Assembly: GCA_000818095.1 (NCBI GenBank)
Contig: CP009416.1
Coordinates: forward strand, 1,162,501-1,226,500
Length of the DNA stretch: 64,000 nt
Source of the DNA: Jeotgalibacillus malaysiensis
GTDB taxonomy: Bacteria; Bacillota; Bacilli; Bacillales; Jeotgalibacillaceae
Reading direction: 5' to 3'
A program made the translations under genes and the position numbers. The notes under the pieces are model-generated. The model was not told where the DNA came from, did not search any database, and saw nothing but the letters and a program-made list of their open reading frames with translations. Positions within the stretch are counted from its first letter, which is position 1; each line of letters begins with the position of its first letter. Of the stretch, positions 1 to 64,000 are shown piece by piece.

Positions 1-2404
<2,404 letters not shown>

Positions 2405-2587
2405 TATAAGAAAGTGGAAGCGACTGGTCAGCTTTGAGAGCTGGTGGAAGCCTGGATGGGTGAGACGTTAGTCTCATACAGACAGGGTGAAGCAGCCGAA
2501 AAGCTAGGAGCTGAAACTGGACTAGGTTGATTCTCGGAATCCCTTACTTTGATGAACGTATCCAGTTTTGAAGGTGCGAAAAAAGTG

Positions 2588-2616
2588 TTGCTTTTGCCTT
2601 TGAAAAGTGTTATGAT
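2588..2616 (+). promoter_or_regulatory. Candidate sigma-A promoter in the 23S-5S spacer
   Basis: TTGCTT at 2588-2593 and TATGAT at 2611-2616 are separated by exactly 17 bases, about 28 bp before the 5S gene. This would let the 5S gene and the tRNA cluster be transcribed independently of the upstream rRNA promoters. The rest of the spacer (2405-2643) shows no gene. Confidence 0.5.
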
Positions 2617-2643
2617 AGTACTTGTCGCCGAGTTGCGATATAG

Positions 2644-2759
<116 letters not shown>

Positions 2760-2764
2760 AATAT

Positions 2765-2839
2765 TCCACAGTAGCTCAGTGGTAGAGCAATCGGCTGTTA
2801 ACCGATCGGTCGTAGGTTCGAGTCCTACCTGTGGAGCCA
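2765..2839 (+). tRNA. tRNA-Asn (GTT)
   Basis: Seventy-five-base cloverleaf with acceptor TCCACAG/CTGTGGA, anticodon GTT and an encoded CCA. First of 16 tRNAs in the cluster. Confidence 0.95.
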
Positions 2840-2840
2840 T

Positions 2841-2932
2841 GGAGAGCTGTCCGAGAGGTCGAAGGAGCACGATTGGAAATCGTGTAGGCGGCTACCGCTG
2901 TCTCAAGGGTTCGAATCCCTTGCTCTCCGCCA
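2841..2932 (+). tRNA. tRNA-Ser (GGA)
   Basis: Class II tRNA of 92 bases with a long variable arm, anticodon GGA and an encoded CCA. It starts 1 bp after tRNA-Asn. Confidence 0.95.
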
Positions 2933-2941
2933 TTGCATACT

Positions 2942-3016
2942 GGCCCGTTGGTCAAGTGGTTAAGACACCGCCCTTTCACGGCGGTAACACGGGTTCGAAT
3001 CCCGTACGGGTCACCA
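2942..3016 (+). tRNA. tRNA-Glu (TTC)
   Basis: Seventy-five-base cloverleaf, anticodon TTC in loop CTTTCAC, encoded CCA. Confidence 0.95.
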
Positions 3017-3034
3017 TTTAAACTTTATTCCCAT

Positions 3035-3110
3035 GGAGAATTAGCTCAGCTGGGAGAGCATCTGCCTTACAAGCAGAGGGTCGGCGGTTCGAGCCCGTCA
3101 TTCTCCACCA
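3035..3110 (+). tRNA. tRNA-Val (TAC)
   Basis: Seventy-six-base cloverleaf with acceptor GGAGAAT/ATTCTCC, anticodon TAC and encoded CCA. Confidence 0.95.
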
Positions 3111-3131
3111 TTCTTCTTAATTTTATATCGT

Positions 3132-3205
<74 letters not shown>

Positions 3206-3211
3206 TTATCT

Positions 3212-3287
3212 GGTCCCGTGGTGTAGCGGTTAACATGCCTGCCTGTCACGCAGGAGATCGCCGGTTCGATCCCGGTCGGGACCGCCA
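3212..3287 (+). tRNA. tRNA-Asp (GTC)
   Basis: Seventy-six-base cloverleaf, acceptor GGTCCCG/CGGGACC, anticodon GTC, encoded CCA. Confidence 0.95.
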
Positions 3288-3350
3288 TTTTTCAACTCAC
3301 AGTTGAAAAATACTAATTTACATAGTAAGATAGAAAATGCTTAATTATTT

Positions 3351-3426
3351 GGCTTTGTAGCTCAGTTGGTAGAGCAATGGACTGAAAATCCATGTGTCGG
3401 CGGTTCGATTCCGTCCAAAGCCACCA
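3351..3426 (+). tRNA. tRNA-Phe (GAA)
   Basis: Seventy-six-base cloverleaf, anticodon GAA, encoded CCA. It follows a 63-bp AT-rich spacer, the longest within the cluster. Confidence 0.95.
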
Positions 3427-3432
3427 TGTGTT

Positions 3433-3508
<76 letters not shown>

Positions 3509-3515
3509 TTCATAT

Positions 3516-3599
3516 GGAGGGGTAGCGAAGTGGCTAAACGCGGCGGACTGTAAATCCGCTCCTTCGGGTTCGGCAGTTCGAATCTGCCCCCCTCCACCA
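3516..3599 (+). tRNA. tRNA-Tyr (GTA)
   Basis: Class II tRNA of 84 bases with a variable arm, anticodon GTA, encoded CCA. Confidence 0.95.
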
Positions 3600-3604
3600 T
3601 TCAT

Positions 3605-3678
3605 AGGGGCATAGTTTAAAGGTAGAACAGAGGTCTCCAAAACCTCCGGTGTGGGTTCGATTCCTACTGCCCCTGCCA
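3605..3678 (+). tRNA. tRNA-Trp (CCA)
   Basis: Seventy-four-base cloverleaf with acceptor AGGGGCA/TGCCCCT, anticodon CCA in loop CTCCAAA, encoded CCA. Confidence 0.95.
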
Positions 3679-3696
3679 ATTTTAAAATAATATTAC

Positions 3697-3773
3697 GGCG
3701 ATTGTGGCGAAGTGGTTAACGCACCGGATTGTGGTTCCGGCATTCGTGGGTTCGATTCCCATCAGTCGCCCCA
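3697..3773 (+). tRNA. tRNA-His (GTG)
   Basis: Anticodon GTG. An extra G at -1 opposite discriminator C is encoded, as expected for tRNA-His. Encoded CCA. Confidence 0.95.
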
Positions 3774-3778
3774 TATAT

Positions 3779-3853
3779 TGGGCTATAGCCAAGCGGTAAG
3801 GCAACGGACTTTGACTCCGTCATGCGTTGGTTCGAATCCAGCTAGCCCAGCCA
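3779..3853 (+). tRNA. tRNA-Gln (TTG)
   Basis: Seventy-five-base cloverleaf with acceptor TGGGCTA/TAGCCCA, anticodon TTG, encoded CCA. Confidence 0.95.
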
Positions 3854-3860
3854 TTTTTTT

Positions 3861-3935
3861 GCGGGAGTAGTTCAGTGGTAGAACACCACCTTGCCAAGGT
3901 GGGGGTCGCGAGTTCGAATCTCGTCTTCCGCTCCA
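3861..3935 (+). tRNA. tRNA-Gly (GCC)
   Basis: Seventy-five-base cloverleaf, anticodon GCC in loop TTGCCAA, encoded CCA. Confidence 0.95.
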
Positions 3936-3947
3936 TTTTTTATTTTC

Positions 3948-4021
3948 GGCGGTATAGCCAAGTGGTAAGGCACGGGTCTGCAAAACCCTTATCACCGGTT
4001 CGAGTCCGGTTACCGCCTCCA
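3948..4021 (+). tRNA. tRNA-Cys (GCA)
   Basis: Seventy-four-base cloverleaf with acceptor GGCGGTA/TACCGCC, anticodon GCA, encoded CCA. Confidence 0.95.
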
Positions 4022-4082
4022 AAATATTAAATAATAGCGATTTGTAATACGTGCATGCGTATGATAAGATTCATACTAACAT

Positions 4083-4167
4083 GCCGATGTGGCGGAATTG
4101 GCAGACGCGCACGACTCAAAATCGTGTTCCTTCGGGAGTGCCGGTTCGACCCCGGCCATCGGTACCA
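4083..4167 (+). tRNA. tRNA-Leu (CAA)
   Basis: Class II tRNA of 85 bases. The anticodon loop is CTCAAAA, giving CAA. Acceptor GCCGATG pairs with CATCGGT with one wobble. Encoded CCA. Confidence 0.93.
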
Positions 4168-4173
4168 GCATAC

Positions 4174-4247
4174 GCGGGTGTAGTTTAGTGGTAAAACCTC
4201 AGCCTTCCAAGCTGATGTCGTGAGTTCGATTCTCATCACCCGCTCCA
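4174..4247 (+). tRNA. tRNA-Gly (TCC)
   Basis: Seventy-four-base cloverleaf with anticodon TCC and encoded CCA. Last tRNA of the cluster. The first 15 follow the same order as the B. subtilis trnD cluster as I recall it; the last slot there is a second Leu tRNA. Confidence 0.94.
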
Positions 4248-4259
4248 ACATACATAACC

Positions 4260-4303
4260 AACGCAGTGTTTCGTTTAACTAAAACGAAGCGTTGCGTTTT
4301 TTT
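4260..4303 (+). terminator. Terminator of the rRNA-tRNA operon
   Basis: Long stem from AACGCAGTGTTTCGTTT to AAACGAAGCGTTGCGTT (with wobble pairs), followed by seven T, 12 bp after the last tRNA. Confidence 0.85.
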
Positions 4304-4321
4304 ATGTATTTAACCAAAATT

Positions 4322-4347
4322 AAAAAGCCCCGTGTATGAGGCTTTTT
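4322..4347. terminator. Bidirectional terminator
   Basis: AAAAAGCC and GGCTTTTT arms around a 10-base loop. It reads as a terminator on both strands and lies 31 bp beyond the stop of the minus-strand B3/4-domain gene. Confidence 0.75.
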
Positions 4348-4377
4348 GATAGAGTAAATCCTGATGATATAATACAC

Positions 4378-5028
4378 TTAAACAATTTTAGAGGTGGCAG
4401 TGCCGCCATTAACCTGGATGAACATATGCTTTAAAGAATCAAGCAGCTTTTCCTGATCCTCAGCTGGGAGGGAAGGTCTGAAGTAGACAATGTGTATTGC
4501 TTCAGTCGTCTCTCTGCTTACCGCTGTTCTGACTGAGTCAACGCTTGGGCTGCCGAATGGTCCAAGGTCATCCGAAGCGATTATCAGGTTTTCAGCAGAA
4601 TTTTCTCTGCCATTTAAGCCTTTAAACTGTTCGTCTTTGCTGCCGACTCGGATTTCAACTGAACCGCTGATATTTTGAGCATCATATATACCAAGTGGTG
4701 TTTCGTATTGCAGTGAAAAGAAGTTATTCAGGTCAACTGCTGAATTTGCACTTGGCAGATAGTTTTGTTTTGATATTCTTCTTAACAGTGCTTCTGTGCT
4801 GGGTCTGTACCTGTTGGGATCTTTCCCGATCTGCTTGAATAATTGTCTCCATTCAGCTATGCCCTCAAAGTCAGCCGGCTTTTTATCTTTCAGGTCAAAA
4901 AAGAGTGATTCCTGAAATAATTGAAGCCGTCCTTTAAGCATCTGAGGGGATTCGCTGACGGTGACATTTCGATAATGAATAATGCCAAATGAATAATCTG
5001 ATAGTGATGAATGAACTGAGACTTCCAT
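4378..5028 (-). CDS. B3/4 domain protein (PheT-like editing domain)
   Basis: This 216-aa soluble protein resembles stand-alone B3/B4 domain proteins related to the editing region of the phenylalanyl-tRNA synthetase beta chain. The supporting segments are NRYRPSTEALLRR, the SANSAVDLNNFFSL stretch and the C-terminal SVDSVRTAVSRETTEA region. The family may hydrolyse misacylated tRNA or bind amino acids, but its role here is inferred only from family membership. The start is ATG at 5028 because AAAGGAG lies 8 bases upstream; an upstream in-frame ATG at 5052 precedes that site and is unlikely. The gene is divergent from queG (60 bp gap), so both promoters lie in that short gap. Confidence 0.75.
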   Translation of the reverse strand: MEVSVHSSLSDYSFGIIHYRNVTVSESPQMLKGRLQLFQESLFFDLKDKKPADFEGIAEWRQLFKQIGKDPNRYRPSTEALLRRISKQNYLPSANSAVDLNNFFSLQYETPLGIYDAQNISGSVEIRVGSKDEQFKGLNGRENSAENLIIASDDLGPFGSPSVDSVRTAVSRETTEAIHIVYFRPSLPAEDQEKLLDSLKHMFIQVNGGTATSKIV

Positions 5029-5088
5029 ACGGTCAACTCCTTTTGTATGCACTCAGTTTAACATTTTCGTATAGAAAGGGGGATTAGA

Positions 5089-6219
5089 ATGAATTATGAT
5101 GCGTTAAAACAGGAAATTATTGATCATGCTGATGAACTTGGCATTGATAAGATCGGATTTACGAGTGCGGATTTCTTTTCTGATCTGAAAGGAAGGCTGA
5201 TGAGACAGGAAGCACTGAATTATCAGTCGGGATTTGAAGAAAAGGATATCGATAAGCGTGTAACCCCTTCATTGTTAATGCATGAGCCTAAATCGATTAT
5301 TTCTATTGCGCTGGCGTACCCTTCTAAGATGAAAGATGCACCCAGAAGTAAAAAAGGAGAGCGCAGAGGTATTTTTGCAAGAGCTTCCTGGGGAGAGGAT
5401 TACCATACTGTTTTACGAAAAGCACTGGAGCGTCTTGAGCAGTTTATACAGGAACGTGTGCCCGATGCGAGAATGAAATCGATGGTTGATACTGGTGAGC
5501 TGGTAGACCGTGCTGTTGCTGAAAGGGCAGGCGTTGGCTGGAGCGCAAAAAACTGTTCCATTATTACGCCTGAATTTGGTTCGTATGTCTATTTGGGTGA
5601 AATGATTACAAATATTCCTTTCAGTCCTGATGAACCAATGGAGGATCAGTGTGGAGACTGTAATTTATGTGTGGATGTATGTCCGACCGGAGCACTGGTG
5701 CAGGGAGGACAGCTTGATGCGAAAAAGTGTATCGCATTTTTAACGCAGACGAAGGATTTTCTCCCTGATGAATATCGCTCGAAGATTGGGAATAGACTTT
5801 ACGGATGTGATACGTGTCAGACGGTATGTCCTAAAAATAAAGGGATAGATATGCATATTCATCCTGAGTTTGAGCCGGATCCGGAGATTGCCAAGCCGCT
5901 TTTAGAGCCGCTGCTTTCGATCAGTAACAGAGAGTTTAAAGAGCAGTATGGGCATGTGTCGGGTTCCTGGAGAGGGAAAAAGCCGATACAGCGTAATGCG
6001 CTGATTGCACTTGCTCATTTTAAAGAAGCATCTGCACTGCCGTCTATTTTTGAAGTCATGCAGCATGATGTGCGTCCTGTTATGAGAGGGACTGCTGCAT
6101 GGGCTGCGGGGAAGATCGGCGGAAAAGAAGCTGAAGAGATGCTATTAAAGCAAAAAGAGATTGAACTGGATGAAGAGGTGTTAAAAGAGATCGATAAAGG
6201 CTTATCACTTTGTAAGTGA
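5089..6219 (+). CDS. queG: Epoxyqueuosine reductase QueG
   Basis: QueG reduces epoxyqueuosine to queuosine in the wobble position of GUN-anticodon tRNAs; it is a cytosolic cobalamin- and iron-sulfur-dependent enzyme. The 376-aa protein shows an N-terminal cobalamin-binding domain with Asp134 in SMVDTGELVDRA, the proposed general acid. Two [4Fe-4S] motifs follow: C188-C191-C194-C198 (CGDCNLCVDVCP) and C214 with C240-C243-C247 (CDTCQTVCP). The C-terminus has HEAT-like helices, as in the longer Bacillus form (YhbA). The RBS AAAGGGGG precedes ATG by a few bases. Order queG-yhbB-trmL is the same as in B. subtilis. Confidence 0.96.
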   Translation: MNYDALKQEIIDHADELGIDKIGFTSADFFSDLKGRLMRQEALNYQSGFEEKDIDKRVTPSLLMHEPKSIISIALAYPSKMKDAPRSKKGERRGIFARASWGEDYHTVLRKALERLEQFIQERVPDARMKSMVDTGELVDRAVAERAGVGWSAKNCSIITPEFGSYVYLGEMITNIPFSPDEPMEDQCGDCNLCVDVCPTGALVQGGQLDAKKCIAFLTQTKDFLPDEYRSKIGNRLYGCDTCQTVCPKNKGIDMHIHPEFEPDPEIAKPLLEPLLSISNREFKEQYGHVSGSWRGKKPIQRNALIALAHFKEASALPSIFEVMQHDVRPVMRGTAAWAAGKIGGKEAEEMLLKQKEIELDEEVLKEIDKGLSLCK

Positions 6220-6232
6220 AAGGTGTGAAGGG

Positions 6233-6585
6233 ATGTATAATGGTGCACTTGCTGCTGCCTATGCTGAAGAATGGTGGAACAGGAGAAATCCTGCATTCCC
6301 TGCTTTTCCGGTAGACTGTACGAACTTTGTATCTCAGTGTCTGCTTGCCGGAGGACTTGTGATGAGAGGGTATCAGATGCTTCAATGCTTCAGGTTGGTG
6401 ATGTGATCTGCTATGATTTTGCCGGAGACGGGCGGGTTGATCATACGGCTATTGTGACCTATATAGGCCAGGGTGTACCTTACGTAAATGCACATACAAA
6501 CGATAGCAGGAGAAGATTGTGGACATATAGTGATTCAGCCGCTTATTCTCCATCGATCAGGTATTATTTTTTTCACCTTTCATGA
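6233..6585 (+). pseudogene. yhbB: Broken amidase_6 gene (yhbB homologue)
   Basis: The first frame (from ATG 6233) encodes the N-terminal part of a YhbB-type putative amidase, including the catalytic-Cys motif VDCTNFVSQCLLAGG, and hits TGA shortly after 6400. From about 6375 a second frame continues with the family's C-terminal part (LQVGDVICYDFAGDGR, VDHTAIV, VNAHTNDSRRRLW) to a stop at 6585. The two pieces abut at GAGAGGG/TATCAGATGC, so an internal stretch of roughly 50-60 residues is missing and the frame has shifted. The product cannot be a full amidase. Position between queG and trmL matches B. subtilis yhbB. Identification is by remembered family motifs. Confidence 0.85.
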
Positions 6586-6631
6586 TAAAATAGAAAATGG
6601 CTCAGCCGAAATTCATGATGAGGTGAAGACA

Positions 6632-7105
6632 TTGGGATTACACGTTGTATTATTCCAGCCGGAGATTCCTGCTAATACAGGGAACATTGCACGAACTTGT
6701 GCAGCGACTGGTACATCATTACATTTAATTAAGCCACTTGGCTTTTCAACAGACGATAAAATGCTAAAGCGCGCAGGTCTTGATTATTGGCAGCACGTTG
6801 ATATTCATTACCATGAGTCACTTGAAGACTTTTATCAGGCAAGTGAAGGCGGCGAATATTTCTATCTGACGAAGTATGGAACAAAGCCACATTCAACGTT
6901 TGATTACAGCGATATGGAGAAAGATTTTTATTTTATTTTCGGACGTGAAACGTCAGGCCTGCCTGATGACGTGATCGAAAACAATAAAGATCGTGCTCTG
7001 CGTATTCCGATGAATGAACACGTACGTTCATTGAATCTCTCGAATACAGCAGCCATTCTTGTATACGAAGCGTTAAGGCAGCAGAACTATCCATCGCTTG
7101 GCTAA
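6632..7105 (+). CDS. trmL: tRNA (cytidine(34)-2'-O)-methyltransferase TrmL (CspR)
   Basis: TrmL is a SPOUT-class methyltransferase that 2'-O-methylates the wobble base of tRNA-Leu isoacceptors using SAM. The 157-aa protein begins LHVVLFQPEIPANTGNIART and carries the knotted SAM-binding elements FGRETSGLP and IPM...VRSLNLSNTAAI, standard for this family. The start is TTG at 6632: GAGGTG lies 6 bases upstream, and homologues begin at this residue. Reading-frame sequence upstream belongs to the decayed yhbB gene. It lies two genes after queG, another tRNA-modification gene. Confidence 0.93.
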   Translation: MGLHVVLFQPEIPANTGNIARTCAATGTSLHLIKPLGFSTDDKMLKRAGLDYWQHVDIHYHESLEDFYQASEGGEYFYLTKYGTKPHSTFDYSDMEKDFYFIFGRETSGLPDDVIENNKDRALRIPMNEHVRSLNLSNTAAILVYEALRQQNYPSLG

Positions 7106-7219
7106 CAACCTGCTAAAGTGCATTTATTGAATGGATATGACACACATAAAAGAGGTTTAAAAAAACATCTCTGAGTATAAAAGTCGTATACAGTGAAGCG
7201 CAGCGTAACGGTTATAAAG

Positions 7220-7252
7220 AAAGGATGAGAGTGAGATCTCATCCTTTTTTCA
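7220..7252 (+). terminator. Terminator downstream of trmL
   Basis: AAAGGATGAGA and TCTCATCCTTTTTT form an 11-bp stem followed by a T run. Confidence 0.85.
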
Positions 7253-7327
7253 GTGCTTAATATTTGAACGCCTCACCAAGAAAACGCTACACTTAAACAC
7301 AGTTAGACTCAGAAAGGTGGAAAAAGT

Positions 7328-8077
7328 GTGAATCAGACAATTGAAACGATGTTAAATCACCGGTCAGTCAGAAAATTTAAAGAAGAGAACTTATCACCTG
7401 AACAGATTCAAATGATTGTTGAAGCTGCACAGATGGCTTCTACATCAAGCTTTATACAGGCTTATTCAATTATTGGAGTAACAGATCCTGAGAAAAAGAA
7501 AAAGCTTGCTAAGCTTGCAGGCGGTCAGGACTATGTATCAGAAAGCGGCCATTTCTTTGTTTTCTGTGCGGACCTGTACCGGCATTCTTTGATTGGGAAA
7601 TGGGAAAATGCGGATGTAGATGATTCGATAATGTCTATGGAAAAGTTTATGGTTTCTGTGATTGATGCATCCCTTGCTGCGCAAAATGCAGCGGTTGCGG
7701 CAGAATCTATGGGACTTGGTATTTGTTATATTGGAGGGCTGCGTAATAATCTTCCGGAAGTATCCGAGCTGCTAGAAACACCTGAGCATGTAATTCCGTT
7801 GTTCGGTCTGACAGTTGGCGTACCTGATCAGAAGACAGCTGTAAAACCAAGAATGCCGTTTCAGTCTATTTATCATGAAAACAGCTACAGACATCAGAAA
7901 GATACAGTAAAGCAGGAAATGAATGAATATAACGAAGCGATCTCAGCTTATTACCACGAGCGGACTGCAGGGAAAAGAAGTGACAAATGGACAGAGCAGA
8001 TGGCTAAGATGCTTCAGAGGAAAAGCAGAATGTATATGAAAGAGTTTGTAGAAGGCAAAAACTTTGCGAAGAAATAA
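7328..8077 (+). CDS. NfsA/NfrA-type oxygen-insensitive NADPH nitroreductase
   Basis: A 249-aa FMN-dependent reductase of the NfsA/Frp/NfrA group. The N-terminal HRSVRKFKEENLSPEQI is the FMN-phosphate binding motif, and GLGICYIGGLRN and LFGLTVGVPD follow in the expected places. The C-terminal helical tail (from about 180) is typical of this longer group and binds NADPH. Substrates are nitro compounds, quinones, FMN or disulfides; which one applies here cannot be told. Start is GTG at 7328, 7 bases after AAAGGTGG. Monocistronic, flanked by terminators. Confidence 0.88.
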   Translation: MNQTIETMLNHRSVRKFKEENLSPEQIQMIVEAAQMASTSSFIQAYSIIGVTDPEKKKKLAKLAGGQDYVSESGHFFVFCADLYRHSLIGKWENADVDDSIMSMEKFMVSVIDASLAAQNAAVAAESMGLGICYIGGLRNNLPEVSELLETPEHVIPLFGLTVGVPDQKTAVKPRMPFQSIYHENSYRHQKDTVKQEMNEYNEAISAYYHERTAGKRSDKWTEQMAKMLQRKSRMYMKEFVEGKNFAKK

Positions 8078-8108
8078 CTAAAAAAAGCTGCATCGGCAGC
8101 TTTTTTTA
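8078..8108. terminator. Bidirectional terminator between convergent genes
   Basis: CTAAAAAAAGCTGC and GCAGCTTTTTTTAG form a symmetric hairpin. It serves the nitroreductase gene on the plus strand and the 32-aa gene on the minus strand, whose stop codon it overlaps. Confidence 0.85.
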
Positions 8109-8204
8109 GTTATTTTTTGTTTTGCCCGGCTTATCGTTATAACCAGCAGAAAAGATTGCTGCAAGGAATGCTACACAAATACCTAGAATCAGTACTGTAC
8201 CCAT
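8106..8204 (-). CDS. Small single-span membrane peptide (32 aa)
   Basis: Thirty-two residues beginning MGTVLILGICVAFLAAIF and ending in a charged tail (DKPGKTKNN): one transmembrane helix with a cytosolic lysine-rich end. ATG at 8204 has GGGAGG 8 bases upstream, which is why I take this internal start over the longer 68-aa reading frame. I do not recognise the family. Confidence 0.6.
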   Translation of the reverse strand: MGTVLILGICVAFLAAIFSAGYNDKPGKTKNN

Positions 8205-8383
8205 CTCAAATACCTCCCGGATAAAAAAATGTAAATCAATTTCATATACAGTTAAGTATACATCAATCCCCCTGAGAAAGAAATGACTGACATGTGAATT
8301 AGCAGATTTCATTTAGCGATGCTCATGAATACAGGGTGAACTGCATACCGTTTTATATGAAGGAGAAGAGGGGGAGAATCAGG

Positions 8384-8946
8384 ATGGATATGTTAAAACG
8401 GGTGGCAGATTATCAGCTTGAAGAGTCGATGCTTAAGTGGGAAGGGACCTTCTCTGATTAGAGGGAGTCTGCAGGTGAAGGAATGAAAGGAATTGACCCG
8501 CGCTACGTGTTGAACCGGATCTCTTCCACAATTATTAAAAAAGAACTGAATTCAATCAATACATTAGATGTGCTCAGGTCTTTAAAAGAAGGCTTCGATC
8601 AGCATGCATCGATTTCAAAGGAAAGCCGTGAGCATTATTTAACGTGTATTTCACTCGCACGGAAAGAATTTGATGATCTGGCTAAAAAAGAAGTGCAGAA
8701 GGCATTTGTCTACTCTTATGAGGAATCGGCTAAGACACTGATGGATAACTATCTTGATAATGTTGAGTCTTATTGTCATAAATCTAAATTAAAAGATCCT
8801 TTAACCGGTGAAGAGGATGCGTCCTGATGAACTTCAGCTTAAAAAAAATGAATGAAGTCATTGCTAGACTAATCGATGAATATGGCTATAACTCTGTCAG
8901 CGCGAATGATCTGCTGCGTTATGTCGGATCGCTGTTGAACAGATAA
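8384..8946 (+). pseudogene. prkA: Remnant of serine protein kinase PrkA
   Basis: Three pieces of a PrkA-type kinase (about 630 aa in Bacillus) remain in order. Piece 1, 8384-8461, is the start of the protein (MDMLKR...LKWEGTFSD) and ends in an in-frame TAG. Piece 2, 8462-8827, is an internal segment (IDPRYVLNRISSTIIKKEL, VQKAFVYSYEESAKTL, YLDNVESYC, KDPLTGEE). Piece 3, about 8823-8946, is the exact C-terminus (VIARLIDEYGYNSVSAND, LLRYVGSLLNR) after a frame change; one further +1 shift lies in an A8 run at 8841-8848. The ATPase/kinase core is deleted. An RBS-like GGGGGAG still precedes the original ATG. Confidence 0.9.
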
Positions 8947-8996
8947 CGTTTTTCAGCTGTTCTTGCCGGGTATATTCACTGTAGAGGTGAATCGAA

Positions 8997-9167
8997 ATGA
9001 CAAAGAAACATGAATACGATAAAAATGACGTTCCCGATAACAGCTCCATGGCAAGTGATCTGGAGGAAATGGATCAGCTCGGACGTCAGATGGAGAAAAT
9101 GCGTACAAATGAACAATTGAGAAAGCACCGGGAGCCCGGTACTGAGCAGTATGAAGAAGAGGAGTAG
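8997..9167 (+). CDS. 56-aa charged protein, paralogue of the gene at 10063
   Basis: A 56-aa soluble, highly charged protein with the core NSSMASDLEEMDQLGRQMEK followed by MRTNEQL. GAGGTG lies 7 bases before the ATG and a terminator overlaps the stop codon, supporting expression. A second 56-aa gene at 10063-10233 has the same core (NGSMASTMEELVMLGKQMEK). The two lie on either side of the 125-bp repeat array, so a local duplication is likely. I do not recognise a function. Confidence 0.75.
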   Translation: MTKKHEYDKNDVPDNSSMASDLEEMDQLGRQMEKMRTNEQLRKHREPGTEQYEEEE

Positions 9168-9185
9168 GTTGCCTCTTCTTTTTTT
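9153..9185 (+). terminator. Terminator overlapping the stop of the first 56-aa gene
   Basis: GAAGAAGAGG pairs with CCTCTTCTT followed by a T run. The left arm is the last codons of the gene. Confidence 0.85.
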
Positions 9186-9267
9186 GTGTTCAAGGGTGGT
9201 GGGGGTGCGGATGGAGGGTGAAGAGAGAGACGTGCAGGGCGTCGTTTGTGGAGCGGATTTCTATTAC

Positions 9268-9425
9268 CTTTTGGTATTTATCTTACACCTTTAATGTTTA
9301 TTCGATCAGCAACTGTAATGATTCAACGTCCGTTCCATTTCTGCTTGATCATTAAATGACCTTTTGACTTTTATCTATCAGCTTTCGGATTATATCTATC
9401 ATCTTTTTGATTATTCTAACTCAGC
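9268..9425. repeat. Degenerate 21-bp repeats (minus-sense copies)
   Basis: A series of units of about 21 bp with the pattern CACCTTTYGGATTWATTCY, e.g. TCAGCTTTCGGATTATATCTA followed by TCATCTTTTTGATTATTCTA at 9377-9417, and looser copies from 9268. The same family is present in the opposite orientation at 14735-14895. No gene is evident between 9186 and 9425. Confidence 0.55.
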
Positions 9426-9427
9426 CC

Positions 9428-10008
9428 TACGCTTTTCTATAGTGCCAAACACCATACATTTCTTATGCCTGTCGGAGCTGACAAAGCGCCCTCCGCTTTT
9501 CTACTGTGTCCAGCTCCAGGCGCTAGCTTCTCGGGACATAAGCCATGCAGCGGTAAACGGGGAAACCACCCGTTTTCCGCTCCGCGTCTTATGCTTGTCG
9601 GAGCTGACCAAGCGCCTTCCGCTTTTCTACTGTGTCCAGCTCCAGCAGGCAGGTCCTCGAGTCATAAGCCACAATGAGAAAATGGGAAAGGTCGCCCATT
9701 TATCTCATTGCGTCTTATGCTTGTCGGACCTGGACGCCTGCTTCCGCTTTTCTACTGTGTTCAGCTCCAGCAGGCAAGTCCTCGAGTCATAAGCCACTCT
9801 GAAAAATGGGCAAGGTCACCCATTTCTCTCAGGTCGCCTTATGCTTGTCGGGTCTGAACAAGGCGCTTCCGCTTTTCTACTGTGTCCAGCTCCGACTCGC
9901 AACCCCTCGAGTCATAAGCCACTCTGAAAAAATGGGCAAGGTCACCCATTTCTCTCAGAGCGTCTTATGCTTGTCGGGGCTACCCGCTCGTCTCCGCTTT
10001 TCGTTATT
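9428..10008. repeat. Tandem array of a 125-bp palindromic repeat
   Basis: The block TCCGCTTTTCTACTGTGT recurs at 9492, 9618, 9743 and 9868, with truncated copies at 9428 and 9993: spacing 126, 125, 125, 125. Each unit contains CAGCTCC, a CATAAGCC/CTTATGCTTGTCGG inverted pair, and an inner hairpin such as AAATGGG...CCCATTT. The unit sequence differs between copies at the loops while the frame of repetition is kept. No credible gene lies inside; open frames through it are a by-product of the period. Two reverse-orientation relatives are at 61115-61405. Confidence 0.9.
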
Positions 10009-10062
10009 TGACTGAATTTTCAAACAATGATACAATTAATAAAAATTCGGAGGGGATTTTAT

Positions 10063-10233
10063 ATGCCAGGCAGAGAGTATTTTAAGGAGCTTGAGCCGGT
10101 AAATGGGAGTATGGCGAGCACGATGGAGGAGCTTGTGATGCTTGGAAAGCAGATGGAGAAAATCCGGTCAGGCGGGGAATTGAAGTCGAGTAAGAAGCTT
10201 TCGGATCCAATTCAATATGAAGAAAAGTCTTAA
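10063..10233 (+). CDS. 56-aa charged protein, paralogue of the gene at 8997
   Basis: Fifty-six residues beginning MPGREYFKELEPVNGSMAST and containing MLGKQMEKIRSGGEL. Same length and core as the protein at 8997-9167. GGAGGGGA precedes ATG 10063 at a normal distance, so the longer in-frame start at 10027 is rejected. A terminator follows immediately. Function unknown. Confidence 0.75.
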   Translation: MPGREYFKELEPVNGSMASTMEELVMLGKQMEKIRSGGELKSSKKLSDPIQYEEKS

Positions 10234-10268
10234 AAATAACCAGTCATAAAAAACTGGTTATTTTTTTT
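10233..10268 (+). terminator. Terminator after the second 56-aa gene
   Basis: AAAATAACCAG and CTGGTTATTTTTTTT form a stem with a long T run. Confidence 0.85.
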
Positions 10269-10363
10269 GAAACTTTTTAAGCATACATACGTATAAGAGG
10301 TATGAATTGAAACAGCCATTATGCCATATATGATAAGTAAATGAAGAAAGGACTGGATGTTAA

Positions 10364-10669
10364 ATGAGAATTTCCACGACGATGAAATGGATCACCGGTG
10401 GTCTTGAAGCATTTTTTGCGATTCCGGTTTTAGGCGGAATCATCATTCTCGGTACTTCATGGGCACCACTTGGCATTATGCTTGCTCTGCATATCGTTAC
10501 GCTCGTATTTGCTGCGCGTGATTACACTTCTAAGACAGGAAGTATTTTTGGTATTGTGACTTCAGTCGTTGGGGTCGTACCTTTCTTAGGTTTTGTCATG
10601 CACGTTGTAACAGCAGTCATCCTACTACTGGATGCATCACGTTCTACAGCTGAAGAAAAAAGCATTTAA
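10364..10669 (+). CDS. Small polytopic membrane protein (101 aa)
   Basis: A 101-aa hydrophobic protein with about three transmembrane segments: around residues 12-32 (GLEAFFAIPVLGGIIILGTS), 33-50 (APLGIMLALHIVTLVF) and 62-92 (FGIVTSVVGVVPFLGFVMHV). It ends in a charged tail (STAEEKSI). AAAGGA lies upstream of ATG 10364 and a terminator follows. Conserved hypothetical in appearance; I cannot assign a function. It lies between the prkA and yhbH remnants. Confidence 0.75.
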   Translation: MRISTTMKWITGGLEAFFAIPVLGGIIILGTSWAPLGIMLALHIVTLVFAARDYTSKTGSIFGIVTSVVGVVPFLGFVMHVVTAVILLLDASRSTAEEKSI

Positions 10670-10696
10670 AAGACCTGTATTGAGCAGGTCTTTTTC
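10669..10696 (+). terminator. Terminator after the 101-aa membrane protein gene
   Basis: AAAAGACCTG and CAGGTCTTTTT around a 7-base loop. Confidence 0.85.
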
Positions 10697-10781
10697 TTTT
10701 GGGCATTTTTTCTTGAAATCTGATGAAATAATCTGAGTGTTCTTACATACAATGAAGAAAAGGAAAAGGGTGGAGGCAGTT

Positions 10782-11309
10782 ATGCATGGTTCTATCGCAA
10801 TGATGGATACAAGTGGATCAATGGGCAAGTTTGAGAAATATATCGCAAGAAGCTTCTTTTTCTGGCTGGTCAAATTCTTAAAGCTGCATTACTCACACGT
10901 GGAAATCAGATTTGTATCGCATCACACTGAAGCAAAGGAAGTAGAAGAAGAGACCTTTTTTACAAAAGGTGAAAGTGGCGGGACAATCTGCTCCTCAGCC
11001 TACCGCAAAGCGATTGAGATCATTGAAAGTGATTATCCTGTTGAAAGATATTACATTTACGCATTTCATATTTCAGATGGTGATAACCTGACCTCAGATA
11101 ATGAAAGATGCCTGTCGCTGATCAAACAGCTTGCAGAATACTGTAACACGCTCGGCTACGGAGAAGTCAGTCAGTACCACCGGCAGTCCTCACTCATGTC
11201 AATGTTTGCGAAATCTGAACAGGAAGATATCAAAACCTTTATCGTCAGAAGAAAAACCGAAGTGCTGGATGCATTGAAGTACTTTTTAAATAAAAAACAT
11301 GGTGTATAA
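10782..11309 (+). pseudogene. yhbH: 5'-truncated yhbH (DUF444), vWA-like domain only
   Basis: The 175-aa frame matches only the C-terminal half of YhbH/YeaH-type proteins (about 390 aa in Bacillus). It starts at the von Willebrand A-like fold: IAMMDTSGSMG, FEKYIARSFFFWLVKFLK, HHTEAKEV, FFTKGESGGTICSSAYRKA, SDGDNLTSDNERC, GYGEVSQY. The three metal-site elements (DTSGS, the Thr of SGGT, SDGD) are intact and there is no internal stop. GGAGG lies 5 bases before ATG 10782, so a short product could be made. The N-terminal about 190-200 residues are gone. I class it as a truncated gene; a functional single-domain protein is possible. Confidence 0.8.
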
Positions 11310-11395
11310 TTGATCAGATATTTGGTTTATAAAAAAAGAAGGCTGCACTCTTGCTGAATTTGTGCAACCTTCTTTTTATTATGAAAATATTTAGG

Positions 11396-11522
11396 TTCGT
11401 TGGAGTGGAAGGCGGGGACTCCGGGACGATTAGCGGGATAGCTGAGACCCCGCAAGGCTTGCCTGAGAAGGCTCAGCGACCGCCGTCCGGAAAGCCTCCG
11501 CCTGAAACGGAAATGAACCGGT
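11396..11522. repeat. GC-rich dispersed intergenic repeat, copy A
   Basis: GGAAGGCGGGGACTCCGGGA ... GAGACCCCGC ... GAAGGCTCAGCGACCGCC ... CCTCCGCCTGAAACGGAAAT: a degenerate copy of the element seen complete at 61446-61578. It fills the gap between the yhbH remnant and the end of the purine permease gene. Confidence 0.75.
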
Positions 11523-11537
11523 TGATAGATATTCCTT

Positions 11538-12842
11538 TTAGTGCGGTAAAAACACCAGCTGATAAGCAAATAAAACGGCAAACAGATACACAAGGAAATG
11601 AACCTCTCTCCATTTACCCTTTACGACCTTTAAAATCGGATAAGAAATAAATCCAAGTGCAATCCCCGTTGCGATACTTGATGTCAGCGGCATGCTTAAA
11701 ATAATTAAGAATGCAGGGAATGCTTCATCAATCTCTCCCCATTTAATCTGAGAGATACTGCCCATCATCAGGCTTCCGACAATGATGAGTGCTGGTGCTG
11801 TAATGGCTGCAACACCTGATACTGCACTTACAAGCGGTCCGAAAAAGGCAGCAACGATAAACAACCCTGCTACAGTAACGGTTGTCAGTCCGGTACGTCC
11901 GCCCGCTGCGACACCTGACGATGATTCAATATAAGCTGAAGTCGGACTTGTTCCGACCATCGCACCTGCAGTAGCTGCGATCGAATCTGCAAGAAGGGCC
12001 TGTCTCGCACGCGGCATCGTTTTACCTTTCATCAGCCCGGCCTGCTGTGCAACGCCGATCATCGTGCCAGTCGTATCAAAGATTGTGACAAGCAGGAATG
12101 AAAATACGACCGCGAATAATCCGTACTGAATTACATCACCAAACGCTGCAACCGGATTAGAGATGATGATTCCTTCAGGCAAGCTTGGAAGTGCAACAAC
12201 TCCGTCAAACTGAAGCTGTCCGGTAAAATAAGCAGCTGCACCGGTAAAGATCATACCGAGAAACAGTGCGCCGTTCACATTCAGCGCCATCAGAATCAGC
12301 GTCACAGCCAGTCCTGTGAAAGCTAAAATCACAGATGATGAATGAAGATCGCCAAGTGCGACAAGATTGTCCGGGTGAGCCACAATAATACCGGTCATTC
12401 TCATTCCGATAAAAGCGATAAACAATCCGATTCCGGCAGTAATCCCGTGCTTTAGATTGTCGGGAATCGCTTCGATCAGTTTTTTTCTAAATGAAGTCAG
12501 TGAAAGAATGGTAAACAAGACACCAGCAACAAATACAGCTGCAAAAGCAACTTCATATGTAATGTTAGTATTTGTACCGACAACTGAAAAGGCAAAGTAC
12601 GCGTTTAGTCCCATACCGGGTGCGATCGCAATCGGATAATTTGCCATCAGCGCCATCCATAGCGTTCCGATGACGGTTGCAATAATTGTTGCCAGAAATA
12701 CCTGGTCAAACGGTACGCCTGCACTCGATAAAATAATCGGGTTGACGACAACGATGTAGACCATCGTCATAAATGTTGTGAAACCTGCCAATAACTCCGT
12801 TTTGACAGTTGTATTATTTTCTTTTAAATGAAAGCGAAACAT
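11538..12842 (-). CDS. pbuG: NCS2/AzgA-type purine permease (PbuG-like)
   Basis: A 434-aa inner-membrane hypoxanthine/guanine permease of the AzgA branch. Diagnostic segments: ELLAGFTTFMTMVYIVVVNP, MALMANYPIAIAPGMGLNAY, IFDTTGTMIGVAQQAG, GTSPTSAYIESSSGVAAGGR and FPAFLIILSMPLTSSIA; about 12 membrane spans. ATG 12842 follows AAAGGA by 8 bases. The upstream region has a good promoter overlapped by two inverted PurR-like boxes but no guanine riboswitch that I can find, unlike B. subtilis pbuG, which has both controls. Divergent from the RocB-like gene. Confidence 0.9.
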   Translation of the reverse strand: MFRFHLKENNTTVKTELLAGFTTFMTMVYIVVVNPIILSSAGVPFDQVFLATIIATVIGTLWMALMANYPIAIAPGMGLNAYFAFSVVGTNTNITYEVAFAAVFVAGVLFTILSLTSFRKKLIEAIPDNLKHGITAGIGLFIAFIGMRMTGIIVAHPDNLVALGDLHSSSVILAFTGLAVTLILMALNVNGALFLGMIFTGAAAYFTGQLQFDGVVALPSLPEGIIISNPVAAFGDVIQYGLFAVVFSFLLVTIFDTTGTMIGVAQQAGLMKGKTMPRARQALLADSIAATAGAMVGTSPTSAYIESSSGVAAGGRTGLTTVTVAGLFIVAAFFGPLVSAVSGVAAITAPALIIVGSLMMGSISQIKWGEIDEAFPAFLIILSMPLTSSIATGIALGFISYPILKVVKGKWREVHFLVYLFAVLFAYQLVFLPH

Positions 12843-12860
12843 CAAATCAGTCCTTTATTA

Positions 12861-12904
12861 AAATACGAACATTTTTAAGCACAAGTTATATAATATTCGT
12901 TTAT
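12861..12904 (-). promoter_or_regulatory. Inverted pair of PurR boxes
   Basis: AAATACGAACATT (12861-12873, plus strand) and ATAAACGAATATT (12892-12904, minus strand) resemble the PurBox AWWWCCGAACWWT, with one and two mismatches. They are inverted and 18 bp apart, close to the 16-17 bp of B. subtilis PurBoxes. They overlap the promoter at 12890-12918. Confidence 0.6.
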
Positions 12905-12918
12905 AACGCGTGATTCAA
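12890..12918 (-). promoter_or_regulatory. Promoter of the purine permease gene
   Basis: On the minus strand TTGAAT (12913-12918) and TATTAT (12890-12895) are 17 bp apart, about 50 bp upstream of the start codon. Confidence 0.6.
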
Positions 12919-13045
12919 CCCCTTTTAACAAATTTACATCATAAACTTTTCACGTTTGGATTTTGCTGATCATTTTACAGTCATCTGCTTCCAATCGCAG
13001 CGCCGATCCATTAAGATGAATGAAAAGACAGCAGGGGGTTATGAG

Positions 13046-14686
13046 ATGTATCAGGAAATTCAGCATTTATCTGCTCCTGAGCAGGCCGAACTGGTTACAA
13101 GAAAACTGATTGAGATGAAAAGCTATACAGGATCTCAAGGAGAAGTACATAAAGTTGAACAAATCTATGAATGGATCCGCACGTTTCCATATTTTAAAGA
13201 AAATCCTGATCAGGTGTGGATTCAAAATATAAAAGATGATCCATTTCAACGGAAAAATGTGTGGGCAATGCTGCCGGGAAAATCGGCTAAAACAGTATTG
13301 TTCCACAGCCATATTGATACAGTAGGTACTGAGGATTTCGGGTCAATCCAGCATATGGCGCATCACCCGGACAAGCTTGAAGAATTTTTTAAGGATTTTC
13401 CCGGCGATTATCGTGTAAGGCAGGAAGCAAATTCAGGGGAGTGGCTGTTTGGCAGAGGGTCTCTTGATATGCAAAGTGGAGCGGCAGTACATCTTGTCAA
13501 TCTGCTTCAGTTTTCTGAGGAAGAACGTGACGGGAATATGCTGTTTTTATTTAACCCTGATGAAGAAAGTGAACATGCAGGGATGCTCGCAGCGCTTCAT
13601 GAGCTTGCGAGGATGAAGAAAAAGAAGCAGTTGGATTATGTAGCGGCGATTAATAATGACTTTATTGCGCCGATGTATGATGGTGACAGAACGAAATATA
13701 TTTACACCGGTGCAGCGGGTAAGGTGCTGCCGTGCTTTTATATTTACGGCAGGGAAGCGCATGTTGGAGACGTACTCACATCGATTGATCCGACGCGTAT
13801 CGGCGCTGAGCTGAACAGAAGAATCAATCAGAATATTGATCTGGCTGAAGATCTGGACGGCGAGTATGTGCTGCCGCCTGCATGTCTTCATTTTAAGGAC
13901 GATAAAAAAGACTACAACGTGCAGACAGCGATCAGTGCTCATCTGTACTTTAACTACTTTGTTTTCGAGCAGACGGCGCAGGATGTAATGGAGAAGCTCA
14001 GGAAAATTGCAATTGAAGCAGTGTACGAAATCAGCCGGGAAAGTACAAGGAAGTACAGCGACTTCAGAAAAAAGCATGGTTTCCCGCCGAGTGACTGGAA
14101 TTTTCAGATGGATGTCAGTACATTCAGTGAGCTGGAGTCCTCTTTAAGGGCACAGGGAATTGACGTAGAAGGTCCGTTAAATGAAATTGTGAAAAAGTAT
14201 AAAGGCAAGGATAAGCGTGAAGCTGCATTCGCACTCGCTGAAAAGCTGCAGCAGCTTGATCCTGATAAGACGCCGCGCGTGTTAATGTTCTTCGCACCGC
14301 CGTTTTTGCCGCATAATTATCTGAGCGATAAAAATGAGCATGGAACTGATATTATGCAAAAGCTTGAGAAGCATTTGAAGGAGACAGGTGAAGCTGAGGG
14401 GGAAGAGTTCGTCACAAAACGGTTTTTCCCATATTTAGCAGATGGCAGCTTTCTCTCTCTTCACGAATCAGAAGAAGCGATCGAGATGTTAAAGAGGAAC
14501 ATTCCAAGAATGCAGGATCTTTATCCGGTGCCGATTCATCTGATCAGGGAGCTGAATATTCCTTCTATCAATATCGGCGTGTACGGCCGTGATGGTCATA
14601 AGTGGACTGAGCGGGTATATAAGCCGTATACGTTCGGCGTATTGCCGGGACTAATTAAGCGGTTTGCAGAGGATTTGGTTAAGTAG
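13046..14686 (+). CDS. rocB: RocB-like M20 family peptidase
   Basis: The 546-aa protein matches RocB, the M20-like metallopeptidase of arginine catabolism in Bacillus. Family features: VLFHSHIDTVG (metal-binding His/Asp), GRGSLDMQSGAAVHL, FNPDEESEHAGM, and the C-terminal ELNIPSINIGVYGRDGHKWTERV. Length is close to B. subtilis RocB (566). The exact reaction of RocB is unsettled; an N-acyl amino acid or peptide hydrolase is likely. GGGGG lies upstream of ATG 13046, which I prefer to in-frame starts at 12956 and 13016. No other roc genes are in the window. Confidence 0.88.
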   Translation: MYQEIQHLSAPEQAELVTRKLIEMKSYTGSQGEVHKVEQIYEWIRTFPYFKENPDQVWIQNIKDDPFQRKNVWAMLPGKSAKTVLFHSHIDTVGTEDFGSIQHMAHHPDKLEEFFKDFPGDYRVRQEANSGEWLFGRGSLDMQSGAAVHLVNLLQFSEEERDGNMLFLFNPDEESEHAGMLAALHELARMKKKKQLDYVAAINNDFIAPMYDGDRTKYIYTGAAGKVLPCFYIYGREAHVGDVLTSIDPTRIGAELNRRINQNIDLAEDLDGEYVLPPACLHFKDDKKDYNVQTAISAHLYFNYFVFEQTAQDVMEKLRKIAIEAVYEISRESTRKYSDFRKKHGFPPSDWNFQMDVSTFSELESSLRAQGIDVEGPLNEIVKKYKGKDKREAAFALAEKLQQLDPDKTPRVLMFFAPPFLPHNYLSDKNEHGTDIMQKLEKHLKETGEAEGEEFVTKRFFPYLADGSFLSLHESEEAIEMLKRNIPRMQDLYPVPIHLIRELNIPSINIGVYGRDGHKWTERVYKPYTFGVLPGLIKRFAEDLVK

Positions 14687-14734
14687 GTGTGGTCTTCCGG
14701 AGTGACGGAGGACCTGCCAAAGAGGATGTGCGAA

Positions 14735-14895
14735 AAACTGAAAAGGTGATGGAATAGATTTGAAAGGTGTAGGAATTAATCCGAAAGGTGATGTAATCTC
14801 AGACTCAAACGGCGACCGCGGACGAATCCTTCTGAAAGGTGACCGAATAAATCTAAAGCCGATAGATATATAACAGAAGGTGACGTAATCCAGCA
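14735..14895. repeat. Degenerate 21-bp repeats (plus-sense copies)
   Basis: GAAAAGGTGATGGAATAGATT, TGAAAGGTGTAGGAATTAAT and CGAAAGGTGATGTAATCTC lie in phase, with AAGGTG at 14743, 14764 and 14785 (21-bp steps). Looser copies follow at 14836 and 14878 (42 bp apart). This fills most of the 286-bp gap after rocB; no gene is seen. Confidence 0.65.
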
Positions 14896-14933
14896 GCGGG
14901 GGAAGGACAATTTCCACGACACAACGACCATAC

Positions 14934-14970
14934 AAAAAAGGGGTGAGACCACTAGTCTCATCCCTTTTTG
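14934..14970. terminator. Bidirectional terminator
   Basis: AAAAAAGGGGTGAGAC and GTCTCATCCCTTTTT around a 5-base loop, between rocB and the nitroreductase gene, usable by both. Confidence 0.85.
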
Positions 14971-14972
14971 CA

Positions 14973-15599
14973 TCATACATATTCAACTAATTCATCAATA
15001 TCAATCCGCTCAGATTTACGGGCTTCCTTCGCTGCCTTACCAACAGTAATCAGCATAACAGGCACGTAACGATCGGAAATCTCAAACTCCTCAATCAGCT
15101 GAGCATCACTGAAGCCGCCGATCGGGCATGTGTCCCAGCCTTTTGCTTTTGCAGCAATCATGAATTGCATCGCTGCAAGTGATGCATTAGAAAATGCAGC
15201 ATCGCGGGCAAACTGTTCATTTTCATAAGCACCCTGGATCTGGCCATTTAATGCCTGCTTAATCTCCTCAGACATAGCGCCTTTTTCAACAGCAGGATCA
15301 AATACAGCATCAACATTCTCGTTTGCTCTTAAGTCACCAAGCACAGCAATCACGGCAGATGCATCTGTAATCTGCTGCTGGTTATAAGCGATCGGGAGCA
15401 GTCGTTCCTGTGATTCAGGGTTATGAAACGCAAGGAACTTCCAGTGCTGAAGGTTCCAGGCTGACGGTGCCTGTCCCATTGCTTCTAGCAGCTCATTCAA
15501 TTCTTCACGGCTGATTTCAACCTCAGGATCATACTGTTTCGTCGCTCTTCTTTCAAAAAGGACGTCTAATACATTTTTCTCTAAAGTAGTTGCTGACAT
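14973..15599 (-). CDS. Nitroreductase family protein (YodC/NfnB-like)
   Basis: A 208-aa FMN enzyme. FERRATKQYD (residues 14-23) is the FMN-phosphate motif, followed by APSAWNLQHWKFL, the substrate/FMN pocket, and KGWDTCPIGGF near the C-terminus. These are typical of small NAD(P)H nitroreductases acting on quinones or nitroaromatics. ATG 15599 has AGGAGG 8 bases upstream. It is the first gene of a set of three flavin oxidoreductases (14973-17078). A perfect palindrome in the promoter spacer suggests repression by a quinone- or redox-sensing regulator of the YodB/HxlR or MarR kind. Confidence 0.88.
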   Translation of the reverse strand: MSATTLEKNVLDVLFERRATKQYDPEVEISREELNELLEAMGQAPSAWNLQHWKFLAFHNPESQERLLPIAYNQQQITDASAVIAVLGDLRANENVDAVFDPAVEKGAMSEEIKQALNGQIQGAYENEQFARDAAFSNASLAAMQFMIAAKAKGWDTCPIGGFSDAQLIEEFEISDRYVPVMLITVGKAAKEARKSERIDIDELVEYV

Positions 15600-15667
15600 G
15601 ATCAAAACCTCCTGGCAATTATCTCTCTATAAAATCAGTTACTTTTAGTTATCAGTAAACAGTGCCC

Positions 15668-15697
15668 ACTATAGTATAAGTAAATACTTATTGTCAA
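15668..15697 (-). promoter_or_regulatory. Nitroreductase promoter with embedded palindromic operator
   Basis: Minus strand TTGACA (15692-15697), 18-bp spacer, TATAGT (15668-15673). The spacer holds ATAAGTA-TT-TACTTAT at 15676-15691, a perfect 7-2-7 inverted repeat. A repressor bound there would block RNA polymerase directly. Confidence 0.65.
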
Positions 15698-15755
15698 GAA
15701 ATGAGGTGCTGAAAAAAGCTTCTGCACCTGGGGACAGGCAGCAAAAACTAATGGT

Positions 15756-16286
15756 TTAAGAAAAGAATTGTTCAAGCTGATTCAGTCTGTCACTTTTTTC
15801 AGCGTCGCCTGGTTTTCTTGCCTCACCGATAAAATATTTTTTGAATTCCATTCCTGTAAATTCGAAAATATGCCTGAATTGAAGAATGAGCGGAAGGCCT
15901 TTTATGTCAACTTGATCGCCGCCGCATGTAATAACGTACCCGGGCTTCCCCGCAATACGGGCATTGAAATTAACGTCAGTATCCCGCATCGATTGAGACC
16001 ACCTGTCAATGAAAGTCTTCATATAGCCACTCATCCCGTACCAGTAAAGCGGTGTAGCAAATAACACCTCATCTGCTTCGAACATCGCTTCAACAACCTG
16101 CGCGTGATCATCCTTAACCGGGTCAAAACCATTTTCATCATGGCGCTGATCATGGATCTGTCTGATCGTTTTTTCTCTCAATCTGATCCACTTTACGTCA
16201 CCTTTATAAGAAGCAGCTGCTTTTTCAGCAAAGAATTCTGAATTGCTATTGTCACGGGAGCTTCCGCTGATAATTAATAATGTCAT
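15756..16286 (-). CDS. NAD(P)H-dependent flavodoxin-fold oxidoreductase
   Basis: A 176-aa protein of the NADPH-dependent FMN reductase group (YwqN-like). The N-terminal LLIISGSSRDNSNS is the FMN-phosphate loop; FATPLYWYGMSGYMKTFIDR is the signature following strand 3. No signal peptide or membrane span. ATG 16286 follows GGAAGG by about 9 bases; the longer frame begins with a TTG upstream of this site. It is divergent from the WrbA gene, with 180 bp between them, and close to the nitroreductase gene on the same strand. Confidence 0.85.
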   Translation of the reverse strand: MTLLIISGSSRDNSNSEFFAEKAAASYKGDVKWIRLREKTIRQIHDQRHDENGFDPVKDDHAQVVEAMFEADEVLFATPLYWYGMSGYMKTFIDRWSQSMRDTDVNFNARIAGKPGYVITCGGDQVDIKGLPLILQFRHIFEFTGMEFKKYFIGEARKPGDAEKSDRLNQLEQFFS

Positions 16287-16466
16287 GAATATCAACCTTC
16301 CTTTCAAACAGATTCTACATCTAACTCATTGTATGATAAAGGGATTTATCTGATACTTTGAAACTGAGATATTAGAAACTATGTTTATAAAAGAAACTTA
16401 AAGGTAATAATATAAAGCGTAAATTAATTTTCAGAAAACGATATTGATGAAAAGGGAGAGTGTTCA

Positions 16467-17078
16467 ATGTCTAACGTAAAATTAGCAATCATCTATTACA
16501 GTTCAACTGGAACCAACTATCAGCTGGCGAGATGGGCTGAAGAGTCAGCAAAAGAAGCAGGAGCAGAGGTTAAAGTATTGAAAGTGGAAGAAACGGCACC
16601 TCAGCAGGCGATTGCATCAAATCCTGCATGGAAAGAACATTATGAGGAAACAAAGGACGTTCCGGTTGTAACATTAAATGACCTGGAGTGGGCAGATGCA
16701 TTTATTTTCAGTATTCCGACACGCTATGGGAATATGCCGGCACAGATGAAAAACTTTATTGATACAACAGGCGGCCTATGGTTTAACGGTAAGCTTGTGA
16801 ATAAAGTTGTCAGCGGAATGAGCTCGGCACAGAATCCGCATGGCGGACAGGAAGCCACGATTCTGAGCCTGTATACTACGATGATGCACTGGGGTGCGAT
16901 CATTGCAGCGCCAGGATACTCAGATCCGGTTACCTTCGCTTCTGGTGGTAACCCGTACGGCACAAGTGTAACAGTAGATGGTGACGGCAACATGAAGGAA
17001 GATGTGGCAGATGGCGTGAAATATCAGGCCAAGCGCACAATCGAAGTTGCGAAGTGGGTTAAAGCAGGAAAAGAATAA
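16467..17078 (+). CDS. wrbA: WrbA-type NAD(P)H:quinone oxidoreductase
   Basis: A 203-aa flavodoxin-like protein of the WrbA (type IV quinone oxidoreductase) family. LAIIYYSSTGTNYQLARWA binds FMN phosphate; IPTRYGNMPAQMKNFIDTTG and SSAQNPHGGQEATILS are family signatures; the central MMHWGAIIAAPGY is also conserved. It makes a two-electron reduction of quinones, avoiding semiquinones. A purine-rich RBS (AAAAGGGAGAG) precedes ATG. With the two neighbouring reductases it forms a quinone/electrophile defence set, though each appears to have its own promoter. Confidence 0.93.
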   Translation: MSNVKLAIIYYSSTGTNYQLARWAEESAKEAGAEVKVLKVEETAPQQAIASNPAWKEHYEETKDVPVVTLNDLEWADAFIFSIPTRYGNMPAQMKNFIDTTGGLWFNGKLVNKVVSGMSSAQNPHGGQEATILSLYTTMMHWGAIIAAPGYSDPVTFASGGNPYGTSVTVDGDGNMKEDVADGVKYQAKRTIEVAKWVKAGKE

Positions 17079-17088
17079 GCAGTTAAAA

Positions 17089-17122
17089 AGAGGATGCGGC
17101 AATTTACTGTCGCATCCTCTTA
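17089..17122 (+). terminator. Hairpin after wrbA
   Basis: AAGAGGATGCG and CGCATCCTCTT form an 11-bp stem, but no clear T run follows, so terminator function is only probable. Confidence 0.5.
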
Positions 17123-17242
17123 CTCGTTTCGCTCCGCTTCAGTCGGCTGCTTTCCGCGGGGATGGGGATAAGCCTCGTCGTCGATGCGCGCCTGCGGAGT
17201 CTTACCTCCCGTCACATCCCACAGGAGTCGCAGCTACACTAT
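17120..17242. repeat. GC-rich dispersed intergenic repeat, copy B
   Basis: CGTTTCGCTCCGCTTCAGTC ... GCTTTCCGCGGGGATGGGGA ... CCTGCGGAGTCTTACCTCCC ... CACAGGAGTCGC: reverse-orientation, degenerate copy of the element at 61446-61578. Confidence 0.75.
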
Positions 17243-17304
17243 CATGATATTTAACATTTTATATAACTTTTTAAAACTGAAATTTCATCCTGCGTATAGA
17301 TGTT

Positions 17305-18171
17305 TTATCCAAAGTAATCAGGATTTTTTGCTTCTGAACTAATTTCTTCAAGCGTAAATGGATGGATAAATGCCAGCTTCTTCGCGTGAAGCGTCTGGTG
17401 CTTAAAGTCCTTCACAAGTGAACCGTAAAGCCTGTCGCCAGCAATTGGATGACCAATATAGGAGAGATGCACCCTGATCTGGTGAGTGCGTCCTGTTTCA
17501 AGGTTCAATTCAACTAATGACAGGTTCTTTTCCGCATTATAAGAAATCAGCTGATAGTGTGTAACAGCCTTTTGTCCGCCAGGGGATACACGCCTTCTGA
17601 CAGGATGATGGCGGTCTTTTCCAATCGGTTCACTGATTGTTCCGTGCGGCTTCATTTTCCCTGAAGCAAGTGCATGGTATGTCCGCTTAATCATTCTCTT
17701 TTCTAGCATCTGATCAAGCAGCGGCTTAATAGCTGGATGCTTTGCAAATAGAATAGCGCCTGTTGTATCGCGGTCAAGTCTGTGAATTGGCTGTGCATAG
17801 CCTGTGTGGTCTGCTGAAAGTAAGTAATGAACAACAGCGTTTTGCAGCGTCTGTTGATCTGATTCATCGTTTGGATGTGTATCAATGCCTGCAGGTTTAT
17901 TCACAATCAGCATATGCTCATCTTCATATAATACTTCTATTGGATAAGCCCATTCAGCAGCGGAAGTTGAAGCTTCATAAGCTATAGTTATCACGTCATC
18001 TTCACTCACGGGGTCTTTCCACGGCTTCAGTTCTCCATTAATTAAGATGCTTTTATCCATTCTCCATTGATGAATCGTCTTCTTACTAAAAGCAAACTGA
18101 TCTTTCAATAATGTATCCAGCGGCTTTCCGTGCCAATTAGAATGAATCCGGATTGAAAAATAAGATGTCAT
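17305..18171 (-). CDS. RluA-family 23S/tRNA pseudouridine synthase (YhcT-like)
   Basis: A 288-aa protein with an N-terminal S4-like RNA-binding region (KTIHQWRMDKSILINGELK) and a RluA catalytic domain. The active-site motif is HRLDRDTTG at 130-138, with catalytic Asp133; VNKPAGIDTHP and ETGRTHQIRVHLSYIGHPI are the other hallmarks. It isomerises specific uridines in rRNA or tRNA; the target cannot be deduced. ATG 18171 has GGAGG 8 bases upstream. B. subtilis YhcT, in the corresponding neighbourhood, is the likely orthologue. Confidence 0.9.
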   Translation of the reverse strand: MTSYFSIRIHSNWHGKPLDTLLKDQFAFSKKTIHQWRMDKSILINGELKPWKDPVSEDDVITIAYEASTSAAEWAYPIEVLYEDEHMLIVNKPAGIDTHPNDESDQQTLQNAVVHYLLSADHTGYAQPIHRLDRDTTGAILFAKHPAIKPLLDQMLEKRMIKRTYHALASGKMKPHGTISEPIGKDRHHPVRRRVSPGGQKAVTHYQLISYNAEKNLSLVELNLETGRTHQIRVHLSYIGHPIAGDRLYGSLVKDFKHQTLHAKKLAFIHPFTLEEISSEAKNPDYFG

Positions 18172-18192
18172 GATGAAATCCTCCATTCAGCT

Positions 18193-18230
18193 AAAAAAAT
18201 ACCGGGAAATCAGCAGCTGTGATCCCCCGG
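18193..18230 (-). terminator. Terminator of the thioredoxin-bdbC operon
   Basis: On the minus strand CCGGGGGATCA pairs with TGATTTCCCGG (11 bp with G-U pairs), followed by TATTTTTTT. Confidence 0.75.
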
Positions 18231-18241
18231 CAGATATATAT

Positions 18242-18715
18242 TTATTCACCTGTTACGTTACGCTCAAAAAATGCTCTGTAGTCTTCTTCAGTAGCAGCGC
18301 CAACAATACCATCTACAGCTTCACCATCTTCATAGTGAACCAGTGTAGGTGTTGACTGAATACCATATTCGTTCCATGAATTATCAAACTCAAGTAAATT
18401 ATGCTGAAGTAAATCAACATTCATTTCTTCTGCGAGTGGAGCCAATATAGGTGTTGTCTGCTGACAATATTGACATGTCGGGCTGAAGAAATAAACAGTA
18501 GTCGGTTCACCACTTGAAATTCGTTCCTCTAAATCTTCAGGTACGATCTGGTTCTGATAATTTTCATCATCCAGCAGGTCAATTGTTGCCTGGTTCAGAT
18601 CATCTTTCCCGTAAGGATTTCCTTCAGTTGCTGTTGAGTTCTGCATATTTGTGATCAGTACAATGGCTGCGAAAATCAGCACAATGACACCGCCGAAAAT
18701 TAAAACTTTTTTCAT
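18242..18715 (-). CDS. Membrane-anchored thioredoxin-like protein (BdbA/BdbD role)
   Basis: A 157-aa protein with an N-terminal membrane anchor (residues 4-22) without a lipobox cysteine, and an extracytoplasmic thioredoxin fold. The active site is CQYC at 81-84 in FFSPTCQYC, and STPTLV carries the cis-proline. It probably exchanges thiols and disulfides with secreted proteins and pairs with the BdbC-like quinone reductase encoded just upstream. The two genes overlap by 4 bp (ATGA), indicating translational coupling. Confidence 0.85.
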   Translation of the reverse strand: MKKVLIFGGVIVLIFAAIVLITNMQNSTATEGNPYGKDDLNQATIDLLDDENYQNQIVPEDLEERISSGEPTTVYFFSPTCQYCQQTTPILAPLAEEMNVDLLQHNLLEFDNSWNEYGIQSTPTLVHYEDGEAVDGIVGAATEEDYRAFFERNVTGE

Positions 18716-19146
18716 GATTGTGTTGCTCCTTTCGATTGCTTAAGAATGACTAGACTTGTAACAAAAATAATCGTGAAGGCAGTCAACGCCAAAAATGGTA
18801 TCGTGATAAATCCTGCCCAGTTAATATATTCGCCTGTACATGGCACTCTGCCGCATGCAGGTGCAGAAGCCGACAAGGCATCAATCTTTTGAATACTGTA
18901 ATGATAAATCGATATACATCCGCCAATTCCTGAAAGTACAGCAGAATAAAGGGCAGCTTTCGCATCTTTTCTAATGATCGCAATGAGTAAAATGATTACG
19001 ATCGGGTACATAAAAATGCGCTGATACCAGCACAGCTCACAAGGCTCAAATCCTCTGATCTCTGAGAAATACAATGATCCCATTGTAGCAGTAAAAGCGG
19101 CAGCCCATGCAGCAAAAAGCAGGTTTTCTATCTTTTTGGTCATCAT
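18712..19146 (-). CDS. bdbC: Disulfide bond formation protein BdbC (DsbB-like)
   Basis: A 144-aa membrane protein with four predicted spans. The first loop has CELC (36-39) in EPCELCWYQRIFMYP, and the second loop has the pair C98/C103 (ACGRVPC), the two redox pairs of DsbB/BdbC. It reoxidises a partner thiol-disulfide protein and passes electrons to quinone. The downstream overlapping thioredoxin-like gene is the likely partner. Start is the ATGATG at 19146; GAGG lies 5 or 8 bases away, so the second ATG (19143) is equally possible. Confidence 0.92.
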   Translation of the reverse strand: MMTKKIENLLFAAWAAAFTATMGSLYFSEIRGFEPCELCWYQRIFMYPIVIILLIAIIRKDAKAALYSAVLSGIGGCISIYHYSIQKIDALSASAPACGRVPCTGEYINWAGFITIPFLALTAFTIIFVTSLVILKQSKGATQS

Positions 19147-19344
19147 GACGCCTCATTTCGCTTGAAAATATATTGTCATTGACGATTGTAAAATTAAACT
19201 GGCAATAATACAAGCTTAGAAAATCTGTCGCCTGAAGAAAACAGGTTGAATATGTCTAAAATTTGGCGTGACGATACTTACAGCTGTTATTATTATATAT
19301 TGGGTTTATAATTAAAAGTAACGATGCATTTGAGGAGTGAAAGT

Positions 19345-20886
19345 ATGTCTGAAAAACTGGATTTGTCCCAATTTGAGAAAAAGATGATCATTCGTAAAAT
19401 GATTCATGCTGATATAGATAAGATTATTCATATGCAAAAGCTCTGTTTCCCGGGTATGCAGCCTTGGAAGACAGAACACCTTGAGAGTCATCTGGATATG
19501 TTCCCTGATGGTCAGCTGGTTGCTGAGCTTGATGGCGATATCATCGGCTCATGCTCGAGTCTGATTATTAACTTTGATGAGTACGATGACCGCCATACGT
19601 GGGATGATGTTACGGATGAAGGCTATATCACGAACCATAACCCTGACGGATATAACCTTTACGGCATTGAAGTGATGGTTCACCCTGATTTTCGCCGGAT
19701 GAAAGTCGGCCACAGATTGTATGAAGCAAGAAGAGAGTTAGCAAGGGAATTCAACCTGAAAAGTATTATTATCGGCGGCAGAATTCCAAACTATCATAAA
19801 TACGCAGGTGAAATGTCGCCGCGTGAATATGTTGATTCTGTTCAGATGCATAAAATTTATGATCCGGTACTGTCATTCCAGCTGATCAACGGTTTTACAC
19901 TGATGCGGATTAACCCGAATTATCTGCCGGATGATAAGCAGTCAAATAAATATGCCACGCTGATGGAATGGAATAATGTAGACTACCGTCCAAAAACCAA
20001 GAGACACTTTAAGACGAGTCATCCTGTGAGAATCTGTGTTGTGCAGTACATGATGCGTCAGATCGATTCATTTACTGACTTTGCAAATCAGGTGGAATAC
20101 TTTACGGATGTCGCATCTGATGCACAATCAGACTTTGTTGTGTTCCCTGAGATTTTCACTACACAGCTCATGTCATTCCTGAATGAAAAGTCTCCGAGTA
20201 TGGCTGTTAGAAAGCTGACGGATTACACGGAAGAGTACATCGAACTCTTCACAGATCTTGCAGTTCGATACAATGTTAATATCATCGGCGGCTCTCACTT
20301 TGTGAAAGAGGAAGATGATGAGATTTATAACATCGCTTATCTATTTAGAAGAGACGGCACGATTGAGAAGCAGTATAAACTTCATATTACTCCGAACGAA
20401 CGCAAATGGTGGGGGATCAGCCCTGGGGACACAGTCAGAGTCTTTGATACAGACTGCGGTAAAATTGCAATCCAGATCTGTTATGACATTGAATTCCCTG
20501 AGCTTGCCCGTATTGCGACAGATATGGGTGCTAAAATCATTTTCACACCGTTCTGTACAGAAGATCGTCAGGGTTACCTGCGCGTCAGATACTGTTCACA
20601 GGCACGTGCGGTTGAAAATCAGATTTATACAGTGATTTCAGGAACAGTCGGCAACCTGCCTGAGACTGAAAATATGGATATCCAGTACGCTCAATCAGCG
20701 ATTTTTGCACCGTCTGACTTTGAATTTGCGCGTGACGGTATTGTCGGTGAGACAGATCCTAACCTTGAAATGGTGATGATCGGGGATGTCGACCTTGAGA
20801 TTCTCCGCCGTCAGCGTCAGGGTGGAACCGTGCGCCAGCTGAAAGACCGCAGACATGATATCTATTCGATCAATTACAAAAAATAA
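19345..20886 (+). CDS. yhcX: GNAT acetyltransferase-nitrilase fusion (YhcX)
   Basis: A 513-aa cytosolic fusion, the same length as B. subtilis YhcX. Residues 1-210 form a GNAT domain (YGIEVMVHPDFRRMKVGHRL is the acetyl-CoA loop). The remainder is a carbon-nitrogen hydrolase with the Glu-Lys-Cys triad visible in FVVFPEIFT, YKLHITPNERKW and IQICYDIEFPE. The substrate is unknown; an amidase acting on an N-acylated compound is a reasonable guess. GAGGAG precedes ATG 19345; the in-frame ATG at 19324 precedes that site. A strong terminator follows. Confidence 0.92.
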   Translation: MSEKLDLSQFEKKMIIRKMIHADIDKIIHMQKLCFPGMQPWKTEHLESHLDMFPDGQLVAELDGDIIGSCSSLIINFDEYDDRHTWDDVTDEGYITNHNPDGYNLYGIEVMVHPDFRRMKVGHRLYEARRELAREFNLKSIIIGGRIPNYHKYAGEMSPREYVDSVQMHKIYDPVLSFQLINGFTLMRINPNYLPDDKQSNKYATLMEWNNVDYRPKTKRHFKTSHPVRICVVQYMMRQIDSFTDFANQVEYFTDVASDAQSDFVVFPEIFTTQLMSFLNEKSPSMAVRKLTDYTEEYIELFTDLAVRYNVNIIGGSHFVKEEDDEIYNIAYLFRRDGTIEKQYKLHITPNERKWWGISPGDTVRVFDTDCGKIAIQICYDIEFPELARIATDMGAKIIFTPFCTEDRQGYLRVRYCSQARAVENQIYTVISGTVGNLPETENMDIQYAQSAIFAPSDFEFARDGIVGETDPNLEMVMIGDVDLEILRRQRQGGTVRQLKDRRHDIYSINYKK

Positions 20887-20916
20887 TCACTTGTGATTCA
20901 AAAGCGATCATATTTA

Positions 20917-20955
20917 CAGAGGGTGAGACGATATTGTCCCACCCTCTGATTTTTA
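20917..20955 (+). terminator. Terminator after yhcX
   Basis: CAGAGGGTGAGAC and GTCCCACCCTCTG form a 13-bp stem, followed by ATTTTT. Confidence 0.85.
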
Positions 20956-21036
20956 GAGAGTTCTTTTCAGATTTTTCAATATTCAACAGTCTGAGGGCGT
21001 GCTACAATAGTAAAAAGCCAAAACGGAGGGGATTTT

Positions 21037-22767
21037 ATGAGCGTACAGAACACGTATAACAAATGGATAACTTTTGAAGGGCTGGATCAGGAGCTGCATG
21101 CAGAACTCGCAGCAATGAAAGGCAATGATAAAGCGATTGAAGATTCATTTTATAAAAACCTTGAGTTCGGTACAGGCGGTATGCGCGGTGAAATTGGTGC
21201 CGGTACGAATAAGATGAACATTTATACAGTCCGTAAAGCAGCAGAAGGACTGGCGAAGTACATAGAAAAAAATGGAGAAGAAGCAAAACAGCAGGGTGTT
21301 GTTCTTGCTTATGACTGCCGCAGAAAGTCGCCTGAGTTTTCCATGGAAATTGCCCGCACACTTGCCACACACGGTATTAAAACATATGTATTTGAATCAC
21401 TCAGATCAACACCTGAATTATCTTTTGCCGTACGTCACCTCGGCACATTCATGGGCGGAATGACAACTGCAAGCCACAACCCTCCTGAATATAATGGATT
21501 CAAAGTATATGGTGCAGACGGTGCCCAGCTGAATCTGAAGGATGCAGATGATGTGATTGATGAGATCAACCTGATTGAAAATGAACTGGATATTCAGGTG
21601 AAACCGGTTGAAGATTTAAAATCTCAAGGCCTGATTGAAATTGTCGGTGCAGATGTGGATGATGCCTATGCAGAGCATCTGATCACCGTATCTGAAAAGC
21701 CTCAAATGGCAAAAGAATCTGACCTTAAAGTTGTTTTCTCACCACTACACGGTGCTTCTAATGTAATGGTTCAGCGCGGACTAAAGGCGCTAGGATATGA
21801 TGTACACGTTGTTGCAGAACAGGAACAGCCGGATTCTGAATTCCCAACGCTTAAATCTCCAAACCCTGAGGAACCGGGTGCGTTTGAGCTTGCAATCAGT
21901 GATGGTAAAAAAGTCAATGCAGATCTGTTAATTACAGCTGACCCGGATGGTGACCGGCTAGGACTTGCAGTACAGGGGCCAAACGGCGAGTATACACTTT
22001 TGACAGGAAATCAGACTGGCGCTATTTTACTTGATTACCTGCTTGCCCGTAAAAAGGAAAAGGGACATATGCCTGAAAATGGCCGCGTATTCAAAACGAT
22101 CGTAACTTCAGAAATCGGCAGAAAAGTAGCTGAACATTATGGTGCTTCAGTTGAGGATGTACTAACAGGCTTTAAATTTATCGGTGAAAAGATTAAAAAT
22201 TACCAGGCGTCAGGTGAATATGAATTCCTCTTTGGTTATGAAGAGAGCTACGGATATCTGGTAAAAGATTTTGCACGCGATAAAGATGCCATTCAAGCAG
22301 CACTTCTCGCTACAGAAGCAGCAGCTTATCACAAAGCTGAAGGCAAAACGCTTTATGAAGTGTTACTTGCGATCTATGAGCAGCACGGCTATTACAAAGA
22401 AGACCTTGAATCGATCACAATGAAAGGGAAGGATGGTGCTGAAAAGATTCAGTCACTACTGACTTCTCTCAGAAAAACGCCGCTTGAAGAAGTTGCGGGA
22501 TTATCAGTAGAAGCGCAGGAGGATTACCTGACTTCACTACGCCGTCATTCAAAAGAAGGTGCAGAGTATAAAATTAACCTGCCGGCTTCTAACGTATTAA
22601 AATACTTCCTTGAAGACGGTTCATGGGTATGTGTCAGACCAAGCGGCACAGAGCCGAAAATCAAATTCTATTTCAGCGTAGTCGGCTCTTCACTTGAAGA
22701 CAGCGAAGACAAGCTTGAAAGCATTAAGCAGTCCTTTATGGAGAAGATTAAGGCTGAATTAAACTAA
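21037..22767 (+). CDS. pgcA: Alpha-phosphoglucomutase PgcA
   Basis: A 576-aa phosphohexomutase that interconverts glucose-1-P and glucose-6-P, feeding UDP-glucose for glycolipids, teichoic acids and polysaccharides. Seen: phosphoserine loop [12 protein letters not shown] with Ser146, Mg-binding DPDGDR (D302, D304, D306), the sugar loop [10 protein letters not shown] and the phosphate-binding [12 protein letters not shown] at the C-terminus. Length and motifs match B. subtilis PgcA (YhxB). GGAGGGGA lies upstream of ATG. Its neighbours yhcX and yhcYZ are near pgcA in B. subtilis too. Confidence 0.95.
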
Positions 22768-22781
22768 ATCTGGATTATGAT

Positions 22782-22817
22782 AAAAAGCTGACACAGTTTA
22801 TTTTGTGTCAGCTTTTT
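22782..22817 (+). terminator. Terminator after pgcA
   Basis: AAAAAGCTGACACA and TGTGTCAGCTTTTT around an 8-base loop. Confidence 0.9.
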
Positions 22818-22904
22818 AACCGTTCCGCTGCGCTTAAGTGTTTACTTGAAATGGTGTTCGCAAGTCAACAATAGCTCTCTTTATGATTGGTTTCATTTAA
22901 ACTC

Positions 22905-23012
22905 AATATTGTTTTTGCACAGCTGTTGATTGTAGCGGATAAGGCGACTCCCTGCACAAAACGGCGTCCCTGCGGAAAGCGCCATCTGAAGCGACAAATA
23001 ACAGCCAACTTT
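22905..23012. repeat. GC-rich dispersed intergenic repeat, copy C
   Basis: TTTTTGCACAGCTGTTGATT ... GTCCCTGCGGAAAGCG ... CTGAAGCGACAAATAACAGC: a deleted copy of the dispersed element, sharing its left end with copies D and H. It occupies much of the 347-bp gap between pgcA and yhcY; nothing else is seen there. Confidence 0.75.
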
Positions 23013-23114
23013 AACCAAGCCTTATGATTTTCAGCCTTTTGACTGAACAGGAAATATTAGTACGCTTACAGTCTATGACTTATAATAAAAGCAATAGAAA
23101 CAGGCGGTGAGACA

Positions 23115-24224
23115 ATGAATGATCCATCACATGTAACGATCCTGAAAGAGATTGCTGAACTTTTGAATGAAGAAACTGAACTTGAATCTATGCTTCAGGG
23201 GTCTCTGGAAAAATTCCTTGAAGGTACAGATTTTCATACGGGATGGGTCTTTTTTATAGAGGAGAACGGTAAGCATGCATTAATTGCTCATGAAAATCTT
23301 CCTGATATTCTGACTGAACAGGATTGCTTTTATATGAAAACGGGGGGCTGCTGGTGTGTGAACCGTTTCCGGCAGGGGCGTCTTAGAAAGGCCTCGAATA
23401 TTATTGAGTGCAAAAGAATTACGGAAGCGATCGACAGAAGTAAAGTAAATCCTGAGGGCATTACGCATCACGCAACGGTTCCACTGCAGTCAGGAAATGA
23501 ACGCTTCGGTTTGTTAAATGTTGCGACTCCGGGAAGACGTGAATTTGAAGCGCATGAGCTTGCGCTGCTTGAATCAGTTGCTTTCCAGATCGGATCGGCT
23601 ATCAAGCGGATTCAGCTGACTAAAAAAGAGCAGGAGGTCGCACTGATGCAGGAGCGTAACCGGCTCGCGCGTGATCTTCATGATTCTGTGAACCAGCTGC
23701 TTTTTTCAATGACGCTGACTGCAAGAGGCGGCGCTGAAATGTCAGAGGATGCAGATGTGAAAGAAACCTTTCACGGGCTTCAATCTCTGGCTCAGGAAGC
23801 ACTGACTGAGATGAGGGCACTGATCTGGCAGCTTCGTCCAAAAGGGATGGAAGGCGGACTCACTGAGGCACTGAATGGATTTGCTGAGATGCTTGGGTTA
23901 AAAGCAACCATTAAAATCGAAGGTGTACTGAATCTCCCTTCAAAAGTGGAAGAGACTATTTTCAGAATCGCACAGGAAGCGATCACAAATTGTAAGAGAC
24001 ATGCAGGGGCAGATGAGATTTATATCTGGATCGATGCAGCATCAGATAAAATTGACATGACTATCAGAGATTTTGGAAGAGGTTTTTATCCGGATCATGT
24101 GGAAAAGCTTCCATCAGTCGGCCTCTCAAGCATGAAAGAACGGACAAGGCTGCTAAACGGGGAATTTTCACTTAAGAGCCATCCGGCTGAGGGTACGCAG
24201 ATTAAGATTACATTGCCTTACTAG
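23115..24224 (+). CDS. yhcY: Sensor histidine kinase YhcY/AirS-like, GAF with four Cys
   Basis: A 369-aa cytosolic NarL-type sensor kinase. A GAF domain (about 10-165) contains Cys71, Cys79, Cys81 and Cys99 (CFYMKTGGCWC and ECKR). A HisKA_3 dimerisation helix has the phospho-acceptor His189 in ARDLHDSVNQ, and the HATPase domain has EAITNCKRHA and DFGRGF. S. aureus AirS, of the same family, binds a redox-active [2Fe-2S] cluster through GAF cysteines, so oxygen or redox sensing is likely here. The response regulator starts 11 bases downstream in the same operon. Confidence 0.9.
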   Translation: MNDPSHVTILKEIAELLNEETELESMLQGSLEKFLEGTDFHTGWVFFIEENGKHALIAHENLPDILTEQDCFYMKTGGCWCVNRFRQGRLRKASNIIECKRITEAIDRSKVNPEGITHHATVPLQSGNERFGLLNVATPGRREFEAHELALLESVAFQIGSAIKRIQLTKKEQEVALMQERNRLARDLHDSVNQLLFSMTLTARGGAEMSEDADVKETFHGLQSLAQEALTEMRALIWQLRPKGMEGGLTEALNGFAEMLGLKATIKIEGVLNLPSKVEETIFRIAQEAITNCKRHAGADEIYIWIDAASDKIDMTIRDFGRGFYPDHVEKLPSVGLSSMKERTRLLNGEFSLKSHPAEGTQIKITLPY

Positions 24225-24235
24225 GAGGTGCAGTG

Positions 24236-24889
24236 ATGTCGATAAAATTATTAATTGCTGATGACCATCACGTTGTTAGAAGAGGACTTGTGTTCTTTTT
24301 AAAAACACAGAAAGATATTGAAATTGTCGGAGAAGCTAAAAACGGCGTGGAGGCAGTAGCGATGGTGAAGAAGTTCCAGCCGGATGTTGTGCTGATGGAT
24401 CTTGTGATGCCTGAAATGGACGGGATTGAAGCGACCAGAGAGATCAAACGGGCGCTTCCTTCTACTGAAATTATGATGCTCACAAGCTTTTCAGATCAGG
24501 ATCATGTTGTGCCAGCCATTGAAGCAGGAGCGGCAGGGTATCAGTTAAAGGATATTGAGCCTGATGAGCTTGCGGATTCAATCCGCAAACTGATGAACGG
24601 AGAGAATACCCTGCACCCGAAAGCAACGAGTCACCTGATGACACGCGTTAATCAGGATGAACCATCACCTCATGAGGTTCACCAGCTGACAAGAAGAGAG
24701 CGGGATGTGCTGCTTGAGCTTGCTAAAGGTAAAAGCAATAAGGAAATAGCCTCTTCACTTTTTATTACTGAAAAAACGGTTAAGACTCATATATCAAACC
24801 TTTTTTCAAAGCTTGAAGTATCTGACCGTACACAGGCTGCTTTATATGCAGTGAAGCACGGTCTGGCTTCACCTGAGCGGAAATTTTAA
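24236..24889 (+). CDS. yhcZ: NarL/LuxR-family response regulator YhcZ/AirR-like
   Basis: A 217-aa response regulator. The receiver domain has D9/D10, the phospho-acceptor Asp55 (VVLMDLVMPEMDG) and the conserved switch residues. A C-terminal LuxR-type helix-turn-helix follows (LTRRERDVLLELAKGKSN, TEKTVKTHISNLFSKL). It is the partner of the kinase immediately upstream. ATG 24236 has AGGAGG 7 bases upstream; the GTG one codon earlier is less likely. A terminator overlaps the stop codon. Targets are unknown, though several redox enzymes lie nearby. Confidence 0.93.
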   Translation: MSIKLLIADDHHVVRRGLVFFLKTQKDIEIVGEAKNGVEAVAMVKKFQPDVVLMDLVMPEMDGIEATREIKRALPSTEIMMLTSFSDQDHVVPAIEAGAAGYQLKDIEPDELADSIRKLMNGENTLHPKATSHLMTRVNQDEPSPHEVHQLTRRERDVLLELAKGKSNKEIASSLFITEKTVKTHISNLFSKLEVSDRTQAALYAVKHGLASPERKF

Positions 24890-24918
24890 AAAACTGTGCA
24901 GCTGCACAGTTTTTTTTG
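24888..24918 (+). terminator. Terminator of the yhcYZ operon
   Basis: AAAAACTGTGCA and TGCACAGTTTTT form a near-perfect palindrome with a T run, overlapping the yhcZ stop codon. Confidence 0.9.
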
Positions 24919-24997
24919 TGTAGAGTTCAGATCAGGCACGGTTGATTATTTTACCGTAATAGTGGGTAACATCAAAGAAAGACAGGAGGAATGTGAA

Positions 24998-25978
24998 GTG
25001 AAAGCACTACTGTTAAAAGATAAAGGACAATGGCGCGATATGAAAGTTGAAGAAACAGATCAGCCTGTGCCAGCTGAGGATGAAGTACTGGTAAAAGTGA
25101 AAGCAGCGGGACTTAACCCTGTTGATTATAAAACAGGTGAAGGCGGTTCGCCGGCCTGGGAGTATCCGCATATACTCGGACTGGATGCAGCTGGTGATAT
25201 CGTAGAGACGGATGCTTCTGTCCATGATTTACATGAAGGTGACCGCGTTGTCTTTTTAGCTGATATGGCTAAAAGAGGTGCATTTGCTGAATATGCCATT
25301 GCGAAAGCTCATACTGTATCAAAGCTTCCTGAAGACGTATCTTATACAGATGCTGCAGCACTTCCGGTTGCGGCTTATACAGCTTATCAGGCGCTGTTTT
25401 ACAAGCTTCATATCCAAAAGAATAAGTCGATTCTGATTCATGCAGGTGCAGGCGGAGTAGGCGGATTTGCGATACAGCTGGCTAAATACGCCGGTCTCAC
25501 TGTCATTACAACTGCATCAGAAGAGAATCATGACCATGTGCAACAGCTCGGTGCAGACTTTGCGATCGATTATAATCAAGACGATTTTGTAGAAAAAACA
25601 AAGGAATTTACAAATGGTTTAGGCGTGAATTACGTGCTTGATACAGTTGGAAGAGACAATGCAACAAAATCATTAAAGGCACTTGCCTATAATGGCCAAA
25701 TCGCATTTATTGCAGGACAGCCTGAGATGAATGACTCGATTTCATTTGCCCATCCGATTTCATTTCATCATGTAGCATTAGGCAGTGTGTTCCAGTCTGG
25801 AAATCATGAAGAGGAAGAGACACTGAAAGCAATTGGTGATCATCTTGTTGAACTCCTCTCAAAAGGAGAAATCAAGAGCCTGGTTGAGCAAGTGATTTCA
25901 CTTGAAGAAGTGCCAAAAGGACTTGAGCAGCTCGAAACGAGAAAAGTTAAAGGAAAGATTGTCGCAGAAATCGACTGA
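24998..25978 (+). CDS. NADPH-dependent MDR-family oxidoreductase (quinone oxidoreductase type)
   Basis: A 326-aa medium-chain dehydrogenase/reductase. The N-terminal GroES-like domain has AAGLNPVDYKTGEG and ILGLDAAGDI; the Rossmann domain has LIHAGAGGVGGFAIQLAKY as the NAD(P) loop. The catalytic-zinc cysteine of alcohol dehydrogenases is absent, as in zinc-independent quinone oxidoreductases. Start is GTG at 24998 with AGGAGG 8 bases upstream; the longer open frame is not used. Substrate unknown, probably a quinone or enone. Confidence 0.88.
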   Translation: MKALLLKDKGQWRDMKVEETDQPVPAEDEVLVKVKAAGLNPVDYKTGEGGSPAWEYPHILGLDAAGDIVETDASVHDLHEGDRVVFLADMAKRGAFAEYAIAKAHTVSKLPEDVSYTDAAALPVAAYTAYQALFYKLHIQKNKSILIHAGAGGVGGFAIQLAKYAGLTVITTASEENHDHVQQLGADFAIDYNQDDFVEKTKEFTNGLGVNYVLDTVGRDNATKSLKALAYNGQIAFIAGQPEMNDSISFAHPISFHHVALGSVFQSGNHEEEETLKAIGDHLVELLSKGEIKSLVEQVISLEEVPKGLEQLETRKVKGKIVAEID

Positions 25979-26018
25979 AAACAGAGGTGGAAGCATATGC
26001 TTTCACCTCTGTTTTTTT
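25977..26018. terminator. Bidirectional terminator between convergent genes
   Basis: AAAACAGAGGTG(G)AAGC and GCTTTCACCTCTGTTTT form a long stem with T runs on both strands. It overlaps the stop of the PepSY gene. Confidence 0.9.
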
Positions 26019-26634
26019 AATCGTCGAGCTCCATATCCAGAATCTCACCTGTCACAGCATCAATATCAAATTCAGCTTCACGATCTCCATTTTTTAATTC
26101 AATTTCATAAATCATTCTGTCGTCATCATCATCAAGTTCAATTTCTTCAAGTTTGCCATTGAATTCAGCTGTTGCAATATCAAGTGCTTCCTGCTGGGTC
26201 AAGAGATTATCTGCAGGCCTGACATCATCTCTGTCGTCATCGTCATCATCGTCCCAGTCGGTTTTACTTCTCAGCACTTCTCCTGTCACAGCATCCATAT
26301 CAAGATCAACATCTTCAGATCCGTTGTCAATATCAATATCATAAACCATTCGGCCGTTCTCACGTTCAAGCTCAATACTCTCTACAACACCTTCAAACTG
26401 TGCCAGCGCTTTTTCCTTTGCTTCCTCAAAAGATAGAAGTGTTTCTTCTGCCTGACTTCCTGAAGGGGTCGACTGCACGGTTTCTGTCCGGTCATCATCA
26501 GTTGATCGTTCAGCAACTTCAGTATTTCCATCCTGAATACCGACTGTTTTAAATTGATCAGCTACTGCATTTGCGCCAAACACCCCTCCGAGAATGACTG
26601 CTCCAGCGAGGGTACTAATTAACTTTTTGTTCAT
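26017..26634 (-). CDS. Exported protein with two PepSY domains
   Basis: A 205-aa protein with a signal peptide (MNKKLISTLAGAVILGGVFG) and two PepSY domains. Each domain ends in the family motif: DMDAVTGEVL (about 112-121) and DIDAVTGEIL (about 191-200). An aspartate-rich linker (WDDDDDDDRDD) joins them. PepSY proteins act outside the membrane and are often linked to peptidase inhibition or signal detection; no partner is evident here. AAGGAGG lies 8 bases before ATG. The run of acidic residues fits secretion into a saline or Ca-rich environment, which is inference. Confidence 0.87.
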   Translation of the reverse strand: MNKKLISTLAGAVILGGVFGANAVADQFKTVGIQDGNTEVAERSTDDDRTETVQSTPSGSQAEETLLSFEEAKEKALAQFEGVVESIELERENGRMVYDIDIDNGSEDVDLDMDAVTGEVLRSKTDWDDDDDDDRDDVRPADNLLTQQEALDIATAEFNGKLEEIELDDDDDRMIYEIELKNGDREAEFDIDAVTGEILDMELDD

Positions 26635-26768
26635 GTGTAACGCCTCCTTGTGTTGTTCTTGATTTCATCTTACCCGCGTAACCTTAGAGGATAAGGGGAG
26701 CATCATTAGAAATTAATGAGAATGAGCATTTCATATAAAGAATAGAGTATAAGAAGGAGGCGACCTGA

Positions 26769-27219
26769 ATGGAATCAAATGAATTAGCCAGTACAATCAG
26801 TGAAGTAACAGAGATTGCCAAGGGGTTTGGTCTCGATTTTTATCCAATGCGTTATGAGATCTGTCCTGCATCCGTGATCTATACTTTTGGAGCTTACGGA
26901 ATGCCATCACGCTTTTCGCATTGGAGCTTTGGTAGACTTTGAGGCGGTAAGAGATGAACTTGTCCAATCCAGGGTGAATGGCGGGTTCCCGTGTCTTTAC
27001 GTTGAAGACGGCGATTATTTGAAAAATGGCGAGCTATATATCCGTCATGCTTATGAGGGAACAGAGCTTGATGTGCAGTACCTTGAGAAGGTTATGCATT
27101 ACATTTACCAGCTGTGGGGAAGAACTGTTCATTTCGAAACGGTATTAAATCAAAAAACTTTTTTGTTTACATGCAGCGGTCGCGGGGTATATAATAAACA
27201 GGTTGAATATACAACTTGA
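26769..27219 (+). pseudogene. spoVR: Remnant of spoVR with a large internal deletion
   Basis: From ATG 26769, with an intact AGGAGG upstream, 57 codons give the N-terminus of a SpoVR-type protein ([38 protein letters not shown]) before TGA at 26940. A different frame then gives the family's C-terminus: [52 protein letters not shown], ending at 27219. SpoVR is about 470 aa, so roughly 320 residues between the two pieces are missing and the frame is shifted. The original RBS and the downstream terminator (27221) remain. Confidence 0.9.
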
Positions 27220-27220
27220 G

Positions 27221-27247
27221 CAGATCAGTTGAATTGATCTGTTTTTT
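27221..27247 (+). terminator. Terminator after the spoVR remnant
   Basis: CAGATCA and TGATCTG arms followed by six T. Confidence 0.8.
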
Positions 27248-27265
27248 CATTTAATATTGCTCTGT

Positions 27266-27276
27266 ATTCGAGATAA
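27266..27276 (+). promoter_or_regulatory. Possible MhqR-type half operator before azoR
   Basis: ATTCGAGATAA equals the right half of the B. subtilis MhqR box (ATCTCGAATTCGAGATAA, from memory); the left half (CTCTGT) is poorly conserved. MhqR controls an azoreductase in B. subtilis. Suggestive only. Confidence 0.3.
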
Positions 27277-27335
27277 TTAAGAATATGACTTTCGTAAACA
27301 GTAATAATTTTTTAAGAAAAGGAGTTTTTTACATC

Positions 27336-27974
27336 ATGAGAGTATTAGTCGTAAAAGCAAACAATCGTCCATCAGATCAATCAGTTTCTGCTAAAATGCA
27401 TGATCTGTTCCTTGAGGAAATTAAGGATAATGAAGAAATTACAATCGACCATGTTGATCTATATAATGAAGAACTGCCATATATCGGTCAGGACTTCCTG
27501 GCAGCACAATTCAAATCAGCAGAAAGTGCGCCATTATCAGACGCAGAAAGCAAAGTACTGACAATTGCAAACAGCCATCTTGACCGCTTTAAGCAGGCAG
27601 ATGTTGTGGTATTTGCATTCCCACTGTGGAACTTTACAGTACCTGCAGTGCTTCACACGTATATGGATTACCTGTTCCGCGCAGGAGAAACGTTCCGATA
27701 TACTGCTGAAGGTCCTCAAGGGTTAATGGGAGACAAGCGTGCGATCCTGTTGAATGCAAGAGGCGGAGATTACTCAGCGCCGGCAATGCAGGGAGCTGAA
27801 ATGAGTGTAAACTTCATTAAAAACGCTCTAGGATTCTTCGGTATCCAGCAGCAGACTGATGTGATCATTGAAGGTCACAATCAGTACGTGGACCGTTCTG
27901 AAGAGATCAAAGAAGAAGGCTTTAAGCGCACAGTTGAAGCTGCAAAAGATTTAAGCGCAGTCGCTGCCAGGTAA
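27336..27974 (+). CDS. azoR: FMN-dependent NADH-azoreductase (AzoR/AcpD family)
   Basis: A 212-aa flavodoxin-fold enzyme. LVVKANNRPSDQSVSAKM is the FMN-phosphate loop, FAFPLWNFTVPAVLHTYMDY contains the conserved PxxNxxxP segment, and LNARGGDYS follows. It reduces azo dyes and quinones with NADH and helps in quinone resistance. AAAGGAG precedes ATG 27336; the ORF start at 27285 lies upstream of it. It sits in the B. subtilis yhdA-like neighbourhood, but YhdA belongs to another flavodoxin group. Confidence 0.9.
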   Translation: MRVLVVKANNRPSDQSVSAKMHDLFLEEIKDNEEITIDHVDLYNEELPYIGQDFLAAQFKSAESAPLSDAESKVLTIANSHLDRFKQADVVVFAFPLWNFTVPAVLHTYMDYLFRAGETFRYTAEGPQGLMGDKRAILLNARGGDYSAPAMQGAEMSVNFIKNALGFFGIQQQTDVIIEGHNQYVDRSEEIKEEGFKRTVEAAKDLSAVAAR

Positions 27975-27981
27975 CGCAATG

Positions 27982-28013
27982 ACAGTTCCGCACCTTTGCG
28001 GAACTGTTTTTTT
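27982..28013 (+). terminator. Terminator after azoR
   Basis: ACAGTTCCGC and GCGGAACTGTTTTTTT around a 6-base loop. Confidence 0.9.
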
Positions 28014-28057
28014 AATTTCAGTACGTTATGATGTAAGTGACAAGGGGTGATATACGA

Positions 28058-28528
28058 ATGAGTTATGTTCGCAATTTAAGAGAAAAGATTGGGCATGATC
28101 CTGTTAACCTGGTTGGCGTAACAGCGCTTGCATTTAATGAGTCAGGTAATATCCTGCTGCAGCAAAGACCGGATGGCGTGTGGGGGCTGCCGGGTGGATT
28201 AATCGAACTTGGAGAATCAACAGAGCAGGCTGTCAGAAGAGAAGTGAAAGAAGAAACAGGAATAGAAGTGGGTTCACTTGAACTAATTACAGTGTTATCG
28301 GGTGAAGACTATCACGTGAAACTGCCGAACGGAGACGAATTTTTTGCGATTACAGTCGTCTATTACACAAAAGACGTTACAGGTGAACCTGAAGCTGATG
28401 GAATTGAAACGATTGAAACAGACTTCTTCCCACCGAATGAATTACCGGAAGGCACTAGTCCAAGGATTAAAAAAATGCTGAGAGATTCTGCAGATCAGCT
28501 ATCGGATTTCGGTAAGAAGGAACAATAA
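28058..28528 (+). CDS. Nudix hydrolase
   Basis: A 156-aa protein with a complete Nudix box at residues 47-69: G47, E53, R61-E62, E65-E66 and G68 all match GX5EX7REUXEEXGU. It hydrolyses a nucleoside diphosphate linked to another moiety; the substrate cannot be read from the sequence. AAGGGGTGA lies upstream of ATG 28058, which I prefer to the upstream in-frame start at 28037. The terminator overlaps its end. Confidence 0.88.
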   Translation: MSYVRNLREKIGHDPVNLVGVTALAFNESGNILLQQRPDGVWGLPGGLIELGESTEQAVRREVKEETGIEVGSLELITVLSGEDYHVKLPNGDEFFAITVVYYTKDVTGEPEADGIETIETDFFPPNELPEGTSPRIKKMLRDSADQLSDFGKKEQ

Positions 28529-28563
28529 AAAGCCTTCCGGAACAGATCCGGAAGGCTTCTTTT
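28528..28563. terminator. Bidirectional terminator
   Basis: AAAAGCCTTCCGGA and TCCGGAAGGCTTCTTTT, between the Nudix gene and the convergent 42-aa gene. Confidence 0.88.
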
Positions 28564-28690
28564 ATAAAAACATATGTAGCATGACTGCGCCAATTCCAAT
28601 TCCTAAAATCAAGTAATTATGAATACCGCCGGGCTTTTCCTCACGTGACGAAACCTCTTCCAAACGCTGAAGCAACTGATCCATCTTCAT
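28562..28690 (-). CDS. 42-aa tail-anchored membrane peptide under a cre-overlapped promoter
   Basis: Forty-two residues: a charged amphipathic N-terminus (MKMDQLLQRLEEVSSREEKP) and one C-terminal membrane helix (YLILGIGIGAVMLHMFL). GGAGTGG precedes ATG 28690. A near-consensus promoter with a CcpA (cre)-like palindrome over its -35 box lies directly upstream (28724-28752), which argues that this short gene is real and carbon-regulated. No family recognised. Confidence 0.65.
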   Translation of the reverse strand: MKMDQLLQRLEEVSSREEKPGGIHNYLILGIGIGAVMLHMFL

Positions 28691-28723
28691 TAAGATCCAC
28701 TCCATTCAGTTAACGGTACCTTT

Positions 28724-28752
28724 ATTATATACAATCAAGAAAGCGCTTTCAA
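28724..28752 (-). promoter_or_regulatory. Promoter with overlapping cre-like site
   Basis: Minus strand TTGAAA (28747-28752), 17-bp spacer, TATAAT (28724-28729). AGAAAGCGCTTTCA at 28738-28751 matches the cre consensus TGWAANCGNTNWCA in 13 of 14 positions and covers the -35 box and spacer, a repressing geometry for CcpA. Confidence 0.7.
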
Positions 28753-28849
28753 ATTAATCTGAATATTTTGTGAAATGAAGAAGAATTAGGGCAAATAGAA
28801 TACTGTTTTAATTAAAAGCTTTTCATTTCCACTCCAGTGCAGCGGAACG

Positions 28850-28882
28850 GTAAAAAGGTGAGACAACTTGTGTCCCACCCTC
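28850..28882 (-). terminator. Terminator after the SulP gene
   Basis: Minus strand GGTGGGACA and GTCTCACC arms followed by TTTTT. Confidence 0.7.
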
Positions 28883-28925
28883 TATAACTGTTTAGCTATT
28901 CTCAGTTTATATATATTTATTAAAA

Positions 28926-30401
28926 TCAATGTCCTGACATTTTCGCATCAGGCTGATCGTATACAGAAAGCTGATCAACAAGATCATTACTTTCTTTATT
29001 CAAGCCGGTCAGCTTCACTTTAGCACCGTTCTGCTGGATCTTGATCGCAACTTTATCAACAGCATTAATCGCTGAATCATCCCATAGATGGGCTTTCGTA
29101 AAGTCAATGATCACTGTGTCCATACCTTGCGGATCAAAATCAATTGCTGATACAAAGTCAGTTACAGAAGCAAAGAAGATCTGTCCTTCAACGCGATACG
29201 TTATACGAGAGGCTGCTTCATCAATTTCTCTCTCAATGTGTACTTTTGAAATTTTCGAAGCAAAGAAGATTGCACTTAACAGCACACCTGCAAGTACGCC
29301 AATTGATAAGTCATGTGTAATGACAACAGTGGCAACTGTTACGATCATCACAGCTGCATCTGATCTCGGCACTTTATGAAGACGTGTAAGGGATCCCCAG
29401 TCAAATGTACCGATCGATACCATAATCATGACACCTACAAGTACAGCCATCGGAATCTGAACAACAACATCTGTTAAAATCATGATCAGACCAAGTAATA
29501 CAGCACCTGCTGTAAATGATGATAGACGTCCCCGGCCGCCTGATTTTACGTTAATGACAGCCTGTCCGATCATCGCGCAGCCCGCCATTCCACCGAAGCA
29601 GCCTGTGATCATATTTGCAATCCCCTGACCGCGTGCTTCTTTATTTTTATCACTCGGTGTATCTGTCATATCATCTACAATCTGAGCTGTGAGCAGTGAC
29701 TCAAGCAACCCGACTACAGCAAGTGAAATCGAATAAGGAAGAATGATCATCAGCGTTTCAAATGTAAACGGAACATTTGGAATCAGGAAAGAAGGGAGGG
29801 TCTGAGATATCGTTCCCATATCGCCAACGGTCTTTGTTCCAATGCCTGTCAGCATAACAAATGCTGTCACAACGATAATTGCAATAAGTGGTGATGGAAT
29901 CGCCTTAAAAAATCTTGGTACGATATAAATAATCGCAAGCGAGACAGCAACAAGTGCATACATGATCCATCCGGCACCCTCAAACTGCTCAAGCTGTGCC
30001 ATAAAAATCAGAATCGCCAGTGCATTAACAAAGCCGATCATCACTGAATTTGGAATAAAACGCATCAGTTTTCCAAGCTTCAATACACCCATAATCAGCT
30101 GAATAAAGCCTGTCAAAATCGTTGCAGCAAATAAATACTGGAGTCCGTGATCCGCAACGAGTGTCACCATCAGAAGTGCCATTGCCCCGGTAGCACCTGA
30201 AATCATTCCAGGCCGTCCACCAATAAAAGCAATCACAACAGCAATACAAAAGGCAGCATAAAGTCCAACCATCGGGTCAACACCTGCGATGATTGAAAAG
30301 GCAATGGCTTCAGGGATCAATGCAAGGGCCACAAGTGTACCGGACATCAAGTCACCGCGCACGTTACCGAACCATTCCTGTTTATATTTAGTTAAATCCA
30401 A
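28926..30401 (-). CDS. SulP-family anion transporter with STAS domain
   Basis: A membrane transporter of about 491 aa. The SulP core has 10-14 spans, with [19 protein letters not shown] and [19 protein letters not shown] near the N-terminus and [18 protein letters not shown] in the middle. A cytosolic STAS domain (about 410 on; [20 protein letters not shown]) follows. SulP proteins move sulfate, bicarbonate or carboxylates, often with Na+; substrate is not resolved. Start: TTG at 30401 has AAAGGAGAG upstream; an upstream in-frame GTG at 30443 has no separate RBS. A cre-like site lies 113 bp upstream. Confidence 0.88.
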
Positions 30402-30513
30402 TTCGAAAATCTCTCCTTTAAATATATTTTTGCGACTTTTCACTCTCAGAAAAGTCAGGTCCGTTTATAACGAGATGAATTATAGCACGTTTGTAGCTTT
30501 TGAAAAAATTATA

Positions 30514-30527
30514 TGTAAGCGTTTAAA
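30514..30527. promoter_or_regulatory. cre-like CcpA site upstream of the SulP gene
   Basis: TGTAAGCGTTTAAA matches TGWAANCGNTNWCA in 13 of 14 positions. Suggests carbon catabolite control of the transporter. Confidence 0.5.
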
Positions 30528-30615
30528 TGATTGTAATTCTAGTGATTGCTGTCATTTTCAAAAGAATACTACAGTAGTTATTTAATTTGTCAAAAACATT
30601 TTCACTTGGACAATT

Positions 30616-30650
30616 AAAAAAGACTGCCCTTAGAGGACAGTCTTCTAACA
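30616..30650 (-). terminator. Terminator after the alpha-glucosidase gene
   Basis: Minus strand AAGACTGTCC and GGGCAGTCTT arms followed by T run; it separates the gene from the SulP gene. Confidence 0.8.
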
Positions 30651-32333
30651 TTAAGATAACTTATAAACTCGCGCTTCATAAGGCTTCAACACAATCGTTG
30701 AAGTATCTTCATGCGCTGTTACTGGAAGGTTATTCAGCATCAGATGATCAAAACTTAAAGTGAAGTCCAGGTCATCACAAATTGCATCTTTTGTAGAAAG
30801 GTTTGTGAAAACGACAACCTGCTCATCCTCAAGTGTTCTTGTGTAAGCATAGATCTGGTGATGCTCATCAAGAATCAGGTCATAAGTGCCGTAAGTGAAC
30901 ACCTCATTGTTTTTCTTCATTTCAATCATACGCTTGTAGAATGACAGAACAGAATTTTCATCTTTTAATTGATCTTCAACGTTGATCTCTTTGTAATTCG
31001 GATTCACCTTCATCCACGGTGAGCCAGTAGTGAAGCCGGCCTGGTCTTTACTTGACCACTGCATCGGCGTTCTGCTGTTATCACGTGAAGAAGCCCATAG
31101 AATACGCATAATATCATCATGCGGCACGCCATCTTCACGACGGATACGGTAAAGGTTCTTAGCAGATACATCATCATAGTCATCAATTGAATCAAACTGA
31201 ACATTTGTCATTCCGATTTCCTGACCCTGATAAATAAATGGCGTCCCCTGCATCAGGAAGTACATTGCAGCCATTGATGTTGCACTTTCATACCAGAATT
31301 CATCATCGTTACCCCACGTTGATACAACGCGTGGCTTATCGTGATTTTCAATGAACAATGCATTCCAGCCATTATTCTCAAGTCCTTTTTGCCATCTCGT
31401 GAGCACTTTTTTCAGCTCAACAATATCAAGCTGAAGATTCGTTTCAGCATCCCACAGTCCAAGGTGCTCAAACTGGAAGATCATATCCATCTTGCCTTTT
31501 TTCTCGCCAACCCACAGATCAGCTTCATCGATGGATACCCCATTTGCCTCACCGACAGTCATGACATCATACTGACCGTACGTTTTTTCTTTAAATTCCT
31601 TTAAAAGAGGCTGGATGCCTTTTTGGTTCATATGCATATCGAAAGAAGACACATACTTTTTCTTCTTAGGATTAGGCATATCAGGAAACTTCTTACGCTT
31701 TTTAATATGACTGACCGCATCAATTCTGAAGCCGTCAATGCCTTTATCGAGCCAGTAGTTCACCTGGTCATAAATCGCCTGGCGTGCTTCAGGGTTTTCC
31801 CAGTTTACATCAGGCTGCTTGGTAGAGAAGACGTGCAAATAATACTGGTCTGTCTTTTCATCATATTCCCACGCAGAACCACCGAAAATACTTTCCCAGT
31901 TATTCGGCTCAGCAATCGTTTTTCCTGACTTGTCTTTCTTACCGTCGCGCCAGATATACCAGTCACGCTTCGGGCTATCCTTTGATTCACGTGATTCAAC
32001 AAACCACTGATGCTCATCGCTTGTATGATTAGGAACAAAGTCAATGATCAGCTTCATATCACGCTTATGCACTTCGCTTAGTAGTGTATCAAAGTCTTCC
32101 ATTGTCCCGAAATCATCCATAATGGCCTGATAGTCAGAAATATCATATCCGTTATCATCGTTAGGTGATTGATACATTGGGCAGATCCAGATCACATCAA
32201 CCCCAAGATCCTTTACGTAATCAAGTCTTTGTACGATTCCCTGTAAATCACCAATTCCATCTCCATTTGAATCCTGAAAGCTTCGCGGGTAAATCTGATA
32301 GCCAACCGCTTCTTTCCACCATATTTTCTTCAT
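30651..32333 (-). CDS. malL: GH13 alpha-glucosidase, oligo-1,6-glucosidase type
   Basis: A 560-aa cytosolic glycoside hydrolase of the GH13_31 group. Catalytic residues: nucleophile Asp205 (GFRIDAVSHI), acid Glu262 (TVGEANG) and transition-state Asp332 (ENHDKPR). DFVPNHTS is region I. Val207, two residues after the nucleophile, is the residue associated with alpha-1,6 (isomaltose-type) specificity; alpha-1,4 enzymes usually have Thr. No signal peptide. GGAGG precedes ATG by 9 bases. A LacI/MalR-like operator lies upstream. It stands alone, with no sugar transporter adjacent; MsmX at 48971 could energise one elsewhere. Confidence 0.92.
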   Translation of the reverse strand: MKKIWWKEAVGYQIYPRSFQDSNGDGIGDLQGIVQRLDYVKDLGVDVIWICPMYQSPNDDNGYDISDYQAIMDDFGTMEDFDTLLSEVHKRDMKLIIDFVPNHTSDEHQWFVESRESKDSPKRDWYIWRDGKKDKSGKTIAEPNNWESIFGGSAWEYDEKTDQYYLHVFSTKQPDVNWENPEARQAIYDQVNYWLDKGIDGFRIDAVSHIKKRKKFPDMPNPKKKKYVSSFDMHMNQKGIQPLLKEFKEKTYGQYDVMTVGEANGVSIDEADLWVGEKKGKMDMIFQFEHLGLWDAETNLQLDIVELKKVLTRWQKGLENNGWNALFIENHDKPRVVSTWGNDDEFWYESATSMAAMYFLMQGTPFIYQGQEIGMTNVQFDSIDDYDDVSAKNLYRIRREDGVPHDDIMRILWASSRDNSRTPMQWSSKDQAGFTTGSPWMKVNPNYKEINVEDQLKDENSVLSFYKRMIEMKKNNEVFTYGTYDLILDEHHQIYAYTRTLEDEQVVVFTNLSTKDAICDDLDFTLSFDHLMLNNLPVTAHEDTSTIVLKPYEARVYKLS

Positions 32334-32355
32334 CTATTGGCACCTCCATAGTTTA

Positions 32356-32369
32356 TGCAATCGCTTGCA
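32356..32369. promoter_or_regulatory. LacI/MalR-like operator before the alpha-glucosidase gene
   Basis: TGCAATCGCTTGCA fits GCAANCGNTTGC, the operator type of MalR-like LacI-family repressors, 23 bp before the start codon. It differs from cre at both W positions. A weaker AAAGCGCT block lies at about 32399-32406. Confidence 0.5.
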
Positions 32370-32527
32370 CTGGCATGTAAATAAAATGCTTTGACTGCAA
32401 AGCGCTCATTTGGCTGCAATACAAAGCTTTATAAAAATCTGTTTTTTTATACCTGTTTATTTTACCTTCTTAAGACTGTTTAAGCAATGGTTATTTCAAC
32501 AAGTACACTAAAAAACGGCTTTGTAAA

Positions 32528-32690
32528 AACTGGCTGGTGATTGCAGCTCCAGGGGAACGCTTTCCGCAGGGCGTGCGGTGAGCCTCCTCGGCTTCGCCTG
32601 CGGGGTCTCACCTGTCACGCTTCTCCTGCTGGAGTCGTCCCCTTCCGCTACAATCACCAGCTGTGCAGAAACAACAATTATTTTTACATA
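32528..32690. repeat. GC-rich dispersed intergenic repeat, copy D (full length)
   Basis: Nearly complete, reverse orientation. It runs from GGCTGGTGATTGCAGCTCC through GAGCCTCCTCGGCTTCGCCT and GGGGTCTCACCTGTC to TACAATCACCAGCTGTGCAG. The outer ends (CTGGTGATTG / CAATCACCAG) are inverted repeats. The rest of the 474-bp gap (32334-32807) holds only the promoter region, the operator and the terminator of the CNNM gene. Confidence 0.8.
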
Positions 32691-32773
32691 ATTAAAAGGG
32701 AAGTGTTTAAAATAGAAACCATGAAACTAAATCAAAATAGGTTGGATAAAAATTCGAGCGCAGCGAAACGATT

Positions 32774-32803
32774 AAAAAAAGCCCGACACAATGTGCCAGG
32801 CTC
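32774..32803 (-). terminator. Terminator after the CNNM transporter gene
   Basis: Minus strand AGCCTGGCACA and TGTCGGGCT arms (G-U pairs allowed) followed by seven T. Confidence 0.8.
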
Positions 32804-32807
32804 ATCA

Positions 32808-34163
32808 TTACAGTGCTTCAGTTGTTCTTATGGCAGGGGAGGGGGGCGTTTCGACTTCTGTCACTTCTTCTTCAGAAAGCTTCCAGACCTCTAGATATAG
32901 AATATGATATCCTTCCACATCATTTACTCTAAACACATGCCCCTGTTCATAAATCTCATCCCCAACCTCAGCATTAAAGTTCCGCGTCATGAACCAGCCG
33001 CCAATCGTATCAACATCCTCTTCGTCAATATCGATATCAAGCAGTTCATTCACACTTTGAACGAGTACCTTGGAATCTAGAATATAATGATGTTCATTGA
33101 TCTGCTGAACATCAGGGATCTCATCAGCGTCGAACTCATCCTGAATTTCTCCGACAATCTCTTCAATAATATCCTCCATTGTGACAAGACCCGATGTACC
33201 GCCATATTCATCAAGCAGAATACCCATGTGCATTCTGTCTCTCTGGAATTTATGAAGCAGCTCGTGAATTGGTATGCTGTCAATTACCTGAATGATCGGG
33301 TGGGTGAATTCAGCGACTGTGCGCTTCCCGTTTCTCTGATCTTCAATGAATGCGGTCATTAATTCTTTCATGTTAATCATGCCGATAATATTATCTCTGT
33401 CTCCATCTTCAGTGACAGGATAACGTGTATACTGCTCTTCTTTCATGACTTCAAATACTTCAAGCAGCGTAAGGCCGCTGTCCACACTTGCAATTTCTGT
33501 TCGCGGTACCATAATTTCTTTTGCAACACGCTCATCAAATTCGAAAATTTTATTTACAAATTTGTATTCTGATTGATTAATCTCACCACTTTTTAAGCTT
33601 TCAGAAAGAATCATACGTAATTCTTCTTCTGAATGTGCAGCGTCATTTGCAGAAGCATGCTTTAAGCCAAGCATTCTCGTTAAAAGGCGCGCAGATCCAT
33701 TTAGAAATCTGATGAAAGGGTAAAGAACGCGGTAAAACCAGATTAATGGCGATGCAAACATCAATGTAATTTTTTCAGCCTCTTGAATAGCAATAATCTT
33801 AGGTGACAGTTCCCCAATGACAACATGTAGAAATGTAATGAGTGAAAATGCCAGTACAAAAGATAAAGCCGGTGTCCATGAAAGGTCAAACCCTGCAAAT
33901 AATGGTGCGATCATCGATGCGATGACCGGTCCGCCGATCCAGCCGAGTGCTAATGCAGAAACGGTAATGCCAAGCTGGCAGGCAGATAAATACTCATCCA
34001 GATTATCCATTACTTTTTTTGCATTAGCAGCCTTAGGATGTCCTTCTTCAAGCAGCTGGTCGATCCGGGTAGACCGGACCTTTACAATTGAGAATTCAGA
34101 AACTACAAAAAATGCAGTACATGCAAGTAAAACAACGACCAAAATTAAATTGTCTATCTCCAA
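32808..34163 (-). CDS. mpfA: CNNM/CorC-family transporter (MpfA/YhdP-like)
   Basis: A 451-aa membrane protein. DUF21/CNNM membrane domain (about 1-195: VVLLACTAFFVVSEFSIVKV, CQLGITVSALALGWIGGP, FLHVVIGELSPKIIAIQEAE), CBS-domain pair (about 215-335: IMVPRTEIASVDSG, YPVTEDGDRDNIIGMI, LLDEYGGTSGLVTMEDIIEE) and a C-terminal CorC_HlyC domain. B. subtilis MpfA (YhdP) of this family exports Mg2+. The only possible start is TTG 34163, because TAA lies in frame just upstream. Its AGGAGG is about 40 bases away, separated from the start by a hairpin (34170-34198). The upstream leader is structured. Confidence 0.9.
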   Translation of the reverse strand: MEIDNLILVVVLLACTAFFVVSEFSIVKVRSTRIDQLLEEGHPKAANAKKVMDNLDEYLSACQLGITVSALALGWIGGPVIASMIAPLFAGFDLSWTPALSFVLAFSLITFLHVVIGELSPKIIAIQEAEKITLMFASPLIWFYRVLYPFIRFLNGSARLLTRMLGLKHASANDAAHSEEELRMILSESLKSGEINQSEYKFVNKIFEFDERVAKEIMVPRTEIASVDSGLTLLEVFEVMKEEQYTRYPVTEDGDRDNIIGMINMKELMTAFIEDQRNGKRTVAEFTHPIIQVIDSIPIHELLHKFQRDRMHMGILLDEYGGTSGLVTMEDIIEEIVGEIQDEFDADEIPDVQQINEHHYILDSKVLVQSVNELLDIDIDEEDVDTIGGWFMTRNFNAEVGDEIYEQGHVFRVNDVEGYHILYLEVWKLSEEEVTEVETPPSPAIRTTEAL

Positions 34164-34360
34164 TGATGCGAGAGCATTCCCTTAAGCGGAAAGCTCTCTT
34201 CCACCTCCTGTGAATGTTAGTGTAAAGGCATCAGAGATCATCCGTCAGAATGGAGGCCCCAATGAGAGCCTTACTCTGAGCCTTCTTGCCTTTGACAGAT
34301 TGAAACAGATTCAAGTTCAGGTTCATAACCCCATCGGATTTCCTCCATTCTCATCTTAAT
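34164..34360 (-). promoter_or_regulatory. Structured leader of the CNNM transporter gene
   Basis: On the minus strand AGAATGGAGG (34342-34351) is perfectly complementary to CCTCCATTCT (34247-34256), about 85 bases later. ATCCG just after the first arm also matches CGGAT after the second arm, so alternative pairing is possible. Then AGGAGG (34204-34209) is followed by hairpin GAGAGC...GCTCTC (34170-34198) and the TTG start. A 27-codon ORF (MRMEEIRWGYEPELES...) starts within the first arm. It matches no riboswitch I know; I compared it with the M-box and the yybP-ykoY motif. Confidence 0.5.
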
Positions 34361-34409
34361 TGCCTATATTCTACCACAGTCAGCAAATTTTTTACTACCT
34401 CAATCGCAT

Positions 34410-35327
34410 TTAAGGAACATCATGACCAATTACAGCCTGATAAATGGTGAACCACTGATGTGCATCCATACGGAAATTTTGAGCGTTTACAGCTGAACGG
34501 ATGCGGTCGATTTTTCCTGATCCTGCAATCACAGAAATATTGGCAGGGTGATTATATAACCACGCATAGATCACTTCATCGAGCTGGTCTGTTCCGATTT
34601 CGCTGCCGATTTCTTTCAGTGCTGCACGGATTCTGACAGCTTTTTCATCTTCACCTGTTAAAATTTTTCCGCCTGCAAGCGGAGACCATGCCATCGGAGG
34701 CGTTTTCTTTTCAATCGTCAGGTCAAGCGTGCCGTCTTCAAAGTTTTCAAGGTGATACGGGCTCAGTTCGATCTGGTTCGTACAGAGCGGCTGATCCACA
34801 TAGGACTGAAGCATATTAAACTGACTTCTTTTAAAGTTGGACACACCGAAGTTTTTAACCTTACCTGAGCGGCTCAACTCATCAAAAGCGGCAGCTGTTT
34901 CCTCAGGGTTCATAAACGGATCGGGTCTGTGAATCAGCAGCAGGTCAATTGTATCTACAGAAAGGTTTTTCAGCGACTGTTCAACTGAAGAGATTATATG
35001 TGCTTTGCTTGTATCATAATGGTGGCTTCTGTGAGACGGACGATTAGGGGATTCAAGGACAATTCCACACTTTGTCACAATCTCCATTTTATTGCGAAGT
35101 GAAGGCTCAAGTGCCAGTGCTTCTCCAAAGAGCGCTTCACACTGATAGCTTCCATAGATGTCAGCGTGATCAAATGTCGTAATTCCTGTATCAAGCACCT
35201 CTTTAATCAGCGTCAGGCGCTCTTCCTTTGACAGACCCCACCCTGACAGGTGCATCATACCGTGAACAGTTTTTGAAATTGATAAATCACTTGATAATTG
35301 TATTCTTTCCAGTTTAATAACCTCCAT
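34410..35327 (-). CDS. Aldo/keto reductase
   Basis: An NADPH-dependent reductase with a TIM-barrel fold. Catalytic tetrad: FDHADIYG (Asp and Tyr), VTKCG (Lys) and LLLIHRPDP (His). NFGVSNFK and AGSGKIDRIRSA near the end bind the cofactor. Substrate unknown. The annotated ATG (35327) has no RBS, and GGAGG lies inside its first codons. A CTG at 35312 has that GGAGG 8 bases upstream, and family members begin at the corresponding MERIQ residue. CTG initiation, coupled to the end of the upstream 93-aa gene (stop at 35314), is therefore likely. Confidence 0.88.
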   Translation of the reverse strand: MEVIKLERIQLSSDLSISKTVHGMMHLSGWGLSKEERLTLIKEVLDTGITTFDHADIYGSYQCEALFGEALALEPSLRNKMEIVTKCGIVLESPNRPSHRSHHYDTSKAHIISSVEQSLKNLSVDTIDLLLIHRPDPFMNPEETAAAFDELSRSGKVKNFGVSNFKRSQFNMLQSYVDQPLCTNQIELSPYHLENFEDGTLDLTIEKKTPPMAWSPLAGGKILTGEDEKAVRIRAALKEIGSEIGTDQLDEVIYAWLYNHPANISVIAGSGKIDRIRSAVNAQNFRMDAHQWFTIYQAVIGHDVP

Positions 35328-35595
35328 TTTGATAAGTAATGTATCGCATCGTAAACAGGATAAAAATAATCGCGATCAGTCGGATTATATACAGGTCTGC
35401 TGTAATGCCGATCAGGTATAACAGTGATATTAAAATTGACATGTTCAGCATCTGAATACGATTCACTGATAATGCTGCATTCATTGATAAAAGAATGATC
35501 AGCGGAAGTATGTATAAAACTGCAGCTGATATAGCCGGTTCAAGAACCAGTACAGGGATGAAGATCACGATGAATACCATTCTGATTTTCTGCAC
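35314..35595 (-). CDS. Small membrane protein upstream of the aldo/keto reductase
   Basis: A 93-aa hydrophobic protein with about three membrane spans (MVFIVIFIPVLVLEPAISAA, VLYILPLIILLSMNAAL, and a C-terminal pair around LLYLIGITADLYIIRLIAII). GTG 35595 has AGGAGG and GAGG upstream. The end overlaps the start region of the reductase gene, so the two form an operon. Not recognised. Confidence 0.65.
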   Translation of the reverse strand: MQKIRMVFIVIFIPVLVLEPAISAAVLYILPLIILLSMNAALSVNRIQMLNMSILISLLYLIGITADLYIIRLIAIIFILFTMRYITYQNGGY

Positions 35596-35690
35596 CTGAC
35601 CTCTTCCTCCTGACTTCGCAAAACATGGTGCTTTCCTGTATGATAATAGCATACAAATTCAATCAGTATGTACAATAGGGGGCTTACATA

Positions 35691-36968
35691 ATGAGTTTTA
35701 TATTCGATCTGACTGAAGCACAGCGATTTGACCGGGAAGATGATTTAGCTGGTTTTCGTGAAGAATTCTACCTGAAGGAAGGGCAGTATTATCTTGACGG
35801 GAATTCACTCGGTCTGCTGTCTAAAAGAGCTGAACAGGCTGTAATGAACCTGCTTTCAAGCTGGAAGGATTACGGAATTGAAGGGTGGATGGAAGGTCAG
35901 CACCCTTGGTTTACACTGTCAGAATCTCTAGGTGAAAAAACGGCACCGCTGATTGGTGCAAAGCCGTCTGAAGTGATTGTCACAGGCTCAATTACTGTTA
36001 ATCTGCATCAGATGCTTTCAACGTTCTATCAGCCTGAGGGGAAACGAACGAAAATAGCGGCTGATGAACTGAACTTTCCATCAGATATTTATGCGCTTCA
36101 AAGTCAGATCGAATTAAAAGGCCTTGATCCTGAGCAGGAGCTGATTAAAGCTGTATCTGCTGATGGCGTTACTTTGACAATTGAAGACATTGAGCGGATA
36201 TGTACAGATGAGACGGCTGTTCTGCTGCTGCCATCTGTTTTATACCGCAGCGGCCAGCTTCTTCCTATTAAAGAGATCACAAAACGCGCCCATGAAAAAG
36301 GGATACTTGTCGGATTTGATCTGGCTCACTCGATAGGAGCTGTGCCACATGAGCTTCATGACTGGGGCGTTGATTTTTCTGTCTGGTGTAATTATAAATA
36401 TATGAATAACGGCCCTGGTGGAACAGGTGGACTCTTCATCCATGAAAAGCATCATAACCGTATCCCGGGGTTAAAAGGCTGGTTCGGTTCAGATAAAGAA
36501 AAACAGTTTGATATGGCACACACATTTACAAAAGCAGAGGGAGCGGGCGCTTATCAGATCGGGACACCGAACATTTTATCAACAGCACCGCTGATCGGCA
36601 GTCTTTCACTTTTTGAGGAAGCTGGTATTGAAAAGCTGCGTAAAAAATCACTGCACCAGACAACTTATATCTCGCAATTTGTCGAGCAGGAGCTGAAGCA
36701 GTTCGGAATGAAGCAGGTTACACCTTTAGCTGATTCAGACAGAGGCGGCCATATTGCTCTCCAGCATTCATACGCTGCAGGGATTTGTAAAGCGATGAAG
36801 GCTGAAGGAATTATTCCTGACTTCAGATCACCTGATATTATCAGGCTTGCACCGGCAGCGTTTTATACAAGTTATCAGGATTTGTATAAAGCCATGCAGC
36901 TGATCAAAAAGATCATGACAGAAGAAACGTATAAATCTTATTCTAATGAACGAAATGTCATTGCATAA
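35691..36968 (+). CDS. kynU: Kynureninase KynU
   Basis: A 425-aa PLP enzyme that cleaves kynurenine (or 3-hydroxykynurenine) to (3-hydroxy)anthranilate and alanine. Fold type I features: [15 protein letters not shown] near the N-terminus, [19 protein letters not shown] with the PLP-ring Asp, and [17 protein letters not shown] with the PLP lysine. AGGGGG precedes ATG. kynB begins 12 bases downstream, so the two form an operon. Tryptophan 2,3-dioxygenase (kynA), needed to start the pathway, is not in the window. Confidence 0.95.
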
Positions 36969-36980
36969 GGAGATGTTCAG

Positions 36981-37598
36981 ATGAAACTGATCGACATTAC
37001 AATGAGCTTAAGCAGTGGGACGCCAAATTGGCCGGGGGACACATCCTTTCATTACGAAATTGCATGGCCTATGGAAGAGAGCGGGTCAGTGAATGTAGGG
37101 AAAATTGAAGCAAGCACGCATATTGGCACACATATAGACGCGCCATTTCATTATGATAACAGCGGAAAAAAGACAGATGAACTGGAACTGAGCCGCTATT
37201 TTGCAAAAGCTGTCGTCATTGATTGCACGGGTGTCGACGAAATCACTTCAGAACATATACAGTTCGATGAAAAAGGAATAACAGCCGTTTTGTTTAAAAC
37301 AGCCGGCTGGACCAACAGGGATGAATTTCCTGATCAGATACCTGTATTACAAGAATCCGTCCCAGCTTATTTAAAGGGTAAAGGAATAAATTTAATCGGG
37401 GTGGATCTACCTTCAGTTGACCATCTCGAAAGTAAGAGTCTCCCTGTCCATCACGCACTTTATGAGCAGGATATCAATATTTTAGAGGGGATTGTGCTGG
37501 ATGAAGTAGAGGAAGGCTATTATCAGCTGATTGCTATGCCGCTGAAAATCAAAGGCGGTGATGGCAGTCCTGTTCGTGCAGTACTAGTATCAGGCTAA
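36981..37598 (+). CDS. kynB: Arylformamidase KynB
   Basis: A 205-aa metal-dependent cyclase-family hydrolase that turns N-formylkynurenine into kynurenine and formate. The metal motif is STHIGTHIDAPFHY (about 44-57), with GVDLPSVDH and HHALYEQDINILEGI as further family segments. AAGGAG lies upstream of ATG. Last gene of the kynU-kynB pair; in many Bacillales the order is kynA-kynB-kynU, so this arrangement differs. Confidence 0.94.
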   Translation: MKLIDITMSLSSGTPNWPGDTSFHYEIAWPMEESGSVNVGKIEASTHIGTHIDAPFHYDNSGKKTDELELSRYFAKAVVIDCTGVDEITSEHIQFDEKGITAVLFKTAGWTNRDEFPDQIPVLQESVPAYLKGKGINLIGVDLPSVDHLESKSLPVHHALYEQDINILEGIVLDEVEEGYYQLIAMPLKIKGGDGSPVRAVLVSG

Positions 37599-37636
37599 AA
37601 AAATATCCCCTGCTTCAAAGGCAGAGGATTACACAG
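37596..37636 (-). terminator. Terminator after the ArsC-like gene
   Basis: Minus strand ATCCTCTGCC and GCAGGGGAT arms followed by ATTTTTTT. It also overlaps the kynB stop and may act on both strands. Confidence 0.75.
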
Positions 37637-38063
37637 CTGACGCTGAGAGATCTTTTTCAAGCTCGCGGATCTTAAGTGCGATTTCGTCACAGATTTCCTG
37701 GAACATAGCCCATTTAGTAAAAGGGTCTTCTGCTCGCTTTGCAGGATTAACAATGTTCCAGTTGATCACTTTATCCGAGAATGAAGGGTGAATGCTGATC
37801 GCTTCATCCTTTTCCGGATCCTGTATGATAACAATCACATCCGCTTTCCTGAGGTCGCTTTCACTTATGCGATACGGAGTAATCGATGCTATATCTATAC
37901 TGATTTCTTGCATTGCCTGTAAAGTGAAAGGGTTTTTTCTGGCACCTGCCCATCCTGCACTTTTAAATACAGTACCGGGAATAAAAAGACGTGATGCCCA
38001 TCCTTCAGCGATTGAGCTGCGTTCATGGTTTGCTGATACAAAATAAATCAATCGATCGGCCAT
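37629..38063 (-). CDS. ArsC/LMW-phosphatase-fold protein lacking all catalytic cysteines
   Basis: A 144-aa protein aligned along its whole length with thioredoxin-coupled arsenate reductases (YFxCTGNSCRSxMAEGW in the family). Here the P-loop reads IYFVSANHERSSIAEGWA: the nucleophile Cys is Val and the second P-loop Cys is Glu. The region holding the resolving Cys reads ADVIVIIQDPEKDEA. The C-terminal EDPFTKWAMFQEICDEIALK still matches. Arsenate reduction or phosphatase chemistry by the usual mechanism is not possible; a binding or regulatory role is inferred. AAAGGAG precedes ATG 38063. No ars genes are nearby. Confidence 0.78.
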   Translation of the reverse strand: MADRLIYFVSANHERSSIAEGWASRLFIPGTVFKSAGWAGARKNPFTLQAMQEISIDIASITPYRISESDLRKADVIVIIQDPEKDEAISIHPSFSDKVINWNIVNPAKRAEDPFTKWAMFQEICDEIALKIRELEKDLSASAV

Positions 38064-38240
38064 ACGAACAGCTCCTTTCATTTCTGCTTACATAATTCAC
38101 TATACCCATCTTTCAAAAAATATATGCACATAGCCCTGTTTTACAGCGCATTATTTGATTTCTTACCGGTTAGCAGGTAAATTATTGGGGGTATACAGTA
38201 ACAAACAGAAAGCTCAAAATATGAAGATGGAGGATACGAT

Positions 38241-39491
38241 ATGAAGCTCAATTTGACCGCTAAAATACTGATCGGCTTAGTGCTGGGTATTATTGTCGGC
38301 CTTGTATTAAATATATTCGCTCCAGACTTATTTAGTACATTAAATACATACGTATTTAATCCGCTGGGCGAAATATTCCTCGGATTAATTAATATGCTCG
38401 TTGTGCCAATTGTTTTCTTCTCACTCGTACTCGGTGTTGCCGGGCTTGGTGATACGAAAAAACTTGGCAGAATGGGTGTAAAAACAATTCTCACCTTTCT
38501 GACGACGACTGCAATAGCCATTACCATTGGTCTTTCACTTGCCTCAGTAATTCAGCCCGGAAGTGATTCGCTTTTTACACAGGAAGAAAAAGATGCAGCT
38601 GAATTTGAGGAGAGTGAGGCTCCATCTGTAGGTGAGACCCTGCTGAATATTATTCCTGATAATCCTATTATGGCAATGGCTGAAGGCAATATGCTGCAAA
38701 TCATTGCATTTGCTATATTTATCGGGTTTGCAATTACTGTACTCGGCGAAAAGACAAAGGGCATCTATCAATTGTTTGAGCAGGGGAATGACATCATGAT
38801 GTTCCTGGTTGGAATCGTTATGAAGTTTGCACCTTATGGCACTTTTGGATTGATTGCTTCAGCACTTGGAGAAGCAGGACTTGATTCATTGCAAAGTATT
38901 TTAATGTATGTGCTTGTCGTATTACTTGCGCTTGTCATTCATGCAGTGATTACCTACGGCTCAATCATTATGTTTCTGGCAAAGAAGAGTCCAATCTGGT
39001 TCTATAAAAACTTTTTCCCTGCCATGACAGTTGGGTTCAGTACGTCATCGAGTAACGCAACACTGCCGATCTCAATGGAAACTGCACAAAAAGAGCTGAA
39101 AGTGTCAAAACCTGCAAGTTCATTTGTTCAGCCGCTCGGCGCTACAATTAATATGGATGGTACAGCCATCATGCAGGGGGTTGCGACGATTTTCATCGCT
39201 CAGGTATATGCGGTTGACCTGACATTTGTAGAGCTGCTGACCGTTGTATTGACTGCGGTACTAGCAAGTATTGGAACTGCCGGTGTGCCAGGTGTGGGAA
39301 TGATTCTCCTGGCAATGGTATTAACATCAGTCAACCTTCCAGTAGCCGGTATCGGATTAATTATAGGAATAGATAGAATACTTGATATGACCAGAACAGC
39401 GATCAACATTTCAGGTGATGCAGCAGTTGCACTTTTTGTATCAGAATCTGAAAAGAAAAGAAAAATTAAAGAACAGCGAGGAGAGGTGTAA
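38241..39491 (+). CDS. Dicarboxylate/amino acid:cation symporter (GltT/GltP-like)
   Basis: A 416-aa membrane protein of the DAACS (glutamate transporter homologue) family. Diagnostic segments: GFSTSSSNATLPISMETAQK (re-entrant loop HP1), GATINMDGTAIMQGV (TM7 motif NMDGT), GTAGVPGVGMILLAMVL (HP2) and DRILDMTRTAINISGDA (TM8, with the substrate-binding Asp and Arg). The Arg points to glutamate/aspartate as substrate. GGAGG lies 8 bases before ATG. Confidence 0.93.
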   Translation: MKLNLTAKILIGLVLGIIVGLVLNIFAPDLFSTLNTYVFNPLGEIFLGLINMLVVPIVFFSLVLGVAGLGDTKKLGRMGVKTILTFLTTTAIAITIGLSLASVIQPGSDSLFTQEEKDAAEFEESEAPSVGETLLNIIPDNPIMAMAEGNMLQIIAFAIFIGFAITVLGEKTKGIYQLFEQGNDIMMFLVGIVMKFAPYGTFGLIASALGEAGLDSLQSILMYVLVVLLALVIHAVITYGSIIMFLAKKSPIWFYKNFFPAMTVGFSTSSSNATLPISMETAQKELKVSKPASSFVQPLGATINMDGTAIMQGVATIFIAQVYAVDLTFVELLTVVLTAVLASIGTAGVPGVGMILLAMVLTSVNLPVAGIGLIIGIDRILDMTRTAINISGDAAVALFVSESEKKRKIKEQRGEV

Positions 39492-39567
39492 TTCACAATA
39501 TCTCCACTCGCATTTTACAAAAAAAGATGTATACTGAGAGCAAGAAGAATAGAAGGGGTAGTGTACA

Positions 39568-39741
39568 ATGAACCTCGGATTTGGTGAAATTCTAATTATC
39601 CTGTTTGTTGCTCTAATCGTGTTTGGTCCGTCAAAACTGCCCGAACTCGGCAAAACAGCCGGTAAAACACTTTATGAATTTAAAAAAGGCATGAACTCAG
39701 TCATGAAAGATGAGGAGCCAAAAAAACCGTCCCAGAAGTAG
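39568..39741 (+). CDS. tatA: Twin-arginine translocase subunit TatA
   Basis: A 57-aa protein with the TatA layout: short periplasmic-side N-terminus, one membrane helix (ILIILFVALIVF), hinge FGPSKLPELGKTAGK and an amphipathic helix (TLYEFKKGMNSVMKD). TatA polymerises to pass folded Tat substrates. No tatC is adjacent, so it is an orphan like B. subtilis tatAc. AAGGGG lies upstream of ATG. A terminator overlaps its stop codon. Confidence 0.92.
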   Translation: MNLGFGEILIILFVALIVFGPSKLPELGKTAGKTLYEFKKGMNSVMKDEEPKKPSQK

Positions 39742-39757
39742 TTGGGACGGTTTTTTT
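39720..39757 (+). terminator. Terminator overlapping the tatA stop codon
   Basis: AAAAAACCGTCCCA and TTGGGACGGTTTTTT form a 13-14 bp stem. Confidence 0.9.
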
Positions 39758-39767
39758 AGCGGCACAG

Positions 39768-39842
39768 GGGGGAAGGAGTTAAGTGCGTCACTTTTAGAAT
39801 GATTACAAAAACGACTCACTCAACTCCGTCCCCGGTGAGCCG
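39768..39842. repeat. Imperfect inverted repeat between tatA and phr
   Basis: GGGGGAAGGAGTTAAGTGCG and the reverse complement of CACTCAACTCCGTCCCC match over about 20 bp with a few differences, around a 30-base centre. It could be a hairpin element or small dispersed repeat. Confidence 0.4.
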
Positions 39843-39853
39843 CCTGCCAAAAA

Positions 39854-41251
39854 TCATTTTTTCACATCATCATAACGATCTAATGCACGCTGCCTTGCAG
39901 CCTTATGATCAACAATTGGTTCAGGATAATCTTCACCAATTGTCACGCCTGCTTCCTCAAGTACATCTTCAGGAGCGCTGGAAGGGTCATGAAGGTGTTT
40001 CAGAGGTATTTTTTTCAGCTCAGGTATCCACCTCTTGATATATTCACCATCCGGGTCAAATTTCTCTGACTGTGTTGTCGGATTAAAGATCCTGAAGAAC
40101 GGGGAAGCATCTGCTCCTGATCCGGCAACCCACTGCCAGCCCATAACGTTATTCGCCACGTCAGCGTCAACGAGTGTGTCATCAAACCAGTCAGCGCCTT
40201 CTCTCCAGTGGATCAGTAAATCTTTTGTCAGAAATGATCCGACAATCATTCTCACACGGTTATGCATATAACCTGTAGACCATAGCTCACGCATACCGGC
40301 ATCTACAATCGGAAAGCCGGTTTTTCCTTTTTTCCAGGCATCAAACTGATCCTTTTCATCCATCCATTTAAACTTTTCAAATTGATCATTCATCGGATCT
40401 GTCTCAGTTTCCGGGAAGTGCGTGATCAGGGAATAGGCGAAATCCCTCCATACGAGCTGTCTGATAAATGGCTCTCCTGCTGCCTCTGCATTTTTTTTAA
40501 TGGAGTGATAGACGCTTCTCACTGAGAGCAGTCCAAGTGCAAAGTAGGGGGATAATGCTGAACTCGCTTCCTCTGCAGGGAAATCCCGCTTATCTTTATA
40601 GACTTTAAGCTTTTTGTCTAAAAAGGCATGAAAGCGTCTGACCGCTGCTTCCTCAGAAGGGGTCCACCGTTTTTCCATACCATCTGTCCAGTTGATTTCA
40701 GGCAGCAGATTCAAGTCATCAATCGACAGTGAATCTTTTTTGTTAAAAGAAACTGTTTTTATATTTTTGACAGACGGAAGCGCCTGTGGAATATCATGCT
40801 TTTGCATCGCCTTGTAAAAAGGAGTGAAAACCTTGTATGGCTCCCCATCTTTTTTCTTCACATCCCATGGAGGAAGTAGCAGTCTTCCTTCATAGGTATT
40901 TACATCAAGCCCCTGATCATGCAGGGTTTCTCCGATTTCGCGGTCCCGGTTAAATACAGCAGGTTCATATTGCCGGTTCCAGTGAATCGCTGAAATATCA
41001 TACTGGCTGATCAGGTCCTTCAGAATTTTCTCTGGCTTCCCTTTGGCAATATAAAGCTTTCCTCCAGCCGACTCCAAACGCTTTTCAAAAGACTCAAGCG
41101 CCCGGTGAAGAAACCATTTTTGTGCAGCCCCCACTTTTTCATCTTCATCAAAAATATAAACCAGCAATACTTTGCCGGCTTCAGCTGCGTGATATAAGCC
41201 CGGATTGTCGTGAAGACGCAGGTCTTTTCTGATCCATACGATAGATGTCAT
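39854..41251 (-). CDS. phr: Deoxyribodipyrimidine photolyase
   Basis: A 465-aa class I CPD photolyase that repairs UV pyrimidine dimers with blue light. An N-terminal antenna-binding domain (IVWIRKDLRLHDNPGL) is followed by a FAD-binding domain (about 190 on). This contains FIRQLVWRDFAYSLI, TGFPIVDAGMRELWSTGYMHNRVRM and LVDADVANNVMGWQWVAGSG, the flavin and DNA-binding segments. Length is usual. AAAGGAG lies 8 bases before ATG. The TetR regulator gene ends 15 bases upstream, forming an operon. Confidence 0.95.
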   Translation of the reverse strand: MTSIVWIRKDLRLHDNPGLYHAAEAGKVLLVYIFDEDEKVGAAQKWFLHRALESFEKRLESAGGKLYIAKGKPEKILKDLISQYDISAIHWNRQYEPAVFNRDREIGETLHDQGLDVNTYEGRLLLPPWDVKKKDGEPYKVFTPFYKAMQKHDIPQALPSVKNIKTVSFNKKDSLSIDDLNLLPEINWTDGMEKRWTPSEEAAVRRFHAFLDKKLKVYKDKRDFPAEEASSALSPYFALGLLSVRSVYHSIKKNAEAAGEPFIRQLVWRDFAYSLITHFPETETDPMNDQFEKFKWMDEKDQFDAWKKGKTGFPIVDAGMRELWSTGYMHNRVRMIVGSFLTKDLLIHWREGADWFDDTLVDADVANNVMGWQWVAGSGADASPFFRIFNPTTQSEKFDPDGEYIKRWIPELKKIPLKHLHDPSSAPEDVLEEAGVTIGEDYPEPIVDHKAARQRALDRYDDVKK

Positions 41252-41266
41252 GATATCGCTCCTTTA

Positions 41267-41836
41267 TCAGGGAGTAATCCCGTTTTCGATCATATCAAAT
41301 AACATTTTAGCCCATTCTTCCTTAGGTATTCCCTCAGCGTTCTGAATTAAAACGGATTGAAAAAATACTCCGGCAATGAGTGAAGATGGAAGGTTAGCGC
41401 GGATTGACCCTTCTTTTTTAGCCTTCTCAATTAGTGTCATCAGGAGTTGAAATAACCTGCCGGACTGGGCATCAAGCTGTTCAAGCTGCTTTTTCACTTG
41501 AGGAGAAGCACTCTTATCAAGGGAAGGTCTCATTTTAATCATGTCATAGACCTGAGAGTACTCCATGAATAAATAAAGCAAGTCCTTCAGCGTTGAAAAA
41601 GCGTCAGTCTGCTGGCTGAGACGGTCAATTTTTCTCATAACCTGATCCATCAGGTCCGTCATATAATCAACGATCAGTTCATCTTTATTTTTGTAGTACT
41701 CGTAAATTGTACTTCTTGCAACATCAAGGCGCTCTGAAAGGGCCTTGAAGTGAAATCCTTCATAGCCTTTTTCTAACAGCAGATTTTCTGTTGCTTCCAT
41801 CAGTTCTGTGATGTTCATTTTTCTCTGTCGCGCCAT
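41267..41836 (-). CDS. TetR/AcrR-family regulator
   Basis: A 189-aa repressor-type protein. The N-terminal helix-turn-helix (about 10-55) reads LLLEKGYEGFHFKALSERLD then VARSTIYEYYKNKDELI. The C-terminal ligand domain is variable, with no recognisable ligand. AAAGGATGA precedes ATG 41836. It is co-transcribed with the photolyase gene, so it may control that gene and itself; no clear palindromic operator was found in the short upstream gap. Confidence 0.9.
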   Translation of the reverse strand: MARQRKMNITELMEATENLLLEKGYEGFHFKALSERLDVARSTIYEYYKNKDELIVDYMTDLMDQVMRKIDRLSQQTDAFSTLKDLLYLFMEYSQVYDMIKMRPSLDKSASPQVKKQLEQLDAQSGRLFQLLMTLIEKAKKEGSIRANLPSSLIAGVFFQSVLIQNAEGIPKEEWAKMLFDMIENGITP

Positions 41837-41928
41837 ACGCAATCATCCTTTAAGATCGTCCTGTATTCAGTATAGCTGAAAACAGGGGGGATGTGGGAAA
41901 TGAAGCGGCTTGATGAGGCACAAGCATG

Positions 41929-41957
41929 AAAAAGAACCCTGATTGCTCAGGGTTCCT
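41929..41957 (-). terminator. Terminator of the two-peptide operon
   Basis: Minus strand GAACCCTGA and TCAGGGTTC arms around GCAA, followed by TTTTT. Confidence 0.88.
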
Positions 41958-41968
41958 GTAAGCGCTAC

Positions 41969-42118
41969 TTAAAACATCGGAAGAATATAATTGATTAAGA
42001 ACCATAAGATACCGATAAAAATAATGATGTAAGCAGCATACTTAATAAATGTTGCGCCAACCAGACCTCTGTCGGTTTTTTGTTCCTTTTGTACTTCAAC
42101 TCTGCGTTCATCAGCCAT
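41969..42118 (-). CDS. 49-aa single-span membrane peptide
   Basis: A charged N-terminus (MADERRVEVQKEQKTDRG) is followed by a hydrophobic helix (YAAYIIIFIGILWFLINYIL). AGGAGG lies 8-9 bases before ATG 42118. It is second in an operon with the 23-aa peptide; the gap is 17 bp. No family recognised with certainty. Confidence 0.7.
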   Translation of the reverse strand: MADERRVEVQKEQKTDRGLVGATFIKYAAYIIIFIGILWFLINYILPMF

Positions 42119-42135
42119 ATTAGAATACCTCCTGA

Positions 42136-42207
42136 TTATCCAATCAGATTAATTAAAAAGAAAATAACAACAATGGCACCAATGATCATTAAAATTGTAC
42201 GTAACAT
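42136..42207 (-). CDS. 23-aa hydrophobic peptide
   Basis: Twenty-three residues, MLRTILMIIGAIVVIFFLIN then LIG: almost entirely one membrane helix. AAGGAGG precedes ATG 42207 with good spacing. First gene of a two-peptide operon with its own terminator (41929). Small membrane peptides of this type may modulate a partner or cell envelope, but nothing specific can be said. Confidence 0.65.
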   Translation of the reverse strand: MLRTILMIIGAIVVIFFLINLIG

Positions 42208-42369
42208 GGTAACGCCTCCTTAACATAATAAGTTCTTTATAACCGCTGATGATTCTTTAAAACATGACATAACTTAATAGTTATTGTTACTAGTAAGATA
42301 CCCATAGGAGGCCCCAGCAAACCAGGATTGATACTTTTTGCAAATAAAAAGTTTATTGAATGCGCTGCT

Positions 42370-42381
42370 GAACAAATGTTC
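42370..42381. promoter_or_regulatory. LexA-like box upstream of the exporter operon
   Basis: GAACAAATGTTC fits GAACNNNNGTTC; against the Bacillus SOS box CGAACRNRYGTTYC it matches 12 of 14 positions. It ends 20 bp before the -35 box of the exporter promoter. Functional status unproven. Confidence 0.35.
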
Positions 42382-42401
42382 AATGATTTCTGAAAAATAT
42401 A

Positions 42402-42430
42402 TTGACATCGTTTAGATGGTAGTTTATTCT
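42402..42430 (+). promoter_or_regulatory. Promoter of the bmr-type leader and exporter operon
   Basis: TTGACA (42402-42407), 17-bp spacer, TATTCT (42425-42430), about 50 bp before the first leader peptide. Confidence 0.6.
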
Positions 42431-42480
42431 AATGATGTTCAAAGAATGGACAAAAATCGTACAGAAAGGAGCTGGGTGTC

Positions 42481-42546
42481 ATGATCAACATTAAACTTAA
42501 AGGAAATTCTGCAAAACTGAATAGCACGCAGCGAACTTTTTTCTGA
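42481..42546 (+). CDS. 21-aa leader peptide of the exporter operon
   Basis: ATG 42481 follows AAGGAG by 9 bases and encodes 21 residues beginning MINIKLKGNSAKL and ending in TQRTFF. Immediately after the stop are two terminator hairpins. This is the geometry of ribosome-mediated attenuation: a ribosome stalled on this peptide by a translation inhibitor could alter folding downstream. In B. subtilis the bmrCD exporter is controlled by such attenuation involving the BmrB leader. Confidence 0.6.
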   Translation: MINIKLKGNSAKLNSTQRTFF

Positions 42547-42567
42547 CGATCTGACTGATTGATTGAC

Positions 42568-42652
42568 TGGTAAAGGTGTTGTCTGCGTATGCAGTCAGCG
42601 CCTTTTTTTAAAGCATACCCTGCTTTTTTACAGGCGGGGTATGCTTTTTTAT
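42568..42652 (+). terminator. Tandem terminators (attenuator) before bmrCD
   Basis: Hairpin 1: AAAGGTGTTGTCTGC pairs with GCAGTCAGCGCCTTT, followed by T7 (about 42570-42611). Hairpin 2: AAAGCATACCC and GGGTATGCTTTTTT (about 42609-42650). Both lie between the leader ORF and the exporter genes in the direction of transcription. Confidence 0.75.
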
Positions 42653-42715
42653 TGCCAATTTTTAGTTGATAACAGTTTGAGCTGTTTTCATAAATCACGA
42701 ATGTCAGGAGGAATG

Positions 42716-42784
42716 ATGAAAATGAAAAGAATGTATTTTGATTTTATTAAGGCAGGTTACAAAGTGGCTTTGGATAGTGGGTAG
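42716..42784 (+). CDS. Second short leader peptide (BmrB-like)
   Basis: Twenty-two codons from ATG 42716 (or 20 from ATG 42722) after AGGAGG, with the sequence YFDFIKAGYKVALDSG at the end. It lies 35 bp before bmrC. Its place and size recall the short BmrB leader of the bmrBCD operon in B. subtilis; I cannot confirm similarity of sequence. Confidence 0.5.
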   Translation: MKMKRMYFDFIKAGYKVALDSG

Positions 42785-42819
42785 CCTGTCTCTTGACGGA
42801 ATAAAGGAGGTGTCCACAA

Positions 42820-44577
42820 ATGTTTGATATTTTTGTAAAGCTTGGCTGGTTTTTTAAAGAACACTGGAAACGGTACACATTGGCAATTGGTTTATTGCTG
42901 ATTGCAAATTTGTTTGAAGTCGTTCCGCCTTTTCTTGTCGGTATGGCGATTGACGATATTTTTATGGGTGAATTGACGCAGGATCTTCTGGTGCAATACC
43001 TGCTGATTCTGACCGTTATTGGAATTGTGACTTATGTGATTAACTACGTCTGGCAATACCTGCTTTTTGGCGGGGCACATCAGATTGAGCGCAGGCTCAG
43101 ATCCATGTTTATGGGCAAGCTGCTTCAGATGACGCCGGGATTTTATGAACGGAACCGCACAGGGGATCTGATGGCAAGAGCAACCAATGATTTAAAAGCA
43201 GTATCAGTAACGGCAGGTTTTGGTGTTCTGACACTCATTGACTCAACTGCTTACATGCTGACGATCTTACTGACAATGGGATTTTTAATTTCCTGGGAAT
43301 TAACACTTGCAGCAGTACTGCCATTGCCGATTTTAGCTTTCGTGATGAAGGTTCTCGGTAAGAAAATTCATGAACGCTATATGATTGCACAGGATGCCTT
43401 TGGGGATCTGAATGACCGTGTACTTGAATCCATCGCAGGTGTCAGAGTGATCAGGGCATATGTTCAGGAAAGAAGAGATGAAAAACTGTTTCATCAGCAC
43501 ACTGAAGATGTGTATCAGAAAAATATCCGTGTGTCGTTTATTGATTCACTTTTCAATCCGCTGACAAAAATACTGACTGGTATCAGTTATATGATCGGTC
43601 TTGGTTACGGGGCTTATCTCGTATTTAATCAGGCTATTACATTAGGACAGCTCGTGTCATTTAACGTATACCTCGGAATGCTGATCTGGCCGATGTTTGC
43701 GATTGGAGAACTGATCAATGTCATGCAGCGCGGCAATGCATCAATGGACCGGGTAAATGAAACGTTAAGCGTCGAGCCGGAAGTAATGGAACCTGCTCAT
43801 GCAGCGGCGGTTGCAGGTATGGACGGTATTGAATTCCGTGAGACAGCTTTTAGTTACCCTTCATCAAACGTTCAGAACCTTAAAAATCTGAATATCAGAC
43901 TGAAACAGGGGCAGACGCTTGGGATTGTCGGGAGAACAGGAAGCGGAAAGACGACCATTGTTAAGCAGCTGTTAAAAGAGTATCCGGCAGGTGAAGGTGA
44001 AATTGTTGTAAGTGGAACCGGACTGCAGCACCTGAAAAAGGAACAGTTATTATCCTGGATCGGCTACGTGCCACAGGAGCATGTCCTATTTTCAAAATCG
44101 GTCCGTGACAATATTTTATTCGGAGCAGAAGATGCAACTGAGGAAGCGTTGCAACGAGCGATTAAAATGGCTCATTTTGAAAAAGATCTTGAGATGCTTC
44201 CTGATGGACTGGACACATTAGTTGGAGAAAAGGGTGTCGCTTTATCAGGAGGACAGAAGCAGCGGATTTCTATTGCGCGTGCGCTGATTAAGGAGCCGTC
44301 TCTTTTGATTCTGGATGATTCACTGTCTGCAGTTGATGCAAAGACAGAAGCAGCCATTTTGGAAAATATAAAGAACGAGAGAATAGGCAAGACAACGATG
44401 ATTACAACTCACAGGTTATCTGCAGTTGAACACGCAGACTGGATCGTTGTAATGGATAACGGTGAAATCATTGAAGAAGGTATACACGCAGACCTTCTGA
44501 AGAAAAAAGGCTGGTATTTTGAGCAGTATGAACGCCAGCAGGTTGAAGAGTCGCTGTTAGAGGAGGTGCAGTCATGA
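42820..44577 (+). CDS. bmrC: Multidrug ABC exporter half-transporter BmrC (YheI)
   Basis: A 585-aa ABC half-transporter: six membrane spans (about 15-300), then an ATPase domain. Walker A GRTGSGKTT, signature ALSGGQKQRISIARAL, Walker B LLILDDSLSAVDA. The residue after the Walker B Asp is Asp instead of the catalytic Glu, so this subunit contributes the degenerate ATP site, as in heterodimeric exporters. Length equals B. subtilis BmrC. AAAGGAGGTG lies 7 bases before ATG. Overlaps bmrD by 4 bp. Confidence 0.94.
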   Translation: MFDIFVKLGWFFKEHWKRYTLAIGLLLIANLFEVVPPFLVGMAIDDIFMGELTQDLLVQYLLILTVIGIVTYVINYVWQYLLFGGAHQIERRLRSMFMGKLLQMTPGFYERNRTGDLMARATNDLKAVSVTAGFGVLTLIDSTAYMLTILLTMGFLISWELTLAAVLPLPILAFVMKVLGKKIHERYMIAQDAFGDLNDRVLESIAGVRVIRAYVQERRDEKLFHQHTEDVYQKNIRVSFIDSLFNPLTKILTGISYMIGLGYGAYLVFNQAITLGQLVSFNVYLGMLIWPMFAIGELINVMQRGNASMDRVNETLSVEPEVMEPAHAAAVAGMDGIEFRETAFSYPSSNVQNLKNLNIRLKQGQTLGIVGRTGSGKTTIVKQLLKEYPAGEGEIVVSGTGLQHLKKEQLLSWIGYVPQEHVLFSKSVRDNILFGAEDATEEALQRAIKMAHFEKDLEMLPDGLDTLVGEKGVALSGGQKQRISIARALIKEPSLLILDDSLSAVDAKTEAAILENIKNERIGKTTMITTHRLSAVEHADWIVVMDNGEIIEEGIHADLLKKKGWYFEQYERQQVEESLLEEVQS

Positions 44578-46586
44578 GTGTAGGAAAACGCCTCTGGCAA
44601 TATGGTTTGATGTATAAAAAGACAATTATCATTGCCCTTTTGATGCTGACGATTTCAGTTGCAGCAGAACTGGCAGGTCCTTTTATCGCAAAGAAGATGA
44701 TTGATGATCATATTCTCGGGATAGAGGAAACGTGGGTTGAAACCGGTGACAGCCGGGATGCAGTCCCCTATAATAATACCTTTTATAAAAGAGAGGCTTA
44801 CCTGAACGAAGGTGAACAGGGTGGAAGTGAGGCCCACATTTATCAGATTGGCCTGAACTTTTACTTTGTGGACGAACCGGTTAATGCAGAAGGTGAACGA
44901 AGCTATGCAGATGGTCAGCTGACATTCGGTTCAGGAGATGACATGAAGGCCTATCCTGCCGAAGAGCTGTCGGGTTCTGAGATATTTGCATTTTATGAAC
45001 CTGAAATTCCAAGAATGCTTTGGCTGGTTGCGCTTTACTTTGGTCTGACCGTTGTGGCTGCGATCTTCCACTTTGGACAGGAATTTCAGCTTCAGCGTTC
45101 TGCAAACAGGATTATTCAAAAAATGCGTACGCAGGTGTTTGATCACATTCAGCGTCTGCCTATCAAATATTTTGATAACCTTCCTGCGGGGAAGGTTGTA
45201 GCCAGAATTACGAATGATACAGAAGCAATCAGAGAGCTTTATGTACAGGTACTCGGCCAGTTTTTCCACAGTGGAGTCTATATTACAGGTATCTACGTTG
45301 CGCTTTTTATACTGGACCCGAATCTGGCGGCAATCTGCTTGATTCTGCTGCCGATTCTGTATATCTGGATGCTGCTGTACCGTAAATATGCGTCAGTCTA
45401 TAACCAGACGGTAAGATCCAAGGTCAGCGAAATTAATGCCTCAATCAATGAAGCGATTCAGGGAATGAGCATCATTCAGGCTTTCAGAAGAGAAAGCCGC
45501 ATTCAGGAAGAATTCGAAGAGAAGAATACAACGCATTTTCAATTTCAGAATAAACTGTTGAACCTGAATGCACTGATGTCATATAACCTGGTGAATATTT
45601 TACGTAACCTGACGTTCGTCGCTTTCATCTGGTATTTTGGCGGGGCAGCATTGACAGCAGAATCAGTTGTCACAGTTGGTGTGCTGTATGCATTTGTAGA
45701 TTATCTGACAAGGTTATTCCAGCCCGTTACTGGCATCGTGAATCAGCTTGCGAACCTGGAACTTGCACTTGTTGCAGGGAAAAGAGTATTTGAGCTGATG
45801 GATGAAGACGGGGAAGAGGTCAGAGATGAAAGAATTGAGCGTCTAAAAGGGCACGTTGCATTTAATGATGTGTCATTTGCTTATAAAAAAGAAGATTATG
45901 TATTGAAAAACCTGTCATTTGAAGCGAAGCCAGGAGAGACAATCGGACTTGTTGGCCATACCGGTTCAGGAAAGTCTTCGATTATGAACCTGCTCTTCCG
46001 CTTTTATGACTGTCAAAAAGGGGAGATTCTCATTGATGGACAAAACATCAAAGAACTACCTCGACAAACCATTCGCGATCACATGGGCATTGTACTCCAG
46101 GATCCATATCTCTTTACAGGTACAATTGCAACCAATGTCAGCCTCAATGATCCTCGAATATCACGGGAAAAAATAGAGGAAGCTCTGAAGGCTGTAGGTG
46201 CAGATCAGGTGCTGACAAATCTGGAACAGGGAATTGATGAACCTGTTATTGAAAAAGGAAGTACATTATCATCAGGACAGAGACAGCTGATCTCTTTTGC
46301 AAGAGCGCTCGCCTTTGATCCTGCGGTACTTGTACTTGATGAAGCAACATCAAGTGTGGATACTGAAACAGAATCAGTCATTCAGCAGGCGATGGATACA
46401 CTGAAGACGGGCAGAACGACCTTTATTATCGCTCACCGTCTGTCAACGATCCGCAATGCTGACCAGATTCTCGTATTAGACCGTGGACAGATCGTTGAAC
46501 GCGGGACACATGATGAGCTGATGGCAAATCGGGGGAAATATTATCAAATGTACGAACTGCAGCAGGGGAAACAGCAGGCTGGGTAA
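44574..46586 (+). CDS. bmrD: Multidrug ABC exporter half-transporter BmrD (YheH)
   Basis: A 670-aa ABC half-transporter. After the first span it has an extra extracellular insertion of about 90 residues (from EETWVETGDSRDAVPYNN to about SGSEIFAFYEPEI), typical of BmrD. The ATPase domain has Walker A GHTGSGKSS, a signature with Ser for Gly (LSSGQRQLISFARAL) and Walker B VLVLDEATSSVDT with the catalytic Glu. It completes the BmrC-BmrD heterodimer that exports antibiotics and dyes. ATGA overlap with bmrC shows translational coupling. Confidence 0.94.
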   Translation: MSVGKRLWQYGLMYKKTIIIALLMLTISVAAELAGPFIAKKMIDDHILGIEETWVETGDSRDAVPYNNTFYKREAYLNEGEQGGSEAHIYQIGLNFYFVDEPVNAEGERSYADGQLTFGSGDDMKAYPAEELSGSEIFAFYEPEIPRMLWLVALYFGLTVVAAIFHFGQEFQLQRSANRIIQKMRTQVFDHIQRLPIKYFDNLPAGKVVARITNDTEAIRELYVQVLGQFFHSGVYITGIYVALFILDPNLAAICLILLPILYIWMLLYRKYASVYNQTVRSKVSEINASINEAIQGMSIIQAFRRESRIQEEFEEKNTTHFQFQNKLLNLNALMSYNLVNILRNLTFVAFIWYFGGAALTAESVVTVGVLYAFVDYLTRLFQPVTGIVNQLANLELALVAGKRVFELMDEDGEEVRDERIERLKGHVAFNDVSFAYKKEDYVLKNLSFEAKPGETIGLVGHTGSGKSSIMNLLFRFYDCQKGEILIDGQNIKELPRQTIRDHMGIVLQDPYLFTGTIATNVSLNDPRISREKIEEALKAVGADQVLTNLEQGIDEPVIEKGSTLSSGQRQLISFARALAFDPAVLVLDEATSSVDTETESVIQQAMDTLKTGRTTFIIAHRLSTIRNADQILVLDRGQIVERGTHDELMANRGKYYQMYELQQGKQQAG

Positions 46587-46612
46587 TGCAGCCTGAAGGA
46601 TGCTGTGAATTA

Positions 46613-46651
46613 GAAAAGCCTGAGACACGTAAAAGTGTTTCAGGCTTTTTA
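46613..46651 (+). terminator. Terminator after bmrD
   Basis: AAAAGCCTGAGACAC and GTGTTTCAGGCTTTTT form a 14-15 bp stem. Confidence 0.9.
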
Positions 46652-46735
46652 ATCGTTCCGCTACGCTTCAGGCGGACGCTTTCCACGCGGCCGGGGGCAG
46701 GAAAGCGCAGTCCCCCACGGAACAGGTCAGCGTTT
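46652..46735. repeat. GC-rich dispersed intergenic repeat, copy E (partial)
   Basis: CGTTCCGCTACGCTTCAGGC GGACGCTTTCC ... CAGGAAAGCGCAGTCCCCC: right part of the element, reverse orientation, next to the bmrD terminator. Confidence 0.7.
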
Positions 46736-46750
46736 AAATAATCATCAAAC

Positions 46751-47368
46751 TTAATAAGTAATTCCAACCCGCTCCCGCACGTGCTCATTATTTAATAGAA
46801 GAGAATAAGCAAAATCACCCGTATCATACATCGAAATACTCGACGGGGCATCTGGGAGTGTATTTACTTCAGTCCGGTAAGTCCCAACCCGCTCACCATC
46901 CGGCAGATAAGTCGGACAGACAATCGTCCAGTCAAGTCCCGCTTCTTTTAGCATCAGGTAAGCCCTGCAATGATCCTCTGCAGCTGTACTCAGGCGCCTG
47001 TTCGATTCAGATGAATGAAACCGGAACTTCCCCGGCTCTCTTTTCGAATCAAGAATGCCTGCCGTTCCAATGGTAATAATACGTCTGATCCCGTGCTTTC
47101 TCATCGCAGGAAGGATATGAATCATAGACTTTGTCAGTGCATCGTTTTTATCTGTTCCAAGAGCGCTCATGACAGCATCGGCTCCTGAGATTGTTTGTTC
47201 AACATCTTCTTTTACAGATGCATCACCCTGTATGTAATTCAGGTTTTCGTGCGTGCTTTTAAGTTCAGGATCACGAACGAGTGCCCGTACCTGGTGGCCG
47301 TCCTCTAAAGCACGTTCTAAAATGACACTGCCGACTCTGCCTGTCGCACCAAATAATGCAAGTTTCAT
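46751..47368 (-). CDS. yheG: NAD(P)-binding NmrA-like oxidoreductase (YheG)
   Basis: A 205-aa atypical short-chain dehydrogenase. The N-terminal MKLALFGATGRVGSVILERA holds the Gly-rich cofactor loop GATGRVG. GADAVMSALGTDKND, IRRIITIGTAGIL and LDWTIVCPTYLPDG are shared with the YheG/NmrA-like group, which often lacks the catalytic Tyr-Lys pair and may sense NADP(H). AGGAGG precedes ATG 47368. Position next to yheH/yheI homologues matches B. subtilis. Confidence 0.87.
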   Translation of the reverse strand: MKLALFGATGRVGSVILERALEDGHQVRALVRDPELKSTHENLNYIQGDASVKEDVEQTISGADAVMSALGTDKNDALTKSMIHILPAMRKHGIRRIITIGTAGILDSKREPGKFRFHSSESNRRLSTAAEDHCRAYLMLKEAGLDWTIVCPTYLPDGERVGTYRTEVNTLPDAPSSISMYDTGDFAYSLLLNNEHVRERVGITY

Positions 47369-47514
47369 CATAAAACCTCCTGTCTTTACTCGTTTACATT
47401 AGTGTAGCTTACTTCTGATTTTTGGGAAAGATAATTGATTAAGGTGGTGTAAGTGAGTTAAGTTAAGGGAAATGTTACAATATTCATACAATCAATTTGA
47501 AAGGGGATTTGGAC

Positions 47515-48903
47515 ATGGATTTTCGAACTGAAAGAGATACTTTAGGTGAGGTGCAGGTGCCTGCAGATAAACATTGGGGAGCGCAAACGCAGCGCAGCCT
47601 GGAGAACTTCCCGATTGGCATTGAGAAAATGCCGCTTGAAGTCACATACGGTTTTGCAGAACTAAAGAAAGCGGCAGCAGTTGCGAACTTTGACCTTGAA
47701 AAACTGTCATTACATAAGAAGAATGCAATTGTAAAAGCATGTGATGAAATTTTAAACGGAGAGCTTGATGAACATTTTCCGCTGTCTGTCTGGCAGACCG
47801 GAAGTGGTACACAGTCGAATATGAACGCAAATGAAGTCATTGCATTCAGAGCGAATCAATTGCTGTCTGATCAGGGTGTGGATGAGAAGGTTCATCCAAA
47901 TGATGATGTGAATATGTCTCAGAGCTCGAATGACACATTTCCGACAGCGATGCATATTGCCGCTTACCGTGCAGTGTGCAGTAAGCTGATTCCGGCTTTA
48001 AATAATCTGACTGATACGTTTTATCAGAAGGAAAAGGAATTTTATGAAGTTATTAAAATTGGAAGAACACATCTTCAGGATGCTACACCGTTAACGCTTG
48101 GGCAGGAAATCAGCGGGTGGCGTGCCATGCTTGAGCGCTCCAATACAATGATCCAGGAAGCGAATAAACATATTCTTTCTCTTGCGATCGGAGGAACAGC
48201 AGTCGGTACAGGCATCAACGCCCACGCGGAATTTGGAGAGCGTGTAGCAAAACAGCTCGTTCTGCAAACAGGTTTTCCTTTTTACTCATCAGATAATAAA
48301 TTTCATGCGCTGACAAGTCATGACGAGATTGTGTATCTTCACGGGGCATTAAAAGGTCTTTCAGCAGATCTGATGAAAATTGCCAATGATATCAGGTGGC
48401 TTGCAAGTGGACCGAGAAGCGGAATTGGTGAAATTACGATCCCTGCAAATGAGCCGGGCAGTTCAATTATGCCAGGTAAAGTCAATCCGACTCAGAGTGA
48501 AGCACTGACGATGATTACGACTCAGATCATGGGAAATGATGCAACAATCGGATTTGCAGCAAGTCAGGGTAATTTTGAGCTGAACGTTTTCAAACCGGTG
48601 ATTATCTATAATTTCCTTCAGTCTATTCAGCTGCTTGCGGACGGGATGAACACATTTAACGATAAGTGTGCAGTCGGAATTGAAGCAAACCTTGAGATCA
48701 TCGCAAAGCACGTGGAGAATTCACTCATGCTTGTTACAGCACTAAATCCTCATATTGGCTATGAGAAGGCTGCTGAAATTGCAAAGCTTGCTTTTAATGA
48801 TGAATCTACTTTAAAAGAAGCGGCAGTTAATACAGGATACTTGAATGAAGAGCAATATGACGAATGGATTCAGCCGATCAACATGGTTAATATTGACCGT
48901 TAA
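47515..48903 (+). CDS. fumC: Class II fumarate hydratase FumC
   Basis: A 462-aa oxygen-stable fumarase of the TCA cycle, interconverting fumarate and malate; homotetramer. Seen: [55 protein letters not shown] (with the catalytic His) and the signature [13 protein letters not shown]. Length identical to B. subtilis FumC (CitG). AAAGGGGA precedes ATG 47515; the upstream in-frame start at 47497 precedes it. Monocistronic with a strong terminator. Confidence 0.97.
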
Positions 48904-48909
48904 TCGCTA

Positions 48910-48945
48910 GAAAAGGCCCGCTCAGGATTTGAGCGGGCCTTTTAC
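48910..48945. terminator. Bidirectional terminator after fumC
   Basis: AAAAGGCCCGCTCA and TGAGCGGGCCTTTT, perfect 14-bp stem, between convergent fumC and msmX. Confidence 0.92.
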
Positions 48946-48970
48946 TATATGGTTAAAGGGGGTAACCAAC

Positions 48971-50068
48971 TTATCGGATGCGCTGCTCAGTTTCCACATC
49001 AAAGAAGTGGCACTTGTTCAGGTTGAAAGCAAGCTCAACTTTTTGTCCTGCTTTAATATCTGAACGTGAATCAACGCGTGCTACAAAGTCCTGATCGCCA
49101 AGCTTAGAATAAAGCATTAGTTCAGCACCTGTAAGCTCAGAAACTTCAATGTCAGCAAGGAATTTAGATCCTGCAGCTGATTCGATGAATACTGGCTCAT
49201 CGTGAATATCTTCAGGGCGTACACCCAGGATAATATCTTTTCCAACGTAATTCTGATTGCGTAGTGTCTTCATTTTACCTTCAGGCACCTGAAGCGTCTG
49301 GCCTTTTACTTCAAATCCTGCATCTGTCAGCTTACCGCTGAAGAAGTTCATTGCCGGTGATCCGATAAATCCGCCAACGAATACGTTTTCTGGATTGTCG
49401 TACACTTCTTTAGGCGATCCAACCTGCTGGATTACGCCATCCTTCATAACAACGATACGTGTTGCCATTGTCATCGCTTCAGTCTGATCGTGTGTTACAT
49501 AGATTGTTGTTGTCTGAAGACGCTGGTGAAGCTTAGCGATTTCAGCACGCATCTGAACACGAAGCTTTGCATCAAGGTTTGAAAGCGGCTCATCCATAAG
49601 GAATACCTTTGCATCACGAACGATCGCACGGCCAAGTGCAACACGCTGACGCTGACCACCTGAAAGTGCTTTAGGCTTACGGTCAAGAAGTGCTTCAAGA
49701 CCAAGGATCTTAGCAGCATTTTTTACACGCTTATCGATTTCAGCTTTATCGAACTTACGAAGCTTCAGTCCGAATGCCATGTTGTCATATACGCTCATGT
49801 GTGGGTATAGTGCGTAGTTCTGGAATACCATCGCGATATCGCGGTCTTTCGGTGCTTTATCGTTTACACGCTCTTCGTCAATGTAGAAGTCACCTTTAGA
49901 AATTTCCTCAAGGCCTGCAACCATACGAAGTGTTGTTGACTTACCGCAACCAGATGGACCAACGAATACGATAAATTCTTTATCCTGAATGTGAAGGTTG
50001 AAGTCAGATACTGCTGTTACGTCTTTATCATAAATTTTATAGATATTCTGCATTTTTAACTCTGCCAT
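48971..50068 (-). CDS. msmX: Multi-sugar ABC transporter ATPase MsmX
   Basis: A 365-aa ATPase of the MalK/UgpC group, same length as B. subtilis MsmX, which energises several sugar importers without its own permeases. Walker A FVGPSGCGKSTTLRM, signature ALSGGQRQRVALGRAI, Walker B VFLMDEPLSNLDAKLRVQMR and H-loop YVTHDQTEAMTM. The C-terminal regulatory OB-fold domain starts at about 235 (GVRPEDIHDEPVF). GGAGG precedes ATG 50068; the longer frame is not used. No permease genes are adjacent, as expected for MsmX. Confidence 0.93.
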   Translation of the reverse strand: MAELKMQNIYKIYDKDVTAVSDFNLHIQDKEFIVFVGPSGCGKSTTLRMVAGLEEISKGDFYIDEERVNDKAPKDRDIAMVFQNYALYPHMSVYDNMAFGLKLRKFDKAEIDKRVKNAAKILGLEALLDRKPKALSGGQRQRVALGRAIVRDAKVFLMDEPLSNLDAKLRVQMRAEIAKLHQRLQTTTIYVTHDQTEAMTMATRIVVMKDGVIQQVGSPKEVYDNPENVFVGGFIGSPAMNFFSGKLTDAGFEVKGQTLQVPEGKMKTLRNQNYVGKDIILGVRPEDIHDEPVFIESAAGSKFLADIEVSELTGAELMLYSKLGDQDFVARVDSRSDIKAGQKVELAFNLNKCHFFDVETEQRIR

Positions 50069-50155
50069 GTTAATTCCTCCATTATGTACGCGATGTACGT
50101 TTGATGTAGTGTTATTGTATCGTTCAATGTAAGCCTTTCCAATGGACAGATTGCA

Positions 50156-50197
50156 CAAAAAAAGAACCAGTCATTCGTCATAATGACCAGTCCTCTT
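50156..50197 (-). terminator. Terminator after the PucR-like regulator gene
   Basis: Minus strand GACTGGTCATT and AATGACTGGTTC arms (two G-U pairs) followed by TTTTTTT. Confidence 0.75.
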
Positions 50198-51095
50198 TAC
50201 TTGAGATTCTCTGATTCCATTCAAGACAGGCAAAGTAGGCAATCAGGCCGCCGTTAAATGTCTTAATATCAATGCCTGCTTTTTCACTGAATTTATCAAG
50301 TCTGTACTGCAGACTGTTCCGGTGCATATATAAAAGCTTGGCAGTTGAGCTGACATTCGAAAGGTTCTCAACAAAGCTCTGAATGATCTTAGGCAGATCA
50401 CGCTCCTGATCAAACAGCTCGAAAATCGCTGCAAACAGTGTATCTTTTTCAAAATCGGAAAAACGGTTCATCAGATTGATCGGCATGACATCGAATAATG
50501 ACAGCACAGATCTTTTTGACTCAAAAGGAATATGACGCTCAAACCATGCTCTTTCCATTTCGAGCATTGTTTTCGTGTTAGCCCCTGAACTGTGAAAGGA
50601 TCCCGCGAAGAATGTCACTTTCATCTCCAGGTCATTTTCAATTGCCTGAGCAGCTGATGCCAATTCATCCAGCGATAATGTATCTTCCGTCTGAGGTTCA
50701 ATGACAAAACCGCTGTATTCATCTGTCTGAATGACAATCGCCTGATCTGAGAACACATAGTGAAGCGCCTGTTCACCATCAGTCTGAAAAGGAGTGTCAC
50801 TAATGTATTGCACCATTCTGAAAACCTTCCCATGATCATAAGGACATCTGGCATTTTCCTCTGAAAGATACCTGAGCCATTCGCCGGCCGGTCCTGAAGG
50901 GGGAACAGCAGAGGGGGTCAATATAATAGAAAGTAATTCTTTTTCTCTGTCTGAAAGTGCACTTTTTGAAAAGCCGATAAATTGATCAGCAGCCGGGTCA
51001 CGGTACCAGGTATAGTAATCATACTTTTCCGGTTTGACCTGGTCAGGCTGTTTTGCATCAGGAAACATCTGAAGAATTGAACGAAATGCTGACAA
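50178..51095 (-). CDS. PucR/CdaR-type helix-turn-helix regulator
   Basis: A 305-aa cytosolic protein. Only the C-terminus is diagnostic: a PucR-type HTH with FVENLSNVSSTAKLLYMHRN SLQYRLDKFSEKAGID (about 250-285). The middle is a variable sensor region of the kind found in CdaR-like proteins, and no ligand can be inferred. Start is TTG 51095 with AGGGTGA upstream. It lies directly upstream of msmX on the same strand but a terminator separates them; a link to sugar use is only possible. Confidence 0.8.
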   Translation of the reverse strand: MSAFRSILQMFPDAKQPDQVKPEKYDYYTWYRDPAADQFIGFSKSALSDREKELLSIILTPSAVPPSGPAGEWLRYLSEENARCPYDHGKVFRMVQYISDTPFQTDGEQALHYVFSDQAIVIQTDEYSGFVIEPQTEDTLSLDELASAAQAIENDLEMKVTFFAGSFHSSGANTKTMLEMERAWFERHIPFESKRSVLSLFDVMPINLMNRFSDFEKDTLFAAIFELFDQERDLPKIIQSFVENLSNVSSTAKLLYMHRNSLQYRLDKFSEKAGIDIKTFNGGLIAYFACLEWNQRISSKEDWSL

Positions 51096-51158
51096 AAAAT
51101 CACCCTGTTTCTATGTATGAATGCATTAAAAATAGCATGATTTTTTTCTTTATACAAC

Positions 51159-51182
51159 AAAACGGCCATAGCGGCCGTTTTG
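51159..51182 (-). terminator. GC-rich palindrome after the 59-aa gene
   Basis: AAAACGGCC and GGCCGTTTT around CTATA-like 5-base centre, directly after the 59-aa gene. The T run is short, so terminator function is probable rather than certain. Confidence 0.5.
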
Positions 51183-51193
51183 TCAGCCGGCTC

Positions 51194-51373
51194 TTAATCA
51201 GCCGGCGGGGCTTCAGATTCCAGATCTCTTGCTTCCTCGATGTTTGTCCTTTGACCATAGCGGAATACACTTCCTCCCGCCATCCCCTCATTAATAAAAC
51301 GGTCCACATCCATTGCAGCCTCATCCCGGCGTTCATAGGAAGTATCCGAAAGGAAAGACAAATGACGCTTCAT
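51194..51373 (-). CDS. 59-aa hydrophilic protein
   Basis: Fifty-nine residues starting MKRHLSFLSDTSYERRDEAA and containing MDVDRFINEGMAGGSVF. Acidic, no membrane span. GGGGGTG lies 5-6 bases before ATG 51373. Its place beside yheE suggests it could correspond to the short yheF gene of B. subtilis, but I cannot confirm similarity. Confidence 0.6.
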   Translation of the reverse strand: MKRHLSFLSDTSYERRDEAAMDVDRFINEGMAGGSVFRYGQRTNIEEARDLESEAPPAD

Positions 51374-51427
51374 CGAAAGCACCCCCTGATCCTTAATATA
51401 TGTGGATCAGGTCATTCATATACAATC

Positions 51428-51634
51428 CTAATCACCATAAACATGGAAAAGCATCAGGTCATGAATCTGCTGAACAACTTTGTCCTGATCTTTTTTGGGT
51501 GCAGCTGAAGTCCATTCAATTTTTCCGTCCTTATGATAGATGCCCTGTACCTGTTCTCCCATATATGTAAATGAAAAACGCCATCCGGGTAAATCCCTGG
51601 AATATAACTTCTGATATTGAAAGTGCTGTATCAT
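51428..51634 (-). CDS. yheE: YheE-like protein
   Basis: A 68-aa protein beginning MIQHFQYQKLYSRDLPGWRF, with GIYHKDGKIEWTSAAP in the middle: the DUF5342/YheE pattern. Cytosolic; function unknown. It sits beside yheB and yheA homologues, as in B. subtilis, and is divergent from yheB. Confidence 0.8.
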   Translation of the reverse strand: MIQHFQYQKLYSRDLPGWRFSFTYMGEQVQGIYHKDGKIEWTSAAPKKDQDKVVQQIHDLMLFHVYGD

Positions 51635-51808
51635 GATTTTTACCCCTTTAACTTGTTTTCACCAAGTATAGCATGAATGAAACTGAAATCTGAACATAAG
51701 CTGAATGGAGAATTGGGCAGATATTTCAGCATGTTAAAAGGCTCATTCAAACCATTGGAACCGGATTCTGCTATACTGTACAGGAAGAGTATAGTGGAAG
51801 GTGAGATT

Positions 51809-52948
51809 ATGGATATTGTCATTTTATTATTAATCATGATGACGGTCGGAGCAGTGATAGGCGGCTTTACAAACAGCCTTGCAATTAAAATGCTTTTCAG
51901 ACCGTATAAACCGGTATATATAGGGAAGTGGCGTGTGCCGTTTACCCCGGGGCTGATTCCGAAAAGAAGAGAAGAGCTCGCACGTCAGCTCGGTCTGATG
52001 GTTGTGAATCACCTGTTAACAGCTGAAAGCCTGAAAGCAAAATTCCTGAACACTGAAAAGGAAAAAGCGCTGACTACCTGGCTTCAAAAAGAAAGCAGTA
52101 AAGTCTTTCAGATCGATGATTCAGTGGAAACGGTTCTGAAACGCTTTGATCTTGAGTCGCCTGTGCCATATCTTGAGCGCACAATGGACAGCTGGATTGA
52201 AGGACAGTATGAGCAGTTGAAAGAAAGGTATATGTTTTTAACACTGCGCGAAACATTGCCTGTTCAGTGGCAGGAGCGTCTGGATCGTAAAGTGACTACA
52301 GTCAGCACGTATATCCTTGAGAAGGGTGAAGATTACTTTTCATCTGAAGAAGGAAAAGAAAAAGTACAGACGATGATTGATGATTTCCTGAAAACACGCG
52401 GTACGCTTGGCAGTATGGTACAGATGGTGATGGGAAACACGTCACTTGCTGATAAAGTTCAGCCTGAGATCATTAAATTTTTGAAACATCCAGGGACACA
52501 TGATATACTCGAACAGGTTTTGCACAAAGAGTGGGAAAAAGTGAAGGATTGGCAGTGGGAACGGGCATTCTCGATTGTCACTGACCGTGATCTCGTTATC
52601 CGGCTCCAAGGCTTATTAAAAGAACGTATGAACCTGAATGAATGGATGGACAAACCGTTTGGCAGTGTAATTCAGCCGCTTGAAAATAGGCTGATTGAAG
52701 ACTTGATCCCTAAAGCGTCATCAAAAGCAAAAGATATACTCATTGAACGGATTGAGGATATCCTTGCGAAGATGAAACTGCAGGAAATCGTCAGAGAACA
52801 GGTGGATTCTTTTGAGGTTTCGCGCCTAGAAGAACTTGTACTCGGTATTTCAAGAAGGGAATTTAAAATGATCACCTATCTGGGTGCGCTGCTTGGCGGA
52901 TTAATTGGACTTGTTCAAGGGGTTTTTGTGTACCTAACCGGCCTCTAA
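51809..52948 (+). CDS. yheB: DUF445 membrane protein YheB
   Basis: A 379-aa protein with one N-terminal and one C-terminal membrane span and a long helical middle. [20 protein letters not shown] and [20 protein letters not shown] are the DUF445 signature; the C-terminus has [20 protein letters not shown]. Length matches B. subtilis YheB (377). AAGGTGA precedes ATG 51809; the ORF extends upstream without RBS. Role unknown. yheA follows after 70 bp. Confidence 0.9.
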
Positions 52949-53018
52949 AACAAATAATGTTTAAGACTGATTTTAGAGGGCAAACATGGAAGAGCGATTA
53001 ATTTAGGAGGTTTTACGA

Positions 53019-53381
53019 ATGGCAGTAAATCTGTATGATCAGGCAAATGAACTTGAAAGTGCAATTCGTCAAAGCGAGGAATTCACTCAATTAAAAGAAA
53101 TGTATGACGCTGTAAACAGCGATGAGTCAGCGAAAGGGATCTTTGAAAACTTCCGCAATATCCAGCTTTCACTACAGCAAAAGCAAATGAACGGTGAAGA
53201 GATTTCACAGGAAGAAATTGAGCAGGCACAAAAAACTGCTCAGCTTGTACAGCAGCATGAACTGATTGCGAAGCTGATGGAAGCTGAACAGCGTATGAGC
53301 ATGACAATTCAGGAATTAAACAAAGTGATCATGAAGCCACTTGAAGAGCTTTATGGCGCAATGGAAAATAACGAGCAGTAA
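53019..53381 (+). CDS. yheA: YlbF/YheA-family protein
   Basis: A 120-aa helical protein of the YlbF/YmcA/YheA family. EESAIRQSEEFTQLKEMYDA-like N-terminal helix and the central long helix with NIQLSLQQKQMNGEEISQEE are typical. YlbF and YmcA form a complex affecting RNase Y; YheA's own role is not defined. GGAGG lies 7 bases before ATG. It follows yheB, as in B. subtilis. Confidence 0.9.
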   Translation: MAVNLYDQANELESAIRQSEEFTQLKEMYDAVNSDESAKGIFENFRNIQLSLQQKQMNGEEISQEEIEQAQKTAQLVQQHELIAKLMEAEQRMSMTIQELNKVIMKPLEELYGAMENNEQ

Positions 53382-53386
53382 TTGAT

Positions 53387-53421
53387 AAAAGCCAGGACAT
53401 TATTATAATGTCCTGGCTTTT
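53387..53421 (+). terminator. Terminator after yheA
   Basis: AAAAGCCAGGACAT and ATGTCCTGGCTTTTT, perfect 14-bp stem. Confidence 0.92.
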
Positions 53422-53423
53422 TA

Positions 53424-53475
53424 ATCGTTACGCTCCGCTTCAGGCGGGCGCTTTGCTGCACTCAGATGACAATCT
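53424..53475. repeat. GC-rich dispersed intergenic repeat, copy F (end fragment)
   Basis: CGTTACGCTCCGCTTCAGGC GGGCGCTTTGCTGCA is the right-end fragment of the dispersed element; as with copy E, it starts directly at a terminator T run. Confidence 0.6.
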
Positions 53476-53516
53476 GAAAATAGTTAATAATTTCTTTAAC
53501 AATGCAAATTATTAAC

Positions 53517-54809
53517 TTAAGCTCTTTCCTCAAGTGAAGCAGCTGCTTCTGCAACACCTGCTGCTTTTTCTGAAATCTCATTCAGTGTAATCACGAGGCT
53601 GCTCACATCAGCATCCACCTGAGAGTTCTGGCTTTTCAGCTCATTCATAACAGACATAATCCCTTTAAAAGACTCACTTGTCGATATGATGCTGTCGCGT
53701 TCTGATTTGAAAAGGTTTTTCAGTTCAAGAATCGACCCTTCAATCGTCTTCGTCTTCACATTTGTATCCTTCAGCAGGTCATAAACCTGTGATACGGATT
53801 CCTTCGTATTTTCAGCAAGCTTTCTAACTTCATCAGCGACTACTGCAAACCCTTTTCCATGTTCACCGGCACGGGCGGCTTCAATTGAAGCATTTAATGC
53901 AAGCAGGTTAGTCTGATCAGCAATAGATGTGACCATGTTGGCAACCTCTGAAATCTGGCTGTTTAGATTGTTCAGTTCTTTAATATTCTGTTCAGTAGAC
54001 TGCATTTTATTAGAAATCTGTTCACTTTCTTTTTTCGTCTGATCAAGACGTGACTGTTCTTCACCTGTTTTATTCTGAAGCTCAGTCGCCACCTGTGAAC
54101 CACTTTGGGCACGACTAGAAAGCTGACCAAGCGCTTCTTTCATCTGACGGACATTTTCGCTTGTTGCACTGCTGTTGTCAGACAGAGTCGCTGCACTAGT
54201 TCTCAATGTAAGAAGCAGCTCTTCCAGATGATTTTGTTCAGCTATCAGCTTTTCCTGGAATTGATTTTCATATGCTTCAAGAACGATTTGCATTTCAAGA
54301 TTTAAGATTTTTGAAATGGCCCGGATCAGGCTGAATTTATCTTTTTCACTAAAAGCAAGCGTCTCAGTCATATCAATAAATGAATTCAGCAGATCCTGAA
54401 ATGCAGCAATGTACCACTTAGGATCCAGTCCAATATGAAGATGGACTTCAGCAATGCGGTTTCTTTTTTGAATGAACTGCTGATCAATCTTTCCGCTGAA
54501 CATTTCCTGTATATGAACCGTCAGCGTCTTTTTCAGGCGTTCAATCGAACTATGCTCATTGATAATAGATAAAAGCTTAGGCTCGTGGCCGATTGTTTTA
54601 TAAAAGTGAGAGACAATCTGCTCAATATTTTCAGTGACATATGGCTTAAAAGCCATCAGAATTTGCAGATCATACGTTAAAAACGAGATCATACTCAGCT
54701 GTTTTGGCGTTGTAATTTCTTTCGGTAGATCAATTTTCACCTGATCTTTAAAGCTGTCTGCAACAACAGCCAGATCGATTTTTTTTTCTTTTTTACGTGC
54801 CCACATCAT
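53517..54809 (-). CDS. hemAT: Heme-based aerotactic transducer HemAT
   Basis: A 430-aa soluble globin-coupled chemoreceptor sensing oxygen. The N-terminal sensor globin (about 30-185) has Tyr70 (SHFYKTI) and His123 ([16 protein letters not shown]), at the same numbers as the distal Tyr and proximal heme His of B. subtilis HemAT. The C-terminal methyl-accepting signalling domain contains the conserved hairpin tip ([39 protein letters not shown]) that contacts CheA/CheW. No membrane span. AAGGAGG precedes ATGATG. Its presence implies a chemotaxis system and motility. Confidence 0.96.
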
Positions 54810-55066
54810 CTAAATTGTTCCTCCTTAAATATCCTCTGTAAGTAATATCGTCTGAACCGATTCAGAATTTATATGTTGATAAAAATAAAAATTATAGATC
54901 TATTATACTATAAAAGGTTTATTGGTTAGGTATAATTTCTCTATTTTTCAAAGATGTTTTATTTTATCTGAGAAATTCAAACCAATTTCCAAATAATAAA
55001 GGATATTCAGCATGTGATAGGGAATAAGTGAATGGAGATTCATTTTTAGGGGATGGAGTGATTTGA

Positions 55067-55855
55067 ATGAATAAGCATTACGAAACATTGAAGGTTGAAG
55101 TACAGGGGAATACAGTCTGGCTGACATTGAACAGACCTGAGAGTCTAAATGCATTAAATCTGCAGTTAATGACTGATCTGCAGAATGCGCTGAATGAAAT
55201 TAAGCGTGAAGCAGATCTGCAGGTGCTTGTGTTAAGTGGTGAAGGAAAAGGTTTCTGTTCCGGCGGCGATATTAAAGCGATGCTGAAAATGAATGGTGAA
55301 GAAGAGTTTCAGCATTTTATGAAAATCATCAACGATCTTTCAGTGACGCTCTATACAATGCCTAAGATCACTGTTAGTGCGATTCATGGCGCAGCAGCTG
55401 GTCTTGGTCTCAGCTTAGCACTCTCAACAGATGTTATTATTGCCGAAGAGCAGAGTAAACTTGCGATGAACTTTATCGGAATCGGACTCGTACCGGATGG
55501 CGGGGGGCACTTCTTTATGCAGGAACGCCTCGGGACACAAAAAGCACTGCATACAATCTGGCGCGGGGATATTCTAAATGGTCATGAAGCCTACTCGATG
55601 GGACTGATTGATAAAGTAACTGCAGAAGGACGTGTGAAGCAGGAAGCTGAAGCGTTTGTACAGACAATTAATCACAGTCCGGTAAAAGCCATGATGGAAT
55701 CAAAGTCGATCTTAAGAGCCAGCAGAAAATCACAGCTTGAACAGGTTCTTGAAATGGAAAAAGAAGCACAGTGGAAAATGAGACAGACCAATGACCACAT
55801 AGAAGGCATCCAGGCATTTACTGAAAAAAGAAAGCCTGTGTTTAAAGGGAATTAA
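55067..55855 (+). CDS. yhaR: Enoyl-CoA hydratase/isomerase (YhaR-like)
   Basis: A 262-aa crotonase-fold protein. TLNRPESLNALNLQLM and GFCSGGDIKAMLKM form the first oxyanion element; AIHGAAAGLGLSLALSTDVI forms the second. The Glu that acts in classical hydratases near residue 115-145 is not obvious (NFIGIGLVPDGG), so an isomerase or other activity is possible. GGGGATGG lies upstream of ATG. Gene order with yhaQP and yhaM matches B. subtilis. Confidence 0.87.
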   Translation: MNKHYETLKVEVQGNTVWLTLNRPESLNALNLQLMTDLQNALNEIKREADLQVLVLSGEGKGFCSGGDIKAMLKMNGEEEFQHFMKIINDLSVTLYTMPKITVSAIHGAAAGLGLSLALSTDVIIAEEQSKLAMNFIGIGLVPDGGGHFFMQERLGTQKALHTIWRGDILNGHEAYSMGLIDKVTAEGRVKQEAEAFVQTINHSPVKAMMESKSILRASRKSQLEQVLEMEKEAQWKMRQTNDHIEGIQAFTEKRKPVFKGN

Positions 55856-55892
55856 AAAAGCGGGGCGCCTATGAAGCGTCCCGCTGTTTCTT
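55854..55892. terminator. Terminator between yhaR and the YhzD-like gene
   Basis: AGCGGGGCGC and GCGTCCCGCT arms flanked by A and T runs; suitable for both convergent genes. Confidence 0.75.
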
Positions 55893-56076
55893 ATGTATGA
55901 AATACAACTAACTTGCCGCGTGGTGATACGACACGGTGCGTGTGATCGAGCATGCCTTCTGCTTCAAGTCGCTTTTCCCCGATCGTTTTAGCTTCTTTAT
56001 CATTCTCTGCTTCAAAAGAATCTTCAAAAAGCAGTTCCCCTTTTTGATCGAAAGCTGTGATCTTGTAAATATCCAT
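55891..56076 (-). CDS. YhzD-like small protein
   Basis: A 61-aa soluble protein: YKITAFDQKGELLFEDSFEA, then a charged helix ending in KRLEAEGMLDHTHRVVSP and GKLVVFHT. It fits the YhzD-like family of short Bacillales proteins; function unknown. ATG 56076 has AAGGAG 9 bases upstream, while the ATG three codons earlier directly abuts that RBS. Confidence 0.7.
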   Translation of the reverse strand: MDIYKITAFDQKGELLFEDSFEAENDKEAKTIGEKRLEAEGMLDHTHRVVSPRGKLVVFHT

Positions 56077-56217
56077 TTTATTCATCTCCTTTTTTGTCCG
56101 TATGTTTATTATTACATAGCAGCCTGATCACGTGAAGTAGAGAAATTCTGAAAAAAATGAACCTTTTCTCATTCGTTTCCGTATAAAATAGAGGAGCAGG
56201 CAAAAGGGGGATTTATC

Positions 56218-57114
56218 ATGTTAAAGATCGACAGCGTTACGAAAAGATTCGGCACACATACAGCCGTTAACAACCTTTCGCTTACGATACCTAAAGGTGA
56301 AATGTTCGGTTTTCTTGGTGCAAATGGAGCAGGTAAAACAACAACATTCCGAATGATTCTAGGATTAATTGATGCAACTGAGGGATCAATCAGCTGGAAC
56401 GGTGAATCAATCGGTTATCATACAAGTCAGCATATCGGCTATCTGCCGGAAGAAAGAGGCCTTTATCCAAAAATGAAAGTAAAAGAACAGGTCGTTTATC
56501 TGGCAAGGCTAAGAGGGATGGATAAAAAAGCAGCTGAAAAGGAACTGACCGGGTGGCTTGAAAAATTCAATGTTCCTGAATATGAAAATAAAAGGGTAGA
56601 GGAACTGTCAAAAGGAAATCAGCAGAAAATACAATTTATTGCCTCAGTCATACATAAGCCTGACCTTTTGATTCTTGATGAACCTTTCAGCGGTCTCGAT
56701 CCTGTAAACGTAGAACTATTGAAAAAAGCAGTTGATGATTTGAAAAGTAAGGGTACAACCATTGTGTTTTCAAGTCACAGGATGGAGCATGTTGAAGAGC
56801 TGTGCGAGAGTTTGTGCATCATTCATAAAGGTGCGCCAATTGTACAAGGTAAATTAAATGAGATTAAACGGGAGTTTGGAAAAAAGAACTTACTCATTAA
56901 GGCTGATTTCGATCTGACAGGGCTTGAAGCACTTCCCGGCGTTGTCAAAGTGAAAAAGCTGATCGGTGGCGCGGAGCTTCAGATTGAAAATGAAGAAGTG
57001 TCCCAGGATATTCTGACTTTTTTACAGCCAAAAGGTTTTATCCGTCAGTTCTCACTTGAAGAGCCTTCGCTGAATGATATCTTTATTGAAAAGGCTGGTG
57101 CTTCCTATGAATAG
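56218..57114 (+). CDS. yhaQ: ABC transporter ATPase YhaQ
   Basis: A 298-aa ATPase of the NatA-like exporter group. Walker A GFLGANGAGKTTT, Q-loop in IGYLPEERGLYPKMKV, signature ELSKGNQQKIQFIASVI, Walker B LLILDEPFSGLDP and H-switch FSSHRM. A C-terminal domain of about 80 aa follows. AGGGGG lies upstream of ATG. The permease gene overlaps its end by 8 bp. Substrate unknown; NatAB relatives export Na+ or peptides. Confidence 0.93.
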   Translation: MLKIDSVTKRFGTHTAVNNLSLTIPKGEMFGFLGANGAGKTTTFRMILGLIDATEGSISWNGESIGYHTSQHIGYLPEERGLYPKMKVKEQVVYLARLRGMDKKAAEKELTGWLEKFNVPEYENKRVEELSKGNQQKIQFIASVIHKPDLLILDEPFSGLDPVNVELLKKAVDDLKSKGTTIVFSSHRMEHVEELCESLCIIHKGAPIVQGKLNEIKREFGKKNLLIKADFDLTGLEALPGVVKVKKLIGGAELQIENEEVSQDILTFLQPKGFIRQFSLEEPSLNDIFIEKAGASYE

Positions 57115-58372
57115 GTTCGGACTGATTCTTGCAAAATCCTATATGAATAAAATTAAATCCAGGTCGTTTATTATTACGACTATTATTTTCACATTAGTCA
57201 TTATTGGTGCAACCAACTTTCAGTCGATTACATCTTTATTTGATGGGAATGGTGGAGACAGTGAAGAGCAGTGGCAGGTAGTTGTCTATGAGGAAGAAAC
57301 AGATATTGCAGGTAACCTCTCTGCACAAATGGGGATTTTAAACCCGTCAATTGACATTACGAGCGGAGAAGAGGGTCTTGATGAGCTTGAAGCTCAGCTT
57401 GAAGAAGGCGAGTTCGATGCACTGCTGACAGTTAATACAACGGAAGTAGGCAGAATCCAGGCTGATTATTTATCAGCTTCGCTTACTGCCAATTCTTACT
57501 CAGGAGACCTTCAGGCAGCGCTGCAGACAATTCAGTCGAATATGGCAGCAAACCGTTTGTCTTTAAGTGCAGACGAACTGGCAACATTGAATATGCCTGT
57601 GTCATTTTCACAGTCGGCTTATGTTGAATCAGCTAAATCAGCAGAAGAACTCGATCAGGCCAGAGGGCTTGTCTATGTCCTGATTTTTGTGATTTATATG
57701 TCTGTTCTGATTTACTCAATGATGATTGCAACAGAAGTGGCGACTGAAAAATCATCAAGAGTGATGGAAATTCTGATTTCGAGCGTGCCGCCTATTCAGC
57801 AGATCTTTGCTAAAATTTTGGGTATTGGACTTGTTGGTCTGACGCAGATTCTGATCTGGGCAATCGTAGGAACATTATCAGTTAACTTGAGCGGGGATTC
57901 ATTGGAAGGCGGAATTTATTCTTTATTTGACTTCTCGGCAGGGTCAATCAGCACGATTATTTACGGAATTGTATTTTTTATTCTCGGCTATTTCTTATAT
58001 GCAACGCTCGCAGCATTTCTTGGATCCCTTGTCAGCAGAACAGAGGACCTGCAGCAGGTATTGATGCCGGTTAATATTCTGATTGTGGGAGGCGCGTTGT
58101 TAGCCTTTTACGGACTTGCATCACCTGAAGCCGGATTTATTACCGTTACTTCTTATATTCCATTTTTTACACCGCTTGTGATGTTTACAAGAGTGGGTAT
58201 GCTGAATATTCCGTTTTGGGAACCGGCTATTGCCATATTACTAACGCTTCTGACGATTTTAGTGTTAGGATGGTTTGGGGCAAAGGTTTACAGAGGAGGC
58301 GTACTAATGTACGGAAATTCCTCATCACTTAAAGATATTAAACAGGCAGTGAAACTTTCAAAAAAAGAATGA
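57107..58372 (+). CDS. yhaP: ABC transporter permease YhaP
   Basis: A 421-aa ABC-2 type permease: first membrane span at about 17-35 (RSFIITTIIFTLVIIGATNF), an extracellular domain of about 140 residues, then five or six spans from about 185 (VYVLIFVIYMSVLIYSMMIA, ATEKSSRVMEILISSVPP as the coupling segment). It pairs with YhaQ, whose gene it overlaps (ATGAATAG). The N-terminal start at 57107 is fixed by that overlap. Confidence 0.92.
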   Translation: MNRFGLILAKSYMNKIKSRSFIITTIIFTLVIIGATNFQSITSLFDGNGGDSEEQWQVVVYEEETDIAGNLSAQMGILNPSIDITSGEEGLDELEAQLEEGEFDALLTVNTTEVGRIQADYLSASLTANSYSGDLQAALQTIQSNMAANRLSLSADELATLNMPVSFSQSAYVESAKSAEELDQARGLVYVLIFVIYMSVLIYSMMIATEVATEKSSRVMEILISSVPPIQQIFAKILGIGLVGLTQILIWAIVGTLSVNLSGDSLEGGIYSLFDFSAGSISTIIYGIVFFILGYFLYATLAAFLGSLVSRTEDLQQVLMPVNILIVGGALLAFYGLASPEAGFITVTSYIPFFTPLVMFTRVGMLNIPFWEPAIAILLTLLTILVLGWFGAKVYRGGVLMYGNSSSLKDIKQAVKLSKKE

Positions 58373-58387
58373 TCAGATAATAAAACT

Positions 58388-58420
58388 GAAATAGCCGGTG
58401 CCCCTGCCGGTTATTTCTAT
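58388..58420 (+). terminator. Terminator after yhaQP
   Basis: GAAATAGCCGG and CCGGTTATTTC arms with a short T-rich tail. Confidence 0.7.
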
Positions 58421-58552
58421 TTATGCAGTCAATAAATCTGATATAATATAGGAACAGGTGTTCTTTTTGCGGGAGATCTATTGAACGAATTGAACAGCAT
58501 TGCTAATGACAAATCTCAAACAATATAAAGCAGATAAAAGGAGAGGTTGCAG

Positions 58553-59500
58553 ATGAAAGGCATAACTTTTTTAAATCCGGGAGATCCGGTCGACCAGTAT
58601 CTATTGATTAAACAAATGACAAAAGGTGTAACCACTGCAGGAAAACCTTTCTTAACACTTATTTTTCAAGACAGAAGCGGTGATATTGAAGCAAAGTTAT
58701 GGGATGCAGGTGAGGAGGAAGAACGTAAATATCAGCCTCAGACCATCGTAAAAGTTGCCGGTGAAATTCATAACTACCGCGGCAAAAATCAGCTGAGATT
58801 AAGACAGATCAGACCTGCTTCAGCTCAGGACAATGTGAAGATGGGTGATTTCCTTGAAACGGCACCACTATCAGTTGAGTCAATGACTGAAGAACTGACG
58901 CAATACATTTTTGAAATGAAAAACCCTGTGATTCAGAGAATTACACGCCACCTTCTGAAAAAATATCAGAAATCATTTATGGAGTACCCGGCAGCAACGA
59001 AAAATCACCATGAATTTGTATCAGGGCTCGCATTTCACGTGATATCTATGCTAAGACTAGGAAAATTCCTGGCTGAGCAGTACCCATCTTTAAATAAAGA
59101 CCTTCTGTACGCCGGTATTATTCTGCATGATATGGGTAAAGTGAAGGAACTTTCAGGAGCTGTATCAGCAACCTATACACTTGAAGGAAATCTGCTTGGT
59201 CATATTTCGATTATGGTCAATGAAATTGCTGAAGCAGCAAAAGAACTTGAAATAGAGGCAGAAGAGGTGCTGTTATTACAGCATATGATTTTATCACATC
59301 ATGGTAAAGCAGAATGGGGTTCGCCAAAGCCGCCGATGCTGATGGAGGCAGAGATCCTTCATTACATTGATAACATCGATGCGAAGATGGTCATGATGGA
59401 CAGAGTAATCAGCAGAACGACTTCAGGAGAATATACTGAAAGAGTATTTGCGCTTGAAAACAGGTCATTTTACCGTCCGCATATGTACGATCAGGAATAG
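58553..59500 (+). CDS. yhaM: 3'-5' exoribonuclease YhaM
   Basis: A 315-aa enzyme of RNA (and DNA) 3'-end degradation. The N-terminal OB-fold (about 1-95: [37 protein letters not shown]) is followed by an HD domain with metal ligands in [21 protein letters not shown] and [12 protein letters not shown]. Length matches B. subtilis YhaM (314). AAAGGAG precedes ATG 58553. YhaL follows, as in B. subtilis. Confidence 0.95.
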
Positions 59501-59560
59501 TCATAAGCTTGTACGCGCCTGCATAAAGTAAAGTAAGAATTCAGTGCAGGAGGCGCAGAA

Positions 59561-59743
59561 ATGTTCCCAATATGGATCGACCTGGCAATCGGAGGGGCAG
59601 TGCTTAGCCTTGTGATGTTTGTTAAAACAGCGTATCAGGATAAAAAGCAGGAGAAAGATTTTATTGAAGAGCATGGAAAGACTTATATTCAGCGGATGAT
59701 GAAAGAAAAGAAAAAGCGTTTATCGGCAGAATATAAGGATTAA
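59561..59743 (+). CDS. yhaL: YhaL-like sporulation protein
   Basis: A 60-aa protein with one N-terminal membrane helix (PIWIDLAIGGAVLSLVMFV) and a charged cytosolic tail (TYIQRMMKEKKKRLSAEYKD). Position between yhaM and prsA is that of B. subtilis yhaL, annotated there as sporulation-related. Retained here although prkA, yhbH and spoVR are decayed. AGGAGG lies upstream of ATG. Confidence 0.8.
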   Translation: MFPIWIDLAIGGAVLSLVMFVKTAYQDKKQEKDFIEEHGKTYIQRMMKEKKKRLSAEYKD

Positions 59744-59744
59744 A

Positions 59745-59776
59745 AAAAGAGGAAGGCAGCGATGTCTTCCTCTTTC
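59745..59776. terminator. Bidirectional terminator between yhaL and prsA
   Basis: AAAGAGGAAG and CTTCCTCTTT arms. Confidence 0.85.
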
Positions 59777-59791
59777 CTGTGTTTGTAAATT

Positions 59792-60718
59792 TTAAGACTC
59801 AGTGTCTTCGGTCTCTTCTTCAACGGCTTCTTCTTCAGCTGGTGCTTCCGGCTGTGAAAGGAATGCGTCGAATGTTGCTTCCAGGTCTTCATCCTGAATG
59901 TCAATTTCAGCTTCTCTCATCATATCCTGAATCATTGCACTTGCCTGTGTCTGATCTGCTTTTGCGAGTTTCAGGTCATGTTCGATTTCAGCCTTCATAT
60001 CTTCAAAGCTGCCAATGTCAGCTTCACGAGTTTCAGTTACTTCAATGATATGCCAGCCAAAGCTTGACTCTACAGGCTCACTGATCACATTCGGCTCAAG
60101 GCTGAATGCAGCATCTTCAAATGCAGGATCCATATCGCCTGCGCTGAAGAATCCAAGCTCGCCGCCAGTTTCCTGCGCAGCAGGTTCTGTTGATACTTCA
60201 CGAGCAAGCTCAGCGAAGTCAGCACCGTCTTCAAGCTGCTGTTTTACATCAAGCGCAGTTTCTTCATCTTGCACAAGAATGTGTCTTGCATTTACTTCTT
60301 TTTGCATCTGATCATATTTTTCCTGAACTTCTTCTTCAGTTACTTCAATATCTTCGATTAAAGCTTTTTCCTGAAGGCGGTTCAGTCTGATTGTGTCACG
60401 GAATGTGTCTTCAGTGTAGCCCTGCTGTGACAGGATCATATCAAATTGTTCCTGGCCACCGTATTGTTCTTTCATTGCTTCGAGTTCGGCATCGACTTCT
60501 TCTTCAGATACTTCATACTTATCCTGAAGAATCTGTTCTAATACCATCATTTGAAGCGCCTGCTCCCCAACAGTCGTCTTCATTTCCTGATATAATTCTT
60601 CCTTTGTAATATCCCCGGCATTTGTTGATACGACTACTTCGCTCGCTTCTTCATCACTGCATGCTGCCAGTGCTGTCACACTAAGTGTTAAGGAAGCTGC
60701 TGCAATCCACTTTTTCAT
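59792..60718 (-). CDS. prsA: Foldase lipoprotein PrsA
   Basis: A 308-aa lipoprotein that helps secreted proteins fold outside the membrane. The signal peptide ends in the lipobox LAAC with Cys20. The N-terminal chaperone domain is followed by a parvulin-type (PPIC) peptidyl-prolyl isomerase domain at about 135-225 (NARHILVQDEETA, GGELGFFSAGDMDPAFEDA, VESSFGWHIIEV) and a C-terminal helix with an acidic tail (PAEEEAVEEETEDTES). That tail is more acidic than in most relatives. Essential in B. subtilis. Confidence 0.96.
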   Translation of the reverse strand: MKKWIAAASLTLSVTALAACSDEEASEVVVSTNAGDITKEELYQEMKTTVGEQALQMMVLEQILQDKYEVSEEEVDAELEAMKEQYGGQEQFDMILSQQGYTEDTFRDTIRLNRLQEKALIEDIEVTEEEVQEKYDQMQKEVNARHILVQDEETALDVKQQLEDGADFAELAREVSTEPAAQETGGELGFFSAGDMDPAFEDAAFSLEPNVISEPVESSFGWHIIEVTETREADIGSFEDMKAEIEHDLKLAKADQTQASAMIQDMMREAEIDIQDEDLEATFDAFLSQPEAPAEEEAVEEETEDTES

Positions 60719-60895
60719 GTATTTCCTCTCCTCACAATCTCTCTATGGTGTAAAAATCTACAAAGCATACTATAACATATTTCACTCTACCTTAGTATCG
60801 TTTTCACAATCATTCCATTTTTACAAAAGATAAGCGTCCAGCCCATCCCTTTTAAAAATGTTTTGAATACCATACATAAGAAAGGAGGGGTCTCC

Positions 60896-60982
60896 ATGTC
60901 ATGTGGTAAAGGCGGAGGATTCGCGTTGATCGTAGTCCTGTTCATCCTCCTTGTCATTGTTGGCGCAGCCTGGCTGTATTAA
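60896..60982 (+). CDS. YjcZ-family small membrane peptide (28 aa)
   Basis: Twenty-eight residues: MSCGKGGGFALIVVLFILL then VIVGAAWLY. The Gly-rich start followed by one hydrophobic helix is the YjcZ pattern, small peptides of Bacillus, some needed in spore coat assembly. AAAGGAGGGG precedes ATG at good distance. The following gene encodes a related peptide. Confidence 0.82.
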   Translation: MSCGKGGGFALIVVLFILLVIVGAAWLY

Positions 60983-61012
60983 AAATTTCTCAATAGAAAG
61001 GGGGACATCAAC

Positions 61013-61114
61013 ATGTCTCACGGACACGACAAAGGTTACAATGGAGGATTTGCTCTACTAGTCGTCCTATTCATATTCATCCTCCTCATCATCATCGGCA
61101 GCGCATGGTTCTAA
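61013..61114 (+). CDS. YjcZ-family small membrane peptide (33 aa)
   Basis: Thirty-three residues, with an N-terminal SHGHDKGYNGGFALLVVLF and a hydrophobic helix ending in GSAWF. Second of a tandem YjcZ pair; likely duplication. AAAGGGGG precedes ATG. The repeat block begins right at its stop codon. Confidence 0.82.
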   Translation: MSHGHDKGYNGGFALLVVLFIFILLIIIGSAWF

Positions 61115-61405
61115 GAAAAGCGTAGGTATGCGTTTAGGGGCGTACATGTTGGACTGAAGCGTCGGAGATAAAGGAAACACGGTGAACGGAGTGAGCCGAT
61201 GTTGACTTATCGGACAGAGCTGAAGGAAACATGCTAGCCCCTGCGAACCGAAGCTAGACAAAGAGGAAAAGCGTAGGGCGCTTGTTCAGCTCCAACGGGA
61301 ATAAGACGAACAGCGAAAAACGGGTGAACTTTCCCGTTTATCGATGGGCGGCTTATGCCCCTAGGAGCTAGCGCCCGAAGCTGGACAAGAAGAAAAGCGT
61401 AGGTA
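61115..61405. repeat. Two reverse-orientation copies of the 125-bp repeat family
   Basis: AGAAAAGCGTAGG recurs at about 61115, 61264 and 61391, bracketing two units with GGACTTATC/GATAAG-type and AAACGGGTGAA...TTCCCGTTT inner hairpins. The boundary block (GAAGCTGGACAAGAAGAAAA) is the reverse complement of the array at 9428-10008. Units are longer and more diverged here. Confidence 0.75.
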
Positions 61406-61445
61406 ATCGTAGAAAATTAATTAATCACCAATTTTATGAATGAAA

Positions 61446-61578
61446 TCTTAGTGTAGCGGAGCAGAAGGCGGTGACTCCGACAGGATAAGACGGACAGGTG
61501 AGACCCCACAGGCGAAGCCGAGGAGGCTCACCGCCGTCCCTGCGGAAAGCATCCGCCTGAAGCGAAGCGAAACGATTA
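61446..61578. repeat. GC-rich dispersed intergenic repeat, copy G (complete)
   Basis: GTGTAGCGGAGCAGAAGGCG GTGACTCCGAC ... GGTGAGACCCCACAGGCGAA GCCGAGGAGGCTCACCGCC ... GCGGAAAGCATCCGCCTGAA GCG. Internal hairpin GGTGAG...CTCACC. This is the best reference copy in the window. With the preceding block it explains most of the 550-bp gap 61115-61664; no gene seen. Confidence 0.8.
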
Positions 61579-61609
61579 CATCATCTTATTAGCTTTTCTT
61601 TTTCTGCAA

Positions 61610-61636
61610 ACAAAAAAGATGCCATCCCTGGCACCT
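61610..61636 (-). terminator. Terminator after the 62-aa gene
   Basis: Minus strand GGTGCCA and TGGCATC arms around GGGA, followed by TTTTTTG. Confidence 0.8.
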
Positions 61637-61664
61637 TCATCAGCTTACATATTTAAGTTCATCA

Positions 61665-61853
61665 TTACGTATACAAAATCTCCACGTATGAAGACAGAAG
61701 TAAAATCAGGATCAGAATATTGATCGTACGGAAGACTTTTGGCTGCCGTTCGTTCGGAATTTCCTTCTGCTCACAAAGTCTATTAGTCATTCGATTAATG
61801 GCGTAAATAATAAATACGGTAAATGCGATAAATAATCCAATTACGGAAACCAT
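61665..61853 (-). CDS. 62-aa membrane protein with two spans
   Basis: Two hydrophobic helices (VSVIGLFIAFTVFIIYAINR and INILILILLLSSYVEILY) joined by a short charged loop (CEQKEIPNERQPKVF). GAGGAGGGGG precedes ATG. It lies between prsA and the yhaJ-like gene, where B. subtilis has the short yhaK gene, but similarity is unconfirmed. Confidence 0.65.
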   Translation of the reverse strand: MVSVIGLFIAFTVFIIYAINRMTNRLCEQKEIPNERQPKVFRTINILILILLLSSYVEILYT

Positions 61854-61943
61854 GTTCCCCCTCCTCGTCTCTAAGTACTACAATAACAAAAATCAGACAT
61901 AAATAACAGAGTGAGCTGTTAAATATGTCTGATTAATAACCTT

Positions 61944-62507
61944 TTAGATACCGGGATACTGCGTTTCTTTTACAGGAACCAGTATTTCATACCCATCGTC
62001 GTCTTCTTCAATAAATGCACCTTTAGGAGATCTAAAGAGTGATCTCGCGTAAAGGAAGTCCACAAGACAAATACCTGTATGATAAGCAGTCAAAATCGTA
62101 AAATAATGCGCATATCCAGGGAATAGCGTAGATGCATAAAGTAATACGCCATTAATGATTAAAAACGGTGAAACAAGTGCCATGATAAAAAACACCTTAG
62201 GAATCGGCTTGTTCACTCTGACAGACATTATTGGTACACAAAAGAAATGAAATCTGGTCTTTAACTGGATCAGGCTTATAAATCCCGCAAGCGGCAGTGT
62301 ATGAAACACTTTATGAAGCGGGTATATTAGGAAAAATCCGATTGCAAACCATAAAAAATACTGATCATACATTGGTTGGTCGGAAATTAATTGTATTGAT
62401 ACGTGTAAAAATGAAAAAACAGTCAGGACCAGAATCGCAGACAGAAAAAAGATGCGGTAAAATCCATACTGTTTCTTAACATTGATTGATTTCCAGCAAT
62501 GCAACAT
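61944..62507 (-). CDS. DUF3267 membrane protein (YhaJ-like)
   Basis: A 187-aa protein with four predicted membrane spans. YPLHKVFHTLPLAG sits where the DUF3267 family has a His-x-x-x-His pair (H-K-V-F-H here), suggesting a metalloprotease-like site lacking the usual Glu. The C-terminus is acidic (FIEEDDDGYEILVPV). GGAGG precedes ATG 62507. Gene position between prsA and scoC fits B. subtilis yhaJ. Function unknown. Confidence 0.75.
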   Translation of the reverse strand: MLHCWKSINVKKQYGFYRIFFLSAILVLTVFSFLHVSIQLISDQPMYDQYFLWFAIGFFLIYPLHKVFHTLPLAGFISLIQLKTRFHFFCVPIMSVRVNKPIPKVFFIMALVSPFLIINGVLLYASTLFPGYAHYFTILTAYHTGICLVDFLYARSLFRSPKGAFIEEDDDGYEILVPVKETQYPGI

Positions 62508-62619
62508 GATCGCCTCCGTTCATGACGATTTTATAAGAACTACGAGAGTTACTTTACTCTCATCTGCAGAAAGTTGCAATAGGAAAATGAAAAAATTAAT
62601 AATTAATTTACGAAAACAA

Positions 62620-62667
62620 AATCCTGTTATGAAAAAGGGGAGAGTTGCCCTTTTTCATAACAGGATT
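62620..62667 (-). terminator. Long perfect hairpin after scoC
   Basis: Twenty-base arms (AATCCTGTTATGAAAAAGGG and its exact reverse complement) around an 8-base loop, starting 7 bases after the scoC stop on the minus strand and followed by TTTTGTTTT. Unusually long for a terminator. Confidence 0.7.
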
Positions 62668-62673
62668 CAATGG

Positions 62674-63261
62674 TCAGGGTGATGCGATCTGCTTGACCGG
62701 ATCAGCCGTTCTGCTCTTTTTAATTTTTCCATCAACCTCTGAAAATTCTGTTTCGATATTATTAAAAGAAGTTTCGAAGATTTTCATGAAATCATCACCA
62801 TAAATGTTCTTGACGATTGCCATAACATCCATCATCTCAGGAAACTTTCCATAGATCTGTCTGAGCGGAGCGGCACCTTCAAATACTGAGTGCGTCTCAG
62901 GAGAATAATTTTCCATTAGCTCAAGCAGGAGATTGTCCCCTTCTTCAGTCAGCTTGATATAAGTATTCCGCTTATCATTCTCACGTTTTGAGAACTCAAG
63001 GTAACCTCTTTCTTCAAGCTTTTTTGAAAAGTTAAAGGCTGTGGATACGTGCATAACACCGAATTTGGCAACGTCTGAAATGGATGCACCCTTTAAATGA
63101 TAAGCGATCCAGAGGATATGATGTTCGTTAATATTCAGGTCATATGGCTTAATCCAGTTCTGCCAGTCTTTCTCGATCGCTTTCCACAAAGCTTTACTGA
63201 GCTGGGCCATCCGCTGGCTGAAAATCATTGCCTCTTTCATTGAGTATAATTGATCATCCAT
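62674..63261 (-). CDS. scoC: Transition-state regulator ScoC (Hpr)
   Basis: A 195-aa MarR-family regulator that represses protease, peptide-transport and sporulation genes in B. subtilis. Highly conserved segments: [60 protein letters not shown] (recognition helix) and the wing [16 protein letters not shown]-terminal [18 protein letters not shown] also matches. AGAAGGTG precedes ATG 63261. Length close to B. subtilis ScoC (203). Confidence 0.95.
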
Positions 63262-63320
63262 TGCTACACCTTCTTTCATAAAAGATTTTGAGTAATAGGA
63301 ATATTAGTTCAGTTTCAAAC

Positions 63321-63349
63321 ATTATAGCAATAAAGTAAAACGATTGAAA
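63321..63349 (-). promoter_or_regulatory. Candidate scoC promoter
   Basis: Minus strand TTTCAA (63344-63349), 17-bp spacer, TATAAT (63321-63326), about 60 bp upstream of the start codon. The rest of the 355-bp gap to yhaH is AT-rich with only a repeat fragment and a terminator. Confidence 0.5.
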
Positions 63350-63504
63350 GGCAAGAATTAATTAAATTTTCTAATAAAATTGTTTTACCCTTACGAGGTA
63401 AGGTACGGTTGCACATACTTCAGAATAATTTTTTTTGAAGTTCAGTTATCTATTACTGCTTCTGTCTGGTCTTTTTAAAAAATAGCTATGTTAAAGATCA
63501 ATGT

Positions 63505-63580
63505 TATTTTTGCACAGCTGGTGATTGTAGCGGAAAGCGTCCCCCTGAAGCGGAAATCAACAGCCCACTTTAACAAAGTC
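63505..63580. repeat. GC-rich dispersed intergenic repeat, copy H (internally deleted)
   Basis: TTTTTGCACAGCTGGTGATTG TAGCGGAAAGCG joined directly to CCCCCTGAAGCGGAAATCAA CAGCCC: both ends of the element with the centre missing. The left end is nearly identical to copies C and D. Confidence 0.75.
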
Positions 63581-63590
63581 AAAAAAATAA

Positions 63591-63617
63591 AAAAACAGCC
63601 CGCGGGCTGTTTTTTAT
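63591..63617 (-). terminator. Terminator after yhaH
   Basis: AAAACAGCCCGCGGGCTGTTTT, a continuous palindrome with T run on the minus strand. Confidence 0.88.
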
Positions 63618-63994
63618 TAGCTAGGCTGAGGTTCCTTGCTATCCTGGTTAATCGTTTTTTCTAATTCTTCCATTGTTGACTGAATGGCAGCAAGCTCTTC
63701 CTGAAGATTATTGATTGCAGGGTCTGCTTCACGCTTCCAGGCCTGAATTGAATCCTTCAGCTCTGCCGCTACAACGCGGAGTGATTCCTTACTTTCTTTA
63801 GAAGCGTCTGCGATTGATTCCTTTACGATTTGAAGGTTCATTTGCAGTTCGAGCATATGCTCCCGCCAGTTATCTTTCGTATTTTTAATTGTGCCACGCA
63901 GTTCTTCACCTGATTGAGGAGCCGATATAAGTGATGCTGCTGCTCCTGCCGCTAATCCGACAACTAAGCCAAGTGAAAATTGTTTGAAATTCAT
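63617..63994 (-). CDS. yhaH: YtxH-domain protein YhaH
   Basis: A 125-aa protein with an N-terminal glycine/alanine-rich membrane helix (LGLVVGLAAGAAASLISAPQ) followed by SGEELRGTIKNTKDN, the YtxH signature, and a long amphipathic coiled-coil tail to the end. Associated with general stress or envelope in Bacillus; role not defined. Next to scoC as in B. subtilis. The start codon is at the window edge, so its RBS is not visible. Confidence 0.88.
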   Translation of the reverse strand: MNFKQFSLGLVVGLAAGAAASLISAPQSGEELRGTIKNTKDNWREHMLELQMNLQIVKESIADASKESKESLRVVAAELKDSIQAWKREADPAINNLQEELAAIQSTMEELEKTINQDSKEPQPS

Positions 63995-64000
63995 CCCAAC

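Follow-up and report, generated by a model that had tools for sequence, protein, structure and literature searches.

In the split ribosome-binding sites of the T4 genes 25 and 38, a hairpin shortens the spacing between the Shine-Dalgarno (SD) sequence and the start codon from 22 to 5 nt and from 27 to 11 nt, and destabilising the structure lowers initiation (PMC3014915). In frameshifting, a review lists G_GGA_AAG as a shift-prone site (PMC5009743), and in -1 frameshifting of the lambda gpG-T type at this site a glycine tRNA leaves GGA or GGG and re-pairs with the GGG that lies one base further back. MpfA/YhdP of Bacillus subtilis and MpfA of Staphylococcus aureus are Mg2+ exporters of the CNNM family. 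The GUG start of S. aureus mpfB, a paralogue of mpfA, is limiting, and a mutation to AUG acts as a suppressor; no leader or translation mechanism for mpfA was found in these papers (PMC8844918, PMC6711546, PMC5122736). The expression of S. aureus mpfA depends on the DEAD-box helicase CshB, without which mpfA is overexpressed, as measured at the level of mRNA (PMC5122736, PMC6711546).

Here we describe the leader of a gene of the same CNNM family in a 64,000-nt stretch of contig CP009416.1 of Jeotgalibacillus malaysiensis (hereafter the window). Like the T4 genes 25 and 38, this gene has a distant SD, a hairpin between the SD and the start codon, and a short effective spacing (40 nt reduced to about 11 nt, counted from GGAGG). 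Unlike them, it belongs to a chromosomal transporter family present in many genera, with spacers of up to 116 nt, a UUG start and often a slip signal upstream, an architecture known here from sequence. The slip signal resembles the lambda gpG-T type in the predicted re-pairing of a glycine tRNA. It differs in that the slip site would be made up of the start codon and codon 2, that only the P-site tRNA would re-pair, and that the initiation SD lies just upstream. No case involving MerR or an initiation codon is found in the available part of the frameshifting review (PMC5009743), and neither a MerR frameshift nor a CNNM leader was found in the literature searched, which included few subscription papers. 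Frameshifting at codon 2 in a cellular regulator and the combination of such a slip with a bridged start codon appear to be undescribed in that literature. We consider it likely that the two devices, a hairpin bridge and a slip start, are as set out below.

The transporter gene and its leader

The window gene (32808..34163; it and all leader features given below lie on the minus strand) encodes a CNNM/CorC-type transporter of 451 aa with PF01595, CBS and CorC_HlyC domains. It is a relative of mpfA, and its product is a probable Mg2+ exporter. An extended -10 promoter, TGTGGTAGAAT (34368..34378), which a simple consensus scan did not call, occurs in the same place, identical or as a close variant, in most leaders of the genus. 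Judging from this promoter, the 5' end of the transcript is probably near 34361. The leader, of about 200 nt, folds somewhat better than shuffled sequences (z -2.0), and no transcription terminator or terminator-like site was found in it.

The comparison sample comprised about 200 loci, including leaders from 12 congeneric species and from numerous further homologues; these loci are mutually related, so that the counts given here are not independent events. It was the comparison of these leaders that moved the focus of the analysis to the bridge and the slip start.

A candidate slip start in the window leader

Soon after the inferred transcript start, the window leader has the arrangement GGAGG-N7-ATG GGG TTA TGA. 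The GGAGG (34342..34346), conserved 7-8 nt before the ATG among leaders of the genus, is the SD of a mini-ORF encoding MGL* (34323..34334) and lies inside the 5' arm (34342-34351) of a long-range helix considered below. Conservation within the genus, together with a likeness to the starts of MerR genes in relatives, makes AUG-GGG a candidate -1 slip site. A ribosome slipping at this point would enter a -1 frame of 33 codons (34231..34332; GVMNLNLNLFQ...) that ends at a TGA (34233-34231).

No MerR gene is present at the window locus, and the slip signal persists. A possible explanation is that only the bridge works in the window, and that the ATG-GGG mini-ORF is either the relic of a MerR gene since lost or simply a mini-ORF at which no frameshifting takes place. 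The absence of MerR would fit this view, as would the properties of the -1 frame, which exceeds its chance length by a modest margin only (P 0.08-0.25 for each leader against shuffles), has a weak codon-position signal (most differences fall at third positions in most pairs) and encodes a peptide that is hardly conserved. Apparent remnants of MerR starts are also known elsewhere, before the CNNM genes of loci L028 and L038 (GKFYRLEEF..., GAIYRI...), where the slip signal is kept. However, ATGGGGTTRTGA is kept in 11 of the 12 species of the genus even though its surroundings have diverged beyond alignment, the -1 frame is open in all 11, and a Leu codon in this frame varies synonymously (CTG/CTT/CTC). 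A relic or ordinary mini-ORF is thus a serious possibility, though not the reading that we favour.

In the window, the -1 frame stops 22 nt before the exporter SD, and the corresponding distance is 22-29 nt in the subclade L006-L010. For three leaders of Staphylococcus, and for L020 and L032, the position of the -1 stop relative to the SD lies between -16 and +23 nt. The gap is much longer in L011-L016 (58-130 nt) and in L022, L028, L038 and L045 (41-155 nt), so coupling is not universal. That the window leader itself slips, and that slipping is coupled to the exporter, is plausible given this geometry, and we lean neither strongly towards it nor strongly away from it.

Proposed slip starts in the MerR genes of relatives

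A search for the mini-ORF elsewhere found the signal at the very start of MerR-family genes (PF13411/PF00376) that lie directly upstream of CNNM genes. In these genes, the MerR frame (xYRIGELA...) is -1 relative to [AT]TG GGR. The arrangement was seen in all 63 unique loci of a first set and, in a second set of greater divergence, in 29 of the 30 loci whose domain was recognised. The one exception, L211, is the only sampled MerR gene of this group that lacks [AT]TGGGR in this relation, and it has an in-frame GTG, a conventional start, instead. As far as predicted reading frames go, the comparison establishes the -1 arrangement as a conserved feature of these MerR genes.

When scored with a single script, [AT]TGGG[AG] with MerR at -1 was found in 88 of 88 unique loci. 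Codon 2 is GGA in 43 of these and GGG in 45, and never GGC or GGT; the script imposed neither codon 2 nor the start codon and so did not force these counts. Starting with the codon that follows GGG, conservation tracks the codon positions of the -1 frame (mean entropy 0.73, 0.52 and 1.46), and the third base of a Leu codon is A in 46 of 52 cases, which preserves the TAG that terminates the 0 frame. The MerR genes of relatives therefore combine a conserved slip site with an open and constrained -1 frame. The signal is not present in those MerR genes of the same genomes that do not adjoin CNNM genes. The window genome has a MerR-CNNM locus of its own (L116), which carries the slip signal TTGGGAAGGCGCTAA. 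At L143 and L150, the slip-start MerR gene is followed by a YugP-like gene (a zinc metallopeptidase, named by eye) and not directly by a CNNM gene.

The -1 frame could also be entered without a ribosomal slip, through an unusual start codon, reinitiation after the mini-ORF, or transcript slippage. Such routes are suggested by L075 and L078, where an in-frame ATG overlaps the stop of the mini-ORF (TAATG), and by the in-frame GTG of L211. An in-frame ATG very close to the SD is also found in L189, a member of the second set, and in L190, examined by eye, both of which carry the slip signal as well. Yet 31 of the 63 loci of the first set have no in-frame ATG, GTG or TTG before the helix-turn-helix DNA-binding domain, and the MerR-frame codon that precedes GGG varies (GAT, ATT, CTT, GTT or TTT). 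With no more than three or four G in a row, ordinary transcript slippage is unlikely, and the GGR rule alone is universal. We therefore think it unlikely that these genes dispense with a slip. Sequencing error as the cause of the frame offset is excluded by some 90 loci across many genera.

By standard wobble, of the glycine tRNAs with the anticodons TCC and GCC only the former can re-pair from GGR back to G-GG. The -1 MerR start is most simply read as tRNA-Gly(UCC) slipping in the P site from GGR to G-GG, where the SD used for initiation lies about 10 nt upstream. Slippage of this kind would require GGA or GGG, and it fits a codon 2 that is always one of these two. As an aside, positions 1-4247 of the window hold the 23S and 5S genes that close an rRNA operon and, after them, 16 tRNA genes, among them tRNA-Gly genes with the anticodons GCC and TCC.

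Some of the MerR loci (L121, L128, L129, L131, L138 and others) also have a conserved promoter box, AACGTTTGACTGTACRSTT, that overlaps the MerR -35 region and precedes the MerR start by about 46-83 nt, and TGTACNST was found in 28 of the 63 loci. This box is perhaps an operator of MerR; the candidate MerR-bound promoter box is AACGTTTGACTGTAC. Within the genome of the window, the pattern derived from this box is matched perfectly only at the MerR-CNNM locus (G000:C1:3073885-3073902) and not at the window gene.

A hairpin between the Shine-Dalgarno sequence and the start codon

The only strong SD of the window gene is AGGAGGTG (34202..34209), of which GGAGGTG is invariant in 40 aligned homologous start regions. 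It lies 40 nt from the UUG start codon (TTG at 34161..34163), counted from GGAGG, which is beyond the workable range, and there is no other SD near the UUG. Wholly between the two is a hairpin, GAGAGCTTTCC-loop-GGAATGCTCTC (34170..34198), with 11-nt arms (34198-34188 and 34180-34170) that are 91% complementary and a predicted stability of -16 kcal/mol. With the hairpin excised, an effective spacing of about 11 nt remains, and the site thus has both features of the T4 gene 25/38 type, an SD that is too distant and an intervening structure that restores a short spacing. Among the 46 ORFs of at least 150 aa in the window, which is the only background used, the CNNM gene alone has a bridge and lacks a classical SD.

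The same order of SD, hairpin and UUG is common to about 70 CNNM genes, including those of Staphylococcus (GGAGGTGAATCCCTAGAAATAGGGAACTAATTG), and the comparison of these genes establishes the predicted bridge as a shared architecture. Their raw spacing ranges from 25 to 116 nt, reduced to about 11 nt from GGAGG when the hairpin is excised, and the start codon is UUG in 63 of 67 bridged homologues. Spacers fold better than their shuffles, with a mean z of -3.4 and values below -2 in 60 of 67. The MAFFT alignment of the spacers is not structure-aware, and covariation was therefore assessed by permuting the arms: in 70 homologues, arms from the same locus pair better than arms from different loci (18.4 against 10.3), a result reached in 0 of 1000 permutations.

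RNA hairpins at start sites frequently serve as operators, as in T4 gene 43, and the structure might accordingly be the site of a repressor protein, or an inhibitory structure, and not a bridge. Both stem and loop, however, vary freely among homologues, and what stays constant is the approximately 11 nt left after excision, as a spacing function requires. Moreover, the window UUG has no other nearby SD to serve it. We consider a repressor site or inhibitory structure improbable and prefer to read the hairpin as a bridge.

Several further pairings and starts were considered for this region and set aside. An anti-bridge pairing of 34277-34264 with 34198-34185 (79% complementary, or 12 of 14 with G-U) is, by eye, not conserved in L008-L010. 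An anti-SD in the 5' arm of the hairpin (AGGAG-GUGA-CUCCU) is confined to some subfamilies and absent in the window, an SD-like AAGGA in the 3' arm, considered as the true SD, is missing from the window and from many other loci, and the frame of a start codon inside the hairpin is not conserved. One subclade and one single locus have peculiarities of their own. In the subclade L013-L016, a conserved ACATTTC directly upstream of the CNNM SD can pair with GGAGGTGT, which would hide the SD beside the bridge and is a possible OFF state. In L060 (Bacillus haynesii), a run of T follows the bridge hairpin and gives it the look of a terminator overlapping the UUG start, the only such case among the CNNM leaders.

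Long-range helix, leader peptide and riboswitch

The first-pass annotation of this DNA had proposed a previously undescribed leader with a long-range helix, a competing short pairing and a possible 27-aa leader peptide, and had considered a metal-responsive riboswitch or leader-peptide control plausible. It did not include the SD of the gene, the 11-bp hairpin between SD and start, the ATG GGG TTA TGA mini-ORF or the promoter TGTGGTAGAAT. The 10-bp complement of 34342-34351 with 34247-34256 is indeed perfect, with 85 nt between the arms, and only about 0.02 such complements would be expected by chance in 200 nt (estimated from position pairs over 4^10). Its 3' arm, CCTCCATTCT (34247..34256), would hide the SD of the mini-ORF. 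The helix is kept only in L006-L010, through one-sided G-U changes, and it was not seen in the other subclades. Given this restriction and the lack of two-sided covariation, we reject it as the core of a switch. The competing ATCCG (34339-34335) and CGGAT (34244-34240) are both present, although a pair of 5-mers carries no weight. The comparison of homologous leaders, a check proposed in that annotation, shows the two translation devices to be conserved, the helix to be kept in close sisters only, and the 27-aa ORF not to be conserved.

An aptamer that senses a metal would suit a gene whose product is a probable Mg2+ exporter and a leader of about 200 nt that folds slightly better than shuffles, and the M-box and yybP-ykoY riboswitches are likewise leaders of divalent-cation transporter genes. 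Unlike these, the window leader matches no Rfam family, M-box and yybP-ykoY included: neither it nor any of eight related loci reached the gathering score of a model, and it gave no credible weak match, which bears out the initial impression that neither class was present. Nor is a common fold upstream of the SD shared between subclades of the genus, and conservation falls on a start/slip signal and on a ribosome-binding-site hairpin of free sequence. Nothing here points to a metal-binding aptamer, and we regard control by one as very unlikely.

Attenuation by the 27-aa ORF (ATG 34354-34352), which is present in the window, can be dismissed as a conserved feature, because an in-frame TGA (GAAATCTGA) ends it in three of four sisters (L007, L009 and L010) and the leader has no terminator-like site. 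Translation of a short upstream ORF may well matter, as the idea of leader-peptide control implied, but the conserved ORF is MGL*, in another frame. The leader is best described as a translation-control region and not a ligand riboswitch; the earlier description of an undescribed control leader ahead of a CNNM gene was correct in this sense, while its riboswitch is unsupported.

Proposed mechanism

In the bridge, the 30S subunit would bind AGGAGGUG, and the folded hairpin would cut the distance between SD and start from 40 to about 11 nt, making a weak UUG usable. Unfolding, for example by an RNA helicase, would separate the SD from the start codon and lower translation. By analogy, unwinding of the bridge by a helicase could be what underlies the effect of CshB on mpfA. 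Because the hairpin is stable, a simple switch based on Mg2+-dependent folding is unlikely.

At the slip start, a ribosome would initiate at AUG and read GGG with tRNA-Gly(UCC). It would then either stay in frame and stop immediately (MGL*), or its P-site tRNA would move back one base onto G-GG and translation would go on in the -1 frame. For relatives with an intact MerR gene and no in-frame start, slipping would be the only evident route to MerR. In the window, where MerR has been lost, the -1 frame would bring ribosomes to within 22 nt of the exporter SD, and how often they slip would determine whether translation ends at once or proceeds in the direction of the exporter. A low, tunable rate of initiation would be set by the bridge together with the UUG.

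We suspect that the most likely role of the leader is to tie synthesis of the exporter to the frequency of slipping and to the conditions of initiation, both of which may plausibly depend on Mg2+ or on the state of the ribosome. A response of the leader to Mg2+ is nonetheless a speculative element of this scheme. Equally tentative is a more general model in which the Mg2+ exporter operons of Bacillales use the ribosome as a sensor. In this scenario, an AUG/UUG-GGR slip at codon 2 would gate MerR or, in species without MerR, a leader frame that runs up to the start region of the exporter; the bridged UUG would set the output, and both devices would respond to Mg2+ or ribosome state.

Implications

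To our knowledge, little is known of how Mg2+ export is controlled in bacteria. Two conserved translation devices preceding the exporter genes, both in relatives of Bacillus and in Staphylococcus, would offer a concrete mechanism, and the bridge provides one possible explanation for the dependence of mpfA on CshB. A cellular regulator gated by a conserved frameshift at its second codon would, as far as we know, be a first. MerR genes that begin in this way may be mis-annotated or called pseudogenes. The bridged start codons suggest that a chromosomal gene family makes established use of the hairpin-spaced ribosome-binding site known from T4.
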